NCBI GenBank assembly: GCA_902560315.1 | Contig: CACELG010000001.1 | Span: 62,001-126,000 of the forward strand | Direction: 5' to 3' | From: an uncultured SAR86 cluster bacterium | GTDB lineage: Bacteria > Pseudomonadota > Gammaproteobacteria > Magnimaribacterales > D2472 | DNA: 64,000 nucleotides | Shown: one piece after another, positions 1 to 64,000 of the stretch | Position numbering within the stretch: position 1 is the first letter of the stretch | Layout of the letters: each line of letters starts with the position of its first letter | The notes under the pieces: generated by a model | What the model saw: the letters and a program-made list of their open reading frames with translations, nothing else | Told to the model about the DNA's origin: nothing | Databases searched by the model: none | Translations under genes and position numbers: made by a program

Positions 1-120
1 ATTCGGAAATCCTCGGATCAAAACTTGTTTACCAACTTCCCGAGGCTTATCGCAGGTTACCACGTCCTTCATCGCCTTATGCTGCCAAGGCATCCGCCTT
101 GTGCTCTTCCTTTACTTGAT
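1..120 (-). rRNA. rrl: 23S ribosomal RNA, 5' end (partial)
   Basis: The minus strand reads like the conserved 5' end of bacterial 23S rRNA: GGATGCCTTGGCA, then GGCGATGAAGGACGTG, then CTGCGATAAGCC. The gene continues beyond the left edge of the window. The mature 5' end is placed near position 120 by aligning from memory with the E. coli 23S start, so it may be off by several bases. It lies downstream of 16S in the same transcript. Confidence 0.95.
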
Positions 121-310
121 CATATAACCTTAAAAAGGTTATTTTTCATTTTGAGAGTACTTAATAAAATATATTAACTACTTTTTAATTTGCAGTGATC
201 TCATGTATACAAAATGTATACACTAGAAAATTACATACCATTTATTTTACAGAACTTTAAAACTTTAATATTTGATTACTCGTGTGGGCGTTGAAAACAC
301 ATTTTTCGTT
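121..310 (-). other. 16S-23S internal transcribed spacer without tRNA genes
   Basis: About 190 bases separate the 16S 3' end (near 311) from the 23S 5' end (near 120). No tRNA-like cloverleaf or CCA-ended acceptor is visible on the minus strand, although many gammaproteobacterial spacers hold tRNA-Ile(GAT) and/or tRNA-Ala(TGC). The spacer holds a small inverted repeat (AACCTT...AAGGTT near 127-141), a pair of GTATAC palindromes near 203-223, and the 3' arm of the 16S processing stem at 272-292. Confidence 0.85.
272..292 (-). other. 16S precursor processing stem, 3' arm
   Basis: This 21-base segment is complementary to 1898-1918 upstream of 16S. In the transcript the two arms form 21 continuous pairs, two of them G-U, enclosing the whole 16S gene. 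The helix appears to extend further through about 261-271 and 1919-1930 with a bulge. Such stems are the RNase III cleavage sites of pre-rRNA in known rrn operons; that role here is inferred from position and pairing. Confidence 0.85.
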
Positions 311-1843
<1,533 letters not shown>

Positions 1844-1897
1844 ATATCATGTTTGTTGATTTTTAAATAAAAAATCTAAATTTTATCTCGTATTTTG

Positions 1898-1918
1898 AAC
1901 ACCCACACGAGTAACCAA
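1898..1918 (-). other. 16S precursor processing stem, 5' arm
   Basis: This is the 5' arm of the pre-16S helix, pairing with 272-292. The core GTGTGGG/CCCACAC resembles the GTGTGGGC element that flanks 16S in other gammaproteobacteria. The two arms differ only at positions that keep G-U pairs, which supports a conserved RNA helix rather than a simple DNA repeat. Confidence 0.85.
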
Positions 1919-1920
1919 AT

Positions 1921-1964
1921 ATTTTAAAGAACTAACCGACTCGATGGTCGGGAAACGTATTCTA
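1921..1964 (-). promoter_or_regulatory. rrn leader: boxB hairpin, boxA and a possible -10 element
   Basis: Reading the minus strand toward 16S there is a possible -10 hexamer TAGAAT (1959-1964), a short hairpin CCGAC-loop-GTCGG (1936-1951), then GTTCTTTAAAA (about 1922-1932), close to the rRNA boxA consensus GCTCTTTAACA. A boxB-like hairpin followed by boxA is the layout of rRNA antitermination sites that recruit Nus factors. No convincing -35 hexamer is visible, so the promoter call is weak; the boxB/boxA call is stronger. Confidence 0.55.
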
Positions 1965-1999
1965 ACGGAGTTAGTTATAAGAAGATACCTTTTTTTTAA

Positions 2000-3323
<1,324 letters not shown>

Positions 3324-3327
<4 letters not shown>

Positions 3328-5060
3328 ACTTTTTTATCTTTATCAATCCACATATCCTTTAGGCTTCCATTGGGAGCTACTAACATTGGATACACATGTT
3401 CATCTGGATCTACATATACATCAACAAAAACTAATTTATCTTTTATAGAAAAAGCTTCATCTAGGATACCTCTTAAATCAGAATTTTTTTCAATTTTAAA
3501 TCCAATATGTCCATACGATTCGACTAGTTCAATAAAGTTTGGGAGAGAGCTTTGATATGTACTCTCAGAATGTCTTCCTCCGTAACTCATATCTTGCCAT
3601 TGTTTGACCATTCCTAATGCTTCATTATTTATATTAATTATTTTGATAGGTAAGTCATATTGAGAACAAGTTGAGAGTTCTTGAATACACATTTGTATAC
3701 TTCCTTCTCCTGTAATGCAGACAACTTCTTCTTTAGGAAAGGCTAACTTAACACCCATTGCTGCTGGAAGTCCAAAACCCATAGTTCCAAGTCCGCCTGA
3801 ATTAATCCATTTTCTTGGCTCATTGAAATGATAATACTGAGCTGCAAACATTTGATGTTGTCCTACATCAGAAGTAACAAAAGCATTACCGTCAGTTATT
3901 TGATAAACATGCTGAACCACCGATTGAGGTATTATCTTTTTTTCATCAGAATTTTCTTTATATAATTCATGATTTAGTCCATGAAGTGAGGTCCATTCAT
4001 CAATTTGATCAAGCCAGGGCTGAATTAAAGTACTATCAATTGAATCAATTTTATCTTTTAATTGTTTATTTAATTCAATTAAAGAATTCTTAACCTGTCC
4101 AAAAACTGCAATATTTGCTTCGATAATTTTTGAAACAGAAGATTGATCAACATCGAAATGAATTATCTTTGCATTTGGAGCAAATAGATCTGGAGTATTT
4201 GTTATCCTGTCATCAAACCTAGCTCCGATTGCAATAATCAAATCTGCATTATGCATTGCCATATTTGATTGATATGTGCCATGCATTCCTAACATTCCCA
4301 TAAATCTTTTATTTTTTGCAGGATAAACACCTAATCCCATTAAAGTATTTGTAACAGGAAAATTTAGAAGCTCATTTAGTTCAAATAGTTCTTTAGATGC
4401 ATTGCTATTTATTGCACCTCCTCCTGCATAAATAACTGGTTTCTTTGCCTTTAAAATTTCAGAAACTGCTCTAGCAATTTGTTCAGAGTCTGGTTCAACT
4501 GGAGGATTGTAAGATCTAATTTTTACTAATTCTGGAGGACTATACTCAAATAATTTATCTGGGGCTGTTGTATCTTTAGGGATATCTATTACAACTGGAC
4601 CTGGTCTTCCTGAGGTTGCAATATAAAAAGCTTCTTTAATTACTTTAGGAATTTCTTCTGCACTTTCAATGCTAAAACTATGTTTAACTATTGGTCTTGA
4701 TATACCTATCATATCTGTTTCTTGGAAAGCATCTGTTCCAATAAGGTGTGAGGCAACTTGACCGGAAAGAACTACCATTGGAATTGAATCCATAAAAGCT
4801 GTAGCTATTCCTGTTATTGCATTCGTTGCTCCTGGGCCTGATGTAACCAATACAACGCCGGGTTTACCCGTAGCCCTTGCATAACCATCAGCAGCATGAG
4901 TTGCCCCTTGTTCATGTCTAACAAGAATATGTTGGAGTTCTTTTTGATTAAAAATTGCATCATAAATATGAAGCGCAGCTCCTCCGGGGTACCCAAATAG
5001 GTATTCAACTCCCTCATCTACAAGGGATTTAATTAACATATCATTTCCAGCTAATTTCAT
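3324..5060 (-). CDS. ilvB: acetolactate synthase large (catalytic) subunit
   Basis: This thiamine diphosphate-dependent enzyme condenses pyruvate with pyruvate or 2-oxobutyrate, the first common step of branched-chain amino acid synthesis. The 578 residues show the three TPP-enzyme domains: the N-terminal Pyr domain with catalytic Glu50 in RHEQGA, a central domain around residues 200-320, and the PP domain with GEGS at 451-454 and NN at 478-479 for Mg-TPP binding. GEG in place of GDG is, to my knowledge, usual in gammaproteobacterial homologues. It heads ilvBNC. A possible promoter (TTGTTT and TATAAA about 18 bp apart) and a tiny hairpin (5065-5079) lie in the short leader; I see no leader peptide rich in branched-chain codons. 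The gene symbol ilvI would be equally acceptable. Confidence 0.96.
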
Positions 5061-5126
5061 AATTTTTCTCTAAGAGAAAGGTTTATACATTAATAATACT
5101 TATAAAAACAAGTTTTTTTGCAATTT

Positions 5127-6062
5127 TTAAATATGTTTTTTAATAGTTTTAATAAGGTTCTTGATATCTTCAGGCAAAGGAGCCTCATAAGAGATTATCT
5201 TATTTGAATCTATATCATTAAAAGACAAATGAAATGAATGTAATGCTTGCCTAGGAAATGCTCTGATAATATCTATTAATTCACCTGGGGTATCTTTAGC
5301 AACATTATTAGAAGGGTTATATGTTTTATCGCCGATTATTGGAAATTTCTTACTACCAAGATGAACCCTAATCTGGTGAGTTCTTCCAGATTCAATTGTG
5401 ACATCCAATAATGAGTAATTTTTTAAGCTCTCATGAAGTTTTACGAATGTGGTTGCTTCTTTACCATCAGGTCTTACAGACATCTTAGTTCTGTTATTTT
5501 TATCTCTTCCTATGGATTCTGTTATCTCAAAACTACCAATAACCTTTCCAACAACAACAGCTTTATATAATTTCTTTACTTTTCTTTCTTGAAGTAACTT
5601 AACAAAATAGTTTCTAAATCTTTCGGTTTTAGCTACCAATAAAACACCAGAAGTATCCTTATCAAGTCTGTGAACTATTCCTGATCTTGGAATAGTCCTT
5701 AACTCAGGATATTTAAATAGCAGCCCATTGGCTAATGTTCCTTTATTACAACCAGCGCCAGGATGCATAACTAAATCAATTGGCTTATCAATAATTAAAT
5801 AATTTTCATTTTCAAATAGTACTTCAAAATCAATTTTTTCAGGTTCCCATGTAATCTTATTTTCAATACTAGGATTTAAAGTGATTTCATCATTGTTATT
5901 CACCATGTCTTTTGGTGAAGCAATCTCGTTATTTAAAAGAATCCTACCTTCGAGAATCCATTTTTTAAGCTGAGATCTAGAAAATTCTTCAAATATCTTT
6001 GAACAAGCCTTATCTAATCTAATTTTAGAAATATTTTCAGGTACTGTTTTTATTATTTCCAT
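5127..6062 (-). CDS. rluD: 23S rRNA pseudouridine synthase RluD
   Basis: RluD converts three uridines in helix 69 of 23S rRNA (1911, 1915 and 1917 in E. coli) to pseudouridine. The 311-residue protein has an N-terminal S4 RNA-binding domain (about 13-75) and the RluA-family catalytic motif HRLDKDTSG at 131-139, with Asp134 the expected catalytic residue; RTHQIRVHL follows near residue 228. It is divergent from bamD with an 85-bp gap, a gene pair conserved in many gammaproteobacteria, which helps to pick RluD over the related RluA and RluC. Confidence 0.93.
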   Translation of the reverse strand: MEIIKTVPENISKIRLDKACSKIFEEFSRSQLKKWILEGRILLNNEIASPKDMVNNNDEITLNPSIENKITWEPEKIDFEVLFENENYLIIDKPIDLVMHPGAGCNKGTLANGLLFKYPELRTIPRSGIVHRLDKDTSGVLLVAKTERFRNYFVKLLQERKVKKLYKAVVVGKVIGSFEITESIGRDKNNRTKMSVRPDGKEATTFVKLHESLKNYSLLDVTIESGRTHQIRVHLGSKKFPIIGDKTYNPSNNVAKDTPGELIDIIRAFPRQALHSFHLSFNDIDSNKIISYEAPLPEDIKNLIKTIKKHI

Positions 6063-6147
6063 ATGAACTTATTTAAAAAAAATTGTTCTAATTTCATGTT
6101 TTTAAAGGCCAAAGTGTAATTATGCAGGTAAAATTAGCAATCTAACA

Positions 6148-6966
6148 ATGGAACATTCAAAAAGAAGTATCAAGCTTACCCTATTAACTATAGTTGCTAT
6201 GTCATTACTCATAGGCTGTAAGTCTGATGGAGAAGAAATAGAACAACCAGAAAAAATATATTATGACCAAGCTCAAGCAAGAATGGCCTCCGGAAATTAT
6301 TTTGGTGCTATAGAAGCATTGGAAGCAATAGAGACTAGTTATCCTTTTGGTAAATATTCAGAGCAAGCGCAGGTTGAATTAATATTCGCACATTTTATGA
6401 ACTCTGAAACTGAAGCTGCGCATTCCGCTGCTGAAAAATTTATAAGATTACATCCAAGGCACCCTAATATAGATTATGCATATTTTATGAAAGGTTTATC
6501 AAGTTATACAAGAGACAGAGAATTACTAATAAGATTCACAAATACTGACATTTCTAATAGAGATATTTCTGGAGCAAAGCAATCATTTGCAGAATTAACT
6601 GAATTTACAACAAGATTCCCTGATAGCCAATATGTCCCATATGCAAAACAAAGAAATATATATTTAAGGAATATGATTGCAAAAAATGAACTTGCTGCAG
6701 CTGATTATTATATATCGATTGAAGCATATGTTGCTGCTATTAGAAGAGCGAATTATGTTATTGAGAATATCCCAAATTCCAGTGAGAATTATAGAGCTTT
6801 AAAAATATTAGAAAATAGCTATAGCAACCTAGGATACGCAGATCTACTTAATGACGTTAGAGAGGTCTTAAATTCAAATTACCCAAATAAAGAATCTAAA
6901 CAAACTTCTGATAAAAAATCCTGGTCATGGAATTTCCTAAAAAGGTCTAAACCAGAAGAAATGTAA
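6148..6966 (+). CDS. bamD: outer membrane assembly lipoprotein BamD
   Basis: BamD is the essential lipoprotein of the beta-barrel assembly machinery at the inner face of the outer membrane. The N-terminus is a lipoprotein signal peptide with lipobox LIGC, acylated at Cys24. The remainder is a series of TPR-like helices (YYDQAQARMASGNYFGAIEAL, ELTEFTTRFPDSQYV) matching the five-repeat BamD fold; 272 residues is slightly longer than usual (about 245). Divergence from rluD is the conserved context. A small PP0621-like gene follows after 9 bp and is probably co-transcribed. Confidence 0.94.
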   Translation: MEHSKRSIKLTLLTIVAMSLLIGCKSDGEEIEQPEKIYYDQAQARMASGNYFGAIEALEAIETSYPFGKYSEQAQVELIFAHFMNSETEAAHSAAEKFIRLHPRHPNIDYAYFMKGLSSYTRDRELLIRFTNTDISNRDISGAKQSFAELTEFTTRFPDSQYVPYAKQRNIYLRNMIAKNELAAADYYISIEAYVAAIRRANYVIENIPNSSENYRALKILENSYSNLGYADLLNDVREVLNSNYPNKESKQTSDKKSWSWNFLKRSKPEEM

Positions 6967-6975
6967 TAAAAACTA

Positions 6976-7191
6976 GTGTTATTAAAATTATTACCTTTAA
7001 TTGCTCCATTTATAATCTTTATAATCATTAGGTTTATAAGGTCCTATATAACCTCAATTTTATTTACTAGAAAACAAAGTAAATCTAATGAGATGATTGC
7101 ATGCGATAAATGTGGCATCTATGTTGATGAAGATTTAGTATTAAAAAGATTTGGTAAGTTTTATTGTTCTAAAGATTGCTTTAATCAGTAA
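6976..7191 (+). CDS. PP0621-like small membrane protein with a Cys4 metal-binding tail
   Basis: A 71-residue protein with one N-terminal membrane segment (about 2-33) and a short cytoplasmic tail bearing CDKC and CSKDC, a treble-clef-like arrangement that could bind one zinc ion. The layout resembles the PP0621 family of uncharacterised proteobacterial proteins; that match is from memory. The start is a GTG at 6976 without a clear ribosome binding site, 9 bp after bamD. Its last 11 bp overlap the end of the convergent RND permease gene. Function unknown. Confidence 0.75.
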   Translation: MLLKLLPLIAPFIIFIIIRFIRSYITSILFTRKQSKSNEMIACDKCGIYVDEDLVLKRFGKFYCSKDCFNQ

Positions 7192-10100
7192 TTTTTTTCA
7201 TCCATATATACATTGCTGGTATATATAACAAGGCTGTTAATGTTGCTCCAAGCACTCCTACACTCATTGCCCAAGCAAGAGGTCTAAAGAAAATACTTGC
7301 AAATATTAGTGGTAGAAACCCTCCAAGAGTTGTTAAAGATGTGGTAATGATATGCCTTGTCGATCTTATAACAACCTCAATAAGGTCAGCTTTAGTCATT
7401 AATGATTTCCTTGCTCTTTCTTTGATATGAGATAAAACTATGATCGAATCATTTATTGATAGGCCAATCAGACCAATAGCTCCAATTGTTGCTATGAAAC
7501 CAAAATTTTGAAATCCTACTATTAATCCTATGAATGATAATCCCATTGATAACAAAGCAACAGATAAAATTAAGGCTGTTTCTCTAAATGAATTTAAAGC
7601 AAAAACTAATCCAATTGTAATAAGGAAAATATAAATTATTGCTGAAGACCATATCTGAGACTGAGAATCTCCTCTAACCTCTGCTTCTCCACTTTGTTTT
7701 ATTGAATATCCAGGCGGTAGGTTTTTTTCAAATCTTTCAACTTCTTGTTTGATATAAGACTCCGTTTCAGAAGCAAGAGTTCCAGTCCATACCCAGCCTT
7801 CAACTATGTTAACTCTTTGACTACTAATTCTAGTAATAGTACTAGAACTTTTATTTAACGTGGTTTTAGAATAGTTTCCTATAAAATCAATGCTGTTAGA
7901 ATTCGATATTGAAATCGAACTACTATCACCTGTAATATCTGAAGAATTTACAATTCCCTTTACTCTAATAGGAATTTCTATGTTTGAGTCTAACATTGAG
8001 CTGATAACTAGTCCGTTATTTGCTGCAAACAATTCGTTTACCATTAACTCAGTATTCTTTCCTGCTAAAGAAATGTTTGAACTATCAAATTCAAACTCAA
8101 CATTTGTATTTGAACTTGTTGCTTCTGATCTAGTATGACTAATATCTGGTGCATTGTTAATAATTAACTCTAATTCAGATCCAAGTTCTAATAAAACATT
8201 CTCATCATCACCAAAAATGTCATACCTAATATCTGAAAAAAATGGAGGCCCAGAATAAAAACTGTCAATGTATATCGTTGTATCAGGATTTTTTGAAACA
8301 ATAAGCCTTGATAAATCTGGAAGTTTATCAATCATTTCATAATAATCGTTTGCAAAAAAAACTGCTTGAGCTGAATTATTTGATCCAGTTTTTTCCATAC
8401 CTCCAACAATATTCATTAATACTCTCGGCATCCACCTTCCTACAAACCAGTAATCTTTCTCTATCTCAATCAAATCACTTTCTATAATTTGTTGTCTAAT
8501 GATTTTAGCTTTTTCTGCTGTTTTTATTGAAGAGGAGTTTTCAGGTAAATCGATATGTACTCTGAACATATCTCTGTCACTTGATGGAAAAAAATCTTTA
8601 TCAATTGTATTAAATAATAAAAACCCTAGGAGTGGTAAAGAGGTGGATATTAAGATGGCTCTTCTTGGAACTTCAAAAGACCATGTTAAAAATTCTTTAT
8701 ATTTATTATAAAGTCTTTCATTGTTATATCCTTCCTCATGAACCTTTATATTTGCAAAATAAGGTATTTTCTCCATGTAACTCATGAGCACAGGTACCAT
8801 TATTAAAGCTAATAAAAGAGATGAAATAATTGACATAATTACTGTTATTGCAAGACCCCCAACAAACTCAACACTTGACCCTTCACCGGTAACAATTGGC
8901 ATAAAAGCGAATACGGTTGTACCAGTTGCAGCTGCCAATGGAGTTGTTAGTTGGATTAAAGTTTCATTTATAGATTCCTTTACGGACAATCCTTGAGATC
9001 TTCTAAATTTATAATCCTCAACAACTATAATTCCATTATCTATCAATAGACCTAAGGCTATAATTATTCCTGTTATAGAGGTCATATGTAGGGGGAGTCC
9101 AATAAGTCTGCATCCTAATAAAACTAAAGAAACTGAGAATGGCAAAATAGCAGTTACAATTATTCCAGGTCGTATTCCTAATAAAATGAAACTTAGACTT
9201 AATACAAAAAAAGCTGCTATGGAAAAGCTTTTTATTAGTTCACTAAATTTTGAAGAAACATAAATTGACTCGTCATATATTCTGTTAATAGAGAACTCTT
9301 CTGGAAGAACTTCTCTCATTTGTTCAACAACCGCCTCTACTCTATCAACATAGTCATAAACTCTTTGAGACATGGTTCCAGTTGCAGAAACTGAAATTAC
9401 TTGTTTACCGTTATACAAAAAAATATCTTCTACAGGCGAGATGGGTTTAATTGAAATATTACCAATGTCTTGTAGTCTAATAATTTCAGACTGATTTATA
9501 ATCTTTACAGGAATTTCACCAACTTTTTGCGGAGAATTTATATTATCTTTTAACCTTATTAAAAACTCTGAATCATTGTCTGAAATTACACCAACAGGTT
9601 TCTTGTTATCAAAAGAACGAATTGAATTGGCTACATCACCATATGTAAGGTTTAAAGAAGACATTTTTGCCGAATCAATTTCAACAACTATTTCTTCATC
9701 AGTTTCTCCATAAACTGCTGTTTCTTTTGTTAGAGCAATAGAACTTAATTTTCTTTTTAATTGTTGTGCCAGCCTAGACATCATGATCATTGGAGGTTCT
9801 CCATCTCCATTCCAATCAATAACATATTCAAGAGTTATTGGTGGGCCTGCTGTCCTGTTAAGAATTATTGTTGCTTCATCAGGTGGAATAATTTGATCTA
9901 ACTTTCCTTGTATCCTTGACCAGGTTTCTTCAATTTTATCCAGAGGTACGCTCTCTTCTAACTCGATATGAGTCTTTGAATACCCTTGAGAAATAATTGA
10001 ATCAAGCTCATCAATTTCAACAATTTCTCTTAACTTAATTTCTAAATCATTAATTACTTGAGTCTCAATTCTTTCTGGTGAAGCACCGGGATAGAAAACT

Positions 10101-10243
10101 CCAACATTACCCCATCTCTCAGCCAATTGAGGGTTCTCTTGAATTGGGACACTAAATAATGATGAAATGCCCGATAAAAGAATAAATGCCAAGGTAAGGA
10201 ATAGTATTCTTGGTCTTTCTAAGAAAATATTTATAAACTTCAT
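7181..10243 (-). CDS. RND family efflux permease (HAE-1/AcrB-like)
   Basis: A 1020-residue proton-driven inner membrane transporter of the resistance-nodulation-division family, expected to export hydrophobic or toxic compounds with a periplasmic adaptor and a TolC channel. TM1 is near residues 12-32, followed by a large periplasmic porter loop. TM4 carries LGLLIDNGIIVVED with Asp402 and Asp410, the proton-relay region. A second TM bundle and loop follow in the C-terminal half, which contains GLIGLSINDSIIVLSHIKER. The adaptor gene lies just upstream (5 bp) and a TetR gene is divergent. The outer membrane partner is not adjacent; tolC at 41630 shares the operator sequence. The substrate cannot be read from the sequence. 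Confidence 0.93.
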   Translation of the reverse strand: MKFINIFLERPRILFLTLAFILLSGISSLFSVPIQENPQLAERWGNVGVFYPGASPERIETQVINDLEIKLREIVEIDELDSIISQGYSKTHIELEESVPLDKIEETWSRIQGKLDQIIPPDEATIILNRTAGPPITLEYVIDWNGDGEPPMIMMSRLAQQLKRKLSSIALTKETAVYGETDEEIVVEIDSAKMSSLNLTYGDVANSIRSFDNKKPVGVISDNDSEFLIRLKDNINSPQKVGEIPVKIINQSEIIRLQDIGNISIKPISPVEDIFLYNGKQVISVSATGTMSQRVYDYVDRVEAVVEQMREVLPEEFSINRIYDESIYVSSKFSELIKSFSIAAFFVLSLSFILLGIRPGIIVTAILPFSVSLVLLGCRLIGLPLHMTSITGIIIALGLLIDNGIIVVEDYKFRRSQGLSVKESINETLIQLTTPLAAATGTTVFAFMPIVTGEGSSVEFVGGLAITVIMSIISSLLLALIMVPVLMSYMEKIPYFANIKVHEEGYNNERLYNKYKEFLTWSFEVPRRAILISTSLPLLGFLLFNTIDKDFFPSSDRDMFRVHIDLPENSSSIKTAEKAKIIRQQIIESDLIEIEKDYWFVGRWMPRVLMNIVGGMEKTGSNNSAQAVFFANDYYEMIDKLPDLSRLIVSKNPDTTIYIDSFYSGPPFFSDIRYDIFGDDENVLLELGSELELIINNAPDISHTRSEATSSNTNVEFEFDSSNISLAGKNTELMVNELFAANNGLVISSMLDSNIEIPIRVKGIVNSSDITGDSSSISISNSNSIDFIGNYSKTTLNKSSSTITRISSQRVNIVEGWVWTGTLASETESYIKQEVERFEKNLPPGYSIKQSGEAEVRGDSQSQIWSSAIIYIFLITIGLVFALNSFRETALILSVALLSMGLSFIGLIVGFQNFGFIATIGAIGLIGLSINDSIIVLSHIKERARKSLMTKADLIEVVIRSTRHIITTSLTTLGGFLPLIFASIFFRPLAWAMSVGVLGATLTALLYIPAMYIWMKKITD

Positions 10244-10248
10244 ATTAT

Positions 10249-11217
10249 TTAGTTTATTTTTTTACCAGGGATAATTTTAGCCGCTCCTCCAAGAACAATA
10301 AGATCTCCATCTTTTATAGTTCCATTTACAAAAGCATACTGATCTTCAAAATAAATAATTTCAACCAGGTCTCTTACAACAGTATTGTTTTCGTCTATCG
10401 TGTATAAAGCCCATAATCCTTGATCTGATTGAGATAAAGACCTTAACGGTACCCATGTACCTCTTGATTTTTTATTAATCTTTAAATTAAGTTTTGCAAT
10501 AGATCCAGGGCTGATAAATTCTTCAAATTTAAAAATTGCTAGTCTGCTATCTGACCCTCCTGGAGACATCGGAGCCAATCTAGAAAATATTGCATTAGTA
10601 TCTTTTCCATTAACTTTAAAATTATATTCATCTCCAATTTTCATATCTTTTAAATAAATAACAGGGAGTGAAATATGCGCTTCAACATAATTTGAATCAA
10701 TAATCTCAAGAATAGGAACTCCTTGATTAATTACACTTCCGCTATCTAGAAATCTGTTTTGTATAATTCCAGAATATGGAGAAATAAGGTTAGTTTGCTC
10801 AAGCTTAACCTTGAAAAATTCATACTCTGATTTTGCAATTGTTAAATCAGATTGCGCTTTATCTAATTCTTGAATCGAGATGTGTCCTTGTTTTCTTAAA
10901 TCTTGAAATCTGTCAAAAACTTGTGTTGCTAAGTCAAAACTTGCCTTAACTTGATTCAATCTAGCTTGTGCCTCTCTATTATCAAGCTTTGCAAGAATTT
11001 CACCTTCTTGAACTTCATCGCCTACATCAACATTAATAATTTTAATTTTTCCAGGAATTTCAAATGCTAATTTTGATTGTTCTATTGGGAGTAATTTTCC
11101 TGGAAATTGTTTGCTTAATGAGTATGAGTTCAGTATTTTTACTTCTAAAACCTCTATTGCACCAAGGTTCAGTGATGCAAATAAAAATAATGTAATAAAA
11201 TTATTAATTCTTTTCAT
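10249..11217 (-). CDS. RND efflux periplasmic adaptor (membrane fusion protein)
   Basis: The adaptor joins the RND permease to the outer membrane channel. The protein begins with a hydrophobic signal peptide (MKRINNFITLFLFASLNLGA), followed by a beta-barrel/lipoyl half-motif (KLAFEIPGKIKIINVDVGDE), a coiled-coil hairpin at about 85-140 and the second lipoyl half (SPYSGIIQNRFLDSGSVI). I place the start at the ATG at 11217 because the longer reading begins with TTG and adds only MSN. Its promoter region contains two copies of a 19-bp palindrome. It forms an operon with the permease. Confidence 0.92.
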   Translation of the reverse strand: MKRINNFITLFLFASLNLGAIEVLEVKILNSYSLSKQFPGKLLPIEQSKLAFEIPGKIKIINVDVGDEVQEGEILAKLDNREAQARLNQVKASFDLATQVFDRFQDLRKQGHISIQELDKAQSDLTIAKSEYEFFKVKLEQTNLISPYSGIIQNRFLDSGSVINQGVPILEIIDSNYVEAHISLPVIYLKDMKIGDEYNFKVNGKDTNAIFSRLAPMSPGGSDSRLAIFKFEEFISPGSIAKLNLKINKKSRGTWVPLRSLSQSDQGLWALYTIDENNTVVRDLVEIIYFEDQYAFVNGTIKDGDLIVLGGAAKIIPGKKIN

Positions 11218-11219
11218 AT

Positions 11220-11248
11220 TTGACAATTGTAATTAAAAAATCTAATGT
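11220..11248 (+). promoter_or_regulatory. probable tetR promoter
   Basis: A -35 hexamer TTGACA (11220-11225) and a -10-like TAATGT (11243-11248) are separated by 17 bp and point at the TetR gene. The -10 overlaps operator 1 (11245-11263), so binding there would block the regulator's own transcription. The hexamers are seen in the sequence; promoter activity is inferred. Confidence 0.5.
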
Positions 11249-11263
11249 ATGCAGTGTAAACAT
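11245..11263. promoter_or_regulatory. TetR operator 1 (19-bp palindrome)
   Basis: ATGTATGCAGTGTAAACAT fits the consensus ATGTwnnCAnTGnnAACAT and is a near-perfect inverted repeat. It lies in the divergent region between the RND operon and the TetR gene, overlaps the -10 of both candidate promoters, and recurs at 11273-11291 and in front of tolC at 41590-41608. TetR proteins commonly bind such sites in the region divergent to their own gene. Confidence 0.75.
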
Positions 11264-11288
11264 TAATGTATTATGTTAGCAGTGTCAA
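11260..11288 (-). promoter_or_regulatory. probable promoter of the RND adaptor-permease operon
   Basis: On the minus strand TTGACA (plus coordinates 11283-11288) and TAATGT (11260-11265) are spaced by exactly 17 bp and point at the adaptor gene. The -35 lies in operator 2 and the -10 in operator 1, so a repressor at either site would occlude RNA polymerase. Confidence 0.55.
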
Positions 11289-11291
11289 CAT
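11273..11291. promoter_or_regulatory. TetR operator 2 (19-bp palindrome)
   Basis: ATGTTAGCAGTGTCAACAT is the most symmetric of the three copies (ATGTT on one side, AACAT on the other, CAnTG in the centre). Its centre is 28 bp from operator 1. It covers the -35 of the RND operon promoter and ends 15 bp before the TetR start codon. Confidence 0.75.
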
Positions 11292-11306
11292 TAAAATTTT
11301 AAGCTT

Positions 11307-11915
11307 ATGAGTTCATATCACCATGGCAATTTAAAACAAGAGTTAATTTCTTGTGCCAGCAAGATTTGCGAAAGAGATGGTTATACAAAGTTGAGCATAA
11401 GATCACTTGCAAAAGAAAGTAATGTATCTCAAACAGCTCCATATAGACACTTTAAAACTAAGGAAGATCTATATGCAGAAATTGCTAGAGAGGGTTTTGA
11501 TAATCTTCATAAAGCTATTTCAAAATCAAAATCTCAAAATACCCAAGACGTTCTAGTATCTGCTTCAAAAGAGTATCTCAAATTTGGAACAAAAAATTCA
11601 AATACTTATGATTTAATGTTTGGAACTGCGGTACCAGATTTTACTAAATATCCATCTCTTTTTAAATCTGCAAACAGTGTATATCGTCATATAACAACTT
11701 TATTTGCGGCTTACTCAAAGAATAAAGACTCTAAATTTATTCAAGAAAAATGTATAGACATATGGGCTCATCTTCATGGTCTAGTTGGTCTTTTAAGAAA
11801 ACTTGAAGTAGTTCCTGCAAAATTAGTAGAGATGCCAGATACACCTTTCATGGCTGTAAATAAAATCAATGAAGACTTAGATGGTTACTTAAAAAGATTT
11901 ATCAAAAATATCTAA
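11307..11915 (+). CDS. TetR family transcriptional regulator (probable repressor of the RND pump)
   Basis: A 202-residue regulator with an N-terminal TetR helix-turn-helix (about 29-48, SIRSLAKESNVSQTAPYRHF) and a C-terminal ligand domain with IWAHLHGLVGLL, which recalls the WHG-type TetR C-terminus. It is divergent from the RND adaptor-permease pair, the classic setting of a local efflux repressor. Two 19-bp palindromes lie between the genes and a third precedes tolC, so the regulon probably includes the outer membrane channel. The inducing ligand is unknown. Confidence 0.9.
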   Translation: MSSYHHGNLKQELISCASKICERDGYTKLSIRSLAKESNVSQTAPYRHFKTKEDLYAEIAREGFDNLHKAISKSKSQNTQDVLVSASKEYLKFGTKNSNTYDLMFGTAVPDFTKYPSLFKSANSVYRHITTLFAAYSKNKDSKFIQEKCIDIWAHLHGLVGLLRKLEVVPAKLVEMPDTPFMAVNKINEDLDGYLKRFIKNI

Positions 11916-11920
11916 GAAAC

Positions 11921-12385
11921 TTATTTATAACTACCATCAACGTAAGTTAACGTAGATATTTCATTAGAATGATTTGCATCCTCAACAAGCCCTACCACTA
12001 TAGTATGAGTATGGTATGAAGTGAGTTTGTCTACTTTACAAAATATATTTGCCTGAGCATTTGTTAAAAATGGAATCTCTTCAATATTCCAATTTTCATC
12101 TTTAAATCTTTCCTCATAGCTATCTTCATCAGAGCAGATGTTTGAAAGCTCTTCCTGATCTTTATTTAACAAATTAATGCAGAATTTCGACCCAATTTTT
12201 AAAGTATCATGAATTCTTGCAGCTTTATTTATACAAATTAATAAACTTGGAGGGTCCATGGATATAGATGTAACAGAAGAAACAGTAATGGCATTTGAAC
12301 CACCTTCATCGTCTTTATTAGACATTATGCTTACCGAATAAATATATCTGCGCATAGCCAGTCTAAAATTGTCTTGAATACTCAT
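11921..12385 (-). CDS. flavin reductase-like domain protein
   Basis: A 154-residue protein of the flavin reductase/FMN-binding split-barrel family. RRYIYSVSIMSN, NAITVSSVTSISMDPPSLL and FCINLL are the FMN-binding stretches seen in NADH:FMN reductases that feed two-component monooxygenases. The open frame extends 29 residues further upstream, but that extension would overlap the divergent rsmD gene and lacks family similarity, so I start at MSIQDNF (ATG at 12385). No monooxygenase partner is adjacent, so the physiological role is open. It converges with the TetR gene (5-bp gap). Confidence 0.82.
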   Translation of the reverse strand: MSIQDNFRLAMRRYIYSVSIMSNKDDEGGSNAITVSSVTSISMDPPSLLICINKAARIHDTLKIGSKFCINLLNKDQEELSNICSDEDSYEERFKDENWNIEEIPFLTNAQANIFCKVDKLTSYHTHTIVVGLVEDANHSNEISTLTYVDGSYK

Positions 12386-12418
12386 ACTATGAATTATACT
12401 TAAAGAAAAATATTTTAG

Positions 12419-12988
12419 ATGAAAAATAATATTCGAATAACTGGTGGAAGTCTTAAAGGAAAAAAAATTCATTTTGATTTCAAAAGTTCTCTAAGGCCAA
12501 CTTCTAGTAAATTAAGAGAAGTCTTGTTTAACTGGTTACAGTTTGAAATTAAAGATCTTAGATGTCTTGACGTATTTGCTGGGACTGGATCGCTTGGGAT
12601 TGAAGCTTTGTCAAGAGGTGCAAAAAAAACAATTTTTATTGAATCAAATAAGAAAAACTATGTTGTGCTTAAAAAATCTATCTCAGAATTAAACTTAGAA
12701 AATTTTTCAATGATACTTTTTAAAGATGGCTTATCTTGGATAAAAGAAAATGATTTATCACAATTTGATTTGATATTACTTGATCCTCCATTCAATCAAA
12801 ATTATGAAAAAAAAGTATTGGAAGTCATTAATAAAAATCAAAATTTAAAATCTTCATGTAAAATCTATATCGAATTTAGTAAATTTACTAATATAGATAT
12901 ACCGAATTCATTTAAAATAAGTAAGGAAAAAACTATAGGTGATGTTAAAGCACTTCTTTTAGAAAATGACAATCAAGATAGCCTCTAG
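12419..12988 (+). CDS. rsmD: 16S rRNA (guanine(966)-N(2))-methyltransferase
   Basis: RsmD methylates G966 of 16S rRNA using S-adenosylmethionine. The 189-residue protein has the SAM-binding motif DVFAGTGSLG at 51-60 and the catalytic DPPF at 122-125 (family consensus D/N-PP-F), and begins with the typical RITGGSLKGKKI. It overlaps the start of hemC by 23 bp, an unusually long overlap that suggests translational coupling. It starts 33 bp from the divergent flavin reductase gene. Confidence 0.93.
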   Translation: MKNNIRITGGSLKGKKIHFDFKSSLRPTSSKLREVLFNWLQFEIKDLRCLDVFAGTGSLGIEALSRGAKKTIFIESNKKNYVVLKKSISELNLENFSMILFKDGLSWIKENDLSQFDLILLDPPFNQNYEKKVLEVINKNQNLKSSCKIYIEFSKFTNIDIPNSFKISKEKTIGDVKALLLENDNQDSL

Positions 12989-13811
12989 ATCCTCAAAATT
13001 AGCCCTAGCTCAAGTTAAAGAATTTGTTTCTGAATATCAGATATCTGATTTTGAAATAATTAAGGTTAAAACAGAGGGGGATAAAAAAAGCGCCAGAGGA
13101 GAAACTCTATTTGATAAGGCGCATTTTGTATCTGATATTCAAAAATGTCTTTTAAATGGTGATGCTGATATTGCTGTACATTCAGCAAAGGATACCCCAG
13201 CAAAAGAAACTAAAGGCATAAATAGAACTTTCTTATTAAGCAAAACATCAAAAGATATATTAATTTTTAAAGAGGATACCAAGTTTGATAAAGAGATGAG
13301 GTTGGGAACAAGTAGTCTTAGAAGAAAGCTACAAGCTAAGCATCTTTTAGGATCTAAAAATATTTTTGATTTATCTGGAAATGTTGATACTAGGCTAGAA
13401 AAGCTATATGTAGGTGACTATGATTGCATAATTTTAGCCAAAGCAGGATTAGAAAGATTAGATATGCTAGATGAACTAAAATACGAAGATATGAAATGGA
13501 TTACAGCCTCAGGTCAAGGAACTTTAGCCCTTGAGTTTATTAATAATGTAAATTATCTTAATTTAAGTGATCTTGATGGATTGACTGAAAAAATTAATGC
13601 TTCAATACAGTCACAAAGAATAGTCTTAGATAAAATAAACGCTAACTGTAATTCTGCAATTTCTATTGAGAGTAATAAAAATGATTTAGCAATATCAGGA
13701 GAAATATATGGAAAAGATAAATATATTTGCTTTTCTGGGTCTTCTAGCAAAGAAGCGATTCAAAATATTAAAAATCAAAATGGTCTCATGCTATTAAATG
13801 AACATAATTGA
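12966..13811 (+). CDS. hemC: hydroxymethylbilane synthase (porphobilinogen deaminase)
   Basis: HemC polymerises four porphobilinogens into hydroxymethylbilane in haem synthesis. The N-terminus IASRSSKLALAQ and the segments VHSAKDTPA (71-79), LGTSSLRRKLQA and LSGNVDTRLEKL are diagnostic. The dipyrromethane cofactor cysteine is probably Cys228 in NANCNSAIS; most homologues have a GGC context here, so the surroundings are diverged while the cysteine is kept. At 281 residues it is slightly shorter than the usual 300-315. It overlaps rsmD upstream and hemD downstream (14 bp). Confidence 0.93.
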   Translation: MTIKIASRSSKLALAQVKEFVSEYQISDFEIIKVKTEGDKKSARGETLFDKAHFVSDIQKCLLNGDADIAVHSAKDTPAKETKGINRTFLLSKTSKDILIFKEDTKFDKEMRLGTSSLRRKLQAKHLLGSKNIFDLSGNVDTRLEKLYVGDYDCIILAKAGLERLDMLDELKYEDMKWITASGQGTLALEFINNVNYLNLSDLDGLTEKINASIQSQRIVLDKINANCNSAISIESNKNDLAISGEIYGKDKYICFSGSSSKEAIQNIKNQNGLMLLNEHN

Positions 13812-14451
13812 TACAGGATCAAATATTAATCCGAGAAAAGATCAAAAGAGTTCTATAAGGAATATTCCACTTTTTCAAATTAAGGGGGCTGAGTATTTAC
13901 TTAATACTAAAAACTACACGAATATTATTTTTCAAAGCATTCCTTCTGTTAAATTTTTTAATGATTATGAATTTTTAAAAAATAAAAATGTTTATTCAAT
14001 GGGAACTTCCACCCAAAATTATTTATCACAAAAAGGAATAATTGCCACTTGTCCAGATGTGCCGGGTTCTAAGGAATTGATTAAAATTCTTGCCAAAAAT
14101 AAAAAAAATGAAAAATATTTAATTGTAAAAGGTGAAGACGGTTTAAATGATGTATTTAATTATTTAAAAGAAAATGGTGAAGATGTTCAAGAGTTAATTT
14201 GCTATACAAGATTCAAATTAGATAGCTATGAAGATATTAAAAAAGATTTTCGTAAAGCTGATGCTATTATTTTCTCAAGCACCTATGCTGTGGAAGTATT
14301 TTTTCATGAGGTCTATTCGCCTGACATGAATGCAATATTCTTTGGTATATCAAACAGAATAATTAAATTTATATTTGATCTTGGTTATGAAGCAAAATTT
14401 ATAGATTACTTTTCTGAAGATATTTCAGAATCAATAAAAAAATCTATTTAG
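13798..14451 (+). CDS. hemD: uroporphyrinogen-III synthase
   Basis: HemD cyclises hydroxymethylbilane with inversion of ring D. The family is poorly conserved. Here the call rests on position right after hemC with a 14-bp overlap, on length (217 residues; family about 240) and on weak motifs such as [13 protein letters not shown] and [15 protein letters not shown], which match the S(S/T)xAVxxF type of stretch in this family. The last 8 bp overlap the end of the convergent rho gene. Confidence 0.82.
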
Positions 14452-15721
14452 ATTTCTTTCCGTTGCCGTTCTTCATTGAGTTAAAGAATTCATCATTGGT
14501 CTTATGTGTTTTAATTCTGTCTATTAGGAATTGAATTGCTTGTGCGTCCTCCATTTCATCAAGAATTTTTCTTAAAACCCACATTCTTTGTAATTCATCA
14601 TCTGTTGTTAACAAATCTTCTCTTCTTGTTCCAGATCTTCTAATATTTATTGCAGGGTATATCCTTTTTTCAGCAATCTTTCTTTCAAGATGGATTTCCA
14701 TATTTCCTGTACCTTTAAATTCCTCATAAATTACTTCATCCATTTTTGAACCGGTTTCAACTAATGCTGTTGCAATAATTGTCAAACTACCGCCTTCTTC
14801 AAGATTTCTAGCAGCTCCAAAAAATCTTTTTGGTCTTTCTAACGCATTTGAGTCTACTCCGCCACTTAATATTTTTCCTGATGCAGGCTGAACTGAGTTG
14901 TAAGCTCTACCTAAACGAGTAATAGAATCTAATAGAATAACAACATCTTTCTTGTGTTCGACTAGTCTCTTAGCTTTTTCAATAACCATATTAGCAACTT
15001 GGACGTGTCTTGTTGGTGGTTCATCGAATGTGCTTGCAACTACTTCTCCCTTAACAGTTCTTGACATATCAGTAACTTCTTCAGGTCTTTCATCTATAAG
15101 CAAAACAATTAATTCAACTTCAGGATTATTGCTTTTAATTGAGTGAGCAATACTTTGAAGCATAAGTGTTTTACCAGCTTTTGGTGGTGAAACAATTAAT
15201 CCTCTCTGACCTTTTCCAACTGGAGCAATCAAATCAATAATTCTTGAAGAAAGATCTTCATTTGAACCACTTCCTTGTTCAAGCATTAACCTTTCAGTTG
15301 GGAAAAGAGGAGTTAAATTTTCAAAAAGAATTTTATTTTTAGTTTTTGCTGGTTCCTCACCATTTATAGTATCAACCTGAATTAAAGCAAAATATCTCTC
15401 TTTATCTTTAGGGGTTCGTATTTTCCCGGCAACAGAATCTCCTTTTCTTAATCCAAACTTTCTAATCTGGCTTGGTGAAACATATATATCATCTTCACCT
15501 GCGCAGTATGATCCTTGAGGGGATCGTAAAAAACCAAAACCATCATTTAAAATTTCAAGAACTCCTCCTCCGTATATGTCGGTTCCTTCAGAGGCTTTAT
15601 GTTTAAAGATACGAAAAATAATTTCTTGTTTTTTAAGTCGACCTAAATCCTCCAAGCCAAGCTCGGTTGCTATATCGACTAACTCACTTATAGGTTTATC
15701 TTTTACTTCACTAAGATTCAT
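14444..15721 (-). CDS. rho: transcription termination factor Rho
   Basis: Rho is the hexameric RNA helicase that ends transcription at sites without intrinsic hairpins. The 425-residue protein has the N-terminal Rho-N helical domain, a cold-shock-like RNA-binding domain (about 50-118, with DGFGFLRSP), Walker A PPKAGKT at 179-185, Walker B ([11 protein letters not shown]) and the Q- and R-loop regions typical of Rho. trxA lies 112 bp upstream in the same direction. Only two strong intrinsic terminators are visible in this window, so Rho probably handles much of the termination. Confidence 0.97.
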
Positions 15722-15833
15722 ATAACTATTCCACTATTTTTTATTCGAAAAGGTTGTAAATGGAAGGATTAATAACTCTGGATTTGAAAATGATAACTCT
15801 TTTTAACAAAGATGCAAAGTTATATATTCAAAA

Positions 15834-16160
15834 TTAAACTTTTGATCTTATGAATTCATCAAGTTGTAATTTTGTTAAAGCTCCTATTTCAGTTCCAACA
15901 AGATCACCATTTTCAAAAATCATTAAGGTAGGAATTGATCTAATGCCATACTCAGCTGCTGTTTCTCTATTCATATCAACATCTATTTTGCAAACTGTTA
16001 TTTTGTCTTTAAATTCCTCGGATGCCTCTTCAACAAGAGGGCCAAGTTGTTTGCATGGACCACACCATTCTGCCCAGAAATCTACTAATACCGGACCATT
16101 TGCATTTAAAACTTTATTAACAAAATCTTCTTTATTTTGAACTTCAAGAACATTACTCAT
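15834..16160 (-). CDS. trxA: thioredoxin
   Basis: A cytoplasmic dithiol-disulfide oxidoreductase that reduces ribonucleotide reductase and other proteins. The 108 residues match E. coli Trx1. The active site is WCGPCK with Cys33 and Cys36, and the cis-proline loop is RSIPTLM. It lies between hemB (1-bp overlap upstream) and rho (downstream); trxA-rho adjacency is conserved in gammaproteobacteria. Confidence 0.97.
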   Translation of the reverse strand: MSNVLEVQNKEDFVNKVLNANGPVLVDFWAEWCGPCKQLGPLVEEASEEFKDKITVCKIDVDMNRETAAEYGIRSIPTLMIFENGDLVGTEIGALTKLQLDEFIRSKV

Positions 16161-17155
16161 TAGTTATTTATCTCCTTTGATATATCCTTGGCTGCGTAAG
16201 AAAGAATAGCATCTGCCCCAGCTCTTTTAATACTAATTAATGATTCTAACATAACCCCTTCATCAAGCCATCCTTGTTTAATTGCAAGTTTTAGCATGCT
16301 GAATTCTCCACTTACTTGATATGCAAAAGTTGGAACTTTAAAGCTATCTTTAATTAGATGGATTATATCTAAATATGGCATTGCAGGCTTAACCATAACA
16401 ATATCTGCACCTTCAGAAATATCTAAAGCAACTTCATGAAGCGCTTCATCTTTATTACCGATATTCATCTGGTAGGATGACTTTGATGATTTACCTAAAT
16501 TAGATGATGATTTAACAGCATCTCTGAATGGCCCATAAAATTTAGAATTATATTTAGCTGCGTAGGAAAGTAATATTGTATTTTTAAAATTCTCTTCCTC
16601 TAGTGCATTTCTAATTAGACCAATTCTTCCATCCATCATGTCTGAGGGTGCAAGTATATCAGCACCTGCATCAGCTAATAATAATGATTGATCCGTTAAT
16701 ACTTTAATTGTTTCATCATTTTGAACCTCGCCATCATTAAGGATTCCATCATGACCATGATCTGTATATGGATCTAGTGCAATATCTGCTATTAGAATAA
16801 TTTCAGGAAATTCTTCTTTAATTTTCTTAATGGAATTTGATATAAAATTATTTTTATTAACTGCTTCGCTTCCTAAACTATCTTTTTTTGATGATTCAAT
16901 AACCGGAAAAACAGCAATAGTATTTATGCCTGTATTAATAACTTCTTCTATTTCTTTGAGTGCATTCTCAATACCAAACCTTAGAATATTTGGCATTGAA
17001 TCAATCGTTTCTTCGCCATCAAAATTTTCTTTTATAAATATAGGCTGAATAAGATCGTTAGGAGTCAACTTAGTTTCTGAAACAAGATCAATAATATTTG
17101 AATTTTGCCTCAACCTTCTTAAGCGAGTGTTAGGATATTTTCTATCAATTGGCAT
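16160..17155 (-). CDS. hemB: delta-aminolevulinic acid dehydratase (porphobilinogen synthase)
   Basis: HemB condenses two 5-aminolevulinates to porphobilinogen. The Schiff-base lysines are expected at Lys201 (SYAAKYNSKFYGPF) and Lys256 (MVKPAMPY). The metal region reads IALDPYTDHGHDGIL (126-140), with aspartates in place of the cysteine cluster of Zn2+-type enzymes such as E. coli HemB. That pattern is known from the Mg2+-activated class of Pseudomonas and plants, so this enzyme probably does not need catalytic zinc. It is placed 1 bp after ilvD and overlaps trxA by 1 bp. Confidence 0.95.
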   Translation of the reverse strand: MPIDRKYPNTRLRRLRQNSNIIDLVSETKLTPNDLIQPIFIKENFDGEETIDSMPNILRFGIENALKEIEEVINTGINTIAVFPVIESSKKDSLGSEAVNKNNFISNSIKKIKEEFPEIILIADIALDPYTDHGHDGILNDGEVQNDETIKVLTDQSLLLADAGADILAPSDMMDGRIGLIRNALEEENFKNTILLSYAAKYNSKFYGPFRDAVKSSSNLGKSSKSSYQMNIGNKDEALHEVALDISEGADIVMVKPAMPYLDIIHLIKDSFKVPTFAYQVSGEFSMLKLAIKQGWLDEGVMLESLISIKRAGADAILSYAAKDISKEINN

Positions 17156-17156
17156 T

Positions 17157-18815
17157 TTAATCAGTTATTGCTCCCAAGCTTGCAGACTTTACGCTTTCAG
17201 CATATTTAGAAAGAACACCTTTTTTTGGGCCTTCTATTGGATTCTTCCAATTAGATTTCCTTTTAACAATTTCATCTTCATCAACTTTTAAAATCAATTG
17301 ATCATTATCAGCATCAATTAAAATAGTATCTCCATCTTCTATTAGTGCAATAAGTCCGCCATCTGCCGCTTCTGGAGAAACATGACCAACAACAAATCCA
17401 TGGGTTCCTCCTGAAAATCTACCATCAGTTATAAAAGCAATTTTATTTCCTAGTCCTAGGCCCATAATTGCAGAAGTTGGCTTTAGCATCTCTCGCATAC
17501 CTGGGCCACCTTTTGGTCCCTCATACCTTATAACAACAACATCACCTTCAATGATCTTATTTGACAATATAGCCTCAACTCCTTCTTCTTCAGAATTAAA
17601 GACTTTAGCCTTTCCTTCAAAAGAAGTACCTTCTTTTCCTGTTATCTTCGCAACAGCTCCATCTTTAGCTAGATTTCCATATAGTATTCTTAAATGACTA
17701 TCTTCTTTAATAGGATCTTTAAATGATTTAATAATTTCGTTATTATCATAAGGCTTTATATCTTGAAGGTTTTCTTCTAGAGTGTTTCCGGTTACGGTAA
17801 TGCATTTTCCGTGAAGTAATCCTTTATCAAGTAGACTCTTCATCAGTGGTTGAATCCCTCCGTTTGCATTTAGTTCTGACATATAGTGTTTTCCAAATGG
17901 TTTTAGATCAGCTAAAACAGGTGTTTTCTTACCAATTTTTGTAAAATCATCTAAACATAGATCAACTCCAATAGAATGAGCCATAGCCAATAAATGAAGA
18001 ACTGCATTTGTTGATCCTCCAAGAGCAATTACAACAGTTATAGCATTTTCAAATGCTTCTCTTGTCATAATATTTGAGGGCTTAATGTCCTTTTCTAATA
18101 AATTCATTATTGCAACCCCAGCATTTATACAGTCATTATTTTTTGAATCTGAAATAGCATCTTGGCTACTGCTTCCAGGCAAACTCATTCCAAGAGCCTC
18201 AATGGCAGAGGCCATTGTGTTTGCTGTATACATTCCACCACATGATCCAGGTCCCTCAACAGAAATTTTTTCGTAATGAATTAATTCCTTCTCATTTATT
18301 GAGCCTTTAGAGAACTCACCAACTTTTTCAGAGACAGTCACGTAATCTGTATTTTCATTGCTTGGTTTTATTGAACCGCCATAAATAAAAATTGATGGTC
18401 TATTTAATCTAGCAATACCTATTAAACATCCGGGCATATTCTTATCACAACCACCAATAGTAATTAATCCATCGTATGCCAAACATCCAACAACGGTTTC
18501 AATAGAGTCAGCAATCACTTCTCTTGAAATAAGAGAATATTTCATTCCTTGAGTTCCCATAGAAATACCATCAGAAACAGTAATAGTATTAAATAAGACG
18601 CCTTTACCTCCAGAAGAATTGACTGAATCTTCTACAACTTCTGAAAGTTCATTAATATGCATATTGCAAGGAGTCACTTTCGCACCTGTTGAAGCGATTC
18701 CCACAAAAGGTTTTGAAAAATCTTCAGTTGTGAATCCAGCACCACGCAACATAGAGCGAGATGCAGCCTGATTTGGTCCATCGACTAGTTCTTTAGAATA
18801 TTTTCTTGTGCTCAT
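17157..18815 (-). CDS. ilvD: dihydroxy-acid dehydratase
   Basis: IlvD dehydrates the dihydroxy acids made by IlvC to the 2-oxo acid precursors of valine and isoleucine. The 552 residues hold three conserved cysteines that ligate the Fe-S cluster: Cys50 (KVTPCNMH), Cys123 (GGCDKNMPG) and Cys192 (GPGSCGGMYTANTM). A catalytic serine region with DGRFSGGTHG lies near the C-terminus. It is not with ilvBNC (12 kb away) but opens a group ilvD-hemB-trxA-rho with nearly abutting genes. Confidence 0.96.
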   Translation of the reverse strand: MSTRKYSKELVDGPNQAASRSMLRGAGFTTEDFSKPFVGIASTGAKVTPCNMHINELSEVVEDSVNSSGGKGVLFNTITVSDGISMGTQGMKYSLISREVIADSIETVVGCLAYDGLITIGGCDKNMPGCLIGIARLNRPSIFIYGGSIKPSNENTDYVTVSEKVGEFSKGSINEKELIHYEKISVEGPGSCGGMYTANTMASAIEALGMSLPGSSSQDAISDSKNNDCINAGVAIMNLLEKDIKPSNIMTREAFENAITVVIALGGSTNAVLHLLAMAHSIGVDLCLDDFTKIGKKTPVLADLKPFGKHYMSELNANGGIQPLMKSLLDKGLLHGKCITVTGNTLEENLQDIKPYDNNEIIKSFKDPIKEDSHLRILYGNLAKDGAVAKITGKEGTSFEGKAKVFNSEEEGVEAILSNKIIEGDVVVIRYEGPKGGPGMREMLKPTSAIMGLGLGNKIAFITDGRFSGGTHGFVVGHVSPEAADGGLIALIEDGDTILIDADNDQLILKVDEDEIVKRKSNWKNPIEGPKKGVLSKYAESVKSASLGAITD

Positions 18816-18830
18816 TTTGCTATCATTTTC

Positions 18831-20417
18831 TCAATCGGATGCGTATCTTAACGCAGCTGAGAGCAATTTTTTAGTATATTTTTCTTTTGGATAATCAAAA
18901 ACTTCATTTGATAAGCCAGATTCTACTATTTTTCCATCCTTCATGACAAAAATATAATCAGACATAGACCTAATAACTTTTAAATCATGGCTTATAAAAA
19001 GGTATGTTAATTTATATTCATCTTGGATATCTTTTAGTAAATTAATTACTTGAATTTGGATTGACCTATCTAAAGCAGAAGTCGGTTCATCTAGAATCAT
19101 AAAAGTTGGATTCATAATTAAAGATCTTGCTATAGCTATTCTTTGACGTTGTCCTCCTGAAAATTCATGCGGATATTTATTCTTTGCATTAAGCTCTATT
19201 CCTACATCACTTAATACCTTATCAATTCTTGATTGGGATTCATCTTTTGAAAGTTTGAAATGAACCTCTAAGCCTTCTCCAACTATTTCACCGATTGTCA
19301 TTCTAGGCGACAGAGATCCATAAGGATCCTGAAAGACTATCTGAATATCTTTTTTTAATTCCTTTGAGGACTTTGATATATCTTGTCCATTAAAAAAAAT
19401 ACTGCCTTCATATTTTGTTAAATTCGCAATTGCTTTCCCTAAAGTTGATTTACCTGAACCAGATTCGCCTACTAAACCGATTGTTGTATTTTCATATATG
19501 TTTAATGAGGTATCTTTTACTGCATGAAACTTATTCTTCTTAAATGGATTAATACCTGGCATGTCATAAAAAACATCTAAGCTCTTTATTTCAATTAAAG
19601 GATTTTTTTGCTGATTGATATCAGTTTTTGGTTGAGGCTCAGCGCTGAGTAACTTTTGCGTATAGGTGTGTTGAGGATTTTCAAAAACATTAGAGGTGTC
19701 TCCACTTTCTACTATGTTTCCATTTTGCATGACACAAACCTGATCAGAGAATTCTTTAACTAATCCAAGATCATGAGTTATAAAAAGTATTGACATTCCG
19801 AGCTCCCTTTTTAATTTTGACATTAAATCTAAAATTTGAGCTTGAATGGTTACATCCAATGCAGTTGTAGGCTCGTCTGCAATTAATAATTTAGGTTTAT
19901 TGACTAAAGCCATTGCAATCATTATTCTTTGACGCTGACCACCAGATAACTCATGTGGATATGAATTGAACCTCCTTTCCACATCATCAATTTCTACTAG
20001 TTTCATTAAGTCTATTGCTTCAGATTTTGCTTCTTTTTTTGAGAAATCTGAGTGAAGTAAGACTGATTCTGTTATTTGATCTCCAACTCTATGATATGGA
20101 TTTAATGAAGTCATCGGCTCTTGAAATACCATTGAAATAATATTTCCCCTTAATGATAGTAATTCTTTTTTTGTAGCATTAATAATTTCATTAGAATCAA
20201 ATTTAATTGATGATTGACTTGAATATGATGATTGAGGGGATGGAAGTAGCTGCATAATTGACATTGCTGTAACTGATTTTCCTGAACCCGACTCACCAAC
20301 TAAGGCTAAAGTTTTATTTTGTTCTATGTCAAAGCTAATATCATCGACTGCTCGAAATACACCATCTCTAATTTTAAAATCAATGCTTAAATTTCTTACT
20401 TCTACTATGTTATTCAT
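18831..20417 (-). CDS. oligopeptide-type ABC transporter, fused dual ATPase (YejF-like)
   Basis: Two complete ABC nucleotide-binding domains are fused in 528 residues. Each half has Walker A (GESGSGKSVTA, GESGSGKSTLG), the signature (LSGGQRQRI, FSGGQRQRI) and Walker B (LLIADEP, MILDEP). Fused ATPases of this length serve peptide or opine uptake systems such as YejABEF. No permease or substrate-binding genes lie nearby, so the partners must be elsewhere. It overlaps the esterase gene by 4 bp and ends 15 bp before ilvD, so all may be on one message. Confidence 0.9.
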   Translation of the reverse strand: MNNIVEVRNLSIDFKIRDGVFRAVDDISFDIEQNKTLALVGESGSGKSVTAMSIMQLLPSPQSSYSSQSSIKFDSNEIINATKKELLSLRGNIISMVFQEPMTSLNPYHRVGDQITESVLLHSDFSKKEAKSEAIDLMKLVEIDDVERRFNSYPHELSGGQRQRIMIAMALVNKPKLLIADEPTTALDVTIQAQILDLMSKLKRELGMSILFITHDLGLVKEFSDQVCVMQNGNIVESGDTSNVFENPQHTYTQKLLSAEPQPKTDINQQKNPLIEIKSLDVFYDMPGINPFKKNKFHAVKDTSLNIYENTTIGLVGESGSGKSTLGKAIANLTKYEGSIFFNGQDISKSSKELKKDIQIVFQDPYGSLSPRMTIGEIVGEGLEVHFKLSKDESQSRIDKVLSDVGIELNAKNKYPHEFSGGQRQRIAIARSLIMNPTFMILDEPTSALDRSIQIQVINLLKDIQDEYKLTYLFISHDLKVIRSMSDYIFVMKDGKIVESGLSNEVFDYPKEKYTKKLLSAALRYASD

Positions 20418-21424
20418 AATATTTCTTTATAGGCTGATAAAAAATCATTTACTGCTTTCTTTGCAGACTTCAATCTTGTCATGGAAGCAAATCCATGAAA
20501 TAAAGATGGATAATGTAATTGTTTCACATAAGTGCCATTTTGATGAAGTAAAAAGGCATATTTTTCTCCTTCATCAGACAATGGATCAAATCCAGCAGTA
20601 ATAATAATAGTTTTAGGAAGTTTTTTCTTTGAATCAAAAAGCATAAGATTGAATGTACTTAAATTGTCATCTTTATCCGAGCCTCTAAATTTATCCCAAA
20701 ACCATTCCATAGCATTTTTAGTTAATAAATAACCTTCTTTAAATAATTCAGTAGATTCTGAATCACAATTTGGGTCACACATAGGATATATTAAAAACTG
20801 GCTATGAACATTTTCTCTATTTTCATTAGCAAGAGTATTTGTAACAGAAGCTGCAAGATGGGCTCCTGCACTATCACCGCATAAACTAATATTATTTATC
20901 TCAATATCATTTTGAATTAGCCAATCAATTGAATAAAGAGCTTCGTTCAAGGCATCTGGAAATTTATTTTCTGGAGACAAGCTATATTCTAAAGAATATA
21001 TCTTTGTTCTCAGCTTTTCTGAAAAATACGCAACTGTTGGGTCATGAGTATCAACTGAATTTAATACATACCCTCCTCCGTGGAAGTACAGAATTACATT
21101 CTCATTATCAGTTTTATAAGGAATATATTCTCTGATTAAAAGACTCTTATCTTTATCAATTAAATGATCAATTGTTTTTACTTTCTTTTTGGTTGCACTT
21201 GCCATCCTTATATTTTTTCTTCTCTCATTAATTAAATCCCTCACTTTAGGAATTTCATTATCTTCTATTAAATGCAAATCAAACTTTGGCATCAAAGCAA
21301 AGAGAAATTTTGATTGAGCATCAAAAATATATTCTCTTTTTATGTCTTTATTTAATTTATAGACAATATTAATAATCCAGACTGGAATTATAAAAAATAA
21401 ATTTATAAAGAAATTTCTTATCAT
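20414..21424 (-). CDS. alpha/beta hydrolase, hormone-sensitive-lipase type esterase
   Basis: A 336-residue esterase of the HSL family. The oxyanion motif HGGGY is at 115-119, the nucleophile elbow GDSAG at 183-187 (Ser185), an aspartate lies in AGFDPLSDEG and a histidine in LFHGFAS, giving a complete triad. An N-terminal hydrophobic stretch (about 3-24) may anchor it to the membrane. It overlaps the downstream ABC ATPase gene by 4 bp. The natural substrate cannot be told; short-chain acyl esters are usual in the family. Confidence 0.85.
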   Translation of the reverse strand: MIRNFFINLFFIIPVWIINIVYKLNKDIKREYIFDAQSKFLFALMPKFDLHLIEDNEIPKVRDLINERRKNIRMASATKKKVKTIDHLIDKDKSLLIREYIPYKTDNENVILYFHGGGYVLNSVDTHDPTVAYFSEKLRTKIYSLEYSLSPENKFPDALNEALYSIDWLIQNDIEINNISLCGDSAGAHLAASVTNTLANENRENVHSQFLIYPMCDPNCDSESTELFKEGYLLTKNAMEWFWDKFRGSDKDDNLSTFNLMLFDSKKKLPKTIIITAGFDPLSDEGEKYAFLLHQNGTYVKQLHYPSLFHGFASMTRLKSAKKAVNDFLSAYKEIL

Positions 21425-21490
21425 GTAATACTAATTATAAAGAAAACTTTAGCTTCACTTTGTAATTTGTGAAGTTTATCCTAGTTATTA

Positions 21491-21910
21491 ATGAAAAAAA
21501 TATTATTTATCATCTCTATGATTTCATTTTTAGTTCTTGCAACCGAAGATAAATCTTCATTTTTAAATCTTTTGGAAGATAATGAGGTTAGGCCAGCTGA
21601 AGAAGTTTTCATATTTTCATATCTTGCTAAAGATTCTAAATTACATTTAAATTGGGAAATTAAGGAAAATTATTACTTATATTTAAATTCGATTCTAATT
21701 AAGCGCGGTGAGGATAGTCTCGAGTATAAAATTATTGAAACAAATATTATTGACCATGAAGATGAATTCTTTGGGAAAACAAAAATAATTAGAAATTCAT
21801 TAAATATTTCTGTTAATAATGAAATTAAAGATGTGCGGATTAAGGTTTTTTATCAAGGTTGTGCTGATAAAGGATTTTGCTACCCAATACAAAGTAAAGA
21901 CTTGAAATAA
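21491..21910 (+). CDS. stand-alone DsbD N-terminal domain (periplasmic thiol carrier)
   Basis: A 139-residue secreted protein: signal peptide (about 1-18), then a domain matching the N-terminal immunoglobulin-like domain of DsbD. The active-site signature GCADKGFCYP, with two cysteines six residues apart, corresponds to Cys103/Cys109 of E. coli nDsbD. The membrane domain and C-terminal thioredoxin domain of full DsbD (about 560-600 residues) are absent, and nothing resembling them follows before aroQ starts 20 bp later. It could still accept electrons from a separate CcdA- or DsbD-like membrane protein, or be a decaying remnant. The dsbD-aroQ order matches other gammaproteobacteria. Confidence 0.82.
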   Translation: MKKILFIISMISFLVLATEDKSSFLNLLEDNEVRPAEEVFIFSYLAKDSKLHLNWEIKENYYLYLNSILIKRGEDSLEYKIIETNIIDHEDEFFGKTKIIRNSLNISVNNEIKDVRIKVFYQGCADKGFCYPIQSKDLK

Positions 21911-21930
21911 ATTCTGTTAAAATCTGTTAA

Positions 21931-22365
21931 ATGAAAATATTAGTACTCAACGGACCAAATTTAAATATGCTTGGAGTGCGTGAAGAGGATATCTATGGCT
22001 CTGAAACTCTAAAGGATATTGAAATTAAACTTCTTGAAATTGCAAAAGAATCAAACTGTACAATTAATTTTTATCAAAGCAATGCAGAACATGAGCTAAT
22101 CAATTCTATTCATCAAGCTTTCAAAGATAATACTGATGCAATAATTTTTAATCCTGCTGGATATACTCATACTAGCGTTGCTTTAAGAGATGCAATTTTA
22201 GCTGTGCAAATACCTTTTTTTGAGGTTCATATATCAGATATAGACTCAAGAGAGGACTTTAGAAAAAAATCTTTTTTTAGCGACATAGCTAAAAAAGTTT
22301 TTAGTGGTCATGGTACTGAAGGTTACACTCTTGCATTAAAAGAAGCGCTTAAGATTAATAGGTAA
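21931..22365 (+). CDS. aroQ: 3-dehydroquinate dehydratase, type II
   Basis: AroQ catalyses the third step of the shikimate pathway. The 144 residues show the type II signature [15 protein letters not shown] at the start (catalytic Tyr in the EEDIYG loop), [16 protein letters not shown] and VHISD. It sits between the DsbD-domain gene and the truncated accB, an order that corresponds to dsbD-aroQ-accB-accC in gammaproteobacteria such as Pseudomonas. Confidence 0.96.
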
Positions 22366-22369
22366 ATAT

Positions 22370-22546
22370 ATGGATATTAGAAAAATAAAAACACTAATAG
22401 AAATGCTTGAGAATTCAAATCTAAATGAAATTGAGGTTAGCCAGGGAGACGAGTCAGTAAGAATTTCAAAAGGCAATGATAAAGTTGATATTGAAAGAAC
22501 AAATCATAATCAAGTAACAGATAATAAAGTCAATGAAGTAAAATGA
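22370..22546 (+). CDS. truncated AccB: N-terminal segment of biotin carboxyl carrier protein, no biotinyl domain
   Basis: A 58-residue frame starts 4 bp after aroQ. It begins [15 protein letters not shown], continues [17 protein letters not shown] and ends after a polar linker-like tail. This is a close match to the start of E. coli AccB (MDIRKIKKLIELVEESG... and EGEESVRISR). The biotinyl domain with its AMKM lysine motif and the partner accC, which normally follows, are missing: a stop at 22544 is followed by only 38 bp before leuS. In AccB the N-terminal part is thought to help hold AccB to AccC. It may be a retained interaction peptide or a remnant. Confidence 0.8.
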
Positions 22547-22584
22547 GACAAAAGATCTCTAACAAAACATTCTATTATTAAATA

Positions 22585-24990
22585 ATGAGTTCAGCCTACA
22601 AGCACAAATCTATTGAAGAAGCCATTCAAAAGAGATGGCATAAAGAAGAGAGATATGTCTCAAAAGTTGATGATAGAGAAAAATATTATTGCTTGTCGAT
22701 GTTTCCCTATCCATCAGGAAAGCTTCATATGGGACATGTTAGAAATTACACAATTGGAGACGTAATTTCTAGATACAAAAGAATGCAAAATTTTAATGTT
22801 TTTCAACCAATGGGGTGGGATGCATTCGGATTACCAGCAGAAAATGCAGCTATAGCAAATAAAGTAAGTCCTTCAGATTGGACAAGCCAAAATATTGAAA
22901 ATATGAAAACTCAACTTAAGTCATTGGGTTTCAGTTATGACTGGTCTAAAGAGTTAAGAACATGTGACTCAAATTATTACAAATGGGAGCAATTAATTTT
23001 CAAGAAATTTTATGATGCTGGTTTGGTATATAGAAAAAAATCTTTAGTTAATTGGGATCCTGTTGATGAAACAGTATTAGCCAATGAACAAGTTATTGAT
23101 GGAAAGGGTTGGCGTTCAGGAGCTCAAATTGAATTAAAAGAAATTGATCAATGGTTTATAAAAATTACTGATTATGCTGAAGAGCTTCTTGATTCTCTAG
23201 ATAATCTAGACTGGCCAGAAAATGTTAAGTTAATGCAAAAAAATTGGATTGGTAAGTCTTATGGCGCTGAAATAAAATACAAGATAGATGGACAAGATAA
23301 ATACCTAACAACATTTTCAACTAGGCCCGATACTATTTTTGGGGTATCGTTTCTAGCAATTTCACCTAATCATTCTTTGTCAATAGAGTTATCAGAAAAC
23401 GATAAAAATATTTCAGAATTTCTAGAAAAATGTAAAGAAGCAAAGGCTGCAGAAGCAGATATTGCAAAAGCTGAAAAACTTGGTATTGATACAAATATTA
23501 AGGTTGTGCATCCTTTAACTGACAAAAAAATTCCTGTATGGATTGGAAATTTTGTTTTACTCGACTATGGAACTGGTGTTGTTATGGGTGTTCCTGGGCA
23601 TGATACAAGAGACTATGAATTTGCCTCAAAATATGGTCTTGAAATCAATCAGGTTATAGAAACAGATTCAACTGAATTACCAATCATTGACAAAGGTGTG
23701 TTAGTAAACTCAGGTAAATTTGATGGCATGTCTTCTGAAGAAGCTTCACAAAAAATTATAAAAGAATTAATAGAATTAGATAAGGGGAAAGAGTTAATTC
23801 AATTCAGATTACGGGATTGGGGAGTAAGCAGACAGAGATATTGGGGTTGCCCTATACCAGTAATTTATGAAGAAAGTTTGCCCAAAATGGTCAATGATAA
23901 AGATATTCCTGTTGAACTTCCAAAATTAACTAGGAATTCTTTACCAACACCACTTAATCAAAATGAAGATTTTATAAATATAGGGAATAATCTATTTAGA
24001 GAAAGCGATACTTTTGATACTTTTATGGACTCATCGTGGTACTACGCAAGATTTACTTCAGCAGATAATGATAATGAAATCTTTGATGAAAATACCAACT
24101 ATTGGTTACCTGTAGATTTATATATTGGAGGTATTGAACATGCAATCCTTCATTTACTCTATTCAAGATTCTTTCATAAAGCATTAAGAGATATAGGTCT
24201 TCTAGACGGAGATGAGCCTTTTAAGCGATTGCTTACACAAGGCATGGTTCTAAAAGATGGGGCAAAAATGTCTAAATCAAAGGGCAATACTGTTGACCCA
24301 CAACCTTACATTGAGAAATATGGAGCCGATACAGTAAGGCTATACATGATGTTTACTTCTCCCCCAGAACAAAGTCTTGAATGGAGTGAATCTTCAGTTG
24401 AGGGTGCTGCAAGATTTCTAAAAAAACTTTGGAATCTAGTAAATGATAGACAAAATATAGAACTAAATAATAAATTTGACTTTAGCAAGGATGAGCTTGA
24501 GCTAAGAAGAAAGTCTCATTCTACATTGAAGAAAGTTGAACATGACTATGAAGTTAGATTTTCTTTTAATACTGCAATCGCTGCAATCATGGAGCTACTA
24601 AACTCAATTCCTGAAAGCTATAAAGAAGAAAAAGCAACCGATTCTCAAAAATTTTGTTTAAATGAAGTAATAGTCTTTTCATTAAAAATGCTATCTCCAA
24701 TAGCGCCTCATATCTGTGAACATCTTTGGAATAATTTTCAAACAAATGAATCATGTATTGAATCTTCTTGGCCAAAATTTGATGAAGATATAATTGAATC
24801 TGAAGAATTTGAATTAATAATTCAAGTTAACGGCAAGGTGAGAGGCAAAATTAATATAGATAAGAATTTAGAAGAGGAAGAAATTAAAAATATTGCCCTT
24901 GAAGTAGATAACGTAAGTAACAACATTGGTGAGAATCAAATTAAAAAAGTTATTTATGTAAAAGATAAATTAATTAATTTTGTGATTTAA
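22585..24990 (+). CDS. leuS: leucyl-tRNA synthetase
   Basis: LeuRS charges tRNA-Leu. The 801-residue protein (E. coli 860) carries the class I signatures HMGH at 48-51 and KMSKS at 561-565, the CP1 editing domain between them ([28 protein letters not shown]), an anticodon-binding helical domain and a C-terminal domain with VNGKVRGKI. leuS-lptE-holA is a conserved gammaproteobacterial order. Normally accC is nowhere near; here the AccB stub lies just upstream. Confidence 0.97.
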
Positions 24991-25030
24991 ATACATTTCT
25001 GTTCGCTAAACATTTAATATATCCATAAAT

Positions 25031-25537
25031 ATGATTTATAAAAAAGAATTACTTTTAGTATTGGTATGTTTTGTTATTTCTTCATGCAACATTAACGAAT
25101 ATAAACAACTTAAAATTGATAATGGAAAGTATTACTTCACATATAACCAAGATATACCTTTTTCATTACAAGAAAAAATTAACTCTATGATTGGTCAAAG
25201 TTCTTATAGTGATAATAGTAAAAAGTCTGAAATACATATTATTAAATATGAATTAAGAGCATATGACATATATTCCGGTTCTGCACTTCGAGCCTTAGAG
25301 AAAGAAATAAAAGCAACTATAAGCTTTAATGTAAAGTCTGGTAATTCAATGAATATGGATCATTCAATGCATATGGATCATTCAATGGATAAAATAAGTG
25401 TAAGCATTATGAAAAGATTTAGTGCGATTGAATTGAATCCACTGGCTGAAAATGAAATGACGAAATTTATGGAAAATGAAGCCTTAAATGACCTAATAGA
25501 TCAATTAATGATAGAGGTAAGTTTAATTGATTTGTGA
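25031..25537 (+). CDS. lptE: LPS assembly lipoprotein LptE with a Met/His-rich insert
   Basis: LptE plugs the LptD barrel and helps insert lipopolysaccharide into the outer leaflet. The 168-residue protein has a lipoprotein signal with lipobox ISSC (Cys19). The fold is weakly conserved and the call leans on position between leuS and holA. Odd: residues 106-120 read SMNMDHSMHMDHSMD, encoded by an 18-bp tandem duplication (25346-25363 and 25364-25381, one mismatch) plus a partial third copy. Met/His-rich stretches of this kind are typical of copper- or silver-binding periplasmic proteins. Confidence 0.78.
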   Translation: MIYKKELLLVLVCFVISSCNINEYKQLKIDNGKYYFTYNQDIPFSLQEKINSMIGQSSYSDNSKKSEIHIIKYELRAYDIYSGSALRALEKEIKATISFNVKSGNSMNMDHSMHMDHSMDKISVSIMKRFSAIELNPLAENEMTKFMENEALNDLIDQLMIEVSLIDL

Positions 25538-26504
25538 GGCAACATCTTTAGTTAAATATATCAATAAGTCCTCCAATATTTTTTTTGTATTTGGATCTGA
25601 AGTTATTTTAAGAAATAACTCAGTGGATGATATTAATAAATGTTTTAAAGATATGGGTTTTACAGAAAAAAAAATAATAACTGAAAATGACTTCGGTAAC
25701 ATTGAAAAGATTATTCATGAGAATGCTGGAGGTTCATTATTTGGATCTCAAACAATTATTGAAATAATTCATAATGGTGGAAAAATTCCTAAAGAAATCC
25801 TAAACATATTTGAAATAAAAAATATAAATCAATTAAAAAACATTGTAATAATAATTAGGTCGGCTATAGAAAAAATCAATAAGAATACTAAATGGGTTAA
25901 AAAAGTAGATAGTCTCGCATTAATGGTGCAGTGCAATAAGCTTAAATCATTTGAAGAAATATCTTGGATAAAGAATCAATTAAAGTTTATGAATGATAAA
26001 GATGCTAAAGAATATACAAATAGAATCAAAGATGTATATTCAGGAAATTTAGTTGCTCAACAAAATGAAGTCAATATATTAAAACTAATATATTCTGAGG
26101 ATAGTGATAGGGAAAAACTACATCATGATAGTGCTGAATTTCTTCCATATGATTTAGAGGATAAAATTATTGAACTTGATACGAATTATGCTCTAAGAAT
26201 TTTAAAATCAATTAAAAAGAATGATGAGCATTATGGGCCTTTGTTAGTATGGATAATGGGAAAAATCATTAATATCTCTGTGGGTTCTCATCAAGATAAG
26301 ATTAGTTTAGAAAAAGCTGGAATATGGAGAAATAAAATTCCACATTATCTAAATTTTATTAAAAGTAATCCTTTAAAGAAAATGATTCCTCTTCAAAAAA
26401 GGATATATGAGCTTGATATGGCATCAAAAGGTCTTGGAGGCATTACAAAAGATCAATTTTGGCAAGAACTTGATAATATGATTATTGATTTAACATCTAC
26501 GTAA
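25527..26504 (+). CDS. holA: DNA polymerase III delta subunit
   Basis: HolA is the clamp-loader subunit that opens the beta clamp. The 325-residue protein has low family similarity but keeps the layout: an N-terminal domain with FVFGSEVILRNNSVDDI, a region with GGSLFGSQTIIEI, and a helical C-terminal collar domain. The conserved position after lptE supports the call. The start is a TTG at 25527 overlapping the lptE stop by 11 bp; no ATG lies nearby in frame. The 3' end overlaps the convergent aminotransferase gene by 8 bp. Confidence 0.82.
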   Translation: MICEATSLVKYINKSSNIFFVFGSEVILRNNSVDDINKCFKDMGFTEKKIITENDFGNIEKIIHENAGGSLFGSQTIIEIIHNGGKIPKEILNIFEIKNINQLKNIVIIIRSAIEKINKNTKWVKKVDSLALMVQCNKLKSFEEISWIKNQLKFMNDKDAKEYTNRIKDVYSGNLVAQQNEVNILKLIYSEDSDREKLHHDSAEFLPYDLEDKIIELDTNYALRILKSIKKNDEHYGPLLVWIMGKIINISVGSHQDKISLEKAGIWRNKIPHYLNFIKSNPLKKMIPLQKRIYELDMASKGLGGITKDQFWQELDNMIIDLTST

Positions 26505-27324
26505 AAAAATTTTTTACAAATAATTCCTCGCACTTCTTAAATAAATGATGATCTACTTGAATGTTGGTTTTTTTATCAATAACGTCTATCACTTGAGCCA
26601 GCCCTTTAGTAGAGCTAGTAAGCCATATAGATTTAGCGCCAGTTAAATCATCTATAGTATATTCTCCTTCTTCAATTCTAATATCTGATTCTTTTAATTT
26701 TTCAATAAGAAGGTCTCTAGTTATTCCGGGTAAGATATTATTAGAAAGGCTTGGAGTAAAAACACATTCATCATTTGCAAAAAATACATTTGAAGCGCCT
26801 CCTTCAGTAATAATATTTTTCTTATGCATAATTACTTCATCGCATCCTTTATTCTTTGCATTATTCATGCTCATGACATTCCCAAGCAATGATGTAGATT
26901 TAATATCACACCTTTGCCACCTAAGATCTTCACATAACATTACTCTTAGGGATTGAGAACTAAAAGTATGTGAAACCACATATCCAAAAGTTTCAATTGA
27001 AATATCTTGATCAAACATATGTGATCTTAAATTATCTATTCCTCTTGAGATTTGATAATAAACATATCCATTTTTTAAATTGCTTTTTTTGATAAGCTCA
27101 TTTATTTCAATACTTATGCTTTTGATATCTACTTGAAATGAAAGAGCATTACAGCTCTTTTCTAAGCGCAAAATATGTTTATCAAATGCGATCGTACTTG
27201 AATTACAAAATGGAATTACTTCATAGACACTATCTGAAAATGTATATGCCCTGCTTAGGGGGGAAATTTTGATGTTATTTAGAGAATCAAATCTGCCATT
27301 ATAAACAGCATGAATATTTTCCAT
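26497..27324 (-). CDS. dat: D-amino acid aminotransferase-like class IV PLP enzyme
   Basis: A 275-residue fold-type IV aminotransferase. The PLP lysine is expected in CDIKSTSLLGNV, and MNNAKNKGCDEVIM, ITEGGASNVFF and NNILPGITRDLL are typical of D-alanine aminotransferase. It lies next to dacA in a cell-wall cluster, where D-amino acid metabolism makes sense (D-Glu or D-Ala supply). Branched-chain aminotransferase or aminodeoxychorismate lyase are less likely alternatives. It abuts dacA directly. Confidence 0.85.
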   Translation of the reverse strand: MENIHAVYNGRFDSLNNIKISPLSRAYTFSDSVYEVIPFCNSSTIAFDKHILRLEKSCNALSFQVDIKSISIEINELIKKSNLKNGYVYYQISRGIDNLRSHMFDQDISIETFGYVVSHTFSSQSLRVMLCEDLRWQRCDIKSTSLLGNVMSMNNAKNKGCDEVIMHKKNIITEGGASNVFFANDECVFTPSLSNNILPGITRDLLIEKLKESDIRIEEGEYTIDDLTGAKSIWLTSSTKGLAQVIDVIDKKTNIQVDHHLFKKCEELFVKNFFT

Positions 27325-28473
27325 CTATGCAATTCCAAATAGGCTCATTATCCAAAGAACGAGCCTTGACCAAAGTCTTCCAAAGAAACCTTTTGCATCA
27401 ACATCATTTAATGCAACAAGGTCTGCAGTCAAGATAATCTCTTCATTGCTTATCAATTCTAGTGTCCCTAATTTTTGGCCTTTGGTGATCGGTGCTTGAA
27501 TATTATTTTTAGCATTATAATTAACTTTTATTCCTTTAAAGTTAGTTCTAGGGAGAGTAATTGAAATATCTTCTTCCACACCTAAACTTAGATTATCAAT
27601 TTTACCGCCCCATACTTTTACAGTTGTATATTCTTTATTTGCGTCAAAATATTTTTGAGTTGCATAAAATCTAAACCCATACTCCAGCAGTCTTTGTGTA
27701 TCAGAAAAGCTATTGTTTGCAGAATCGCTACCAGCAACAACAGTTATTAATCGCATATTACTTCGTTTTGCAGACCCAATTAAACAATATCCTGCAGAAG
27801 ATGTATGTCCTGTTTTTACTCCATCAGCTGTCTCATCTCTCCACAAAAGCTTATTTCTATTGTATTTATTCCCTGTAATACCACCGTATTCAAATTCTTT
27901 TTCTTTAAATAAAGCATATATATCCGGAAATTTTGTAATGAAATTACTAGTAAGAATTGCTAGATCTTTTGCAGATGTTAAATGTTGATCACTTGGTAAA
28001 CCGGTTGAATTTGTAAAATTAGTATTACTCATACCTAATGATCCAGCATATGAGTTCATTAAATCTACAAATCCATCCTCTGTGCCTCCAATATATTCTG
28101 CAATTGCTACAGCAGCATCATTTCCTGATTGAATGATTATGCCTTTTAATAAATCTAAGATGCTCACTCTTTTGCCAACCTCTATGAACATTTTTGATCC
28201 GCCCATTTTCCATGCCTTCTCACTTATTAAGACTTTATCATCTATACTAATTAGATCATTCTTGATCTGATCAGCAACTACATATGCTGTCATAACTTTT
28301 GTCATACTAGCTGGTTCAACAAGTCCATCTGAGTTTGATTCTGCAATAACAGTGTTGGTATTAGGTTCTATTAACATATAGCTCTTAAGGTTTAACTCTG
28401 GAGCATTTGGAACAAAACTCTGACTAAGTAATAGGTTTGATGATAATAATGTAAGTAATATGATAATTTTCAT
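27325..28473 (-). CDS. dacA: D-alanyl-D-alanine carboxypeptidase (PBP5/6 type)
   Basis: This enzyme trims the terminal D-Ala from peptidoglycan stem peptides in the periplasm. The 382 residues have a signal peptide (1-18), the active-site tetrad Ser56-x-x-Lys59 (SMTK), SGN at 116-118 and KTG at 220-222, then the PBP5 C-terminal beta domain and a C-terminal amphipathic helix (GRLWSRLVLWIMSLFG) that anchors it to the inner membrane. It overlaps mltB by 4 bp in the elongation cluster. Confidence 0.95.
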   Translation of the reverse strand: MKIIILLTLLSSNLLLSQSFVPNAPELNLKSYMLIEPNTNTVIAESNSDGLVEPASMTKVMTAYVVADQIKNDLISIDDKVLISEKAWKMGGSKMFIEVGKRVSILDLLKGIIIQSGNDAAVAIAEYIGGTEDGFVDLMNSYAGSLGMSNTNFTNSTGLPSDQHLTSAKDLAILTSNFITKFPDIYALFKEKEFEYGGITGNKYNRNKLLWRDETADGVKTGHTSSAGYCLIGSAKRSNMRLITVVAGSDSANNSFSDTQRLLEYGFRFYATQKYFDANKEYTTVKVWGGKIDNLSLGVEEDISITLPRTNFKGIKVNYNAKNNIQAPITKGQKLGTLELISNEEIILTADLVALNDVDAKGFFGRLWSRLVLWIMSLFGIA

Positions 28474-29357
28474 TTTTTAAACTCTTCTGCTAAATAATAA
28501 ATTGCCATTGCATAGAAATGACTTCTATTATATTTAGTAATGGCAACAAAATTGTCATCACCAATAAAATAATTTTCTTCACCACCCTCATTAAAACTCA
28601 AAGGAATAAATTTTGAAAGTGAATCATCAGGTTTATATACTTCCCTCACATTATTTGGGAAGGATTTTGTTACAATTTTTCCATTCTTTTTCCAGCCATG
28701 TACTTTGAGATAATTTGCAATACTGCCAATAGCGTCATCAACTGAATTAAATAGATCAATGTCATCATCTCCATCAAAATCAACAGCATATGCTCTGTAA
28801 CTTGAAGAAATAAACTGTCCATAACCCATAGCCCCAGCATAAGAACCCTTTATTGAGTATATGTCTAAATTATTTTCTCTTGTGAGCAAGAAAAATTTAA
28901 TTAGTTCATCTTTAAAGAATACTGATCTTCTTGGGTAATCAAGTCCTAGTGTTGTAAGGCTATCAATCACTCGATAACTACCCATAATTTTTCCGTATCT
29001 AGTCTCAACCCCAAGTATTGAAACAATTATTTCTTTTGGAACTCCAAATTCTTTTTCTGCTCTATTTAAAGTATCAATATTTTGTTTGATAAATTTTTTT
29101 CCATTTTTTATTCTTTTGTCTTCAATGAATAGCTTTTTATACCTTTCCCATGTCCATGTAAACTCTGCTGGTTTGGAAATAGAGTCTATTATTTTTTGTT
29201 GTTTAGTGGCATTTTTGAAAACTTCTTCAACATATGATTTTTTAAATCCATGTATTTCAACTAATTCATCAATGATTTTTTTTGAATCAGGATGATTAAA
29301 ATAATCTGCATATATCGCTGATGATAATAAAAGATATGTAAAAAATATAAGTTTCAT
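28470..29357 (-). CDS. mltB: membrane-bound lytic murein transglycosylase B
   Basis: MltB cleaves the glycan strand with 1,6-anhydro product formation. The 295 residues begin with a signal peptide (1-17) without a lipobox cysteine, so it may be soluble in the periplasm. The catalytic glutamate is Glu118 in GVETRYGK, followed by SLTTLGLDYPRRS, SYAGAMGYGQFISSSY and DFDGDDDIDL, all MltB-family hallmarks. It is 4-bp overlapped on both sides by rodA and dacA. Confidence 0.94.
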   Translation of the reverse strand: MKLIFFTYLLLSSAIYADYFNHPDSKKIIDELVEIHGFKKSYVEEVFKNATKQQKIIDSISKPAEFTWTWERYKKLFIEDKRIKNGKKFIKQNIDTLNRAEKEFGVPKEIIVSILGVETRYGKIMGSYRVIDSLTTLGLDYPRRSVFFKDELIKFFLLTRENNLDIYSIKGSYAGAMGYGQFISSSYRAYAVDFDGDDDIDLFNSVDDAIGSIANYLKVHGWKKNGKIVTKSFPNNVREVYKPDDSLSKFIPLSFNEGGEENYFIGDDNFVAITKYNRSHFYAMAIYYLAEEFKK

Positions 29358-30454
29358 TTTTGCATTAATTTTTTATGAGTTGCCATAGAAATTATAATTC
29401 CAAAAGCTAAATAGAATGATAGCAAAGATGAACCTCCTTTACTTATAAATGGTAATGGCATTCCTACAACTGGAATTATACCAATCACCATTGCAAGATT
29501 TATAAAAATTGTAGAAAGGAATAATAAACTTAAACCTCCTACGGTTAATCTGCAAAATCTATCTCTTGCATTCAACGCTAAATATAGACATCTTAATAAA
29601 ATAAAAAAAAATATAGATAGCAAGATACATACTCCTATAAACCCAAACTCTTCAGCAATTACTGAAAATATAAAATCTGTTTCGGTTTCTGGAAGAAAGT
29701 CTAAGTGAGCCTGAGATCCCATTTGATAACCCTTGCCTTGTATTCCTCCAGAACCAATGGCTATCTTAGACTGTGTTATATTCCATCCTGAGCCAAATGG
29801 ATCAGCTGTGGGATCTAATAAAGTTAAAATTCTTTGTCTTTGGAAAGGCTCTAAGAAATTATTCCATATAAAGGGTAATGATAAGATAAATATACCAAAA
29901 GAAACTCCAATAAATCTCCAACTTAAGCCTGCCAAAAACAATACATATAATCCAGCAATTAATATTACTAAACTTGTACCTAAATCTGGCTGAATTCTTA
30001 CAAAATTTGCTACTACAATTATAAGAGCCAAAGTTATAAAAGTATTTAATAGACTTATAGGCAGAGTCTTATCATATAGATATGCTGCTAAAAAAACTGG
30101 TAAAGCAATTTTGATGATTTCAGATGGCTGTAAAGTAAAGAATCCAAGATCGAGCCATCTTGTTGCGCCATTAACTTCTTTACCAACAAAAAGAGTCAAA
30201 AGTATCAAAATAATTGAGAAGATTAAAAAAATCAACGAATTATTCTTGTAAAAATCTGGATCAGGTTGACTGACTATAAACATTAAAATTAATCCAAATA
30301 TTACGAAGAATGATTGTTTTATTACTGTTGTTGCATTGCCATCGGATGCGCTGTATAAAAAAACTAGGCCCATTAAAGAAAGTATTGTTATTGAAATAAA
30401 TAAATAATGATCAAAATAAATTCCTGATTTAAGAGAGTCAATTATCTTTTTCAT
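29354..30454 (-). CDS. rodA: peptidoglycan glycosyltransferase RodA
   Basis: RodA is the SEDS-family polymerase that makes glycan strands during cell elongation together with PBP2. The 366-residue protein is almost wholly transmembrane (about ten segments). Diagnostic stretches are RWLDLGFFTLQPSEIIKIALP, RIQPDLGTSLVILIAG, FLPETETDFIFSVIAEEFGF and PFISKGGSS near the end. It follows mrdA with a 4-bp overlap. The cell is therefore expected to be rod-shaped or elongating. Confidence 0.96.
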   Translation of the reverse strand: MKKIIDSLKSGIYFDHYLFISITILSLMGLVFLYSASDGNATTVIKQSFFVIFGLILMFIVSQPDPDFYKNNSLIFLIFSIILILLTLFVGKEVNGATRWLDLGFFTLQPSEIIKIALPVFLAAYLYDKTLPISLLNTFITLALIIVVANFVRIQPDLGTSLVILIAGLYVLFLAGLSWRFIGVSFGIFILSLPFIWNNFLEPFQRQRILTLLDPTADPFGSGWNITQSKIAIGSGGIQGKGYQMGSQAHLDFLPETETDFIFSVIAEEFGFIGVCILLSIFFFILLRCLYLALNARDRFCRLTVGGLSLLFLSTIFINLAMVIGIIPVVGMPLPFISKGGSSLLSFYLAFGIIISMATHKKLMQK

Positions 30455-32289
30455 TCTTTTATCAAACTATTTAGTACAGCTATTGCTACTGGTCCTGCTA
30501 CAGAGCCTCCACTTTCACCATTTTCAATTACAACACTAACAGCATACTTGGGATTAGGCATTGGCCCAAAAGCAATAATAATTGCATGGTCTCTATTGCC
30601 CTCAATTTCTCGAATAATTTTATAATCTTCTTTTGTTTCTGTACTTACAAGTTCTACAGTGCCGGACTTAGCAGCAATAATATACTCTTTTAGGTTCTTT
30701 AATCTACCAGCAGTGCCTTTAGGATCTTCAATAACTCCAATCATGCTTTCATGAATTTTTTTCCAATCAACATCATTAATATTATTAGTTATGAAATTAT
30801 TTCTTATCACATCTTTATTATTTTGAACAAAAGAAAAATTATTTAAGCTTCCTTTGTTTGCAAGAAATGAAGAGTAATAAGCTAACTGAAGTGGAGTTGC
30901 GCTCAGGTAGCCTTGGCCAACACCTAAGTTAACAGTATCACCTTTAAACCATCCAAAATTGTGTGTGTTCATTTTCCAAGTAGGACTAGGTAAGAGGCCT
31001 TTATCAGGATAAAAACAATCAAGACAAATATTTTTTCCAAAACCAAAATTTGATAGATATTCAATCAATTCGCTAACTTCTGTTTGATATGCTAGTGAGA
31101 AAAAAAATGTATTTGAGCTCTCAATAATTGCATCTTGAAGATTTATGATGCCATGACCATCCTTTCTCCAACCTCTGTAAATTCTTCCATCTTCAGGAAG
31201 TACAAAAAAACCAATATCATCAATTGTATATTGCCAATCGATGAGATCTTTCTCCAAGCCAAAGAGCCCTATAGCAGGTTTTATAGTTGATGCTGGCGAA
31301 TATCTACCTTGACCAGCCCTATCAAAAAAAGGTTTGTCATTATCATTAAGTAATTTGTTAAATTCATTTTGCGATAGTCCATTGGTTATATCGTTTACTG
31401 AAAAAGAGGGTGAACTAACATAACTTAATATTGCTCCATTCTCTAAATTAACTGCAACAACAGCGCCTCTTCTATTATTCAACTCATTGTATGCTACTTG
31501 TTGAGCTTTTAAATCTAGAGATGTATATATGTCTTTTCCGTCAATTGAATCTATGGTTTCCTTTTCTTCCAAAAATCTTCCATTTGCATCCACTTCATAA
31601 ATTCTTTTGCCAAAGAAACCTCGCAATTGTTTATCATAAATATTCTCGAGGCCTGTCTTTCCTTTCAAATATCCATTTGAGTACTTAAATATTGTTTCTC
31701 TTGGTTTTAAATCTTGAGAAGATAAAATATCCTGAAGACCTTCTTCATTAATAGATCCAACATAGCCCACTGAATGAGAAAATAAATATGGATACATATT
31801 TTCTCTAGAATATCTCTCAGCTATAAATAAATTTGGGTACCTATACTTTCTAACTTCAAATTTTGCAATTTCTTCATTTGTAAGATTTGTTTTTAAAATC
31901 AATTCTCTGTTTAGTTTCTTTTTTAATGAAAAATTATCTTGCGCATTCTTAATTTCTAAGTCGGATAAATCTATAATTTTCTTTATATCTGATAAAGTGC
32001 TATTAAGGTCATAAATAGCAGAAGGATTAATGATAAGATTATAACTAGGTACATTATTGACAATTATTTCACCATTTCTGTCGTATATAATTCCTCTTCT
32101 TGGTTGAATTAAAACCTCTCTGGTCTTGTTTTTTAAAGAGGCAATTTCATAATCAGTGAAGCTTGAAACTTGCAAAGAAAAAGTTTTATATATGAGATAT
32201 AAAAAAAGGCATGCAAAGAAAATATAAACAAAAATTAGTCTATTAAAAAAATTTTTCTTTTCTGAGAATCTTTCGTTTATATCAATCAT
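30451..32289 (-). CDS. mrdA: penicillin-binding protein 2 (elongation transpeptidase)
   Basis: PBP2 cross-links lateral wall peptidoglycan. The 612 residues have a short cytoplasmic tail, one membrane anchor (about 17-37), a pedestal domain with RGIIYDRNGEIIV and the transpeptidase domain. The nucleophile is Ser334 in STIK (334-337), with SSN after it and KSGT near the C-terminus. It is overlapped 4 bp by rodA and rlmH. The rsfS-rlmH-mrdA-rodA order is strongly conserved. Confidence 0.96.
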   Translation of the reverse strand: MIDINERFSEKKNFFNRLIFVYIFFACLFLYLIYKTFSLQVSSFTDYEIASLKNKTREVLIQPRRGIIYDRNGEIIVNNVPSYNLIINPSAIYDLNSTLSDIKKIIDLSDLEIKNAQDNFSLKKKLNRELILKTNLTNEEIAKFEVRKYRYPNLFIAERYSRENMYPYLFSHSVGYVGSINEEGLQDILSSQDLKPRETIFKYSNGYLKGKTGLENIYDKQLRGFFGKRIYEVDANGRFLEEKETIDSIDGKDIYTSLDLKAQQVAYNELNNRRGAVVAVNLENGAILSYVSSPSFSVNDITNGLSQNEFNKLLNDNDKPFFDRAGQGRYSPASTIKPAIGLFGLEKDLIDWQYTIDDIGFFVLPEDGRIYRGWRKDGHGIINLQDAIIESSNTFFFSLAYQTEVSELIEYLSNFGFGKNICLDCFYPDKGLLPSPTWKMNTHNFGWFKGDTVNLGVGQGYLSATPLQLAYYSSFLANKGSLNNFSFVQNNKDVIRNNFITNNINDVDWKKIHESMIGVIEDPKGTAGRLKNLKEYIIAAKSGTVELVSTETKEDYKIIREIEGNRDHAIIIAFGPMPNPKYAVSVVIENGESGGSVAGPVAIAVLNSLIKE

Positions 32290-32750
32290 TTGTGGTAAGG
32301 CATATTACTTATTATTGTATGAGCTCTGAAAATTTGTTCCACTAAAATCAGTCTGAATAATCTATGTGGAAAAGTTAGTAAGGATGCAGAAAAAATTTTA
32401 TCAGCCTTGCTCTTTATCTCTTGAGATAGTCCAAAGGAGCCCCCTATTATAAATGAAATTGTCTTATTCATTTCTTGGCAACTTTTTAATAAACAACTAA
32501 ATTCACCGCTATCAGTTAGTTCTCCCATTGAATCACATGCTACTACAAATTCATCTTCTAAGATTTTAGAAATTAATAACTCTGACTCTTTTTTGATAAC
32601 TTCTTTTTTAGAGTATTTAGGGTTTTGTTGACTTTTTAAGTTAATGAAATCAATTTTAAAATTTTTCGGCAATTGTTTCTTGTAATGTTGTATGCTTTCA
32701 GATTCCCAGGAATTTAGTTTGTTACCAATACTAATTATCTTAATAAGCAT
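32286..32750 (-). CDS. rlmH: 23S rRNA (pseudouridine(1915)-N(3))-methyltransferase
   Basis: RlmH is a SPOUT methyltransferase that modifies pseudouridine 1915 in helix 69, the residue made by RluD, whose gene is also in this window. The 154 residues show the SPOUT knot motif FIIGGSFGLSQEI and the C-terminal LTFPHRLFRLILVEQIFRA. The length matches E. coli RlmH (155). Confidence 0.96.
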   Translation of the reverse strand: MLIKIISIGNKLNSWESESIQHYKKQLPKNFKIDFINLKSQQNPKYSKKEVIKKESELLISKILEDEFVVACDSMGELTDSGEFSCLLKSCQEMNKTISFIIGGSFGLSQEIKSKADKIFSASLLTFPHRLFRLILVEQIFRAHTIISNMPYHK

Positions 32751-33094
32751 TAATTATTTTCTTTGAGAAGAGTCCTTGCTCCCCATAATCCTTCAAGGTC
32801 ATAAAAATCTCTTTGCTCCTGTATCATGATATTTACAATCACATAACCACAATCTACTAAGATCCATCCAGATTCGATCTCTCCTTCAACTCCTAAAATA
32901 TTGTATTTATTTGATTTAAGACAATCTACTAACTTTTCTGATACTGAGGTTGCATGACGATTAGAAGATGCGGTAGCTATTACTATTTCATCTGCAAAAG
33001 AAGAAATATTTTTTACATCTAGAGTTAATAAATTTTCTACCTTACTGTCTGCAAGACTTTTGTTACAAATTTGTGAAAGACTTTTTTTAGGCAA
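32750..33094 (-). CDS. rsfS: ribosomal silencing factor RsfS
   Basis: RsfS binds ribosomal protein uL14 and blocks subunit joining under starvation. The 114 residues match the family length. VENLLTLDVKNISSFADEIVIATASSNRH contains the family's core, and GWILVDCGYVIVNIM with FYDLEGLWG is the conserved C-terminal part. It is the first gene of the rsfS-rlmH-mrdA-rodA-mltB-dacA-dat run; all junctions overlap or abut. Confidence 0.94.
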   Translation of the reverse strand: MPKKSLSQICNKSLADSKVENLLTLDVKNISSFADEIVIATASSNRHATSVSEKLVDCLKSNKYNILGVEGEIESGWILVDCGYVIVNIMIQEQRDFYDLEGLWGARTLLKENN

Positions 33095-33158
33095 AATTAA
33101 GTTAAAGTTTTAAATCGAATAGTATTTTTTTATTTAAATTTAGTAATTGATATACTAA

Positions 33159-33614
33159 ATGAAAACAGTTAAAAAAGGTAAGGAATTTTTGGAAAATAAT
33201 CTGATCGATCAAATAAGCGGAATAATTTTAAACTATAAAAATTTTATTCTCTGGCTTGGATCGATATCATTTTTAGTCTTCATATTTAGTTTGATTAGTA
33301 TTAAATGGTTGGTTGCGCTCATACCAAGTGATTATTTTATTGAGGATAAAAGAAATAAATATCAATCTAGTTATCCTTTAACTTGGTTAATATCCATTAT
33401 CATCAAAAATATAGTTGGTTATATTCTTATAATTGGAGGCATTTTAATGCTGGTTCTTCCAGGTCAAGGCTTATTTACCATCATCATAGGGTTAATGTTA
33501 AGCAATTATCCTGGAAAATATTTTATTGAAAGAAAATTTATTGCAATACCAAGTGTGCTAAAGACAATAAATTGGCTTAGAAAAAAATCAAATAAGCCTC
33601 CGCTAGAGGTTTAA
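33159..33614 (+). CDS. PGPGW-like transmembrane protein
   Basis: A 151-residue inner membrane protein with two or three membrane segments (about 30-55 and 80-110). The second contains MLVLPGQGLFTIIIGLMLSN, followed by a charged tail with ERKFIAIPSVLKTINWLR. This resembles uncharacterised bacterial membrane proteins of the PGPGW type (recalled, not searched). It is divergent from rsfS and converges with the Lon-N gene (3-bp gap). Function unknown. Confidence 0.65.
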   Translation: MKTVKKGKEFLENNLIDQISGIILNYKNFILWLGSISFLVFIFSLISIKWLVALIPSDYFIEDKRNKYQSSYPLTWLISIIIKNIVGYILIIGGILMLVLPGQGLFTIIIGLMLSNYPGKYFIERKFIAIPSVLKTINWLRKKSNKPPLEV

Positions 33615-33617
33615 GTC

Positions 33618-34208
33618 TCAATTTGACGAAATTTCTTCAATATATTTTGAGAGAATCGTAAATCTTTGTGACGCATCAAATGCCTCCAACAAGCTTTGTT
33701 TATGAGACCATGGAATAGGAATTAATCCTGCAAGATGATATGCGACCGAATCAGCAGAGTTGAAGTCAACTTCAATAGGCATATCAATTATTCTTGGATG
33801 CTTTACTAACTGATTTAGAATATTAGTTATTTCTGGAAACTCTGCTAACAAAGCTTGGTCATCAACCTCAGGATCAACTAAGGGATTTATTTCTGCTATA
33901 TGAAGACCGTCTTGAAGTTGAGTTAAATCTTTAATTGACACCTTATTTATTGACTTAACTGTTATGCCAAGCAATCCATTAGGGAGATTATTAAAATCAA
34001 TTATTTCTACATAAGAGCCTTTCTTAGATATTTCATAGTCATCATTTTTTAGAGCTTGCTTTTGGAAAACTATTACAAATCCTTGATCTTTTTCCATGCA
34101 TTCTTTGACCATATTTACATACCTAGGTTCGAAAATTTGTAAATGCTGAATTGTCCCAGGCAATGCAACCAAACCAAGTGGGAAAACTGGTAAATTATTT
34201 TTTTTCAA
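33618..34208 (-). CDS. Lon N-terminal (substrate-binding) domain protein
   Basis: A 196-residue stand-alone LON_N domain. LPVFPLGLVALPGTIQHLQIFEPRY near the start is the hallmark strand-turn, and the C-terminal half is helical. The ATPase and protease parts of Lon are absent, which is normal for this family of short proteins found beside metabolic genes. Role unknown; it may bind unfolded peptides. It overlaps mpl by 14 bp. Confidence 0.85.
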   Translation of the reverse strand: MKKNNLPVFPLGLVALPGTIQHLQIFEPRYVNMVKECMEKDQGFVIVFQKQALKNDDYEISKKGSYVEIIDFNNLPNGLLGITVKSINKVSIKDLTQLQDGLHIAEINPLVDPEVDDQALLAEFPEITNILNQLVKHPRIIDMPIEVDFNSADSVAYHLAGLIPIPWSHKQSLLEAFDASQRFTILSKYIEEISSN

Positions 34209-35493
34209 GGTGCTTCACTATAGGTTTAATAAATTTTTGACTGTCTTTGTTAGTCATAATCAAAATAATATCATATTCAAAAATAATTTCTTTTAAGTGT
34301 TTAATAAGACTTTTATCCGAATCAAAAACATTTCCATATTTATATTTTTTATTAGGATCAAGTAGTAGGGTCTCATCAAGCAATTCAAATGAGTTGACCA
34401 AATTTTCTTTATGATAACCTGAAGACATTGTGTTAGATCCAAGCTCTACAATACCCAATATTTTTTTACTTGGAAATTTATTTTTAATAGCCCTGCAAGA
34501 AAGCTTAATGGCTGTTGGATGATGAGCAAAATCATCATATATGCAAATATTTGATGACTCGATAATAAAATCCATTCTTCTTTTAACACCTTTGAATTTT
34601 TTTAAGGAATTTATAGAAGCATTAATACTAACGCCTTCAATTTGAGCTGCTAAAATTGCAGACACATAATTTCTGAAATTATGTTCGCCTATTAGAGGAA
34701 GTTCCTCTAAAGAAAATTCGTCATTATCAATTTTAAGACTCTTGGATTCAAAATCTATTTTTATATCACCAGAATCTATTGCTATTTTTTTGCACCAAGA
34801 TTCTCTATTAAGAACTTCTGAAGTATTAACGTCATTGTTAAAGAAAATGATATTTCCAGATGTTGGAATGATCTTAATTAAGTGATGGAATTGTCTTTTT
34901 ATGTCTTCAAGATCATTAAAAATATCAGCATGATCAAATTCAATGTTATTTATTATTAAATTTGATGGTGAGTAGTGAATAAATTTTGATCGTTTGTCAA
35001 AAAATGCAGAGTCGTATTCATCTGCCTCTATAACAAATATAGGATCAGTTCCAAGCTTTGCAGGGTTTTCGAAGCCTTCAGATATACCTCCAATAAGATA
35101 TCCTACATCCTTTCCTTGATCTAAAAATACATGGGCGAGCATATACGAAGTTGTAGTTTTTCCGTGAGTACCAGATATTGCAAAAACATTTCTGCCTTTT
35201 AATTCTTTTCCTAGTATTTCAGGTCCAGAAATAAAGGGAAGATTCTTATCAAGAATTTCTTCAACACACTCGTTTCCTCTTGATAATGCATTTCCTATAA
35301 CATATAGATCAGCATCAGGGAGTGTTTCTCTTTTGTAACCTTGAATTGTTTTAATTCCTATATCATCTATATATTCAGACATTGGAGGATAGAATTGTAT
35401 GTCAGCTCCAGATACTTGATGGCCTGATTCCTTAAGTATTTGTGCCAAACCAGCCATAAAGGTTCCGCAAATCCCTAGGATATGTATTCTCAT
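34195..35493 (-). CDS. mpl: UDP-N-acetylmuramate:tripeptide ligase (murein recycling)
   Basis: Mpl joins recycled L-Ala-gamma-D-Glu-meso-DAP to UDP-MurNAc, bypassing MurC/D/E. The 432 residues show the Mur-ligase layout: an N-terminal Rossmann domain (ILGICGTFMAGLAQIL), an ATP-binding P-loop SGTHGKTTT and a C-terminal domain with YDDFAHHPTAI. GICGTFM and AGADIQFYPPMS-like sequence separate Mpl from MurC. Together with anmK at 61637 it indicates that wall fragments are recycled. Confidence 0.94.
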   Translation of the reverse strand: MRIHILGICGTFMAGLAQILKESGHQVSGADIQFYPPMSEYIDDIGIKTIQGYKRETLPDADLYVIGNALSRGNECVEEILDKNLPFISGPEILGKELKGRNVFAISGTHGKTTTSYMLAHVFLDQGKDVGYLIGGISEGFENPAKLGTDPIFVIEADEYDSAFFDKRSKFIHYSPSNLIINNIEFDHADIFNDLEDIKRQFHHLIKIIPTSGNIIFFNNDVNTSEVLNRESWCKKIAIDSGDIKIDFESKSLKIDNDEFSLEELPLIGEHNFRNYVSAILAAQIEGVSINASINSLKKFKGVKRRMDFIIESSNICIYDDFAHHPTAIKLSCRAIKNKFPSKKILGIVELGSNTMSSGYHKENLVNSFELLDETLLLDPNKKYKYGNVFDSDKSLIKHLKEIIFEYDIILIMTNKDSQKFIKPIVKHLEKK

Positions 35494-35545
35494 ATTAGTT
35501 ATAATACGTCACTAGAATTTTATTCAAAGCTTAAGCGGAGAAATA

Positions 35546-36802
35546 ATGAAAAAAAATGCATTTTATGCCCAATCTGGCGGGGTGACATCAGTAATAAATG
35601 CAACCGCTGCTGCGTTAATTCTTGAATCAAAAAAGTATCAATCAAAGATTGGAAAAGTTTACGCTGGCAAAAATGGTATCCTTGGCGCACTTAAAGAAGA
35701 ATTATTTGATACTTCAAAAGAGACTTTAGCAACAATTAAATCATTAAAAACAACTCCGGGAGGAGCTTTTGGTTCATGCAGAATAAAACTCAAAAGTTTT
35801 GAAGAAAATAAAAAGGAGTACATAAGACTAGTAGAGGTCTTCAAAGCACATAATATTGGTTACTTCTTTTATAATGGAGGTAATGACTCTGCTGACACAG
35901 CATTTAAAGTTTCACAAATAAGTCAAAATCTTGGTTATCCAATAAGCTGTATCGCTATTCCAAAGACTGTTGATAATGATCTTGTCGTAACAGATTGTTG
36001 TCCTGGCTTTGGATCGGCCGCAAAATATATTGCTACTTCAACTTTAGAGGCCTCTTTAGATGTTGCTTCTATGTCAGAAACATCTACAAAAGTATTTATT
36101 TTGGAAGTTATGGGTAGGCATGCTGGTTGGATGGCGGCATCTTCAGCCCTAGCTAGAGTTTCAAAAGACGATGCCCCTCACATTATTTTACTTCCTGAAG
36201 TAACTTTTAATGAAAAAAAATTTTTATCAAAAGTAAATAATATAGTTAAATCAAAAGGCTATTGCGTCATTGTAACCTCAGAAGGTGTTAAAAATAGTAA
36301 GGGAAAATTTTTGACTGAATCTAATACAAAAGATGCTTTTGGTCATGTTCAGCTTGGTGGAGTTGCGCCATACCTTGCAAATTTAATATCTAAAAAATTA
36401 AAATTAAAAAATCACTGGGCTGTTTCAGACTATCTTCAAAGAAGTGCTAGACATATTGCTTCTAAAACAGATTTACTTCATGCAGAAGCCGTTGGAATTA
36501 ATGCTGTTAGATATGCTATAAAAGGTATGAATGGTGTTATGCCAGTCATCGTAAGAGGTAAAGGTAAGAAATATACCTGGAAAATTAAGCCAGCTCCTTT
36601 ATCTAAAATTGCTAATCTTGAAAAGAAGTTACCTAAATCATATATTTCTAAAGATGGCTTTGATGTAAATTCAAAGGCTATTGAATATCTTAGTCCTTTA
36701 ATAAAGGGCGAAGCTTATCCAAGATTTAAGAATGGAATTCCTAGTATTAAAAAACTTAAGTTAATTCAGGTAAAAAAGAAATTGCCAAGCTGGAAAGCAT
36801 AA
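35546..36802 (+). CDS. pfp: pyrophosphate-dependent phosphofructokinase
   Basis: This enzyme interconverts fructose 6-phosphate and fructose 1,6-bisphosphate. The 418-residue protein has the PFK fold with GGNDS at 111-115 and PKTVDND at 139-145. ATP enzymes have GGDGS and PGTIDND; an Asp in place of the first Gly and Lys140 in place of the second Gly are the known markers of pyrophosphate use. Such enzymes are reversible and can work in glycolysis and gluconeogenesis. A separate ATP-type pfkA is not in this window. It is divergent from mpl (52-bp gap) and converges with the next gene with no gap. Confidence 0.88.
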   Translation: MKKNAFYAQSGGVTSVINATAAALILESKKYQSKIGKVYAGKNGILGALKEELFDTSKETLATIKSLKTTPGGAFGSCRIKLKSFEENKKEYIRLVEVFKAHNIGYFFYNGGNDSADTAFKVSQISQNLGYPISCIAIPKTVDNDLVVTDCCPGFGSAAKYIATSTLEASLDVASMSETSTKVFILEVMGRHAGWMAASSALARVSKDDAPHIILLPEVTFNEKKFLSKVNNIVKSKGYCVIVTSEGVKNSKGKFLTESNTKDAFGHVQLGGVAPYLANLISKKLKLKNHWAVSDYLQRSARHIASKTDLLHAEAVGINAVRYAIKGMNGVMPVIVRGKGKKYTWKIKPAPLSKIANLEKKLPKSYISKDGFDVNSKAIEYLSPLIKGEAYPRFKNGIPSIKKLKLIQVKKKLPSWKA

Positions 36803-37282
36803 CTATATTCTATTTAGATCTTCAATAATTTTAGTCACTGAATCTTTTAATAAGATCTTATCATCTTCGTTAAGAAAATCCCCAACAAATACATCCTTAC
36901 CCTTAGATCTAAAACTCAACCTCAAAGTTTTATCTTTATCCCTTTTTATTTGAAAAGATGTAAAAGTTCTAAATTCTTCCCATAAATATTCTGCTTTATT
37001 AATACCTTTTTCAATCTTTACAATCTCTTGAGAAATGTAAATCTTTTCTTTTTTACTACTCCATCTAAAACTTAAATAAAATGCAATAAATAAAATCATT
37101 AGCTCAATACCGGCAAATGGAAGTATTAATGCTGCTCCAAAGAAATAAAATATTGTTGCAATTCCTCCACAAACAAAAGTGATGCTTGCTAGAAAAATAA
37201 TTCTATAAACCCCAACTAATGAGCTGTTAGGACTCAATGAGATTATATAATTTGAATCGTCTAATCTATCAACTGCAACCAA
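36803..37282 (-). CDS. DUF2244-like integral membrane protein
   Basis: A 159-residue protein with two membrane segments (about 27-48 and 51-72) containing GAALILPFAGIELMILFIAFYL, a pattern typical of DUF2244 proteins, and a cytoplasmic C-terminal beta-rich domain. In some bacteria this family sits near cytochrome oxidase genes, but not here. Function unknown. It lies upstream of parC in the same direction with a 20-bp gap. Confidence 0.75.
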   Translation of the reverse strand: MVAVDRLDDSNYIISLSPNSSLVGVYRIIFLASITFVCGGIATIFYFFGAALILPFAGIELMILFIAFYLSFRWSSKKEKIYISQEIVKIEKGINKAEYLWEEFRTFTSFQIKRDKDKTLRLSFRSKGKDVFVGDFLNEDDKILLKDSVTKIIEDLNRI

Positions 37283-37302
37283 TATATAAATCCTTACTTA
37301 TT

Positions 37303-39555
37303 TTATTTAGAGTTATCTTTTGAGGGTTTTGCTTCTTCTATTAATCTTTCAATATTAATTAGCTTACCGACTTTCTTTCCTCGTTTAGCTCTACTGAGAA
37401 TATATTCAGACCAATCTTTTGGTTTTAAGGTTACTGATCTTTTCCCAACCTCTATTCTTAAAGAGCTTTCATCAGCAAGAAGTTGTGCATGAGCCATGAA
37501 CTCTTCTCCGTTAGATAACCTATCTTTAGGTATATTGATTATTTTATTGCCCTTTCCTTTCCCTAAAATTGGAAGCTCATCAATTTTAAAAATTAACAAT
37601 TTACCTATATTAGATACTGAAGCTATATGAGTATGATTTGCTTTGACTGGAATAGCCTTGAGCATCTTTGCATGATCAGGTAATTTCATAAATGCCCTAC
37701 CGGTTTTCTTATTTGAGATCATATTTTGATACTCAGAGATATAACCATATCCTGCAGTATTCATTATTAAAAATTTATCTCCTTCCTTGCCAATAACTGA
37801 GGAAATAAACTGAACTCCAGAATCCGCATTCAGTCTGCCAGTAATTGGTTCCCCCATTCCTCTTGCTGATGGAAGTGTATGACTAGCAATTGAGTAAGCT
37901 TTTCCATTTGAATCTATGAAGACTGCTAATTGATTGCTTTTGCCTCTAGCAAAATCTTGTAATGAATCTTCCCCCCTGAAGGACAATGTTTGTGGATCAA
38001 TTTCATGACCTTTTGCACTTCTAATCCATCCTGCTTTAGACAACACGATCGTCACAGGCTCTGTAACGATAGTCTCTTCTTCAGAGAAGACTTTTGCATC
38101 AGTAGAATCAATAATTGGTGACTTCCTATCCTCACCAAAGGAATCTTTTAATTCATTTAATTCATTCTTGATTAGTGTTTTTAATCTAGACTTAGATTTT
38201 AGTATTTTCTCAATTTCATTTTCTTCATTTACTAATTCGTTCCTTTCATTTTCTAATTTTAATTGCTCTAGTTTTGCAAGCTGTCTAAGTTTTATCTCTA
38301 AAATGGCATTTGCTTGGATCTCAGATAATTTAAAAACCTTGATAAGTTCTTTTTTAGGTTCATCAGATTTGCGAATAATTTTTATTACTTTATCCAAGTC
38401 AATAAATATGGTTAATAAGCCTTCAAGTATATGAAGCCTGTCATTAACTTGATCTAATCGATGTTCTAACTTTCTTTTAACAGTATCTTTTCTGAATGTT
38501 AACCATTCTTTTAACAAATCTACGAGCGAAAATACTTTAGGCCCACCTTTCAAAGAAATCAGATTCATATTCATCCTATAAGTTTTTTGAAGGTCAGTAG
38601 ATGCAAAGAGATGATTCATAACGTCTTCAGCATTAACACGATTTGATTTTAAAGTTATCACTAACCTTACAGGTTCCATATGATCTCCTTCATCTGATAA
38701 ATCTATAACCATGGGAAGTTTTTTATTAAGCATTTGTTCTGCAATTTGCTCTAGAATTTTTGAGCCAGAGGCTTGATATGGCAAAGCATTAATTATTATT
38801 TGATTTTTTTCTTGCTTCCATTGGGATTGGATTTTAAAACCTCCCCTGCCAGTTAAATACATCTCGTGTAACTCTTCTGGGCTAGCAACTATAGGCGCAT
38901 CATTAGAAAAATCAGGGCCTTTAATAATCTTTAATAAATCATTTAAATCTGATTTTGGTTTTTCAAGAATTCTAATTGTTGCCTCAATTACTTCGTTAAT
39001 GTTGTGAGATGGTATATCTGTTGCCATACCGACAGCAATTCCAGAAGTTCCATTTAAAAGGATTATAGGAATTTTTGATGGAAAAATTACTGGCTCTAAT
39101 AAAGAGCCATCAAAATTTGGTTGCCAATCAACTGTACCCGCCTTAAGCTCAGAGATTAATAAATTTGCAAAATTTGTTAACTTGGACTCTGTATATCTCA
39201 TAGCAGCAAAGGATTTAGGATCATCTTGAGATCCCCAATTCCCTTGACCATCAACTAATGGATATTTAAAAGAAAAATTTTGTGCCATTAAAACCATTGC
39301 TTCATATGCAGCACTGTCACCATGTGGATGAAATTTACCAATCACATCACCTACTGTTCTAGCAGATTTCTTATATTTGGATGATGCATCTAGTCCTAAT
39401 TCTGACATTGCGTATAGAATCCTTCTTTGAACAGGTTTTAAACCATCACCTACATTTGGAAGAGCCCTATCCAAAATGACATACATTGCATAATTAAGAT
39501 ATGACTCTTCTGCATATTTTTTAAGGCTAATGGAGTCAAATTGATCTTTTCCCAT
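37303..39555 (-). CDS. parC: DNA topoisomerase IV subunit A
   Basis: ParC is the DNA-cleaving subunit of the decatenase. The 750-residue protein has the winged-helix/tower core with [12 protein letters not shown] (Asp80, Ser81 in the quinolone-resistance region, wild-type-like) and the catalytic tyrosine Tyr121 in AAMRYTES, then the C-terminal beta-pinwheel repeats. The partner parE lies 2 bp upstream. The pairing and the length favour ParC over GyrA (about 850-900). Confidence 0.94.
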
Positions 39556-39557
39556 TT

Positions 39558-41453
39558 TTACATCCTCACCAATGAGCCTTTCTTTTCAAGCCATTCTTTT
39601 CTTGCAGGTGCATTCTTTTTTGATAACAAGAGATCCATCATAGCGTTTGCATTATCAGTAGCTGAAATCGATAATCTTACAAGTTGCCTTGTGTCAGGAT
39701 CCATAACAGTCTCTCTTAGCTGAGATGGATTCATTTCCCCAAGTCCTTTGAATCGCTGGATATTTATTTTTGGCTTACCTTTTTTACTCTTAAATTCTTT
39801 CACAGCTTTATCTTTTTGCTTTTCGTCCAAAGCATACAAAACGTCTTTACCACAATCGATCCTATACAAAGGAGGCATTGCTATAAAAATTCTTCCTTCA
39901 TTAACAAGAGGTTTAAAATGCCTTAAAAATAAGGCACATAACAAAGTTGCTATATGTAATCCATCTGAATCTGCGTCTGCCAAAATACATATCTTTCCAT
40001 ATCTTAAAGAGGAAATATCAGCGTTACCAGGTAAAACACCAATTGCTGTTGAAAGATTTTTTATTTCTTGAGATTTTATTATTTCCTCACTCTCTAAATC
40101 CCATGTATTAAGTATTTTTCCTCTAAGAGGCATAATTGCTTGAAAAGATCTTTCTCTAGCTTGTTTTGCAGATCCGCCAGCTGAATCTCCTTCGACTAAA
40201 AATAATTCTGTTTTGTTTAAATCTTCGCTGTTGCAGTCGGATAGTTTACCTGGAAGAGCTGGGCCTTTAAAAGTCTTCTTTCTTTCAACAGATGATGATG
40301 CTTTTGCTCGAGCTTGTGCAGAAATAATTGCAAGCTCTGCAATTCTTTCTCCCTCTTCGGTATGTTTATTAAACCAAATGCTAAGAACATCTTTAGTAGA
40401 GCTGCTTACAAATGACATATGATCTTTTGAATCTAAGCGTTCTTTTGTTTGTCCAGCAAATTGAGGATTTTGCATTTTAGATGAAACAATAAATATCGCA
40501 TTATTCATTACGTCATCAGCATTTAATTTTAATCCCTTGGGAAGAAGACTTCTGTATTCACAGAATTCTTTTAATGCATCTAAAAGACCTGCTTTAAAAC
40601 CATTTAAGTGTGATCCACCTTGTGCAGTTGGAATCAAGTTAACATATGTCTCATCAAGTTTATTTTTTGGCGGCATTCCAGCCCAATTTACTACAAATTC
40701 CACCTCCTGAGTTTTAGTGTCTTTTGAAGAAACAATTGATTCTTCAAGAATTAAATCAACACCTTCCGATTCTTCTTCTAAATAACTCTTAAGTCCATCC
40801 TCAAAAAACCATTTAATTTTTGGATCTTTTTTATTATCATTTTGAAATTCGATTGTTAGTCCAGGACATAGAACTGCTTTAGCTTTAAGTAAATGTTTTA
40901 ATTCTTTTAACCTTATTTCATTTGATTCAAAATATTTTTCGTTTGGTTTAAATTTAATTGTTGTTCCAGTATTTCTCAATCCAACATCACCAATAGGTTT
41001 AAGATCTGTTTTCTTATCTCCATTTTTAAACTTCATAGAGTATTCTTTTGAGTCCCTTTTAACAAAAACCTCTAAAGTTTCTGATAAAGCATTTACAACT
41101 GAAACTCCAACACCATGAAGTCCTCCAGAAAAGTTATATTCTTCTCCAGAAAATTTTGCTCCAGCATGTAATTTGCACAAAATTAGTTCAACTCCACTGA
41201 GTTTATGTTCTGGATGCTCGTCTATTGGCATGCCTCTTCCATCATCAGATATGCTTATGAAACCATCCTTTTGAATTTTTATTTTAATATTTGAGCAATG
41301 TCCTGCAATAGCTTCATCAACAGAGTTGTCTAGAACTTCTTGAATTAAATGGTTTGGACATGAAGTATCTGTATACATGCCTGGCCTTTTTCTAACAGGA
41401 TCTAATCCAGAAAGAACTTCTATTGCTTTTGAGTCGTATGTATTCTTGGCCAA
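39558..41453 (-). CDS. parE: DNA topoisomerase IV subunit B
   Basis: ParE is the ATPase subunit of topoisomerase IV. The 631 residues match E. coli ParE (630), well short of GyrB (about 800). The GHKL ATPase part carries [21 protein letters not shown] and [14 protein letters not shown]; the TOPRIM part has [15 protein letters not shown] and [11 protein letters not shown]. It is divergent from tolC with a 176-bp intergenic region that also holds the tolC promoter and operator. Confidence 0.95.
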
Positions 41454-41585
41454 TCTAATTTGCCTTTTGAATTGATATGTAAAAACTTTTGTTTATATAC
41501 TTTTTCATAAAAGTTTTTTATTTGATATTCTACTCCATACAAATAAAAAAAACGTTTTATTTGAGTACAATATTGTAATAATTTT

Positions 41586-41591
41586 TATAAT
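41586..41591 (+). promoter_or_regulatory. candidate tolC -10 element
   Basis: A perfect TATAAT at 41586-41591 abuts the operator that begins at 41590. Upstream, TTGAGT at 41561-41566 is a weak -35 with a long 19-bp spacer. A second option is TTTACA (41593-41598) with TAGAAT (41618-41623), which would start transcription almost at the ATG. In either case the operator overlaps the promoter. Confidence 0.45.
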
Positions 41592-41608
41592 GTTTACACT
41601 GCACACAT
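41590..41608. promoter_or_regulatory. TetR-type operator in front of tolC
   Basis: The 19 bases match, on the minus strand, ATGTGTGCAGTGTAAACAT. That is 18 of 19 identical to operator 1 of the RND/TetR region (11245-11263) and fits the same palindrome ATGTwnnCAnTGnnAACAT with one change. It lies 21 bp before the tolC start codon. A chance match of this length in a 64-kb window is very unlikely, so common control by the TetR protein is the simplest reading. Confidence 0.75.
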
Positions 41609-41629
41609 TAAATGAGTTAGAATAGAAAA

Positions 41630-42964
41630 ATGCATATTAAAATAGTCAACAAATTATTGTTAGTTTCTCTTTGTTGCACACCGCTGTATTCAGAAAATAT
41701 TTTAGAAATCTATAACGAAGCTCTTGAAAATGATCCAACATATAAATCAGCTGAGTACTCGTATCTGGCTGATAAGCAAATAGTTGTTCAAGGAAGAGCT
41801 GCTCTTCTTCCAAGCATAACTCTTAGTGGCTCAACTAATTGGAATGAGTACTATCAAAATGACATACTTCAACAGGAATATAATTCTTTTTCTAAGTCAG
41901 CAAGAATATCTCAGCCGCTTTTTAGATTAGATACTTGGTTTAATTTTAAAAGATCTAAATCTTTGACAAATGCTGCTGAAGCAGATTTTGCATATCAGCA
42001 ACAAAATTTATTACTAAGAACTGCTGAGCTTTATTTTGGAGTTCTAAGGGCAATAGATAACCTTAACGCATCTATTTCAGAAGAAAAGGCAATTAAAAAA
42101 CAATTAGATCAGGCTCAGCAAAGATATGAGGTAGGTTTATCAGCTATAACAGGTGTTCAAGAAGCGCAGCTGGCATTTGACCTGAGCAAGGCAGCTAGAA
42201 TAAATAATGAAGGTAATCTCTTCTCAGCAAGAGAGGCTCTTAATGCTTTGATTGGCAGGGAAATTTTCTCGCTTGATGAATTGGGTGAAAATTTAAGTGT
42301 CTCCTCTCCATTTCCAAATTCAAAAGAAGATTGGGTGAAAACAGCATTAGAGAATAACTATCAACTTAAAGCAGCTTACTTAAGGAAAGATGCAGCTAAA
42401 AGCAATGCAAGAAGTGCAGCATCAAATCATCTTCCTAAAATAGATATAGTAGGTTCAGGATCTGAATCAGAAACAAACCAATTTAATTACGAAGGATTTG
42501 AGATAAATGGTCAAGGAATTCCGGTTCCTGCTGTTACGGGAAGACGAAACTATGCAATTCAGATGAGTATCCCAATTTTCCAAGGTGGGGCTGTAAGTTC
42601 TAGAAGAAAACAAGCATATTCTCAATACAATGAAGCGGATGAAAACTCGTTGTTCACAGAAAGAAGAATTATCCAAGAAGTAAGATCACAGTTTTCAAAT
42701 GTTGTAACGTTAGTTGCTAATGTGACTGCACAAGAACAGGCTGTTATCTCTGCAACTAGTGCCTTAGAAGCCACACAAGTTGGTTATAAGGTTGGAACAA
42801 GAAATATAGTTGATTTGCTTCAAGCAGAGAAAAATCTTTATAGTGCTGAAAAAAATCTTGCTAATGCTAAATATGATTATATTCTTGCCAATCTAAGGTT
42901 AGCTTTGGCGGCTGGAACAATTAGCCCAAGTGATATTGTTGAAATAAATAACTTACTTAACTAA
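41630..42964 (+). CDS. tolC: TolC family outer membrane efflux protein
   Basis: TolC forms the trimeric exit duct for RND pumps and type I secretion. The 444 residues begin with a signal peptide (about 1-21) and show two internally similar halves of coiled-coil helices, as in TolC: the first with LRTAELYFGVLRAIDNL and RYEVGLSAITGVQEAQ, the second with GYKVGTRNIVDLLQAEK. No pump genes are adjacent, but its promoter shares an operator with the RND operon at 7181-11217. It is followed 3 bp later by mutM. Confidence 0.94.
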   Translation: MHIKIVNKLLLVSLCCTPLYSENILEIYNEALENDPTYKSAEYSYLADKQIVVQGRAALLPSITLSGSTNWNEYYQNDILQQEYNSFSKSARISQPLFRLDTWFNFKRSKSLTNAAEADFAYQQQNLLLRTAELYFGVLRAIDNLNASISEEKAIKKQLDQAQQRYEVGLSAITGVQEAQLAFDLSKAARINNEGNLFSAREALNALIGREIFSLDELGENLSVSSPFPNSKEDWVKTALENNYQLKAAYLRKDAAKSNARSAASNHLPKIDIVGSGSESETNQFNYEGFEINGQGIPVPAVTGRRNYAIQMSIPIFQGGAVSSRRKQAYSQYNEADENSLFTERRIIQEVRSQFSNVVTLVANVTAQEQAVISATSALEATQVGYKVGTRNIVDLLQAEKNLYSAEKNLANAKYDYILANLRLALAAGTISPSDIVEINNLLN

Positions 42965-42967
42965 ATC

Positions 42968-43777
42968 ATGCCTGAATTGCCAGAGGTTGAAACAACCGTA
43001 AGAGCAATTAGTAAATTTAAAAATAAAACTCTTAAAGAAATCATTGTTCACAATAAAAATCTTCGTTGGAAAGTGGCTGATAAGGTTGAGTTTGCTAATA
43101 AAAATAAAAAAATTAAAGAAATAGAAAGAAGAGCAAAGTATATACTGATTCATTTTGAAGACTCGTCTTTAATGATTCATTTGGGCATGTCTGGAAAACT
43201 AAGAATCCAAAAAATTAAAAACAATTTTTTCATGAAGCACGATCATGCTGAGTTAATTTTTTCTAAAGAAAAAATAATTTTTAATGATCCGCGAAGATTT
43301 GGATCTATTCATTTAACAAATAATTTTAAAAATCACAAACTTATAAAAAATCTTGGTGTTGAGCCTTTGTCTAAATCATTTAACAAAAGCTATCTTTTTG
43401 ATGTTTGTAGTAAAAGCAATTTAAATATTAAAAAAGTAATTATGGATCAAAAGAAAATTGTTGGTGTTGGTAATATTTACGCTTCTGAAAGCCTCTTTCT
43501 TGCAAAAATAAGACCTGATAAATCTGCAAGTAAAGTCTCTTTGGACGATTGTTATGAGCTTGTTAAGTCAATAAAGAAGGTTCTTAGATACGCAATTAAA
43601 ATGGGTGGCACAACTTTAAAAGATTTTTATTCTGCTGATGGCAATGAAGGATATTTTAATCTTGAATTAAGTGTCTATGGCCGTGAAGGAGAAAGTTGCA
43701 AAATTTGTGGTACTAAAGTTAAAAAAATAAATATTGGTCAAAGGTCCACCTTCTATTGTCAGAATTGTCAGAATTAA
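42968..43777 (+). CDS. mutM: formamidopyrimidine-DNA glycosylase
   Basis: MutM removes oxidised purines such as 8-oxoguanine and cleaves the abasic site. The start [10 protein letters not shown] places Pro2 and Glu3 as the catalytic residues. The helix-two-turn-helix region has [13 protein letters not shown], and the C-terminal zinc finger uses four cysteines (CKICG and CQNC near 242-267). At 269 residues it has normal length. It may be co-transcribed with tolC; its end overlaps the convergent coaD by 4 bp. Confidence 0.95.
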
Positions 43778-44262
43778 GAGCCTAGTTTTGCTTTGAGAGC
43801 TTGTTCAACAGATGGATGAACAAATTTAGACACGTCCCCTTTTAAATCACAAATTTCTTTAATAAGGCTTGATGAGACATAAATTAAACTTTCTTTTGGA
43901 GTTAAAAAAATACTTTCTACATCAGGCGCCAAAGATCTATTCATAGTCGCAAGCTGAAATTCATACTCAAAATCAGAAACGGCTCTTAAGCCTCTAATAA
44001 TTGCACATGCATTATTTTCCTTTGCTACATCGACTGTAAGTTGCCTCGGAAAGCCAAGAACTTCAACATTTGAGTTATCTTTATATATATTTTTGGCTAG
44101 CTTAATCCTATCTTCAAGTGTAAATAAATGGTTTTTTGCTTCATTTTTTGCAATTGCAATAATAACTTTATCAAAAAGGTTGGTTGCCCTATCAATAATA
44201 TCCATATGGCCATATGTTATTGGGTCGAACGAACCTGGATAGATTGCTACTTTCATATACAT
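43774..44262 (-). CDS. coaD: phosphopantetheine adenylyltransferase
   Basis: CoaD makes dephospho-CoA from 4'-phosphopantetheine and ATP, the penultimate step of CoA synthesis. The 162 residues contain the nucleotidyl transferase motif [29 protein letters not shown] and [12 protein letters not shown]. An ATG two codons further in (44256) gives [12 protein letters not shown], closer to the usual start; neither has a clear ribosome binding site. mutM-coaD neighbourhood is common in gammaproteobacteria. Confidence 0.95.
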
Positions 44263-44333
44263 TAAATAATACTAAACATTACAATTTAATCAAAATTATT
44301 ATAAAAATAGCAATTTTGTAAAAAAGTCTAAAT

Positions 44334-44362
44334 TTGATACATTTTTTAGTTTTTTGTATGAT
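44334..44362 (+). promoter_or_regulatory. proteorhodopsin promoter
   Basis: TTGATA (44334-44339) and TATGAT (44357-44362) each match the sigma-70 consensus at five of six positions and are separated by the ideal 17 bp. Transcription would start near 44369, giving a leader of about 55 bases with a good ribosome binding site, AAGGAG at 44414-44419. This is one of the best promoter matches in the window. Confidence 0.75.
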
Positions 44363-44425
44363 ATATGGTTCATATGAAATGGGGGGAGTAAATTATTGCT
44401 CCACTACTTATATAAGGAGTTATAT

Positions 44426-45157
44426 ATGAAATTTTTATTAACACTTGCAGGCGTTGTTGCGCTTCCTGCTTTTGCTGGAGATCTCAGCACTGGTGATATG
44501 ACAGGAATGTCATTTTGGATTGTAACAGCTGCTATGCTAGCCGCTACTGTCTTCTTCTTTGTTGAAAGAGATAGAGTTCACGGCAAATGGAAAACTTCAT
44601 TATCAGTAGCTGGTTTAGTTACTGGTGTGGCGTTTTGGCATTATATGTATATGAGAGGCGTTTGGGTTGATACTGGAACATCTCCAACTGTATACAGATA
44701 TATTGACTGGCTAATTACAGTGCCACTTCAAATTATTGAGTTCTACTTGATACTTAAAGTCTGCACTAATGTAAGTTCTGGCCTTTTCTGGAAACTACTA
44801 GGAGCATCATTAGTTATGCTTGTTGCTGGTTTCATGGGAGAAACTGGAGCTGCTCCAGCAAATGCTGCTGGTATCGTAGGAGTAATTGCTTGGTTATATA
44901 TCATCTATGAAGTATTTTCTGGTGAAGCTGGAAAACTAAATGCTTCAAGTGGTAATGCTGCTGCTCAAAGTGCTTTCGGTACAATTAGATTAATTGTTAC
45001 TGTTGGTTGGGCGATTTATCCAATAGGATATTGGGTAGGTGTCGGAGCTAATGCAGATATGGCTAACGCTAACTTAATTTATAACTATGCTGATTTTATT
45101 AACAAAATCGCATTTGGTTTAGCTATTTATGTAGCTGCTGTTAGCGACTCAGAATAA
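44426..45157 (+). CDS. proteorhodopsin, blue-absorbing type, light-driven proton pump
   Basis: A 243-residue seven-helix retinal protein with a cleaved signal peptide (about 1-17, ending PAFA). Key residues, with green proteorhodopsin numbering in brackets: proton acceptor Asp94 (97), its partner His72 (75), proton donor Glu105 (108) and retinal Schiff-base Lys227 (231). The spectral tuning position is Gln102 (105), in TVPLQIIEFY; Gln marks blue-absorbing variants, Leu or Met green ones. The ATG at 44426 has AAGGAG six bases upstream and starts at the signal peptide, so an upstream TTG at 44396 is rejected. The gene has its own promoter and terminator. Retinal synthesis genes (crt, blh) are not in the window. 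Confidence 0.97.
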   Translation: MKFLLTLAGVVALPAFAGDLSTGDMTGMSFWIVTAAMLAATVFFFVERDRVHGKWKTSLSVAGLVTGVAFWHYMYMRGVWVDTGTSPTVYRYIDWLITVPLQIIEFYLILKVCTNVSSGLFWKLLGASLVMLVAGFMGETGAAPANAAGIVGVIAWLYIIYEVFSGEAGKLNASSGNAAAQSAFGTIRLIVTVGWAIYPIGYWVGVGANADMANANLIYNYADFINKIAFGLAIYVAAVSDSE

Positions 45158-45171
45158 TAGTTTTTATTCAG

Positions 45172-45200
45172 AAAAACCCAGCTTTTTGCTGGGTTTTTTT
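45172..45200. terminator. intrinsic terminator after proteorhodopsin (bidirectional)
   Basis: AAAAACCCAGC and GCTGGGTTTTT form an 11-bp perfect stem with a TTTTT loop, followed by a T-run. On the minus strand the same hairpin follows the stop of the short-chain dehydrogenase (45199), so it can serve both convergent genes. It is the strongest intrinsic terminator in the window. Confidence 0.93.
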
Positions 45201-45921
45201 ATGGCTGAATTTCTTCTCCATTCCAAGCATACAATTTACCGGAATCATCAGAAGTTACAGTATCAATAACCTCTAACAGTTTTGTAGCACTATAATCTGG
45301 GGTAAACAGATTTTCGGACTGTACATTCTTCTCAAAGGGCTTACTTAAGTTACTTTTTACCGTACCAGGTTGCAATCCTATGAAGACTGAATTTGGGTTT
45401 GATCTTTTGATTTCTATACTAAAATTTTTCACTATTTGATTGAGGGCGGTTTTGCTTGCACGATATGAGTACCAGCCACCAAGTTTATTATCTGAAATGC
45501 TCCCAACTCGAGCACTTAGAAAAGCAAAAACATTTTTATTTTGTTTATTGAGAAAAGGAATAAAGTATTTACCAATTAGAGCGGGTCCAACCGTATTTAT
45601 CATCAAAACTTTTTTAAATCTATCAGCAGAAATATCACGAATGCTTTTTTCAGGATATACGTCATTATCATTATGGAGTATCCCAGTAGCAACGAATATT
45701 AAATCAAATTTAATATCTTCTGGAATGTTTTCAACTGCATCCTTTATAGATTCTTCACTTTCGATGTCTATATATATTCTGTTTTCTTTATCAGAAGTAT
45801 TTGGACTAATCGATCTAGAAAAATTGTATACAGAGTCAACTGACTCATCATCTAAAAGGATTTTAGATACGGCATTGCCTATCGCACCAGATGAACCAAT
45901 TACTGCTACATTTTTTTTCAT
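45199..45921 (-). CDS. short-chain dehydrogenase/reductase
   Basis: A 240-residue NAD(P)-dependent SDR. The cofactor motif is GSSGAIGNA (9-17), the active site YRASK at Tyr153-Lys157, and LSARVGSIS supplies the catalytic serine region. It resembles the C-factor/CsgA-like group of SDRs, whose substrates are mostly unknown. It is a single gene between the proteorhodopsin terminator and the terminator of the formate dehydrogenase gene. Confidence 0.85.
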   Translation of the reverse strand: MKKNVAVIGSSGAIGNAVSKILLDDESVDSVYNFSRSISPNTSDKENRIYIDIESEESIKDAVENIPEDIKFDLIFVATGILHNDNDVYPEKSIRDISADRFKKVLMINTVGPALIGKYFIPFLNKQNKNVFAFLSARVGSISDNKLGGWYSYRASKTALNQIVKNFSIEIKRSNPNSVFIGLQPGTVKSNLSKPFEKNVQSENLFTPDYSATKLLEVIDTVTSDDSGKLYAWNGEEIQP

Positions 45922-45958
45922 AGTCTTTATATAAGGACAATTAAAAATAAAAGAAGAG

Positions 45959-45983
45959 AGAGATAGGGTTATGCCCTATCTCT
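45959..45983 (-). terminator. intrinsic terminator of the formate dehydrogenase gene
   Basis: AGAGATAGGG and CCCTATCTCT pair over 10 bp with a 5-base loop. On the minus strand the hairpin is followed by CTCTTCTTTTATTTTT, a T-rich tract. It begins 18 bp after the formate dehydrogenase stop and lies just ahead of the short-chain dehydrogenase start. Confidence 0.8.
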
Positions 45984-46000
45984 TCTTCAAAACAAAATAT

Positions 46001-47197
46001 TTATTTCTGATACTTAGCTGCTTCTTCAGAACCATCAGTTGCGGTGCCTTTTGTATATGAGTGTGCGCCCATACCAGCAAGATCACCATTTTGAACAATT
46101 AAATATGGTTCTCTAATAGGTTTATCTTCAAAGAAACACTCAAGAATTTCTCTTACGCCAGCAGCATATCTTGCCTGCGCAGATAGTGATGTACCAGAAG
46201 TATGAGGAGTCATTCCATGATTAGGCATTGTTCTCCATACGTGGTCATTGGGAGCTGGTTGCGGAAACCAAACGTCTCCAGCATACCCACTCAATTGACC
46301 AGACTCGAGGGCTCTTGCTATTGCATCTTTATCACAGATTTTCCCTCTTGCAGTGTTAACGATATAAGCACCTCGTTTCATTTTTCCAATCATTTCATCA
46401 TTAAATAAATGCTCAGTTTTTGGATGAAGTGGACAGCTTATATTTACTACATCGCATACAGCAACTAAAGATTCAACAGATTCATGATAGGTGAGGTTTA
46501 ATTCAGCTTCGACTTCTTCAGAAAGTCTATGAATATCAAAATAATGTAAATGAACGTCGAAAGGTTTCATTTTTCTGAGCATATCGATACCAATCCTGCC
46601 TGCTGCAACAGTCCCAACATGCATACCTTCAACATCATAAGATCTTTGAACAGCATCAGCTATATTCCAACCACCTTCTTTAACTATTCTATGTTGGTTA
46701 TGGTAATCCCTTACCATTGAAAGAATCATCATAACTATATGTTCTGCTACAGACCTTGAATTACAGTATGTTACCTCAACAACATCGACGTTATTGTCCA
46801 TAGCTGCTTGTAAATCTACGTGATCAGAACCAATACCAGCAGTAATTGCCATTTTTAAATTTGGTGCAGATTCCATTTTGTCTCTTGTAAGATAATAAGG
46901 AAAGAAAGGTTGAGATATTACAATATCTGCATCAACTAATTCCTTATCAGCCTGACATCCCTCACCATCTTTATCTGAAGTAACTACTAATGTATGTCCA
47001 GCATCTTCTAAGAATTTTCTTAATCCTAATTCACCAGACACACATCCCAATAGCTCACCAGGTGTGAAATCAACAGAACTTGGTGTTGGAAGAGACATTC
47101 CATCTGGATATTTATCTAGTTTTGGGAGGTCATCCCTTGCATATTTATCAGGCATTCCATTTTTAGGATCATCATAAAGCACACATAATATTTTCAT
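46001..47197 (-). CDS. fdh: NAD-dependent formate dehydrogenase (single subunit, metal-free)
   Basis: This enzyme oxidises formate to CO2 and yields NADH. It belongs to the D-2-hydroxyacid dehydrogenase superfamily and needs no molybdenum. The protein (398 residues from the chosen start) closely matches the roughly 400-residue FDH of methylotrophic Pseudomonas: PFFPYYLT, TAGIGSDHVDL, GTVAAGRIG (cofactor loop), CPLHPKTEHLF, YAGDVWFPQPAP and HTSGTSLSAQARYAAG carry the substrate and catalytic His/Arg/Asn residues. A longer frame up to 47422 adds 75 residues rich in Phe, Tyr and Asn without family similarity; the ATG at 47197 is preceded by GGGGAA and starts MKILCVLYDDP as in known FDHs. A palindrome (47217-47235) lies in its leader. 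Confidence 0.93.
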   Translation of the reverse strand: MKILCVLYDDPKNGMPDKYARDDLPKLDKYPDGMSLPTPSSVDFTPGELLGCVSGELGLRKFLEDAGHTLVVTSDKDGEGCQADKELVDADIVISQPFFPYYLTRDKMESAPNLKMAITAGIGSDHVDLQAAMDNNVDVVEVTYCNSRSVAEHIVMMILSMVRDYHNQHRIVKEGGWNIADAVQRSYDVEGMHVGTVAAGRIGIDMLRKMKPFDVHLHYFDIHRLSEEVEAELNLTYHESVESLVAVCDVVNISCPLHPKTEHLFNDEMIGKMKRGAYIVNTARGKICDKDAIARALESGQLSGYAGDVWFPQPAPNDHVWRTMPNHGMTPHTSGTSLSAQARYAAGVREILECFFEDKPIREPYLIVQNGDLAGMGAHSYTKGTATDGSEEAAKYQK

Positions 47198-47216
47198 TTT
47201 TGTTCCCCAAATATAA

Positions 47217-47235
47217 TTAACAACGCTAATGTTAA
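47217..47235. promoter_or_regulatory. palindrome upstream of formate dehydrogenase (possible operator)
   Basis: TTAACA-acgctaa-TGTTAA is a perfect 6+6 inverted repeat with a 7-base spacer, 20 bp before the formate dehydrogenase start. Its size fits a site for a dimeric regulator, but no regulator gene is adjacent and AT-rich DNA gives such repeats by chance more often than GC-rich DNA does. Confidence 0.35.
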
Positions 47236-47341
47236 AACAAAATAAATTAAACACAACAATTAATTTAAATAAAATCATCCACCTATTTTTAAGATAGATG
47301 TGACAATAATTAAGTAAAATTACAAATAATTGATAAAAATC

Positions 47342-47433
47342 ATGGGTACAATGATAAAATATGAGTACATTTATAAAAAAATATTGATAAAAATTTAAAA
47401 TAATGCGAGAATATGGGTACATTATGAGTACAA
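47342..47433. repeat. four copies of ATGrGTACA in front of and at the start of a small gene
   Basis: ATGGGTACAA (47342-47351), ATGAGTACAT (47361-47370), ATGGGTACAT (47413-47422) and ATGAGTACAA (47424-47433) lie in 92 bp. The last includes the probable start codon (ATG at 47424). An inverted fifth copy lies inside the gene at 47670-47680. The core GTAC is palindromic. They could be protein-binding sites or a trace of duplicated starts. Confidence 0.6.
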
Positions 47434-47864
47434 ATGAAGATAAATACCTTGTTTTAAGAGGAAAAAATAAAGATATATACTTTATACAAAAGCGCTTATC
47501 TAAGGAAGTTTCAAAGATTATGGGTAAAGAATTTATAAAAAAATCCCTTGAAACAACAGATATCCATATTGCAAGGCAAAAAAGAGATAAAATTATTGAA
47601 GAACTTGAACAAATAGCCGTAAATTCTTCACTAAATAAAGAAAATATGCATTATTCTAGCGGAATTTACAATGTACCCATTGAAAAAGAGTCAATAAATA
47701 AACTTGAGAATGACATTTTAGTGAATAATTCAAAAACAAAAAATAATAAATTTGCAATTTTTTCATTAAAAATTCCAAATAAAGAAGATTTAATAGAAAA
47801 TATTGATAAATTTATACCAATAGGTATTGTTATATTAACTTTATTTATTGCTTTTGTTGCTTAA
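47424..47864 (+). CDS. integrase-N-terminus-like protein with a C-terminal membrane anchor
   Basis: A 146-residue protein. The first 65 residues (DKYLVLRGKNKDIYFIQKRL, then KKSLETTDIHIARQKRDKII) resemble the N-terminal SAM-like/DUF6538-type region of tyrosine recombinases, where a short beta part is followed by a SLgTsd-AR-RRd pattern. No catalytic recombinase domain follows; instead a low-complexity Asn/Lys linker leads to one membrane segment (about 127-146, FIPIGIVILTLFIAFVA). I take ATG at 47424; a start at 47403 would add seven residues. It overlaps the convergent kinase gene by 20 bp. Function unknown; it could be a domesticated DNA-binding protein tethered to the membrane. Confidence 0.5.
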   Translation: MSTNEDKYLVLRGKNKDIYFIQKRLSKEVSKIMGKEFIKKSLETTDIHIARQKRDKIIEELEQIAVNSSLNKENMHYSSGIYNVPIEKESINKLENDILVNNSKTKNNKFAIFSLKIPNKEDLIENIDKFIPIGIVILTLFIAFVA

Positions 47865-48666
47865 TCTTCTTCTTTAATAAATTTAAATAATCTTTATCAA
47901 AATGGTTTTTATTGAGTTGATTTATGTAATTAGCCCAAATTAATTCAGTATAGACATTCATTAAACTCCACTTTTTAATCTTTGTATTAATGCTTTCACT
48001 AATTTCATCTATTCCATAACCTTTAAGCAATTTATCTTTTTCTGATGTTTTTAGATTCAATGATTCAATTAATTTAGATAAGTCTGAATACTTGCTGTTT
48101 AAACTTAAATATTCAAAATCAATAAAAACAATTTTATTATTTTTGAACATCACATTTGAAAAATTTAAATCGTTATGGCTAAGAACATATTTTTCTTTGC
48201 CTACATTTAATTCATTAAATAGCTCAACAGCATCTTTAAAATATTTATTATCCAATTCCGATGAAGATACATTTAGATATACATTGAATTGATCTTGAAA
48301 AGTTTTTGTTTTTTTACTTGATGTAATTTCATGTAACACTTTTAATTTTTTTCCAAGTTGATAAAAATTATTAAATTTTTTGTCTAATGAATCCCTTTCA
48401 AAATATTCGTAGATAATTAGTTCTGAATGTAAGTCGTGAAATAAAATTTTTGGAGAAATGTTTTTTGTATTAATTTTTTGGATTATTCCATTTTTTAAAT
48501 ATTCATTAATAATTAATTTAAATTTATTTTTTTTTGATAACTTAAAAATTGATTTTGTATTATTAAATTCTCCTAAAAATATTTGTGAAGTCTCTCCATC
48601 ACCAATCTGTTCTATGACTTTGAAATTATAATTTTCTTTTTTTAGTATTGTTTCTAATTTTTTCAT
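47845..48666 (-). CDS. choline/thiamine kinase-like phosphotransferase, probable thiamine salvage kinase
   Basis: A 273-residue protein kinase-like small-molecule kinase (APH/ChoK/ThiK group). The catalytic loop is LSHNDLNFSNVMF and the metal site IDFEYLSLN, both typical of choline and thiamine kinases. By sequence alone choline, ethanolamine or thiamine could be the substrate. It is the third gene of an operon controlled by a TPP riboswitch and overlaps the PnuC-like gene by 4 bp, so phosphorylation of imported thiamine is the best reading (inference from context). Confidence 0.8.
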   Translation of the reverse strand: MKKLETILKKENYNFKVIEQIGDGETSQIFLGEFNNTKSIFKLSKKNKFKLIINEYLKNGIIQKINTKNISPKILFHDLHSELIIYEYFERDSLDKKFNNFYQLGKKLKVLHEITSSKKTKTFQDQFNVYLNVSSSELDNKYFKDAVELFNELNVGKEKYVLSHNDLNFSNVMFKNNKIVFIDFEYLSLNSKYSDLSKLIESLNLKTSEKDKLLKGYGIDEISESINTKIKKWSLMNVYTELIWANYINQLNKNHFDKDYLNLLKKKIKQQKQ

Positions 48667-49232
48667 GGATATTCTTCTAATTTTTTATTCCAAGATTTAT
48701 ATCCAAAAATAATAATTATTAGATATATGAAAAATAATAGAGAGGTTAGATATAACTCCCTTGAAAAAAATAGGTATATAGATATTGAATCAATCACAAA
48801 CCAGTAGATCCAATTTTCAATAATCTTTTTTGCTACCATGTATGTGGTAATAATAGCTCCAAAAGTTGTAAATGCATCTAAAAAAGGAAATACAGCATTT
48901 GTATATTTTTCAAGAATTTCTCCTGAAATTATTGCAAGTATCACTATTAAACTTATTGCGTATACATGCTTTATTTTTTTCCATTTCTTAATCCTTATAA
49001 CACATTCTTCATTTGATACTTTATTCCATTGATTCCAACCATAAATGGCCATGGTAATATAAAAAATTTGTAAAATTGCCTCCATTAATAGACCAGCATC
49101 AAGCATTATAAAGAAGTATAGGGATGAACTAATTAACGCCGCATACCAGCACTTTATGTCTTCTTTAGCAGCTAAGACTAAATAGAGTATTGCTGTGATA
49201 ACAGCAATAATTTCTGGAATTAAATTTAACAT
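48663..49232 (-). CDS. pnuT: PnuC-family permease, probable thiamine transporter (PnuT)
   Basis: A 189-residue inner membrane protein with about seven membrane segments. The PnuC-family marks are IYGWNQW in the first half and WIYWFVIDSISIYLFF plus FGYKSWNK in the second. The family transports vitamin precursors by facilitated diffusion with metabolic trapping: PnuC takes nicotinamide riboside, PnuT takes thiamine. TPP-riboswitch control together with an adjacent kinase favours thiamine. It starts 5 bp after the TonB receptor gene ends. Confidence 0.85.
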   Translation of the reverse strand: MLNLIPEIIAVITAILYLVLAAKEDIKCWYAALISSSLYFFIMLDAGLLMEAILQIFYITMAIYGWNQWNKVSNEECVIRIKKWKKIKHVYAISLIVILAIISGEILEKYTNAVFPFLDAFTTFGAIITTYMVAKKIIENWIYWFVIDSISIYLFFSRELYLTSLLFFIYLIIIIFGYKSWNKKLEEYP

Positions 49233-49237
49233 TGAAT

Positions 49238-51337
49238 CTAAAAATTATATTTAAGTGAAATGCCAATATGCTTAGGGTCTCCTTGTCTTCTATATAGAGT
49301 ATCAATAAAGTTAGGCGCTTCGTTGCCAAAGAAAAATCCTCTAGTTGAATAATATTTATTAAACAAATTTCTTATCCACAGATCAACAGTAAAATTAGTA
49401 TTTGAGTATCCGAAAGTTAAGTTAGTTAATTGATAGCTTTTAGACTGATTGTCGTGTGAATCTGAATAATAAAAACTACTTTTTCCGTTAATATCTAATT
49501 TTAAATAGAAGTTATTTTTAAGATTTAAATTTCCACCAATAGAATATGAATGCTCTGGTGCGTGAGCTTGTGATCTATCTTCTAGATCAATTCTTGATTC
49601 CCAATTTTTAATCTTTGTTTTAAGGAATCCTAAATTAGCATATATATATAAATTATCTGTTACCAAATAATTTGAAGTAATTTCAATTCCGTAGTTTTCT
49701 CCGTCTGCAGCATTTTGAGTTAAGTATGAAAAAGTATTAGGGTCACTTGGATCAACTTGTCTAGAAATCAAAACTTGTTGATCTTTTCTTTCAGAGAAAA
49801 ATATTACAAGTGAATAATTCAGATCTCTATCCTTTAGGTTTGAGCTTACACCAAATTCATAATTAGTTAGATATTCAGGATCATAAATAAGAGATTGTTT
49901 TACTAAATTATCTGTAGCATCAAGACCAAGATTAAATCCACCTTGTTTATATCCTCTTGCTATTGAAAAATAAATATTTGAATCATTATTGGTTTTTTTG
50001 ACTATCGAAATTTTTCCACCACTCATATTATCTGAAGGACTAAAAGATTCATTATTTGAATCTTTATATTTTGAATCCCAATTTTCCAATCTCAAGCCGA
50101 AAGCAAGTTTAGTTTTATCTGTTAAAAAATAATCAATATTTCCAAACACTGATAAATTTTCAGATTCATAATTTCTTGAAATTGAAGATTCACTAGCATA
50201 TGGTCCAAAGGGATCTGACGGATCTCCATAAATTCCATCATCTTTAGTTATATTTGATTCATCTAATTCACTAAAATGTAAACCAAAGACCCATTCAAAT
50301 GGATTTTTTTGAGAAAAATCCTTATTTTTTGACAAAAAACGTATTTCTTGACTAAAAGTGTCTCTTTTTCTTAATGTTTCAGAAAAATAATCATAGGTAT
50401 ATGGAAAATGTGAGTCAGGGTTACCCCAATCTGCATCATAACTGAAAACAACATCAGTTTTTGTTGAGCTTGTTAAACTTTGGAGATCAAAATTATTTAA
50501 ATCCTTAGTTATTTTTATTCCAATTGAGTCTGTTATTTGTGAATCCATTCCTGGACGATCTGATAAAGTATCTAAACTTCCATCAATTGTCCAAATATCA
50601 GCTGGGTCATCCATATCAATTTTTGAAACAAGAAAATTAATATTTGTAGTTTCATTAATTTCCCAATCAAGTTTGTAACGCAAAGTTAGCTCATCTTTTT
50701 TTGAGGTATCTGATTTATTTAAGTAAGTATTTTTTCTAAATCCGTCGGCATAGTCAGTTCTCATTACCAAACGATATTTCATTTTTTCATTCTTTAATGG
50801 TCCTCCAAATGCGATTCCAATATTTTGGGTTCCATAATCTCCTAAAGTTAGCTCAGAAGTTCCTTCAAATTTATCTGTTGGATCTTTGGTTTTTATATAA
50901 ATTAATCCTGCTAAAGCATTAGCACCTGTTCTCGATCCTTGAGGTCCACGAAATACTTCAACTTGATCAACATCAAATAAAGTTGCAATGCCTCCCTGTC
51001 CAGAATAGTCGATGTCATCGATAAGAAAACCAACAGAGGAATTTGGTGTTCCCTGATAACCAGATCTTTCTCCTACACCTCTTATCTGAAAATATCTTGC
51101 TCTTGAATCTGAAGCTGCATAATTTAAATTTGGTACAAGATATGAAAGTTGCTGAAAATGTTTTATAGCTTGTGACCTAATTTTCTCTGACTGAATAATT
51201 AAGATACTTGAATCTTCTTCAATGATAGATTTTTCTCGATATTCACCTTTAACAATTATTTCTTCAATGCCCTGTGAGAAAATTGAAAGTGAAAATACTA
51301 ATGTTGATAAAGATAAGATTTTGTTACTGACATACAT
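49238..51337 (-). CDS. TonB-dependent outer membrane receptor, probable thiamine receptor
   Basis: A 699-residue gated barrel. It has a signal peptide (MYVSNKILSLSTLVFSLSIF), a TonB-box-like EEIIVKG, the plug domain with DQVEVFRGPQGS and a 22-strand barrel that ends with a C-terminal Phe (SLKYNF). The start is chosen at ATG 51337 because GGAGG lies eight bases upstream and a signal peptide follows; the longer frame would run into the riboswitch. The TPP riboswitch in its leader and the downstream PnuT and kinase genes point to thiamine or a thiamine-related compound as substrate. It shows general FecA/CirA-like features, so siderophores cannot be fully excluded from sequence alone. Confidence 0.9.
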   Translation of the reverse strand: MYVSNKILSLSTLVFSLSIFSQGIEEIIVKGEYREKSIIEEDSSILIIQSEKIRSQAIKHFQQLSYLVPNLNYAASDSRARYFQIRGVGERSGYQGTPNSSVGFLIDDIDYSGQGGIATLFDVDQVEVFRGPQGSRTGANALAGLIYIKTKDPTDKFEGTSELTLGDYGTQNIGIAFGGPLKNEKMKYRLVMRTDYADGFRKNTYLNKSDTSKKDELTLRYKLDWEINETTNINFLVSKIDMDDPADIWTIDGSLDTLSDRPGMDSQITDSIGIKITKDLNNFDLQSLTSSTKTDVVFSYDADWGNPDSHFPYTYDYFSETLRKRDTFSQEIRFLSKNKDFSQKNPFEWVFGLHFSELDESNITKDDGIYGDPSDPFGPYASESSISRNYESENLSVFGNIDYFLTDKTKLAFGLRLENWDSKYKDSNNESFSPSDNMSGGKISIVKKTNNDSNIYFSIARGYKQGGFNLGLDATDNLVKQSLIYDPEYLTNYEFGVSSNLKDRDLNYSLVIFFSERKDQQVLISRQVDPSDPNTFSYLTQNAADGENYGIEITSNYLVTDNLYIYANLGFLKTKIKNWESRIDLEDRSQAHAPEHSYSIGGNLNLKNNFYLKLDINGKSSFYYSDSHDNQSKSYQLTNLTFGYSNTNFTVDLWIRNLFNKYYSTRGFFFGNEAPNFIDTLYRRQGDPKHIGISLKYNF

Positions 51338-51420
51338 ATGCAATTCCTCCGCAACTATTGTGTTGATCAGGTTCAAAGAGTTTCATAAGATCTCAGGCTA
51401 AATTAGCCACCCCTTTGCAT
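51338..51420 (-). promoter_or_regulatory. TPP riboswitch (THI element) with embedded ribosome binding site
   Basis: The minus-strand RNA has the conserved blocks of the thiamine pyrophosphate aptamer in order: GGGGUGGC, a P3 hairpin GGCUA/UAGCC, CUGAGA (51391-51396), AACCUGAUC (51365-51373), a P5 hairpin CAAC/GUUG and GCGGAGGAA in place of the usual GCGUAGGGAA. P1 is AUGCAA (51415-51420) with UUGCAU (51338-51343). The GGAGG is the ribosome binding site, and the AUG follows directly after P1. Binding of TPP should therefore hide the site and stop translation of the receptor gene. Confidence 0.95.
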
Positions 51421-51583
51421 GCTTATATGTTAATGAATAAAAATTAAAAGGTCACTTATTCTTTTGACTTTTCTGATAAATTTTTCAAGTTATCGCAAGT
51501 AAGCTTAATATATTTAGCTGGTGCAGATTTATACTTTAGTTATAAAAAATCTATGGTTTTTAGTATAAAATTATTACCGCATA

Positions 51584-53695
51584 TCAATTATTTATTGAAT
51601 ATAAAGCATAACCATAAATCTCTGAAATCTGATTTATTATTTTATCCTTTGGAGTTCCTGCACCATGTCCTGCTCTATCTTCAATCCGAATTAATATTGG
51701 ATTTTCGCAGCCCTGATATTCTTGAAGTTTAGCTGCAAATTTGTATGAATGAGAAGGAACAACTCGGTCATCACGACTCGCTGTTGTAACCAATGTAGTT
51801 GGATAACAGTTATCTTTCTCGATGTTATGCAGTGGACTATAAGCTAAAAGATTTTCGAATTCATCTTTTTTATCTACAGATCCATAATCACTTTCCCATG
51901 CCCAACCAATTGTAAATTTACTAAACCTCAACATATCCAAAACTCCAACTTGTGGAATAGCAACTTTGAACAAATCTGGATTTTGTAACATGGTAGCTGC
52001 AACTAGAAGTCCTCCATTTGAACCACCAATAATTGCAGTAGTTTTTTCAGAGCCAATATTATTCTCATGTAAAAATTTTGCAGCAAATGCAAAATCGTCA
52101 AAAACATTTTGTTTGTTTAGTAACATTCCAGCTTCATGCCATTCATTACCATATTCTCCACCACCTCTTAAATTTGCTACCGCATATACTCCACCCAAAT
52201 TTTTCCAAGCAGCATGAGTTTTTCTAAAACCTGGTAAAAGAGAAATATTGAATCCCCCATATCCGTATAACATTAAGGGTGTATCTTTATTAATTTTTAA
52301 TCCTTTCTTGTAACTAATATGTATAGGAATTTTTGTTCCGTCTTTTGAAGGATAAAATTTTAATTCTGAGACATAATCCTCTGACTCATATCCATCAATT
52401 TCTTCTTTCCAAAAAAGTTTTACATCTAATGAATCCAATTTGATTTCATATATCTCTCTTGGGGTAACGTAGTTTGAAACTGAAAAATAAGTTTTAGTGT
52501 CATCGATCTCTCCACCAAATCCACCAATAGTTCCATTTTTTGGTAACTCAAGATCTTGTACAAAATTTCCAGATAGATCAAAAATTTTTATACTAGAAAA
52601 AGTATCAATTAAATAATTAACAACAAATGAATTGTTTATAGCGTTTACAGATCGGATGGAATTTTCTGATTCTTCAATAACATCATTCCAAACAAAAGAA
52701 CCATTTTTAAGCTCTAAATTAACAATTTTGCCATTTGGGGCCCCTTCAGTTGTATAAAACCACAAAATATTGTCTTTACTGTCAATAAAGCTATAAGCTC
52801 CTATCAATTCATCTATTAAAGGAAGGAACTTTTCACCTGGATTTAACTGGATATAGAGCCTATTTCTTTCATCAGTGCCCTCTGAAATTGATAAAAGTTT
52901 AATATTTGTATCTTCTACTACATTAATGCCCCATCCCCATCTTGGTTGATCAGGATTTTCATAAAAAACTTGGTCTTCTGATTGATCAGTTCCAATCTTA
53001 TGAAACATTAGTTTAGGAGATTGGTTTATATCTTTAAGTAGCTCTTGATTTGGCTCGTTATATTTTTGATAGAAAAATCCAGAGTCATCATTCTCCCATG
53101 TGGCCCCAGAAAATTTAGCCCATTTGATTTCATCTGAAAGAATCTCACCAGTTTCAATATTCATAACCTTCCAAATTCGCCAATCAGAACCTCCGTCGGA
53201 AATCGAATAAGCAATATGATCAGCATTATTATTAACACTAGTACTTCCCAATGAAATTGTGCCGTCTTCAGAAAATGTATTAGGATCTATAAGAATGCGC
53301 TCTTCGCATTCATCACAGTCCTTGATCATCAATTTGCTTTGCTGAAAAGTACCGTCATTAAAATAATAAAAAGTTTTATCTTCGACTTTATAAGGAGTAG
53401 ATATAGATTCATTTTCCCAAATCTTTTCTAAGTATTCTCCTATATCTCTTTTGAATTTATTTTTACCAATATACTTCTTTGTATAATTATTTTGCCTCTT
53501 AACCCAATTAATAGACTCATCACTTGTAAAGTCTTCTAACCATCTATAAGAATCTGAAATTTCATAACCATGAATGTTTTCGACAAAATCTATCTTTTTT
53601 GATTCTGGATAAAAACTTCCATCGTCATTGCTAGAACATGAAATTAGAATTATTAAAGAGAATAAACCAAGGAATTTTTTATACATAGAAAACAT
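51584..53695 (-). CDS. prolyl oligopeptidase family serine peptidase (S9A), lipoprotein
   Basis: A 703-residue peptidase that cleaves short peptides after proline. It has a lipoprotein signal with lipobox LISC (Cys20), so it should be anchored on the periplasmic side or in the outer membrane. A seven-bladed propeller (about 75-420) is followed by the alpha/beta hydrolase domain with nucleophile GGSNGG, Asp in SRDDRVVP and His in RAGHGAG. Secreted S9A enzymes fit a life on dissolved peptides. The divergent YciC-like gene starts only 19 bp away. An internal ATG three codons in (MYKKFLG) is an equally good start. Confidence 0.93.
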   Translation of the reverse strand: MFSMYKKFLGLFSLIILISCSSNDDGSFYPESKKIDFVENIHGYEISDSYRWLEDFTSDESINWVKRQNNYTKKYIGKNKFKRDIGEYLEKIWENESISTPYKVEDKTFYYFNDGTFQQSKLMIKDCDECEERILIDPNTFSEDGTISLGSTSVNNNADHIAYSISDGGSDWRIWKVMNIETGEILSDEIKWAKFSGATWENDDSGFFYQKYNEPNQELLKDINQSPKLMFHKIGTDQSEDQVFYENPDQPRWGWGINVVEDTNIKLLSISEGTDERNRLYIQLNPGEKFLPLIDELIGAYSFIDSKDNILWFYTTEGAPNGKIVNLELKNGSFVWNDVIEESENSIRSVNAINNSFVVNYLIDTFSSIKIFDLSGNFVQDLELPKNGTIGGFGGEIDDTKTYFSVSNYVTPREIYEIKLDSLDVKLFWKEEIDGYESEDYVSELKFYPSKDGTKIPIHISYKKGLKINKDTPLMLYGYGGFNISLLPGFRKTHAAWKNLGGVYAVANLRGGGEYGNEWHEAGMLLNKQNVFDDFAFAAKFLHENNIGSEKTTAIIGGSNGGLLVAATMLQNPDLFKVAIPQVGVLDMLRFSKFTIGWAWESDYGSVDKKDEFENLLAYSPLHNIEKDNCYPTTLVTTASRDDRVVPSHSYKFAAKLQEYQGCENPILIRIEDRAGHGAGTPKDKIINQISEIYGYALYSINN

Positions 53696-53714
53696 ATTAC
53701 TTTACAATTACCCA

Positions 53715-54389
53715 ATGGATCAATTCAAAAACTCGTGGGAATTTCTATTTTCAAATTGGAAATTCTTTCTTATATTAGCCTTGCCACTTATAACTGTGCA
53801 AACCTTAACTGGTTATCTTATTATGCCACTTGCAGAGATGACACAACCAGAAGACTTCCTAGGTTTTTTTGAATCAAACTCAGGAGTAATTGCTTTAGTT
53901 GGAATTATTGGTCTTATAGTACAAATATCATTCCTGGGTGGGATCTGGATGGGATATATGTCGATAGACACTAATAAAACAATAAGTCCAATAGAAGCAC
54001 TTCAAGCAGGATTATCAAAATTTTTTCCACTATTTGGAGCTTATATTGTTGTAACAATTGCATCAGCTTTAGGATACTTAATGCTTATTCTTCCAGGTAT
54101 ATATTTGTCCGCAAGATTTTCATTATTTGTAGCTCATATTATGTTTGAAGACAATAAAGTTTTTCAGTCCATTGGTGCTTCATGGGAAAAAACAGATGAG
54201 TTTGGATCAAGGCTATTCATGTTTACTTTAGTATTTTTTATTTTAATTCTTATATCATCTTTAATTTTACAAAGCATAATTCCAACTGGAATAACTCAAT
54301 CATTTATTTTATCCATAAGTGAGGTTATCTTTATGATTCCACTTGGATACATATATTTCACTCTCTATAAATCTATTAAAGTTAGTTAG
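53715..54389 (+). CDS. YciC-like multi-pass membrane protein
   Basis: A 224-residue protein with about six membrane segments. LMLILPGIYLSARFSLFVAHIMFED and GASWEKTDEFGSRLFMF resemble the YciC/UPF0259 family of uncharacterised inner membrane proteins. The frame extends 29 residues upstream through the divergent peptidase gene, but MDQFKNSWEFLFSN at 53715 is the natural start. A tRNA gene follows. Function unknown. Confidence 0.75.
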   Translation: MDQFKNSWEFLFSNWKFFLILALPLITVQTLTGYLIMPLAEMTQPEDFLGFFESNSGVIALVGIIGLIVQISFLGGIWMGYMSIDTNKTISPIEALQAGLSKFFPLFGAYIVVTIASALGYLMLILPGIYLSARFSLFVAHIMFEDNKVFQSIGASWEKTDEFGSRLFMFTLVFFILILISSLILQSIIPTGITQSFILSISEVIFMIPLGYIYFTLYKSIKVS

Positions 54390-54394
54390 ACTAA

Positions 54395-54423
54395 TTGTCC
54401 AAATCTTAATTCAAAGGTAGAAT
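54395..54423 (+). promoter_or_regulatory. tRNA-Ile promoter
   Basis: TTGTCC (54395-54400) and TAGAAT (54418-54423) are 17 bp apart, and the tRNA begins 14 bp after the -10. The same TAGAAT hexamer is seen in the rRNA leader. This makes the tRNA gene an independent unit rather than part of a longer operon. Confidence 0.65.
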
Positions 54424-54437
54424 GCACATTCGTTATA

Positions 54438-54516
54438 GGGCCTGTAGCTCAGTTTTGGTTAGAGCGTTCGACTGATAATCGAGAGGTCGGAAGTTCGAGT
54501 CTTCCCAGGCCCACCA
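54438..54516 (+). tRNA. ileT: tRNA-Ile (anticodon GAT)
   Basis: A complete cloverleaf: acceptor GGGCCTG/CAGGCCC, D stem GCTC/GAGC, anticodon stem TTCGA/TCGAG with loop CTGATAA (anticodon GAT at 54474-54476), T stem GGAAG/CTTCC with loop TTCGAGT, discriminator A and an encoded CCA. The D loop is slightly long because of an extra TT. This tRNA usually lies in the 16S-23S spacer; here it is a single gene far from the rRNA operon. Confidence 0.97.
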
Positions 54517-54546
54517 AATTATTGAACAGTTCTGATAAAATAAATT

Positions 54547-54744
54547 ATGGAAAAATTTCTAGAAAATATCCTAGCTTATAACAAGATATGGTTCGGTATA
54601 ATTTTTATTGGAAGTATCTTAAATGCAGTATCTCAGGAACTTCTTATCTTAAGTGAAGTTCCATATCTTTCATCAATAAGTTTTCTATTGGGTTTAGTCA
54701 TTGGGCTTGTAGCGCACATTAGGGGAAAATGGTTATGGGTGTAG
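54547..54744 (+). CDS. small membrane protein upstream of the desaturase
   Basis: A 65-residue hydrophobic protein with two membrane segments (about 14-33 and 39-58) and a short basic end (HIRGKWLWV). It overlaps the desaturase gene, which suggests translational coupling and perhaps a shared function. I recognise no family. The ATG lies 30 bp after the tRNA-Ile gene. Confidence 0.5.
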   Translation: MEKFLENILAYNKIWFGIIFIGSILNAVSQELLILSEVPYLSSISFLLGLVIGLVAHIRGKWLWV

Positions 54745-55634
54745 AAATCAGAGATGCGGTATCTGAAGAGTTTTCATTTGAAAACGAAAAAGCTATTGCT
54801 AAAAAATATGCTCAAAGATTTCAATGGGAAATGATTCTAATTGGCATTGGTCAAGCCTGTGTATGGTTAAGTTTATGGCCATTGGTTATGTATGAAATCA
54901 TTCCCCTATGGATAGGATTTATAATTGCTAGCACCTGTGCGTGTATGGCCTATTTGCCATCACATGAAGCACAACATGGAAACTACTCAAGGGGCAATCC
55001 TAAAAAAAGATGGTTGGATTCTTTTGTTGGTAACTTTACTCTTATAACGTTAATTTATCCCTATGAAATATTAAGAGTTACTCATATGAAACATCATGCA
55101 TATACAAATCATGATGATAAAGATCCTGATTTTTTAACTTCAAATGCTAAATCTGTTGTAGAACTTATTTTGGTATCTCTTAATGGAGCATCAACAGAAT
55201 ATGAAAAAGCTAAAGAAATATATTCTAATGACGTAGCTTTTCAAAAAGGCTTTGAAAAAGGTACAAAGGTTGCATTGGCATACAGGGCAATATTAATGCT
55301 GCTAGTTTTCGTGTTTCCACTTCAAACGTTGTTTTTATGGTGGCTACCTGCAAAAATTGGCACTGTATATACACAAATATTTTTTTCATACTATCCGCAT
55401 ATTGGTACAGAAGTTGGAAGATATAAAGATACAAGATTTTGGCAACATTGGATGCCAAGATATCTTAATCACTCGATGCAATTACATTTTGTGCACCACC
55501 TTCATCCTAACATTGGTCATTATGATGAGCCAAAAGCTATTGAAGAATTAAAACCGTTTTTAATTGCTCGAGGGGTGCCTGGTGCAGAAGAAATTCCGGA
55601 TAGGGTTACCTATAATCCTTTAGTAAAAATTTAA
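54735..55634 (+). CDS. fatty acid desaturase-family membrane di-iron enzyme
   Basis: A 299-residue integral membrane oxidase or desaturase. Three histidine boxes are visible: SHEAQHG, HMKHHAYTNHD and HFVHHLHPNIGHY, the di-iron ligands of the family, between four membrane segments. Acyl-lipid desaturation is the default call. Beta-carotene hydroxylase or ketolase of the CrtR/CrtW kind has the same fold and would matter next to a retinal-using cell, but no carotenoid genes are adjacent. I prefer the ATG at 54735, nine bases after AGGGG; an ATG at 54729 is possible. Confidence 0.8.
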   Translation: MGVEIRDAVSEEFSFENEKAIAKKYAQRFQWEMILIGIGQACVWLSLWPLVMYEIIPLWIGFIIASTCACMAYLPSHEAQHGNYSRGNPKKRWLDSFVGNFTLITLIYPYEILRVTHMKHHAYTNHDDKDPDFLTSNAKSVVELILVSLNGASTEYEKAKEIYSNDVAFQKGFEKGTKVALAYRAILMLLVFVFPLQTLFLWWLPAKIGTVYTQIFFSYYPHIGTEVGRYKDTRFWQHWMPRYLNHSMQLHFVHHLHPNIGHYDEPKAIEELKPFLIARGVPGAEEIPDRVTYNPLVKI

Positions 55635-55640
55635 AACTTC

Positions 55641-56093
55641 TTAACTTATTTCTAATAACTCTATTTCAAATATTAGAATTGAGTTAGATGGAATTCCTGG
55701 TCTGCCATCCTCTCCATATGCCATAGTGGGATCAATATAGACCATCCATTTGTCTCCCTCTCTCATTAAAGAGATGGCTTTTTGGCAACCTACAATTAAT
55801 TTTGATAATTCAATCTTTAATGGCTCTGAATCTAACGAACTCCAAAAAACTTCTCCATTGGTTAAGGTTCCATGAAAGTGAGCTGAAATTGTTTGATTTA
55901 ATGAAGGAGGCTCGCTAATCGGATCGCCTGAATTAACAACTAAATATTGAAGTCCAGGTTCAATCTCAATAACTTGATCATTCTTTTTATTATCTATGAA
56001 GAACTGGAGGTTTTCTATTTGTTGTATATTGGGGCTATCTTGAACACAACCAAAAATTATAAAAAAACTACAAAATAACAATAATTTTTTCAT
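55641..56093 (-). CDS. FKBP-type peptidyl-prolyl isomerase, lipoprotein
   Basis: A 150-residue lipoprotein (lipobox IFGC, Cys16) with one FKBP domain: ISAHFHGTLTNGEVFWSS, then WMVYIDPTMAYGEDGRPG and PSNSILIFEIELLEI, the usual core strands and active-site loop. Some aromatic residues of the FK506 pocket are replaced, so it may act more as a chaperone than as an isomerase. The N-terminal dimerisation helices of FkpA/FklB are reduced. It follows tyrS by 2 bp and converges with the desaturase gene. Confidence 0.87.
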   Translation of the reverse strand: MKKLLLFCSFFIIFGCVQDSPNIQQIENLQFFIDNKKNDQVIEIEPGLQYLVVNSGDPISEPPSLNQTISAHFHGTLTNGEVFWSSLDSEPLKIELSKLIVGCQKAISLMREGDKWMVYIDPTMAYGEDGRPGIPSNSILIFEIELLEIS

Positions 56094-56095
56094 TT

Positions 56096-57283
56096 CTATA
56101 AAATTATCTTAAGAAATTTTCTTTTACCAACTTGATAAATTCCTTCTGAACCTTTTGATACTTCAAGCTTAGGGTCTGCAACTTTTTCAGAGTTTATCTT
56201 TATGCCGCCTTGTGAAATAAGCCTATTGCCTTCAGAAATACTAGAGATCATATTTGTATCCTTTAATAGATTAACTAAGAGAATAGAGTCATTTTTTATA
56301 TCCACTTTAACTGATTCAATCTCATCGGGAATGTTCCCCTTTTGAAATCTATTTAAGAATATCTCTTTGGATTTTTTTCCTTCTCCTTCTTTATGAAATC
56401 TGTCAACAAGCTCTTCTGCTAAAATAAATTTTATATCACGAGGATTTTTACCTTTTTTCATTTCATCTTTTAACTTCGCAATATCTTCTTCAGGTATAAA
56501 GCTTAATAGCTCAAACCAACGCCACATTAATTCATCAGAAATTGACATAATCTTTCCAAACATCTCATCAGGCTCCTCATCAATAGCAATGTAGTTATCT
56601 AATGATTTTGACATCTTTTTAACGCCATCAAGGCCTTCTAAAATAGGAACTGTGATTACAACTTGAGGTTCTTGTTCATAATCTCTTTGAAGTTCTCTTC
56701 CAACTAAGAGATTAAATTTTTGGTCTGTTCCACCGCACTCAACATCAGCCTCTAAAGCAACTGAGTCATATCCTTGAACTAATGGATACAAAAATTCATG
56801 AATAGCTATTGTCTTATTTGATGAAAACCTTTTATTAAAATCATCTCTTTCTAGCATTCGTGCAACGTTATATTTTGACGCAAGCTTTATTAGGCCATCA
56901 GCTCCAAGCTTGTCACACCATTCTGAATTAAATCGAACTTCGGTTAAGTCCTCCTTGAGAATCTTAAAAACTTGATTCTTATATGTCTTTGCGTTTTCAA
57001 TCAGGCTATCCGAATTGACGATTGGCCTAGTTTTGTTAGTGCCTGATGGGTCTCCAATTCGTCCTGTAAAATCTCCAATCAAAAATATTACTTTATGGCC
57101 TAAATCTTGAAAGTGTCTTAATTTATTTAACAAAACTGTATGGCCCAAATGAAGATCTGGTGCTGTGGGATCGAATCCAGCCTTAACTATAAGTTTCTTG
57201 CCTGAATCTAACTTTTTTTTAAGCTCAGATTCAGTAAGAATTTCATCGGAACCTCTTTTAATAAGCTTTAATGCATCACTCAT
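56096..57283 (-). CDS. tyrS: tyrosyl-tRNA synthetase
   Basis: TyrRS charges tRNA-Tyr. The 395 residues show the class I motifs HLGH at 45-48 and KMSKS in [12 protein letters not shown], and a C-terminal S4 RNA-binding domain ([14 protein letters not shown]). The HLGHTVL and [15 protein letters not shown] forms belong to the shorter TyrRS branch. Divergent from putA. In Pseudomonas-type genomes tyrS neighbours the M23-anmK-erpA block found downstream here. Confidence 0.96.
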
Positions 57284-57355
57284 ATTACTATCATAGTATT
57301 TTTAAATGATTATTAGAATCACAAAGTTGCTACTTAGTTCTTAAAGATTAAAATA

Positions 57356-60300
57356 GTGGCTATGTTAGAGGCAAAGAATAAATTTATTTCCGAGACAAAA
57401 CTTTTATCAAGTCTATTAAAAGAAACAAATTTTTTAGATAACAAAGTTATATCTAAAGATGCTGAAAAAATAATTAAGCTTTGTAGGAAAAATAAAACAG
57501 ATCGAACCAAGCTTGATGCCTTTTTAAATGAATATGGCTTAGATAATAAAGAAGGGGTTGCATTGATGTGCTTGGCTGAATCAGTGTTAAGAATTCCTGA
57601 CAAAAAAACTAGAGACCTTATTATTTCAGAAAAACTTTCTGAGGGAAGATGGATTGATCATTTAAATAAGGCTGACAGTCTTTTTGTTAATGCCTCAACA
57701 TGGGGTCTCTTATTGGCTGGAAAAGTTATCACTCCTCCATCAAAATGGTCAGAAAATCCAAGCACCCTGCTTGCTGATTTAATATCAAAATCTGGTGAGA
57801 TGCCAATTAGAAATGCTGTATTAACTGCAATGCAAATATTAAGTCAGGAATTTGTGATGGGCAGAGACTTCAAGGATATCAATAAGATGCCAAATATTGA
57901 AAAAGAAATATATTCTTTTGACATGCTTGGCGAAGCTGCAAGAACATTCGATCAAGCAGAGAGTTACTTTAATTCATATCTAAATGCAATTAGTGAAGTT
58001 GGAAAAATTAATAAAGAAAAAAATCTAGTAAATGGAGTCTCTATAAAAATTTCTGCTCTTCATCCAAGATATGAAATGAGAAAAATTTCTGAGCTTGAAT
58101 CTAATTTATTGCCAAAGTTATCAGAACTAATTAATTATGCTTATTCAGAAAATGTTGAAATTACAATTGACGCTGAAGAGCAAGATAGGCTGTCAATTAG
58201 CTTGCACATCATTGAAAAACTTGCCCAAGAGAAAACAATAAAAGATTGGCCTGGTTTTGGCATAGCACTTCAGGCTTATGGAAAAAGATCATTTGATGTT
58301 ATTAGCTGGTTAAACAACTTAATAACCCAAAGAGCCAATATGCATCTTAGACTGGTAAAAGGCGCGTATTGGGATTATGAGATAAAACATGCTCAAGTTT
58401 ATGGTTATGAAGGCTATCCAGTTTTTTCAAAAAAGTCTATTACTGATATTGTGTATCTTGCTTGTGCAAAAGAAATTTTAAAAAATAAAAATATATTTCC
58501 AAAATTTGCTACTCATAATGCTCATACCATTTCTTCAATAAGTTATTTAGGTGAAGGATGTGATTATGAATTTCAAAGACTTTTTGGAATGGGTGAGTTA
58601 CTTTATAAAAGTGCATCAGAAGTATTAAATATTAAAACAAGTCCTTCGGTTTATGCTCCAATAGGCAACTATAAGGATTTATTACCTTATCTAGTCAGAC
58701 GATTACTAGAAAATGGAGCTAATAGCTCATTTATAAATAGGCTATTAGATCCAGAAACAGATCCAAAATGGCTTGCAGAGAACCCTTATATTAGAATGCA
58801 AAATGAAAAGAAGGATATTCCATTACCAAAAAATATTTTTGATAATCGATTAAATTCATCGGGTATGGATATAACTGAAAAAGAAAAACTAGATTTGCTT
58901 AAACAAAAATTAAATAATTTCGATGGAAAATTAGTCAATGCTAAATCTTTGTATATTGGCAGTAAAGATAATCAAGATAAAGTAGAAGATATTTTTTCAA
59001 TCTCTTCTAATTCTCAAATTGGTACTGTTACATATGATGATCTAAATCAAATCAAGAAGTGTCTAGAAAAAAATCAATCCAATTCATGGTCTGCTACTAA
59101 AGTTAAAGATAGATCTAAAATCCTCAATAAAATTGCGGATAATATTGAAAACGATCCATATGAATTAATTTATTTTTTAATAAATGAAGCTGGTAAAACA
59201 ATACAAAACGCAATTGATGAAATAAGAGAAGCTGTAGATTTTCTCAGGTATTATTCTAATCAGATTATACAAATCTCAAACCAAATAAAGCTTGAAGGAC
59301 CGACAGGTGAAGAAAACATTATTTCATATAGTCCAAAAGGAAGATTTCTTTGCATAAGTCCATGGAACTTCCCTGTAGCGATTCTAATTGGACAGATTTC
59401 AGCAGCTCTTGCTTGCGGTAACAGAGTAATAGTTAAACCATCTGAACACACTTCTATCCTAGGATATCTTATTGTCAAAAAATTTCATGAGATGGGCGTC
59501 CCTAAAGAAGATTTGGAATTAATAATTGGTGATGGTTCATACGGTGAAGTTTTAAGTTCAATTAATCCTCTCCATGGAGTTGCTTTTACTGGATCATTAG
59601 AAACTGCTAAAAAGATACAAACTAATCTTTTAAATAATCAAGATCAAATTATCCCTTTAATTGCTGAAACCGGAGGAGTTAATGCAATGATAGTGGATTC
59701 AAGTGCCCTTCTTGAACAAGTGACTGATGACATTATTAGATCTGCATTTGATAGTGCAGGTCAAAGATGTTCCGCATTAAGAGTGCTATGTATTCAAGAA
59801 GAAATATATAACGAATTAACTGAAATGATCAAAGGGGGCATGGAAACACAATCTTTAGGTGATCCAAATAACTTTAATATAGATATAGGACCAATAATTA
59901 ATAAACAAGCACTAAAAAAACTTAAAGAATATATTGCTTCATTTAATAATAATGGCATGGAAGTTTTTCAGTTAGAAGGTGTAAATTCCTCAACCCATAT
60001 AAGTCCAACAATAATAGAGATTAATAAAATCTCAGATATTGAGAATGAGCAATTTGGACCAATTCTTCATATTCTTAAATACAAATCAAGTGAAATTGAT
60101 GAATTAATAGAGCAGATCAATAAAAGTGGTTACGGTTTAACGATGGGACTTCATACCCGTATTGAGTCAAGAGCTGATTACTTCAGTAAAAATGCTAATG
60201 TTGGAAACATATATATAAATAGAGATATGGTAGGAGCTGTAGTTGGATCACAACCTTTTGGGGGTGTTGGGCTTTCTGGGAGTGGTTTTAAAGCAGGCGG

Positions 60301-60403
60301 TCCTAACTATCTTTTGCAATTTTTAAATGAAAAAGTGATTTCAAAGAACTCAGTTGCATTTGGAGGTAATGCTGAGCTATTAAATCTTCAAGAAGATTTA
60401 TGA
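57356..60403 (+). CDS. putA: bifunctional proline dehydrogenase / P5C dehydrogenase, no DNA-binding domain
   Basis: PutA oxidises proline to glutamate, feeding electrons to the quinone pool and NAD+. The 1015 residues hold the FAD barrel (about 150-480: ISALHPRYEM, VTIDAEEQDRL, LRLVKGAYWDYE, FATHNAH) and the aldehyde dehydrogenase domain (about 560-1010) with Glu771 in AETGG and nucleophile Cys805 in SAGQRCSA. The ribbon-helix-helix repressor domain at the start of E. coli PutA (1320 residues) is missing, as is the extra C-terminal domain, so it cannot repress its own gene. It overlaps the M23 peptidase gene by 4 bp. Confidence 0.95.
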   Translation: MAMLEAKNKFISETKLLSSLLKETNFLDNKVISKDAEKIIKLCRKNKTDRTKLDAFLNEYGLDNKEGVALMCLAESVLRIPDKKTRDLIISEKLSEGRWIDHLNKADSLFVNASTWGLLLAGKVITPPSKWSENPSTLLADLISKSGEMPIRNAVLTAMQILSQEFVMGRDFKDINKMPNIEKEIYSFDMLGEAARTFDQAESYFNSYLNAISEVGKINKEKNLVNGVSIKISALHPRYEMRKISELESNLLPKLSELINYAYSENVEITIDAEEQDRLSISLHIIEKLAQEKTIKDWPGFGIALQAYGKRSFDVISWLNNLITQRANMHLRLVKGAYWDYEIKHAQVYGYEGYPVFSKKSITDIVYLACAKEILKNKNIFPKFATHNAHTISSISYLGEGCDYEFQRLFGMGELLYKSASEVLNIKTSPSVYAPIGNYKDLLPYLVRRLLENGANSSFINRLLDPETDPKWLAENPYIRMQNEKKDIPLPKNIFDNRLNSSGMDITEKEKLDLLKQKLNNFDGKLVNAKSLYIGSKDNQDKVEDIFSISSNSQIGTVTYDDLNQIKKCLEKNQSNSWSATKVKDRSKILNKIADNIENDPYELIYFLINEAGKTIQNAIDEIREAVDFLRYYSNQIIQISNQIKLEGPTGEENIISYSPKGRFLCISPWNFPVAILIGQISAALACGNRVIVKPSEHTSILGYLIVKKFHEMGVPKEDLELIIGDGSYGEVLSSINPLHGVAFTGSLETAKKIQTNLLNNQDQIIPLIAETGGVNAMIVDSSALLEQVTDDIIRSAFDSAGQRCSALRVLCIQEEIYNELTEMIKGGMETQSLGDPNNFNIDIGPIINKQALKKLKEYIASFNNNGMEVFQLEGVNSSTHISPTIIEINKISDIENEQFGPILHILKYKSSEIDELIEQINKSGYGLTMGLHTRIESRADYFSKNANVGNIYINRDMVGAVVGSQPFGGVGLSGSGFKAGGPNYLLQFLNEKVISKNSVAFGGNAELLNLQEDL

Positions 60404-61644
60404 TAGGGTTTAAAAAAACTCCAATAAAATTGGTTCTTAGCGTTTTTTTTATATCCTTAATATCAATCCTATTAATATATATTGATTTTACTGCCGAAAA
60501 GCCAAAGAAAGTTGAAGAAATTACGATTTCAAAAGATCTTCCTATCAGTTTACCCTTAATTAAAAATAAACAAATTCATGAAGTAAAAAAGGGAGATAAT
60601 CTTTCAGTGATATTTGAAGATAAAAATGTTCCTTTGAATACCGCATATAAGATATTCAACTTTGACAAGAATAATTTACTCTCAAGCATAATGCCTGGTG
60701 ATGTTATGGAGTTTAATTATATTGGAGAAGTTCTATATAGCATCGAGATTATCAAAGATGAAGTAAATTCAATTTTTATTAATACTGAAAACGAGATTTC
60801 AATCAAAAAAATTAAGAAAGAAACGCAAACCATAAAATCATTTGGTTATGGAGCTATCCTCAATTCATTTTATAAAGATGCAAAAAATGTGGGGATACCT
60901 GATAGCATCATAATGGACTTTGCATATATATTTGGATGGGATATAGATTTTATCTTTGATGTAAGAAAAGGAGATAAGTTCTTTGTGATTTTTGAAACAG
61001 ATTATTCTGAAGGCGAAAGAGTTTCGAGTGGGGATATTATTTTTGCTGAATTTATAAATAAAGATGAAAAATACATTGCGCAAAGATTCTATGACAATGT
61101 TCAAGGTAAGCAATACTTTAATGAGAATGGTGACAATGTTAAGAAAGCTTTTCTCAGAGCCCCATTAGACTTTGCTTATATAAGTTCTCATTTTAACCCA
61201 AATAGAATGCATCCCATCCTTCATAAAATTAAAGCTCATAACGGAGTTGATTATGCGGCCAAGAGGAATACACCTGTAAAAGCATCAGGAGATGGTGTCA
61301 TTTCTTTTATTGGAAGACAAAGTGGTTATGGCAGAACGATAGAAATAAAACATGGAGGAAATATAAAAACTTTGTATGCACATTTAGAAAGATTTAACTC
61401 AAAACTTAAAGTTGGTAGTAAAGTTAAACAAGGTGAAATTATTGCCTATGTAGGGGATTCAGGACAAGCAACCGGACCACATCTTCATTTTGAATTTTGG
61501 CAAGGTCAAGTTAGAACCGATCCAGTAAAAGTTAAGCTACCATCAGCACAGCCTGTTAATAAAGGTCAAATAGAAGAATTTAGAAATCTCTTAAATTCAA
61601 GCCTCAAAAAGTTAAATGAGTATAATTCTATAAAAGATGAGTAA
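60400..61644 (+). CDS. M23 family peptidoglycan metallopeptidase (MepM/LytM type)
   Basis: A 414-residue cell-wall endopeptidase. One N-terminal membrane anchor (about 10-30) is followed by a LysM-like/OapA-type region (EVKKGDNLSVIFEDKNVPL) and a C-terminal LytM domain with HNGVDYAA and HLHFEFWQ, the zinc ligands. It likely cuts peptide cross-links during growth. It overlaps putA upstream (4 bp) and anmK downstream (8 bp); M23-anmK-erpA is a conserved order. Confidence 0.92.
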   Translation: MIGFKKTPIKLVLSVFFISLISILLIYIDFTAEKPKKVEEITISKDLPISLPLIKNKQIHEVKKGDNLSVIFEDKNVPLNTAYKIFNFDKNNLLSSIMPGDVMEFNYIGEVLYSIEIIKDEVNSIFINTENEISIKKIKKETQTIKSFGYGAILNSFYKDAKNVGIPDSIIMDFAYIFGWDIDFIFDVRKGDKFFVIFETDYSEGERVSSGDIIFAEFINKDEKYIAQRFYDNVQGKQYFNENGDNVKKAFLRAPLDFAYISSHFNPNRMHPILHKIKAHNGVDYAAKRNTPVKASGDGVISFIGRQSGYGRTIEIKHGGNIKTLYAHLERFNSKLKVGSKVKQGEIIAYVGDSGQATGPHLHFEFWQGQVRTDPVKVKLPSAQPVNKGQIEEFRNLLNSSLKKLNEYNSIKDE

Positions 61645-62653
61645 GTATTTTATTGGAATTATGACTGGAACAAGTGCAGATGCACTTGATGGTTGTGTGG
61701 TTTCTTTTGAGGATAAATTCGAATTAATTTGTTCAGCTTCAATAACTCTTGATGGCTCATATAAAAGAGATTATGAAGAATGTATAAGAGCCGGATATAA
61801 AAATACAAATGAATCAAAAAAACTATTTGAGCTTGAAAATATACTTAATCAAAAAACTATTGAGCTAATTAGTCTTCTTCTGAAAGAAGCTAATATTGAT
61901 ATTTCTCAAGTATCATCAGCTGGATTTTCAGGTCAAACTGTCTTTCATACTAATGAAAAAAGTTATCAAATAGGGAATCCCGTATATATTTCAGAACTTT
62001 CAAAAATTGATGTTTATTCAGATTTTAGGAACTTTGACATTAGGAATGGAGGAATAGGTGCTCCTTTGATTCCAGCTTTTCACAAATATTTATATGCAGT
62101 AGAAAAAGATAGACTTATATTTAATATAGGTGGTATTGCTAACGGGACTTACCTTAAAAAAGGGGAAGTTGCTATAGCATCAGATGTTGGTCCAGGTAAT
62201 TGCCTATTAGATCATGTTTCCAGTAAAAGTTTTGATAAGCCTTTTGATGATAAAGGTGCTGAGGCGGCTAAAGGTGAAATTGACAATCTATTATTAAAAC
62301 AACTAATTGATAAATGTGATGGGATGACATATCCAAGAGCAGATGATAAGCAAGACTATTACAGATTAGAAGAATTATTTACAAACATTGAACCAAATTC
62401 ATTACTAAGAACCTTGGCGGAACTCAGTGCTGAAAAAATAAAGGACTTCTATGAATATTGTGGAAAGCCTGAGGAAGTTATATTTCATGGAGGTGGAACA
62501 AAAAATAAATTTTTAATGAGCTTAATAAAAAATAAAATTAGTGGCTTTGTAAGAACAACAGATAATGAAATCTCATCAAAATTTGTTGAGGCTGCAGGAT
62601 TCGCTTACCTAGCATATTTAAAAAAAGGAGAAATTTTTAAAACTAAATTGTAA
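61637..62653 (+). CDS. anmK: anhydro-N-acetylmuramic acid kinase
   Basis: AnmK phosphorylates and opens 1,6-anhydroMurNAc released by lytic transglycosylases such as MltB, returning it to MurNAc-6-P. The 338 residues start with the family signature GIMTGTSADALDG and contain FNIGGIANGTYL and FHGGGTKNKFLM of the ASKHA fold. The length is slightly below the usual 365-370. Its 3' end overlaps the convergent erpA by 11 bp. Confidence 0.94.
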   Translation: MSKYFIGIMTGTSADALDGCVVSFEDKFELICSASITLDGSYKRDYEECIRAGYKNTNESKKLFELENILNQKTIELISLLLKEANIDISQVSSAGFSGQTVFHTNEKSYQIGNPVYISELSKIDVYSDFRNFDIRNGGIGAPLIPAFHKYLYAVEKDRLIFNIGGIANGTYLKKGEVAIASDVGPGNCLLDHVSSKSFDKPFDDKGAEAAKGEIDNLLLKQLIDKCDGMTYPRADDKQDYYRLEELFTNIEPNSLLRTLAELSAEKIKDFYEYCGKPEEVIFHGGGTKNKFLMSLIKNKISGFVRTTDNEISSKFVEAAGFAYLAYLKKGEIFKTKL

Positions 62654-62987
62654 AGGACTCTCCACATCCACAAGTAGTTTTAGCATTAGGATTGTTAATA
62701 ACAAATTTAGAGCCTGACAAGTCTTCAACAAAATCTAAGGTTGATCCATATAAATATGGGTAAGACATAGAATCTAACAATACTGAAAAATTTTCAAATT
62801 CGATAACATCGTCATCAAATGCTATTTCAGAATCAAATTTAAAGCCGTATTGAAACCCAGAACAACCACCTCCGGTAACATAAACTCTAAATCTAGTTCC
62901 TTCACTTTCATTAGCATTCATGACATCACCAATCCTAGCTAAAGCATTTTTAGTTACTAAAATAGATTTGTTTACAGTTTTTTGCAT
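62643..62987 (-). CDS. erpA: iron-sulfur cluster insertion protein ErpA
   Basis: ErpA is an A-type carrier that delivers Fe-S clusters to enzymes such as IspG. The 114 residues match the family. The three ligand cysteines are Cys42 (GGCSGF) and Cys106/Cys108 (CGCGESF). Convergent overlap with anmK and divergence from hemG. Confidence 0.95.
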   Translation of the reverse strand: MQKTVNKSILVTKNALARIGDVMNANESEGTRFRVYVTGGGCSGFQYGFKFDSEIAFDDDVIEFENFSVLLDSMSYPYLYGSTLDFVEDLSGSKFVINNPNAKTTCGCGESFTI

Positions 62988-63077
62988 AACAACTAATTAA
63001 AATTTAAATATCAGTATAAAATATAATTATGTTTTATTCCTTTTTTTTCAAGACATTAAATATAAATTAATTAATAA

Positions 63078-63590
63078 ATGGATAAATCATTACTAATATA
63101 TTCTACTGTAGATGGGCAAACGGAAGCTATATGCAAACGAATGGCATCTTGTGCAAAAAATACCAGTGTAGATGTTATGTCAATATCAAATGTAAGAAAT
63201 CTTGATGATTATAAAACCATAATAATTGGCGCGAGCATTAGATATGGTAAATATAGAAATGAGTTATATAACTTTATTAATGAAAACTTCCTAGAATTGG
63301 AGTCTAAGAAAAATGCTTTCTTTTCTGTAAATGTTGTTGCAAGAAAACCTGAAAAAAATAGTCCAGATACAAATCCATATGTAATTAAGTTCTTAGAGAA
63401 AATTCATTGGAAACCAAAAAATATTGAAGTCTTCGCAGGAAAGATAGACTACCCTAAATATAAATTTATTGATAAATATGCAATAAAATTTATTATGTGG
63501 GTTACAAAAGGTCCAACAGACACTTCACAGTCCTATGAATTCACAGATTGGAATAAAGTAGAAGCTTTTGCAGAAAATTTAAATTTATGA
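63078..63590 (+). CDS. hemG: protoporphyrinogen IX oxidase, flavodoxin-like (HemG)
   Basis: HemG oxidises protoporphyrinogen IX using FMN and passes electrons to quinones. The 170-residue protein is flavodoxin-like: the FMN phosphate loop [15 protein letters not shown] near the start, [13 protein letters not shown] as the second FMN contact, and the long inserted loop typical of HemG ([18 protein letters not shown]). It overlaps hemL by 4 bp, so two haem genes are coupled. Confidence 0.9.
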
Positions 63591-64000
63591 CAAAAATAAA
63601 AAAATCTATAGAGCTATTTAAAGAAGCAAAGTTGCACATGCCTGGAGGAGTGAATTCACCAGTACGAGCATTTAAGAATATTGATGGAAATCCAATTTTC
63701 TTAAAAAAAGCTAAAGGAGCTTACTTGTTTGATGCTGATAACAATAAATATATTGATTACATTGGTTCATGGGGTCCCATGATAATGGGGCACTCCAATC
63801 CAAAAATCATAAATGCAATTTCAAGACAACTTAAACTAGGAACAAGTTATGGCGCTCCAACTAGTATTGAATCTGAAACAGCAAAACTAATAAAACAATG
63901 TTTTCCATCTATAGAAAAAATAAGAATGGTTAACTCTGGAACTGAGGCAACTATGAGCGCAATAAGATTAGCAAGAGGATATACAAAAAGAGATAAGATT
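63587..64000 (+). CDS. hemL: glutamate-1-semialdehyde 2,1-aminomutase (partial, cut by window end)
   Basis: HemL makes 5-aminolevulinate from glutamate-1-semialdehyde, the first committed step of the C5 haem route. The 138 codons present give [38 protein letters not shown] and [19 protein letters not shown], all typical of the N-terminal half. The PLP lysine lies beyond the window. The ATG overlaps the hemG stop (ATGA). Frame and sequence continue to the last base, so it is cut by the window, not broken. Confidence 0.95.

Follow-up and report, generated by a model that had tools for sequence, protein, structure and literature searches.

Results

Organization of the locus

Within the window, by which we mean the whole 64,000-nucleotide stretch of SAR86 DNA analysed here, a TPP riboswitch stands on the reverse strand upstream of three genes of thiamine biosynthesis or transport type, encoding a TonB-dependent receptor (TBDR), a transporter of the PnuC/PnuT type and a ThiK-like kinase (Table 1). 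The pnuT gene begins 5 nt downstream of the receptor gene and is itself overlapped by 4 nt by the thiK-like gene, and the order TBDR-PnuT-ThiK is kept in eight relatives. Upstream, on the same strand and about 160 bases away, lies a prolyl oligopeptidase gene. In the genome, which is 90% complete, thiL is present while neither thiC nor thiE was detected; the SAR86 host is apparently thiamine-auxotrophic. A closed feedback loop is predicted, in which thiamine that is taken up would be passed through ThiK and ThiL to TPP, which in turn would repress uptake.

Table 1. Positions of the riboswitch, its parts and the adjoining genes in the window
Feature	Position	Strand	Basis
TPP riboswitch aptamer, P1 to P1	51338..51420	-	RF00059 model 1-105
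Candidate -10 hexamer TAACAT, transcript start near P1 5' edge	51427..51432	-	Family-wide -10-like enrichment; inferred
P1 5' arm AUGCAA	51415..51420	-	RF00059 alignment; compensatory C-G to U-A in relatives
P2 5' AGGG	51414-51411	-	RF00059 alignment
P3 stem-loop GGCUA/UAGCC	51396..51408	-	RF00059 alignment and structure counts in relatives
UGAGA, conserved pyrimidine-binding motif	51391..51395	-	RF00059 alignment; family-invariant
P2 3' CUCU	51380-51377	-	RF00059 alignment
P4-P5 arm CCU..CAAC..GUUG..AGG (binds pyrophosphate in known TPP riboswitches)	51346..51371	-	RF00059 alignment; relatives
P4 5' CCU	51371-51369	-	RF00059 alignment
P5 CAAC/GUUG	51365-51352	-	RF00059 alignment
Shine-Dalgarno GGAGG, its AGG forming the P4 3' strand	51346..51350	-	Sequence, RF00059 alignment, family alignment
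P1 3' arm UUGCAU, adjoining the start codon	51338..51343	-	Sequence, RF00059 alignment, relatives
Receptor start codon AUG	51335..51337	-	MYVSNKILSLSTLVFSLSIFS signal-peptide-like N-terminus; conserved in genus
TonB-dependent receptor, omr1-like, presumed thiamine/thiamine-derivative receptor	49238..51337	-	PF07715 5e-11, PF00593 3.5e-24
PnuC/PnuT-type inner-membrane transporter	48663..49232	-	PF04973 1.6e-48; TIGR01528 over cut-off
Thiamine-kinase-like (ThiK/APH fold) kinase	47845..48666	-	TIGR02721 6.7e-11 (below curated cut-off), PF01636, PF02958

The Rfam covariance model RF00059 matched at 51424-51327 (-) with 59.7 bits (E = 3.4e-9 for 64 kb against 4227 Rfam families), above the gathering cut-off of 54.3 bits and over all 105 model positions, and this is the sole TPP riboswitch match in the genome. 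The limits given in the initial annotation proved to be exactly the 5' and 3' ends of P1 by sequence, covariance-model alignment and letter-by-letter reading, and the model places GGAGG inside the aptamer core. The same annotation had called the riboswitch minimal, a description that fits the leader; the aptamer itself has all five helices and is missing only the optional P3a. P4 has 3 bp here, the model's fourth P4 pair being a G.G mismatch.

As had been noticed from the letters, the block with the consensus uAGGGA reads GAGGAA in the window and supplies the Shine-Dalgarno (SD) sequence GGAGG, the AGG of which pairs with CCU in P4. Compared with the TPP consensus UAGGGA, for which a duplex of -5.8 kcal/mol with the anti-SD sequence is predicted, the SD of the window reaches a predicted -9.5 kcal/mol; the change to GAGGAA thus provides a stronger ribosome site at the cost of the G.G mismatch in P4. 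Only AA separates GGAGG from the P1 3' arm, and this arm ends exactly where the AUG begins, which puts the SD 8 nt from the start codon and leaves a gap of 0 nt between P1 (51338) and AUG (51337), within the 15-nt limit for direct translation attenuation. An open reading frame starting with TTG at 51376 and running through the aptamer was rejected, since the AUG at 51337 has both an SD and a signal-peptide-like start, and relatives agree. The number of terminator-like sites in 51300-51700 was zero. With no such site and no space for further structure, a separate expression platform or terminator is ruled out, and the anatomy is conserved family-wide, in agreement with the earlier claim that the element works without one.

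Upstream edge of the leader

Upstream of the aptamer, a -10-like hexamer was found 10-20 nt before the P1 core in 64/64 distinct upstream regions of the family (shuffled mean 41, maximum 50), most often at -16 or -15 relative to that core. A promoter scan of the window alone stayed below shuffled expectation, so that only the family-wide test is informative. Hexamers placed just before P1 would set the transcript start within a few bases of this helix, and the 5' UTR would probably consist of the aptamer and little else. About 30-40 nt upstream of P1, a CTATAGATTT- or CTATATCTTT-like block recurs in many relatives, though not clearly in the window; it may represent a variant -35 element or the site of a regulator.

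Conservation among SAR86 relatives

A scan of the family gave an RF00059 match in 70 of 107 genomes, mostly drafts, from which 71 loci were read and 61 distinct sequences aligned (alignment A1). The SD lies inside P4 and the AUG next to P1 in 71/71 loci, all of which have GCGGAGGAA in P4, then the P1 3' arm, then AUG. GGAGG is invariant in all 61 distinct sequences, as is GGAGGAAU (61/61), which argues that the position of GGAGG in the aptamer is not due to chance. Nearly or fully invariant in A1 are also the ligand-contact cores CUGAGA, GAACCUGA and the GCG before the P4 3' strand; outside A1, some relatives have GAACCUGAAC where GAACCUGAUC stands. In the genus of the window the P1 3' arm is UUGCAU or UUACAA with the AUG next to it, and in other genera of the family the sequence is UUGCAUG, UCGCAUG or UUACAUG, so that the A of the start codon is also the last base of P1 (a one-base overlap).

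The helices, too, are maintained. In the family structure counts 94.2% of cells were paired, against 31-55% in slid controls, and 85 cells had both sides changed, against a shuffled mean of 34 (0/500 shuffles as high). Such double changes occur in P1, P2, P3 and P5: in P1, C-G is replaced by U-A in four sequences, with one further U-G, so that its pairing is kept through compensatory changes across relatives, and in P5 two pairs show such double changes, found in 22 sequences. P4 and the SD strand never vary, and covariation is therefore uninformative on P4. In two loci (L049:602-694 and L058:602-694), the P1 5' arm is shorter by one A (CUGCAAGGGG) and the 3' arm is AAUCGCAUG, which breaks or shifts a single pair of P1.

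A search with the receptor among named genomes returned 55 loci of SAR86 cluster bacteria, with 96% identity at best. The element is present, with its SD in P4 and the AUG beside P1, in 54/54 of those that hold the leader, the 55th locus ending at a contig edge. Ten carry the GAACCUGAAC variant, two of which were scored by Rfam at 55.1 and 59.9 bits. No RF00059 match was found among the ten listed genomes of one genus (g3; G002-G011), where the riboswitch may have been lost or the GAACCUGAAC variant (55-60 bits) may have been missed by strict filters. The same arrangement of SD and AUG recurs in another family of the same order (L163). The anatomy of SD, start codon and aptamer, its conservation and its gene context are thereby established.

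Folding energetics

In the ligand-free model, the AGG of the SD is already paired with CCU, with an unpaired probability of about 0.02-0.18 at 37 °C for all modelled 5' ends except the shortest. Secondary structure alone thus gives no ON state, and TPP would act by making the SD harder to melt, a switch that would rest on a difference in stability beyond what the energy model can show. Without ligand, opening the five SD bases is predicted to cost 1.5-4.1 kcal/mol in 13 relatives, as compared with the predicted -9.5 kcal/mol of the anti-SD duplex; for the window the values are 2.8 kcal/mol for the SD and 5.6 kcal/mol for the SD through the AUG. These predicted energetics are compatible with, but not decisive for, a ligand-lowered access of the ribosome. 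The total folding energy was no better than that of shuffled sequences (z = -0.08) and is useless as evidence for structure.

TPP riboswitches in other Proteobacteria

We surveyed 119 TPP elements from other Gammaproteobacteria and the wider Proteobacteria, a sample biased to high-scoring hits, in which rules based on ORFs and SDs set the start codons and only the direct cases were then inspected by eye. Convincing direct cases, with the SD in the P4 3' strand and the AUG at most a few nt away from P1, numbered 8 of 119 (L111, L126, L135, L137, L150, L157, L165 and L176). A further candidate, L130, was rejected because its GTG lies upstream of the likely thiC start. Like the window, L111 and L135 have GGAGG and an AUG that immediately follows P1. 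The genes and leaders of the eight differ from those of the window, and several of them retain UAGGGA or UAGGAA as the SD. From reading of the sequences plus one Pfam check, all eight look like they precede transport genes: a PQ-loop protein (L111 and L135), a symporter-like protein (L137), a PnuC-like protein (L126) and, among the remaining transport-like genes, MFS and ABC ATPase. None of the eight stands before thiC, against 75 of the other 111 elements (Fisher p = 0.0002).

Discussion

The genes, the position of the SD and the conservation described above make it likely that this RF00059 TPP riboswitch acts on a thiamine-uptake operon as a repressor, through direct occlusion, with the vitamin-bound sensor itself probably blocking translation. 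The proposal of the initial annotation that ligand binding itself hides the predicted SD is therefore a plausible one. At low TPP, the 3-bp P4 and the short P1 would be too weak to keep out the 30S subunit, and initiation could proceed. Once bound, TPP would clamp the P2-P3 arm, the P4-P5 arm and P1, and the SD would be locked in P4, by which translation of the receptor would stop; pnuT and the thiK-like gene, being 5 nt away or overlapping, would be lowered too, probably via coupling. We infer that TPP binds, that its effect is repressive and that the switch operates by melting rather than re-pairing, with TPP adding stability against melting of P4 and P1 by the 30S subunit.

A mechanism of strand exchange would instead have the P1 5' arm (GCAUGCA) pair elsewhere in the absence of TPP, so that TPP alters which segment is exposed, with UGUAUGU over the start codon or the coding sequence as examples of a partner. 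Indeed, in the lowest-energy fold of the isolated RNA (51330-51422) the UGUAUGU over the AUG is the partner of GCAUGCA, and a 2024 review (PMC10907184) places TPP riboswitches under strand exchange. The pairing at the AUG shifts in some longer constructs. Against it, P1 is conserved and the partner is not, most of the genus having UAUGUAUAU and other genera AUGAA or AUGCA in its place, and the full alternative helix is missing in close relatives. Moreover, hiding the AUG without ligand would be the opposite of the control expected for an uptake gene. We regard this exchange as quite improbable.

A division of labor, in which occlusion is the trigger and most mRNA is lost by Rho-dependent termination or decay once translation has stopped, seems unlikely as the main route of control, despite the dual translational and Rho-dependent control of TPP riboswitches cited in PMC10907184 and the absence of an intrinsic terminator at the locus; it is in any case compatible with direct occlusion rather than opposed to it. 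That GGAGG and AUG are merely an ordinary ribosome binding site overlapping by chance with a degenerate, non-binding THI element is very hard to believe. The score just 5 bits over the gathering cut-off and the G.G mismatch in place of one P4 pair of the model would suit such an element, but CUGAGA, GAACCUGA and GCG are (nearly) invariant despite a very A+T-rich, fast-changing background, and the helices covary in the family.

Direct occlusion by a TPP aptamer is in itself not new. Burial of the ribosome binding site in the aptamer core was predicted for TPP riboswitches by Rodionov et al. 2002, as cited in PMC2258182, and Barrick and Breaker 2007 (PMC2258182) list direct translation attenuation as a category of riboswitches, with the ribosome binding site in the aptamer core and the start codon within 15 nt as its criteria. 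The impression of an unusually compressed switch is thus not supported as to kind; what we describe in SAR86 is a well-conserved addition to a mechanism class known since 2002-2007. As in the window, the TPP riboswitches of that class use the conserved, purine-rich block towards the aptamer's 3' end as ribosome binding site and have no separate platform. The SAR86 elements differ in that the distance from P1 to the AUG is 0 nt in the genus of the window, with the A of the start codon inside P1 in other SAR86 genera, and in that the block is GAGGAA instead of uAGGGA in these Gammaproteobacteria, giving a stronger SD. The 2024 review groups direct-occlusion riboswitches separately from the TPP switches that it places under strand exchange (PMC10907184). 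In two SAR86 clusters (MAGs), omr1 with a nearby TPP riboswitch was reported in 2024 (PMC10881298), matching the window in lineage, kind of gene and riboswitch family; the passages of that paper retrieved by term search report the presence of the riboswitch, and SD position and mechanism do not come up in them. Among the open-licence papers searched, we found no description of the SD-in-aptamer anatomy of SAR86.

SAM-II, SAM-III, preQ1-I type III and preQ1-II riboswitches likewise hold the ribosome binding site in the ligand-bound fold, with aptamer and platform as one unit, although their aptamers are unrelated to that of TPP and many are pseudoknots. The SD makes contact with the ligand in the preQ1 switch of E. 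coli. In TPP aptamers such contact is made by J4/5, and the neighboring P4 strand, which carries the SD in the window, is not known to take part in it. Sampled in depth and built in a way that hardly allows for more than direct occlusion, the SAR86 element offers a clean natural example of a TPP riboswitch, and its RNA could test whether TPP binding without strand exchange suffices for control of translation. It further points to a way in which the uptake of vitamin B1 may be controlled with almost no regulatory DNA in an ocean bacterium that is abundant and apparently thiamine-auxotrophic.

The initial annotation had also linked the compact switch to a streamlined genome. In the class sample, direct cases make up 5/15 elements in genomes of at most 1.9 Mb and 1/75 in larger ones (p = 0.0004), in line with this idea, although the sample is biased and genome size is partly confounded with gene type; among non-thiC elements alone the counts are 5/10 and 1/23 (p = 0.005). 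As L111 and L135 come from one genus and the comparison carries no tree correction, we treat the link as a lead. The survey suggests that the direct mode for uptake genes is used convergently. Somewhat doubtful, and put forward as a tentative idea, is the broader reading that direct-occlusion TPP switches form a recurrent, convergent subtype of small-genome Gammaproteobacteria, serving uptake genes only and never thiC, of which SAR86 would be the case with a 5' UTR equal to the aptamer, transcription from the P1 edge and the start codon at or inside P1. GGAGG at this place of the aptamer is not confined to SAR86: of 103 TPP aptamers from other Proteobacteria whose core is recognizable, 17 have it as well.
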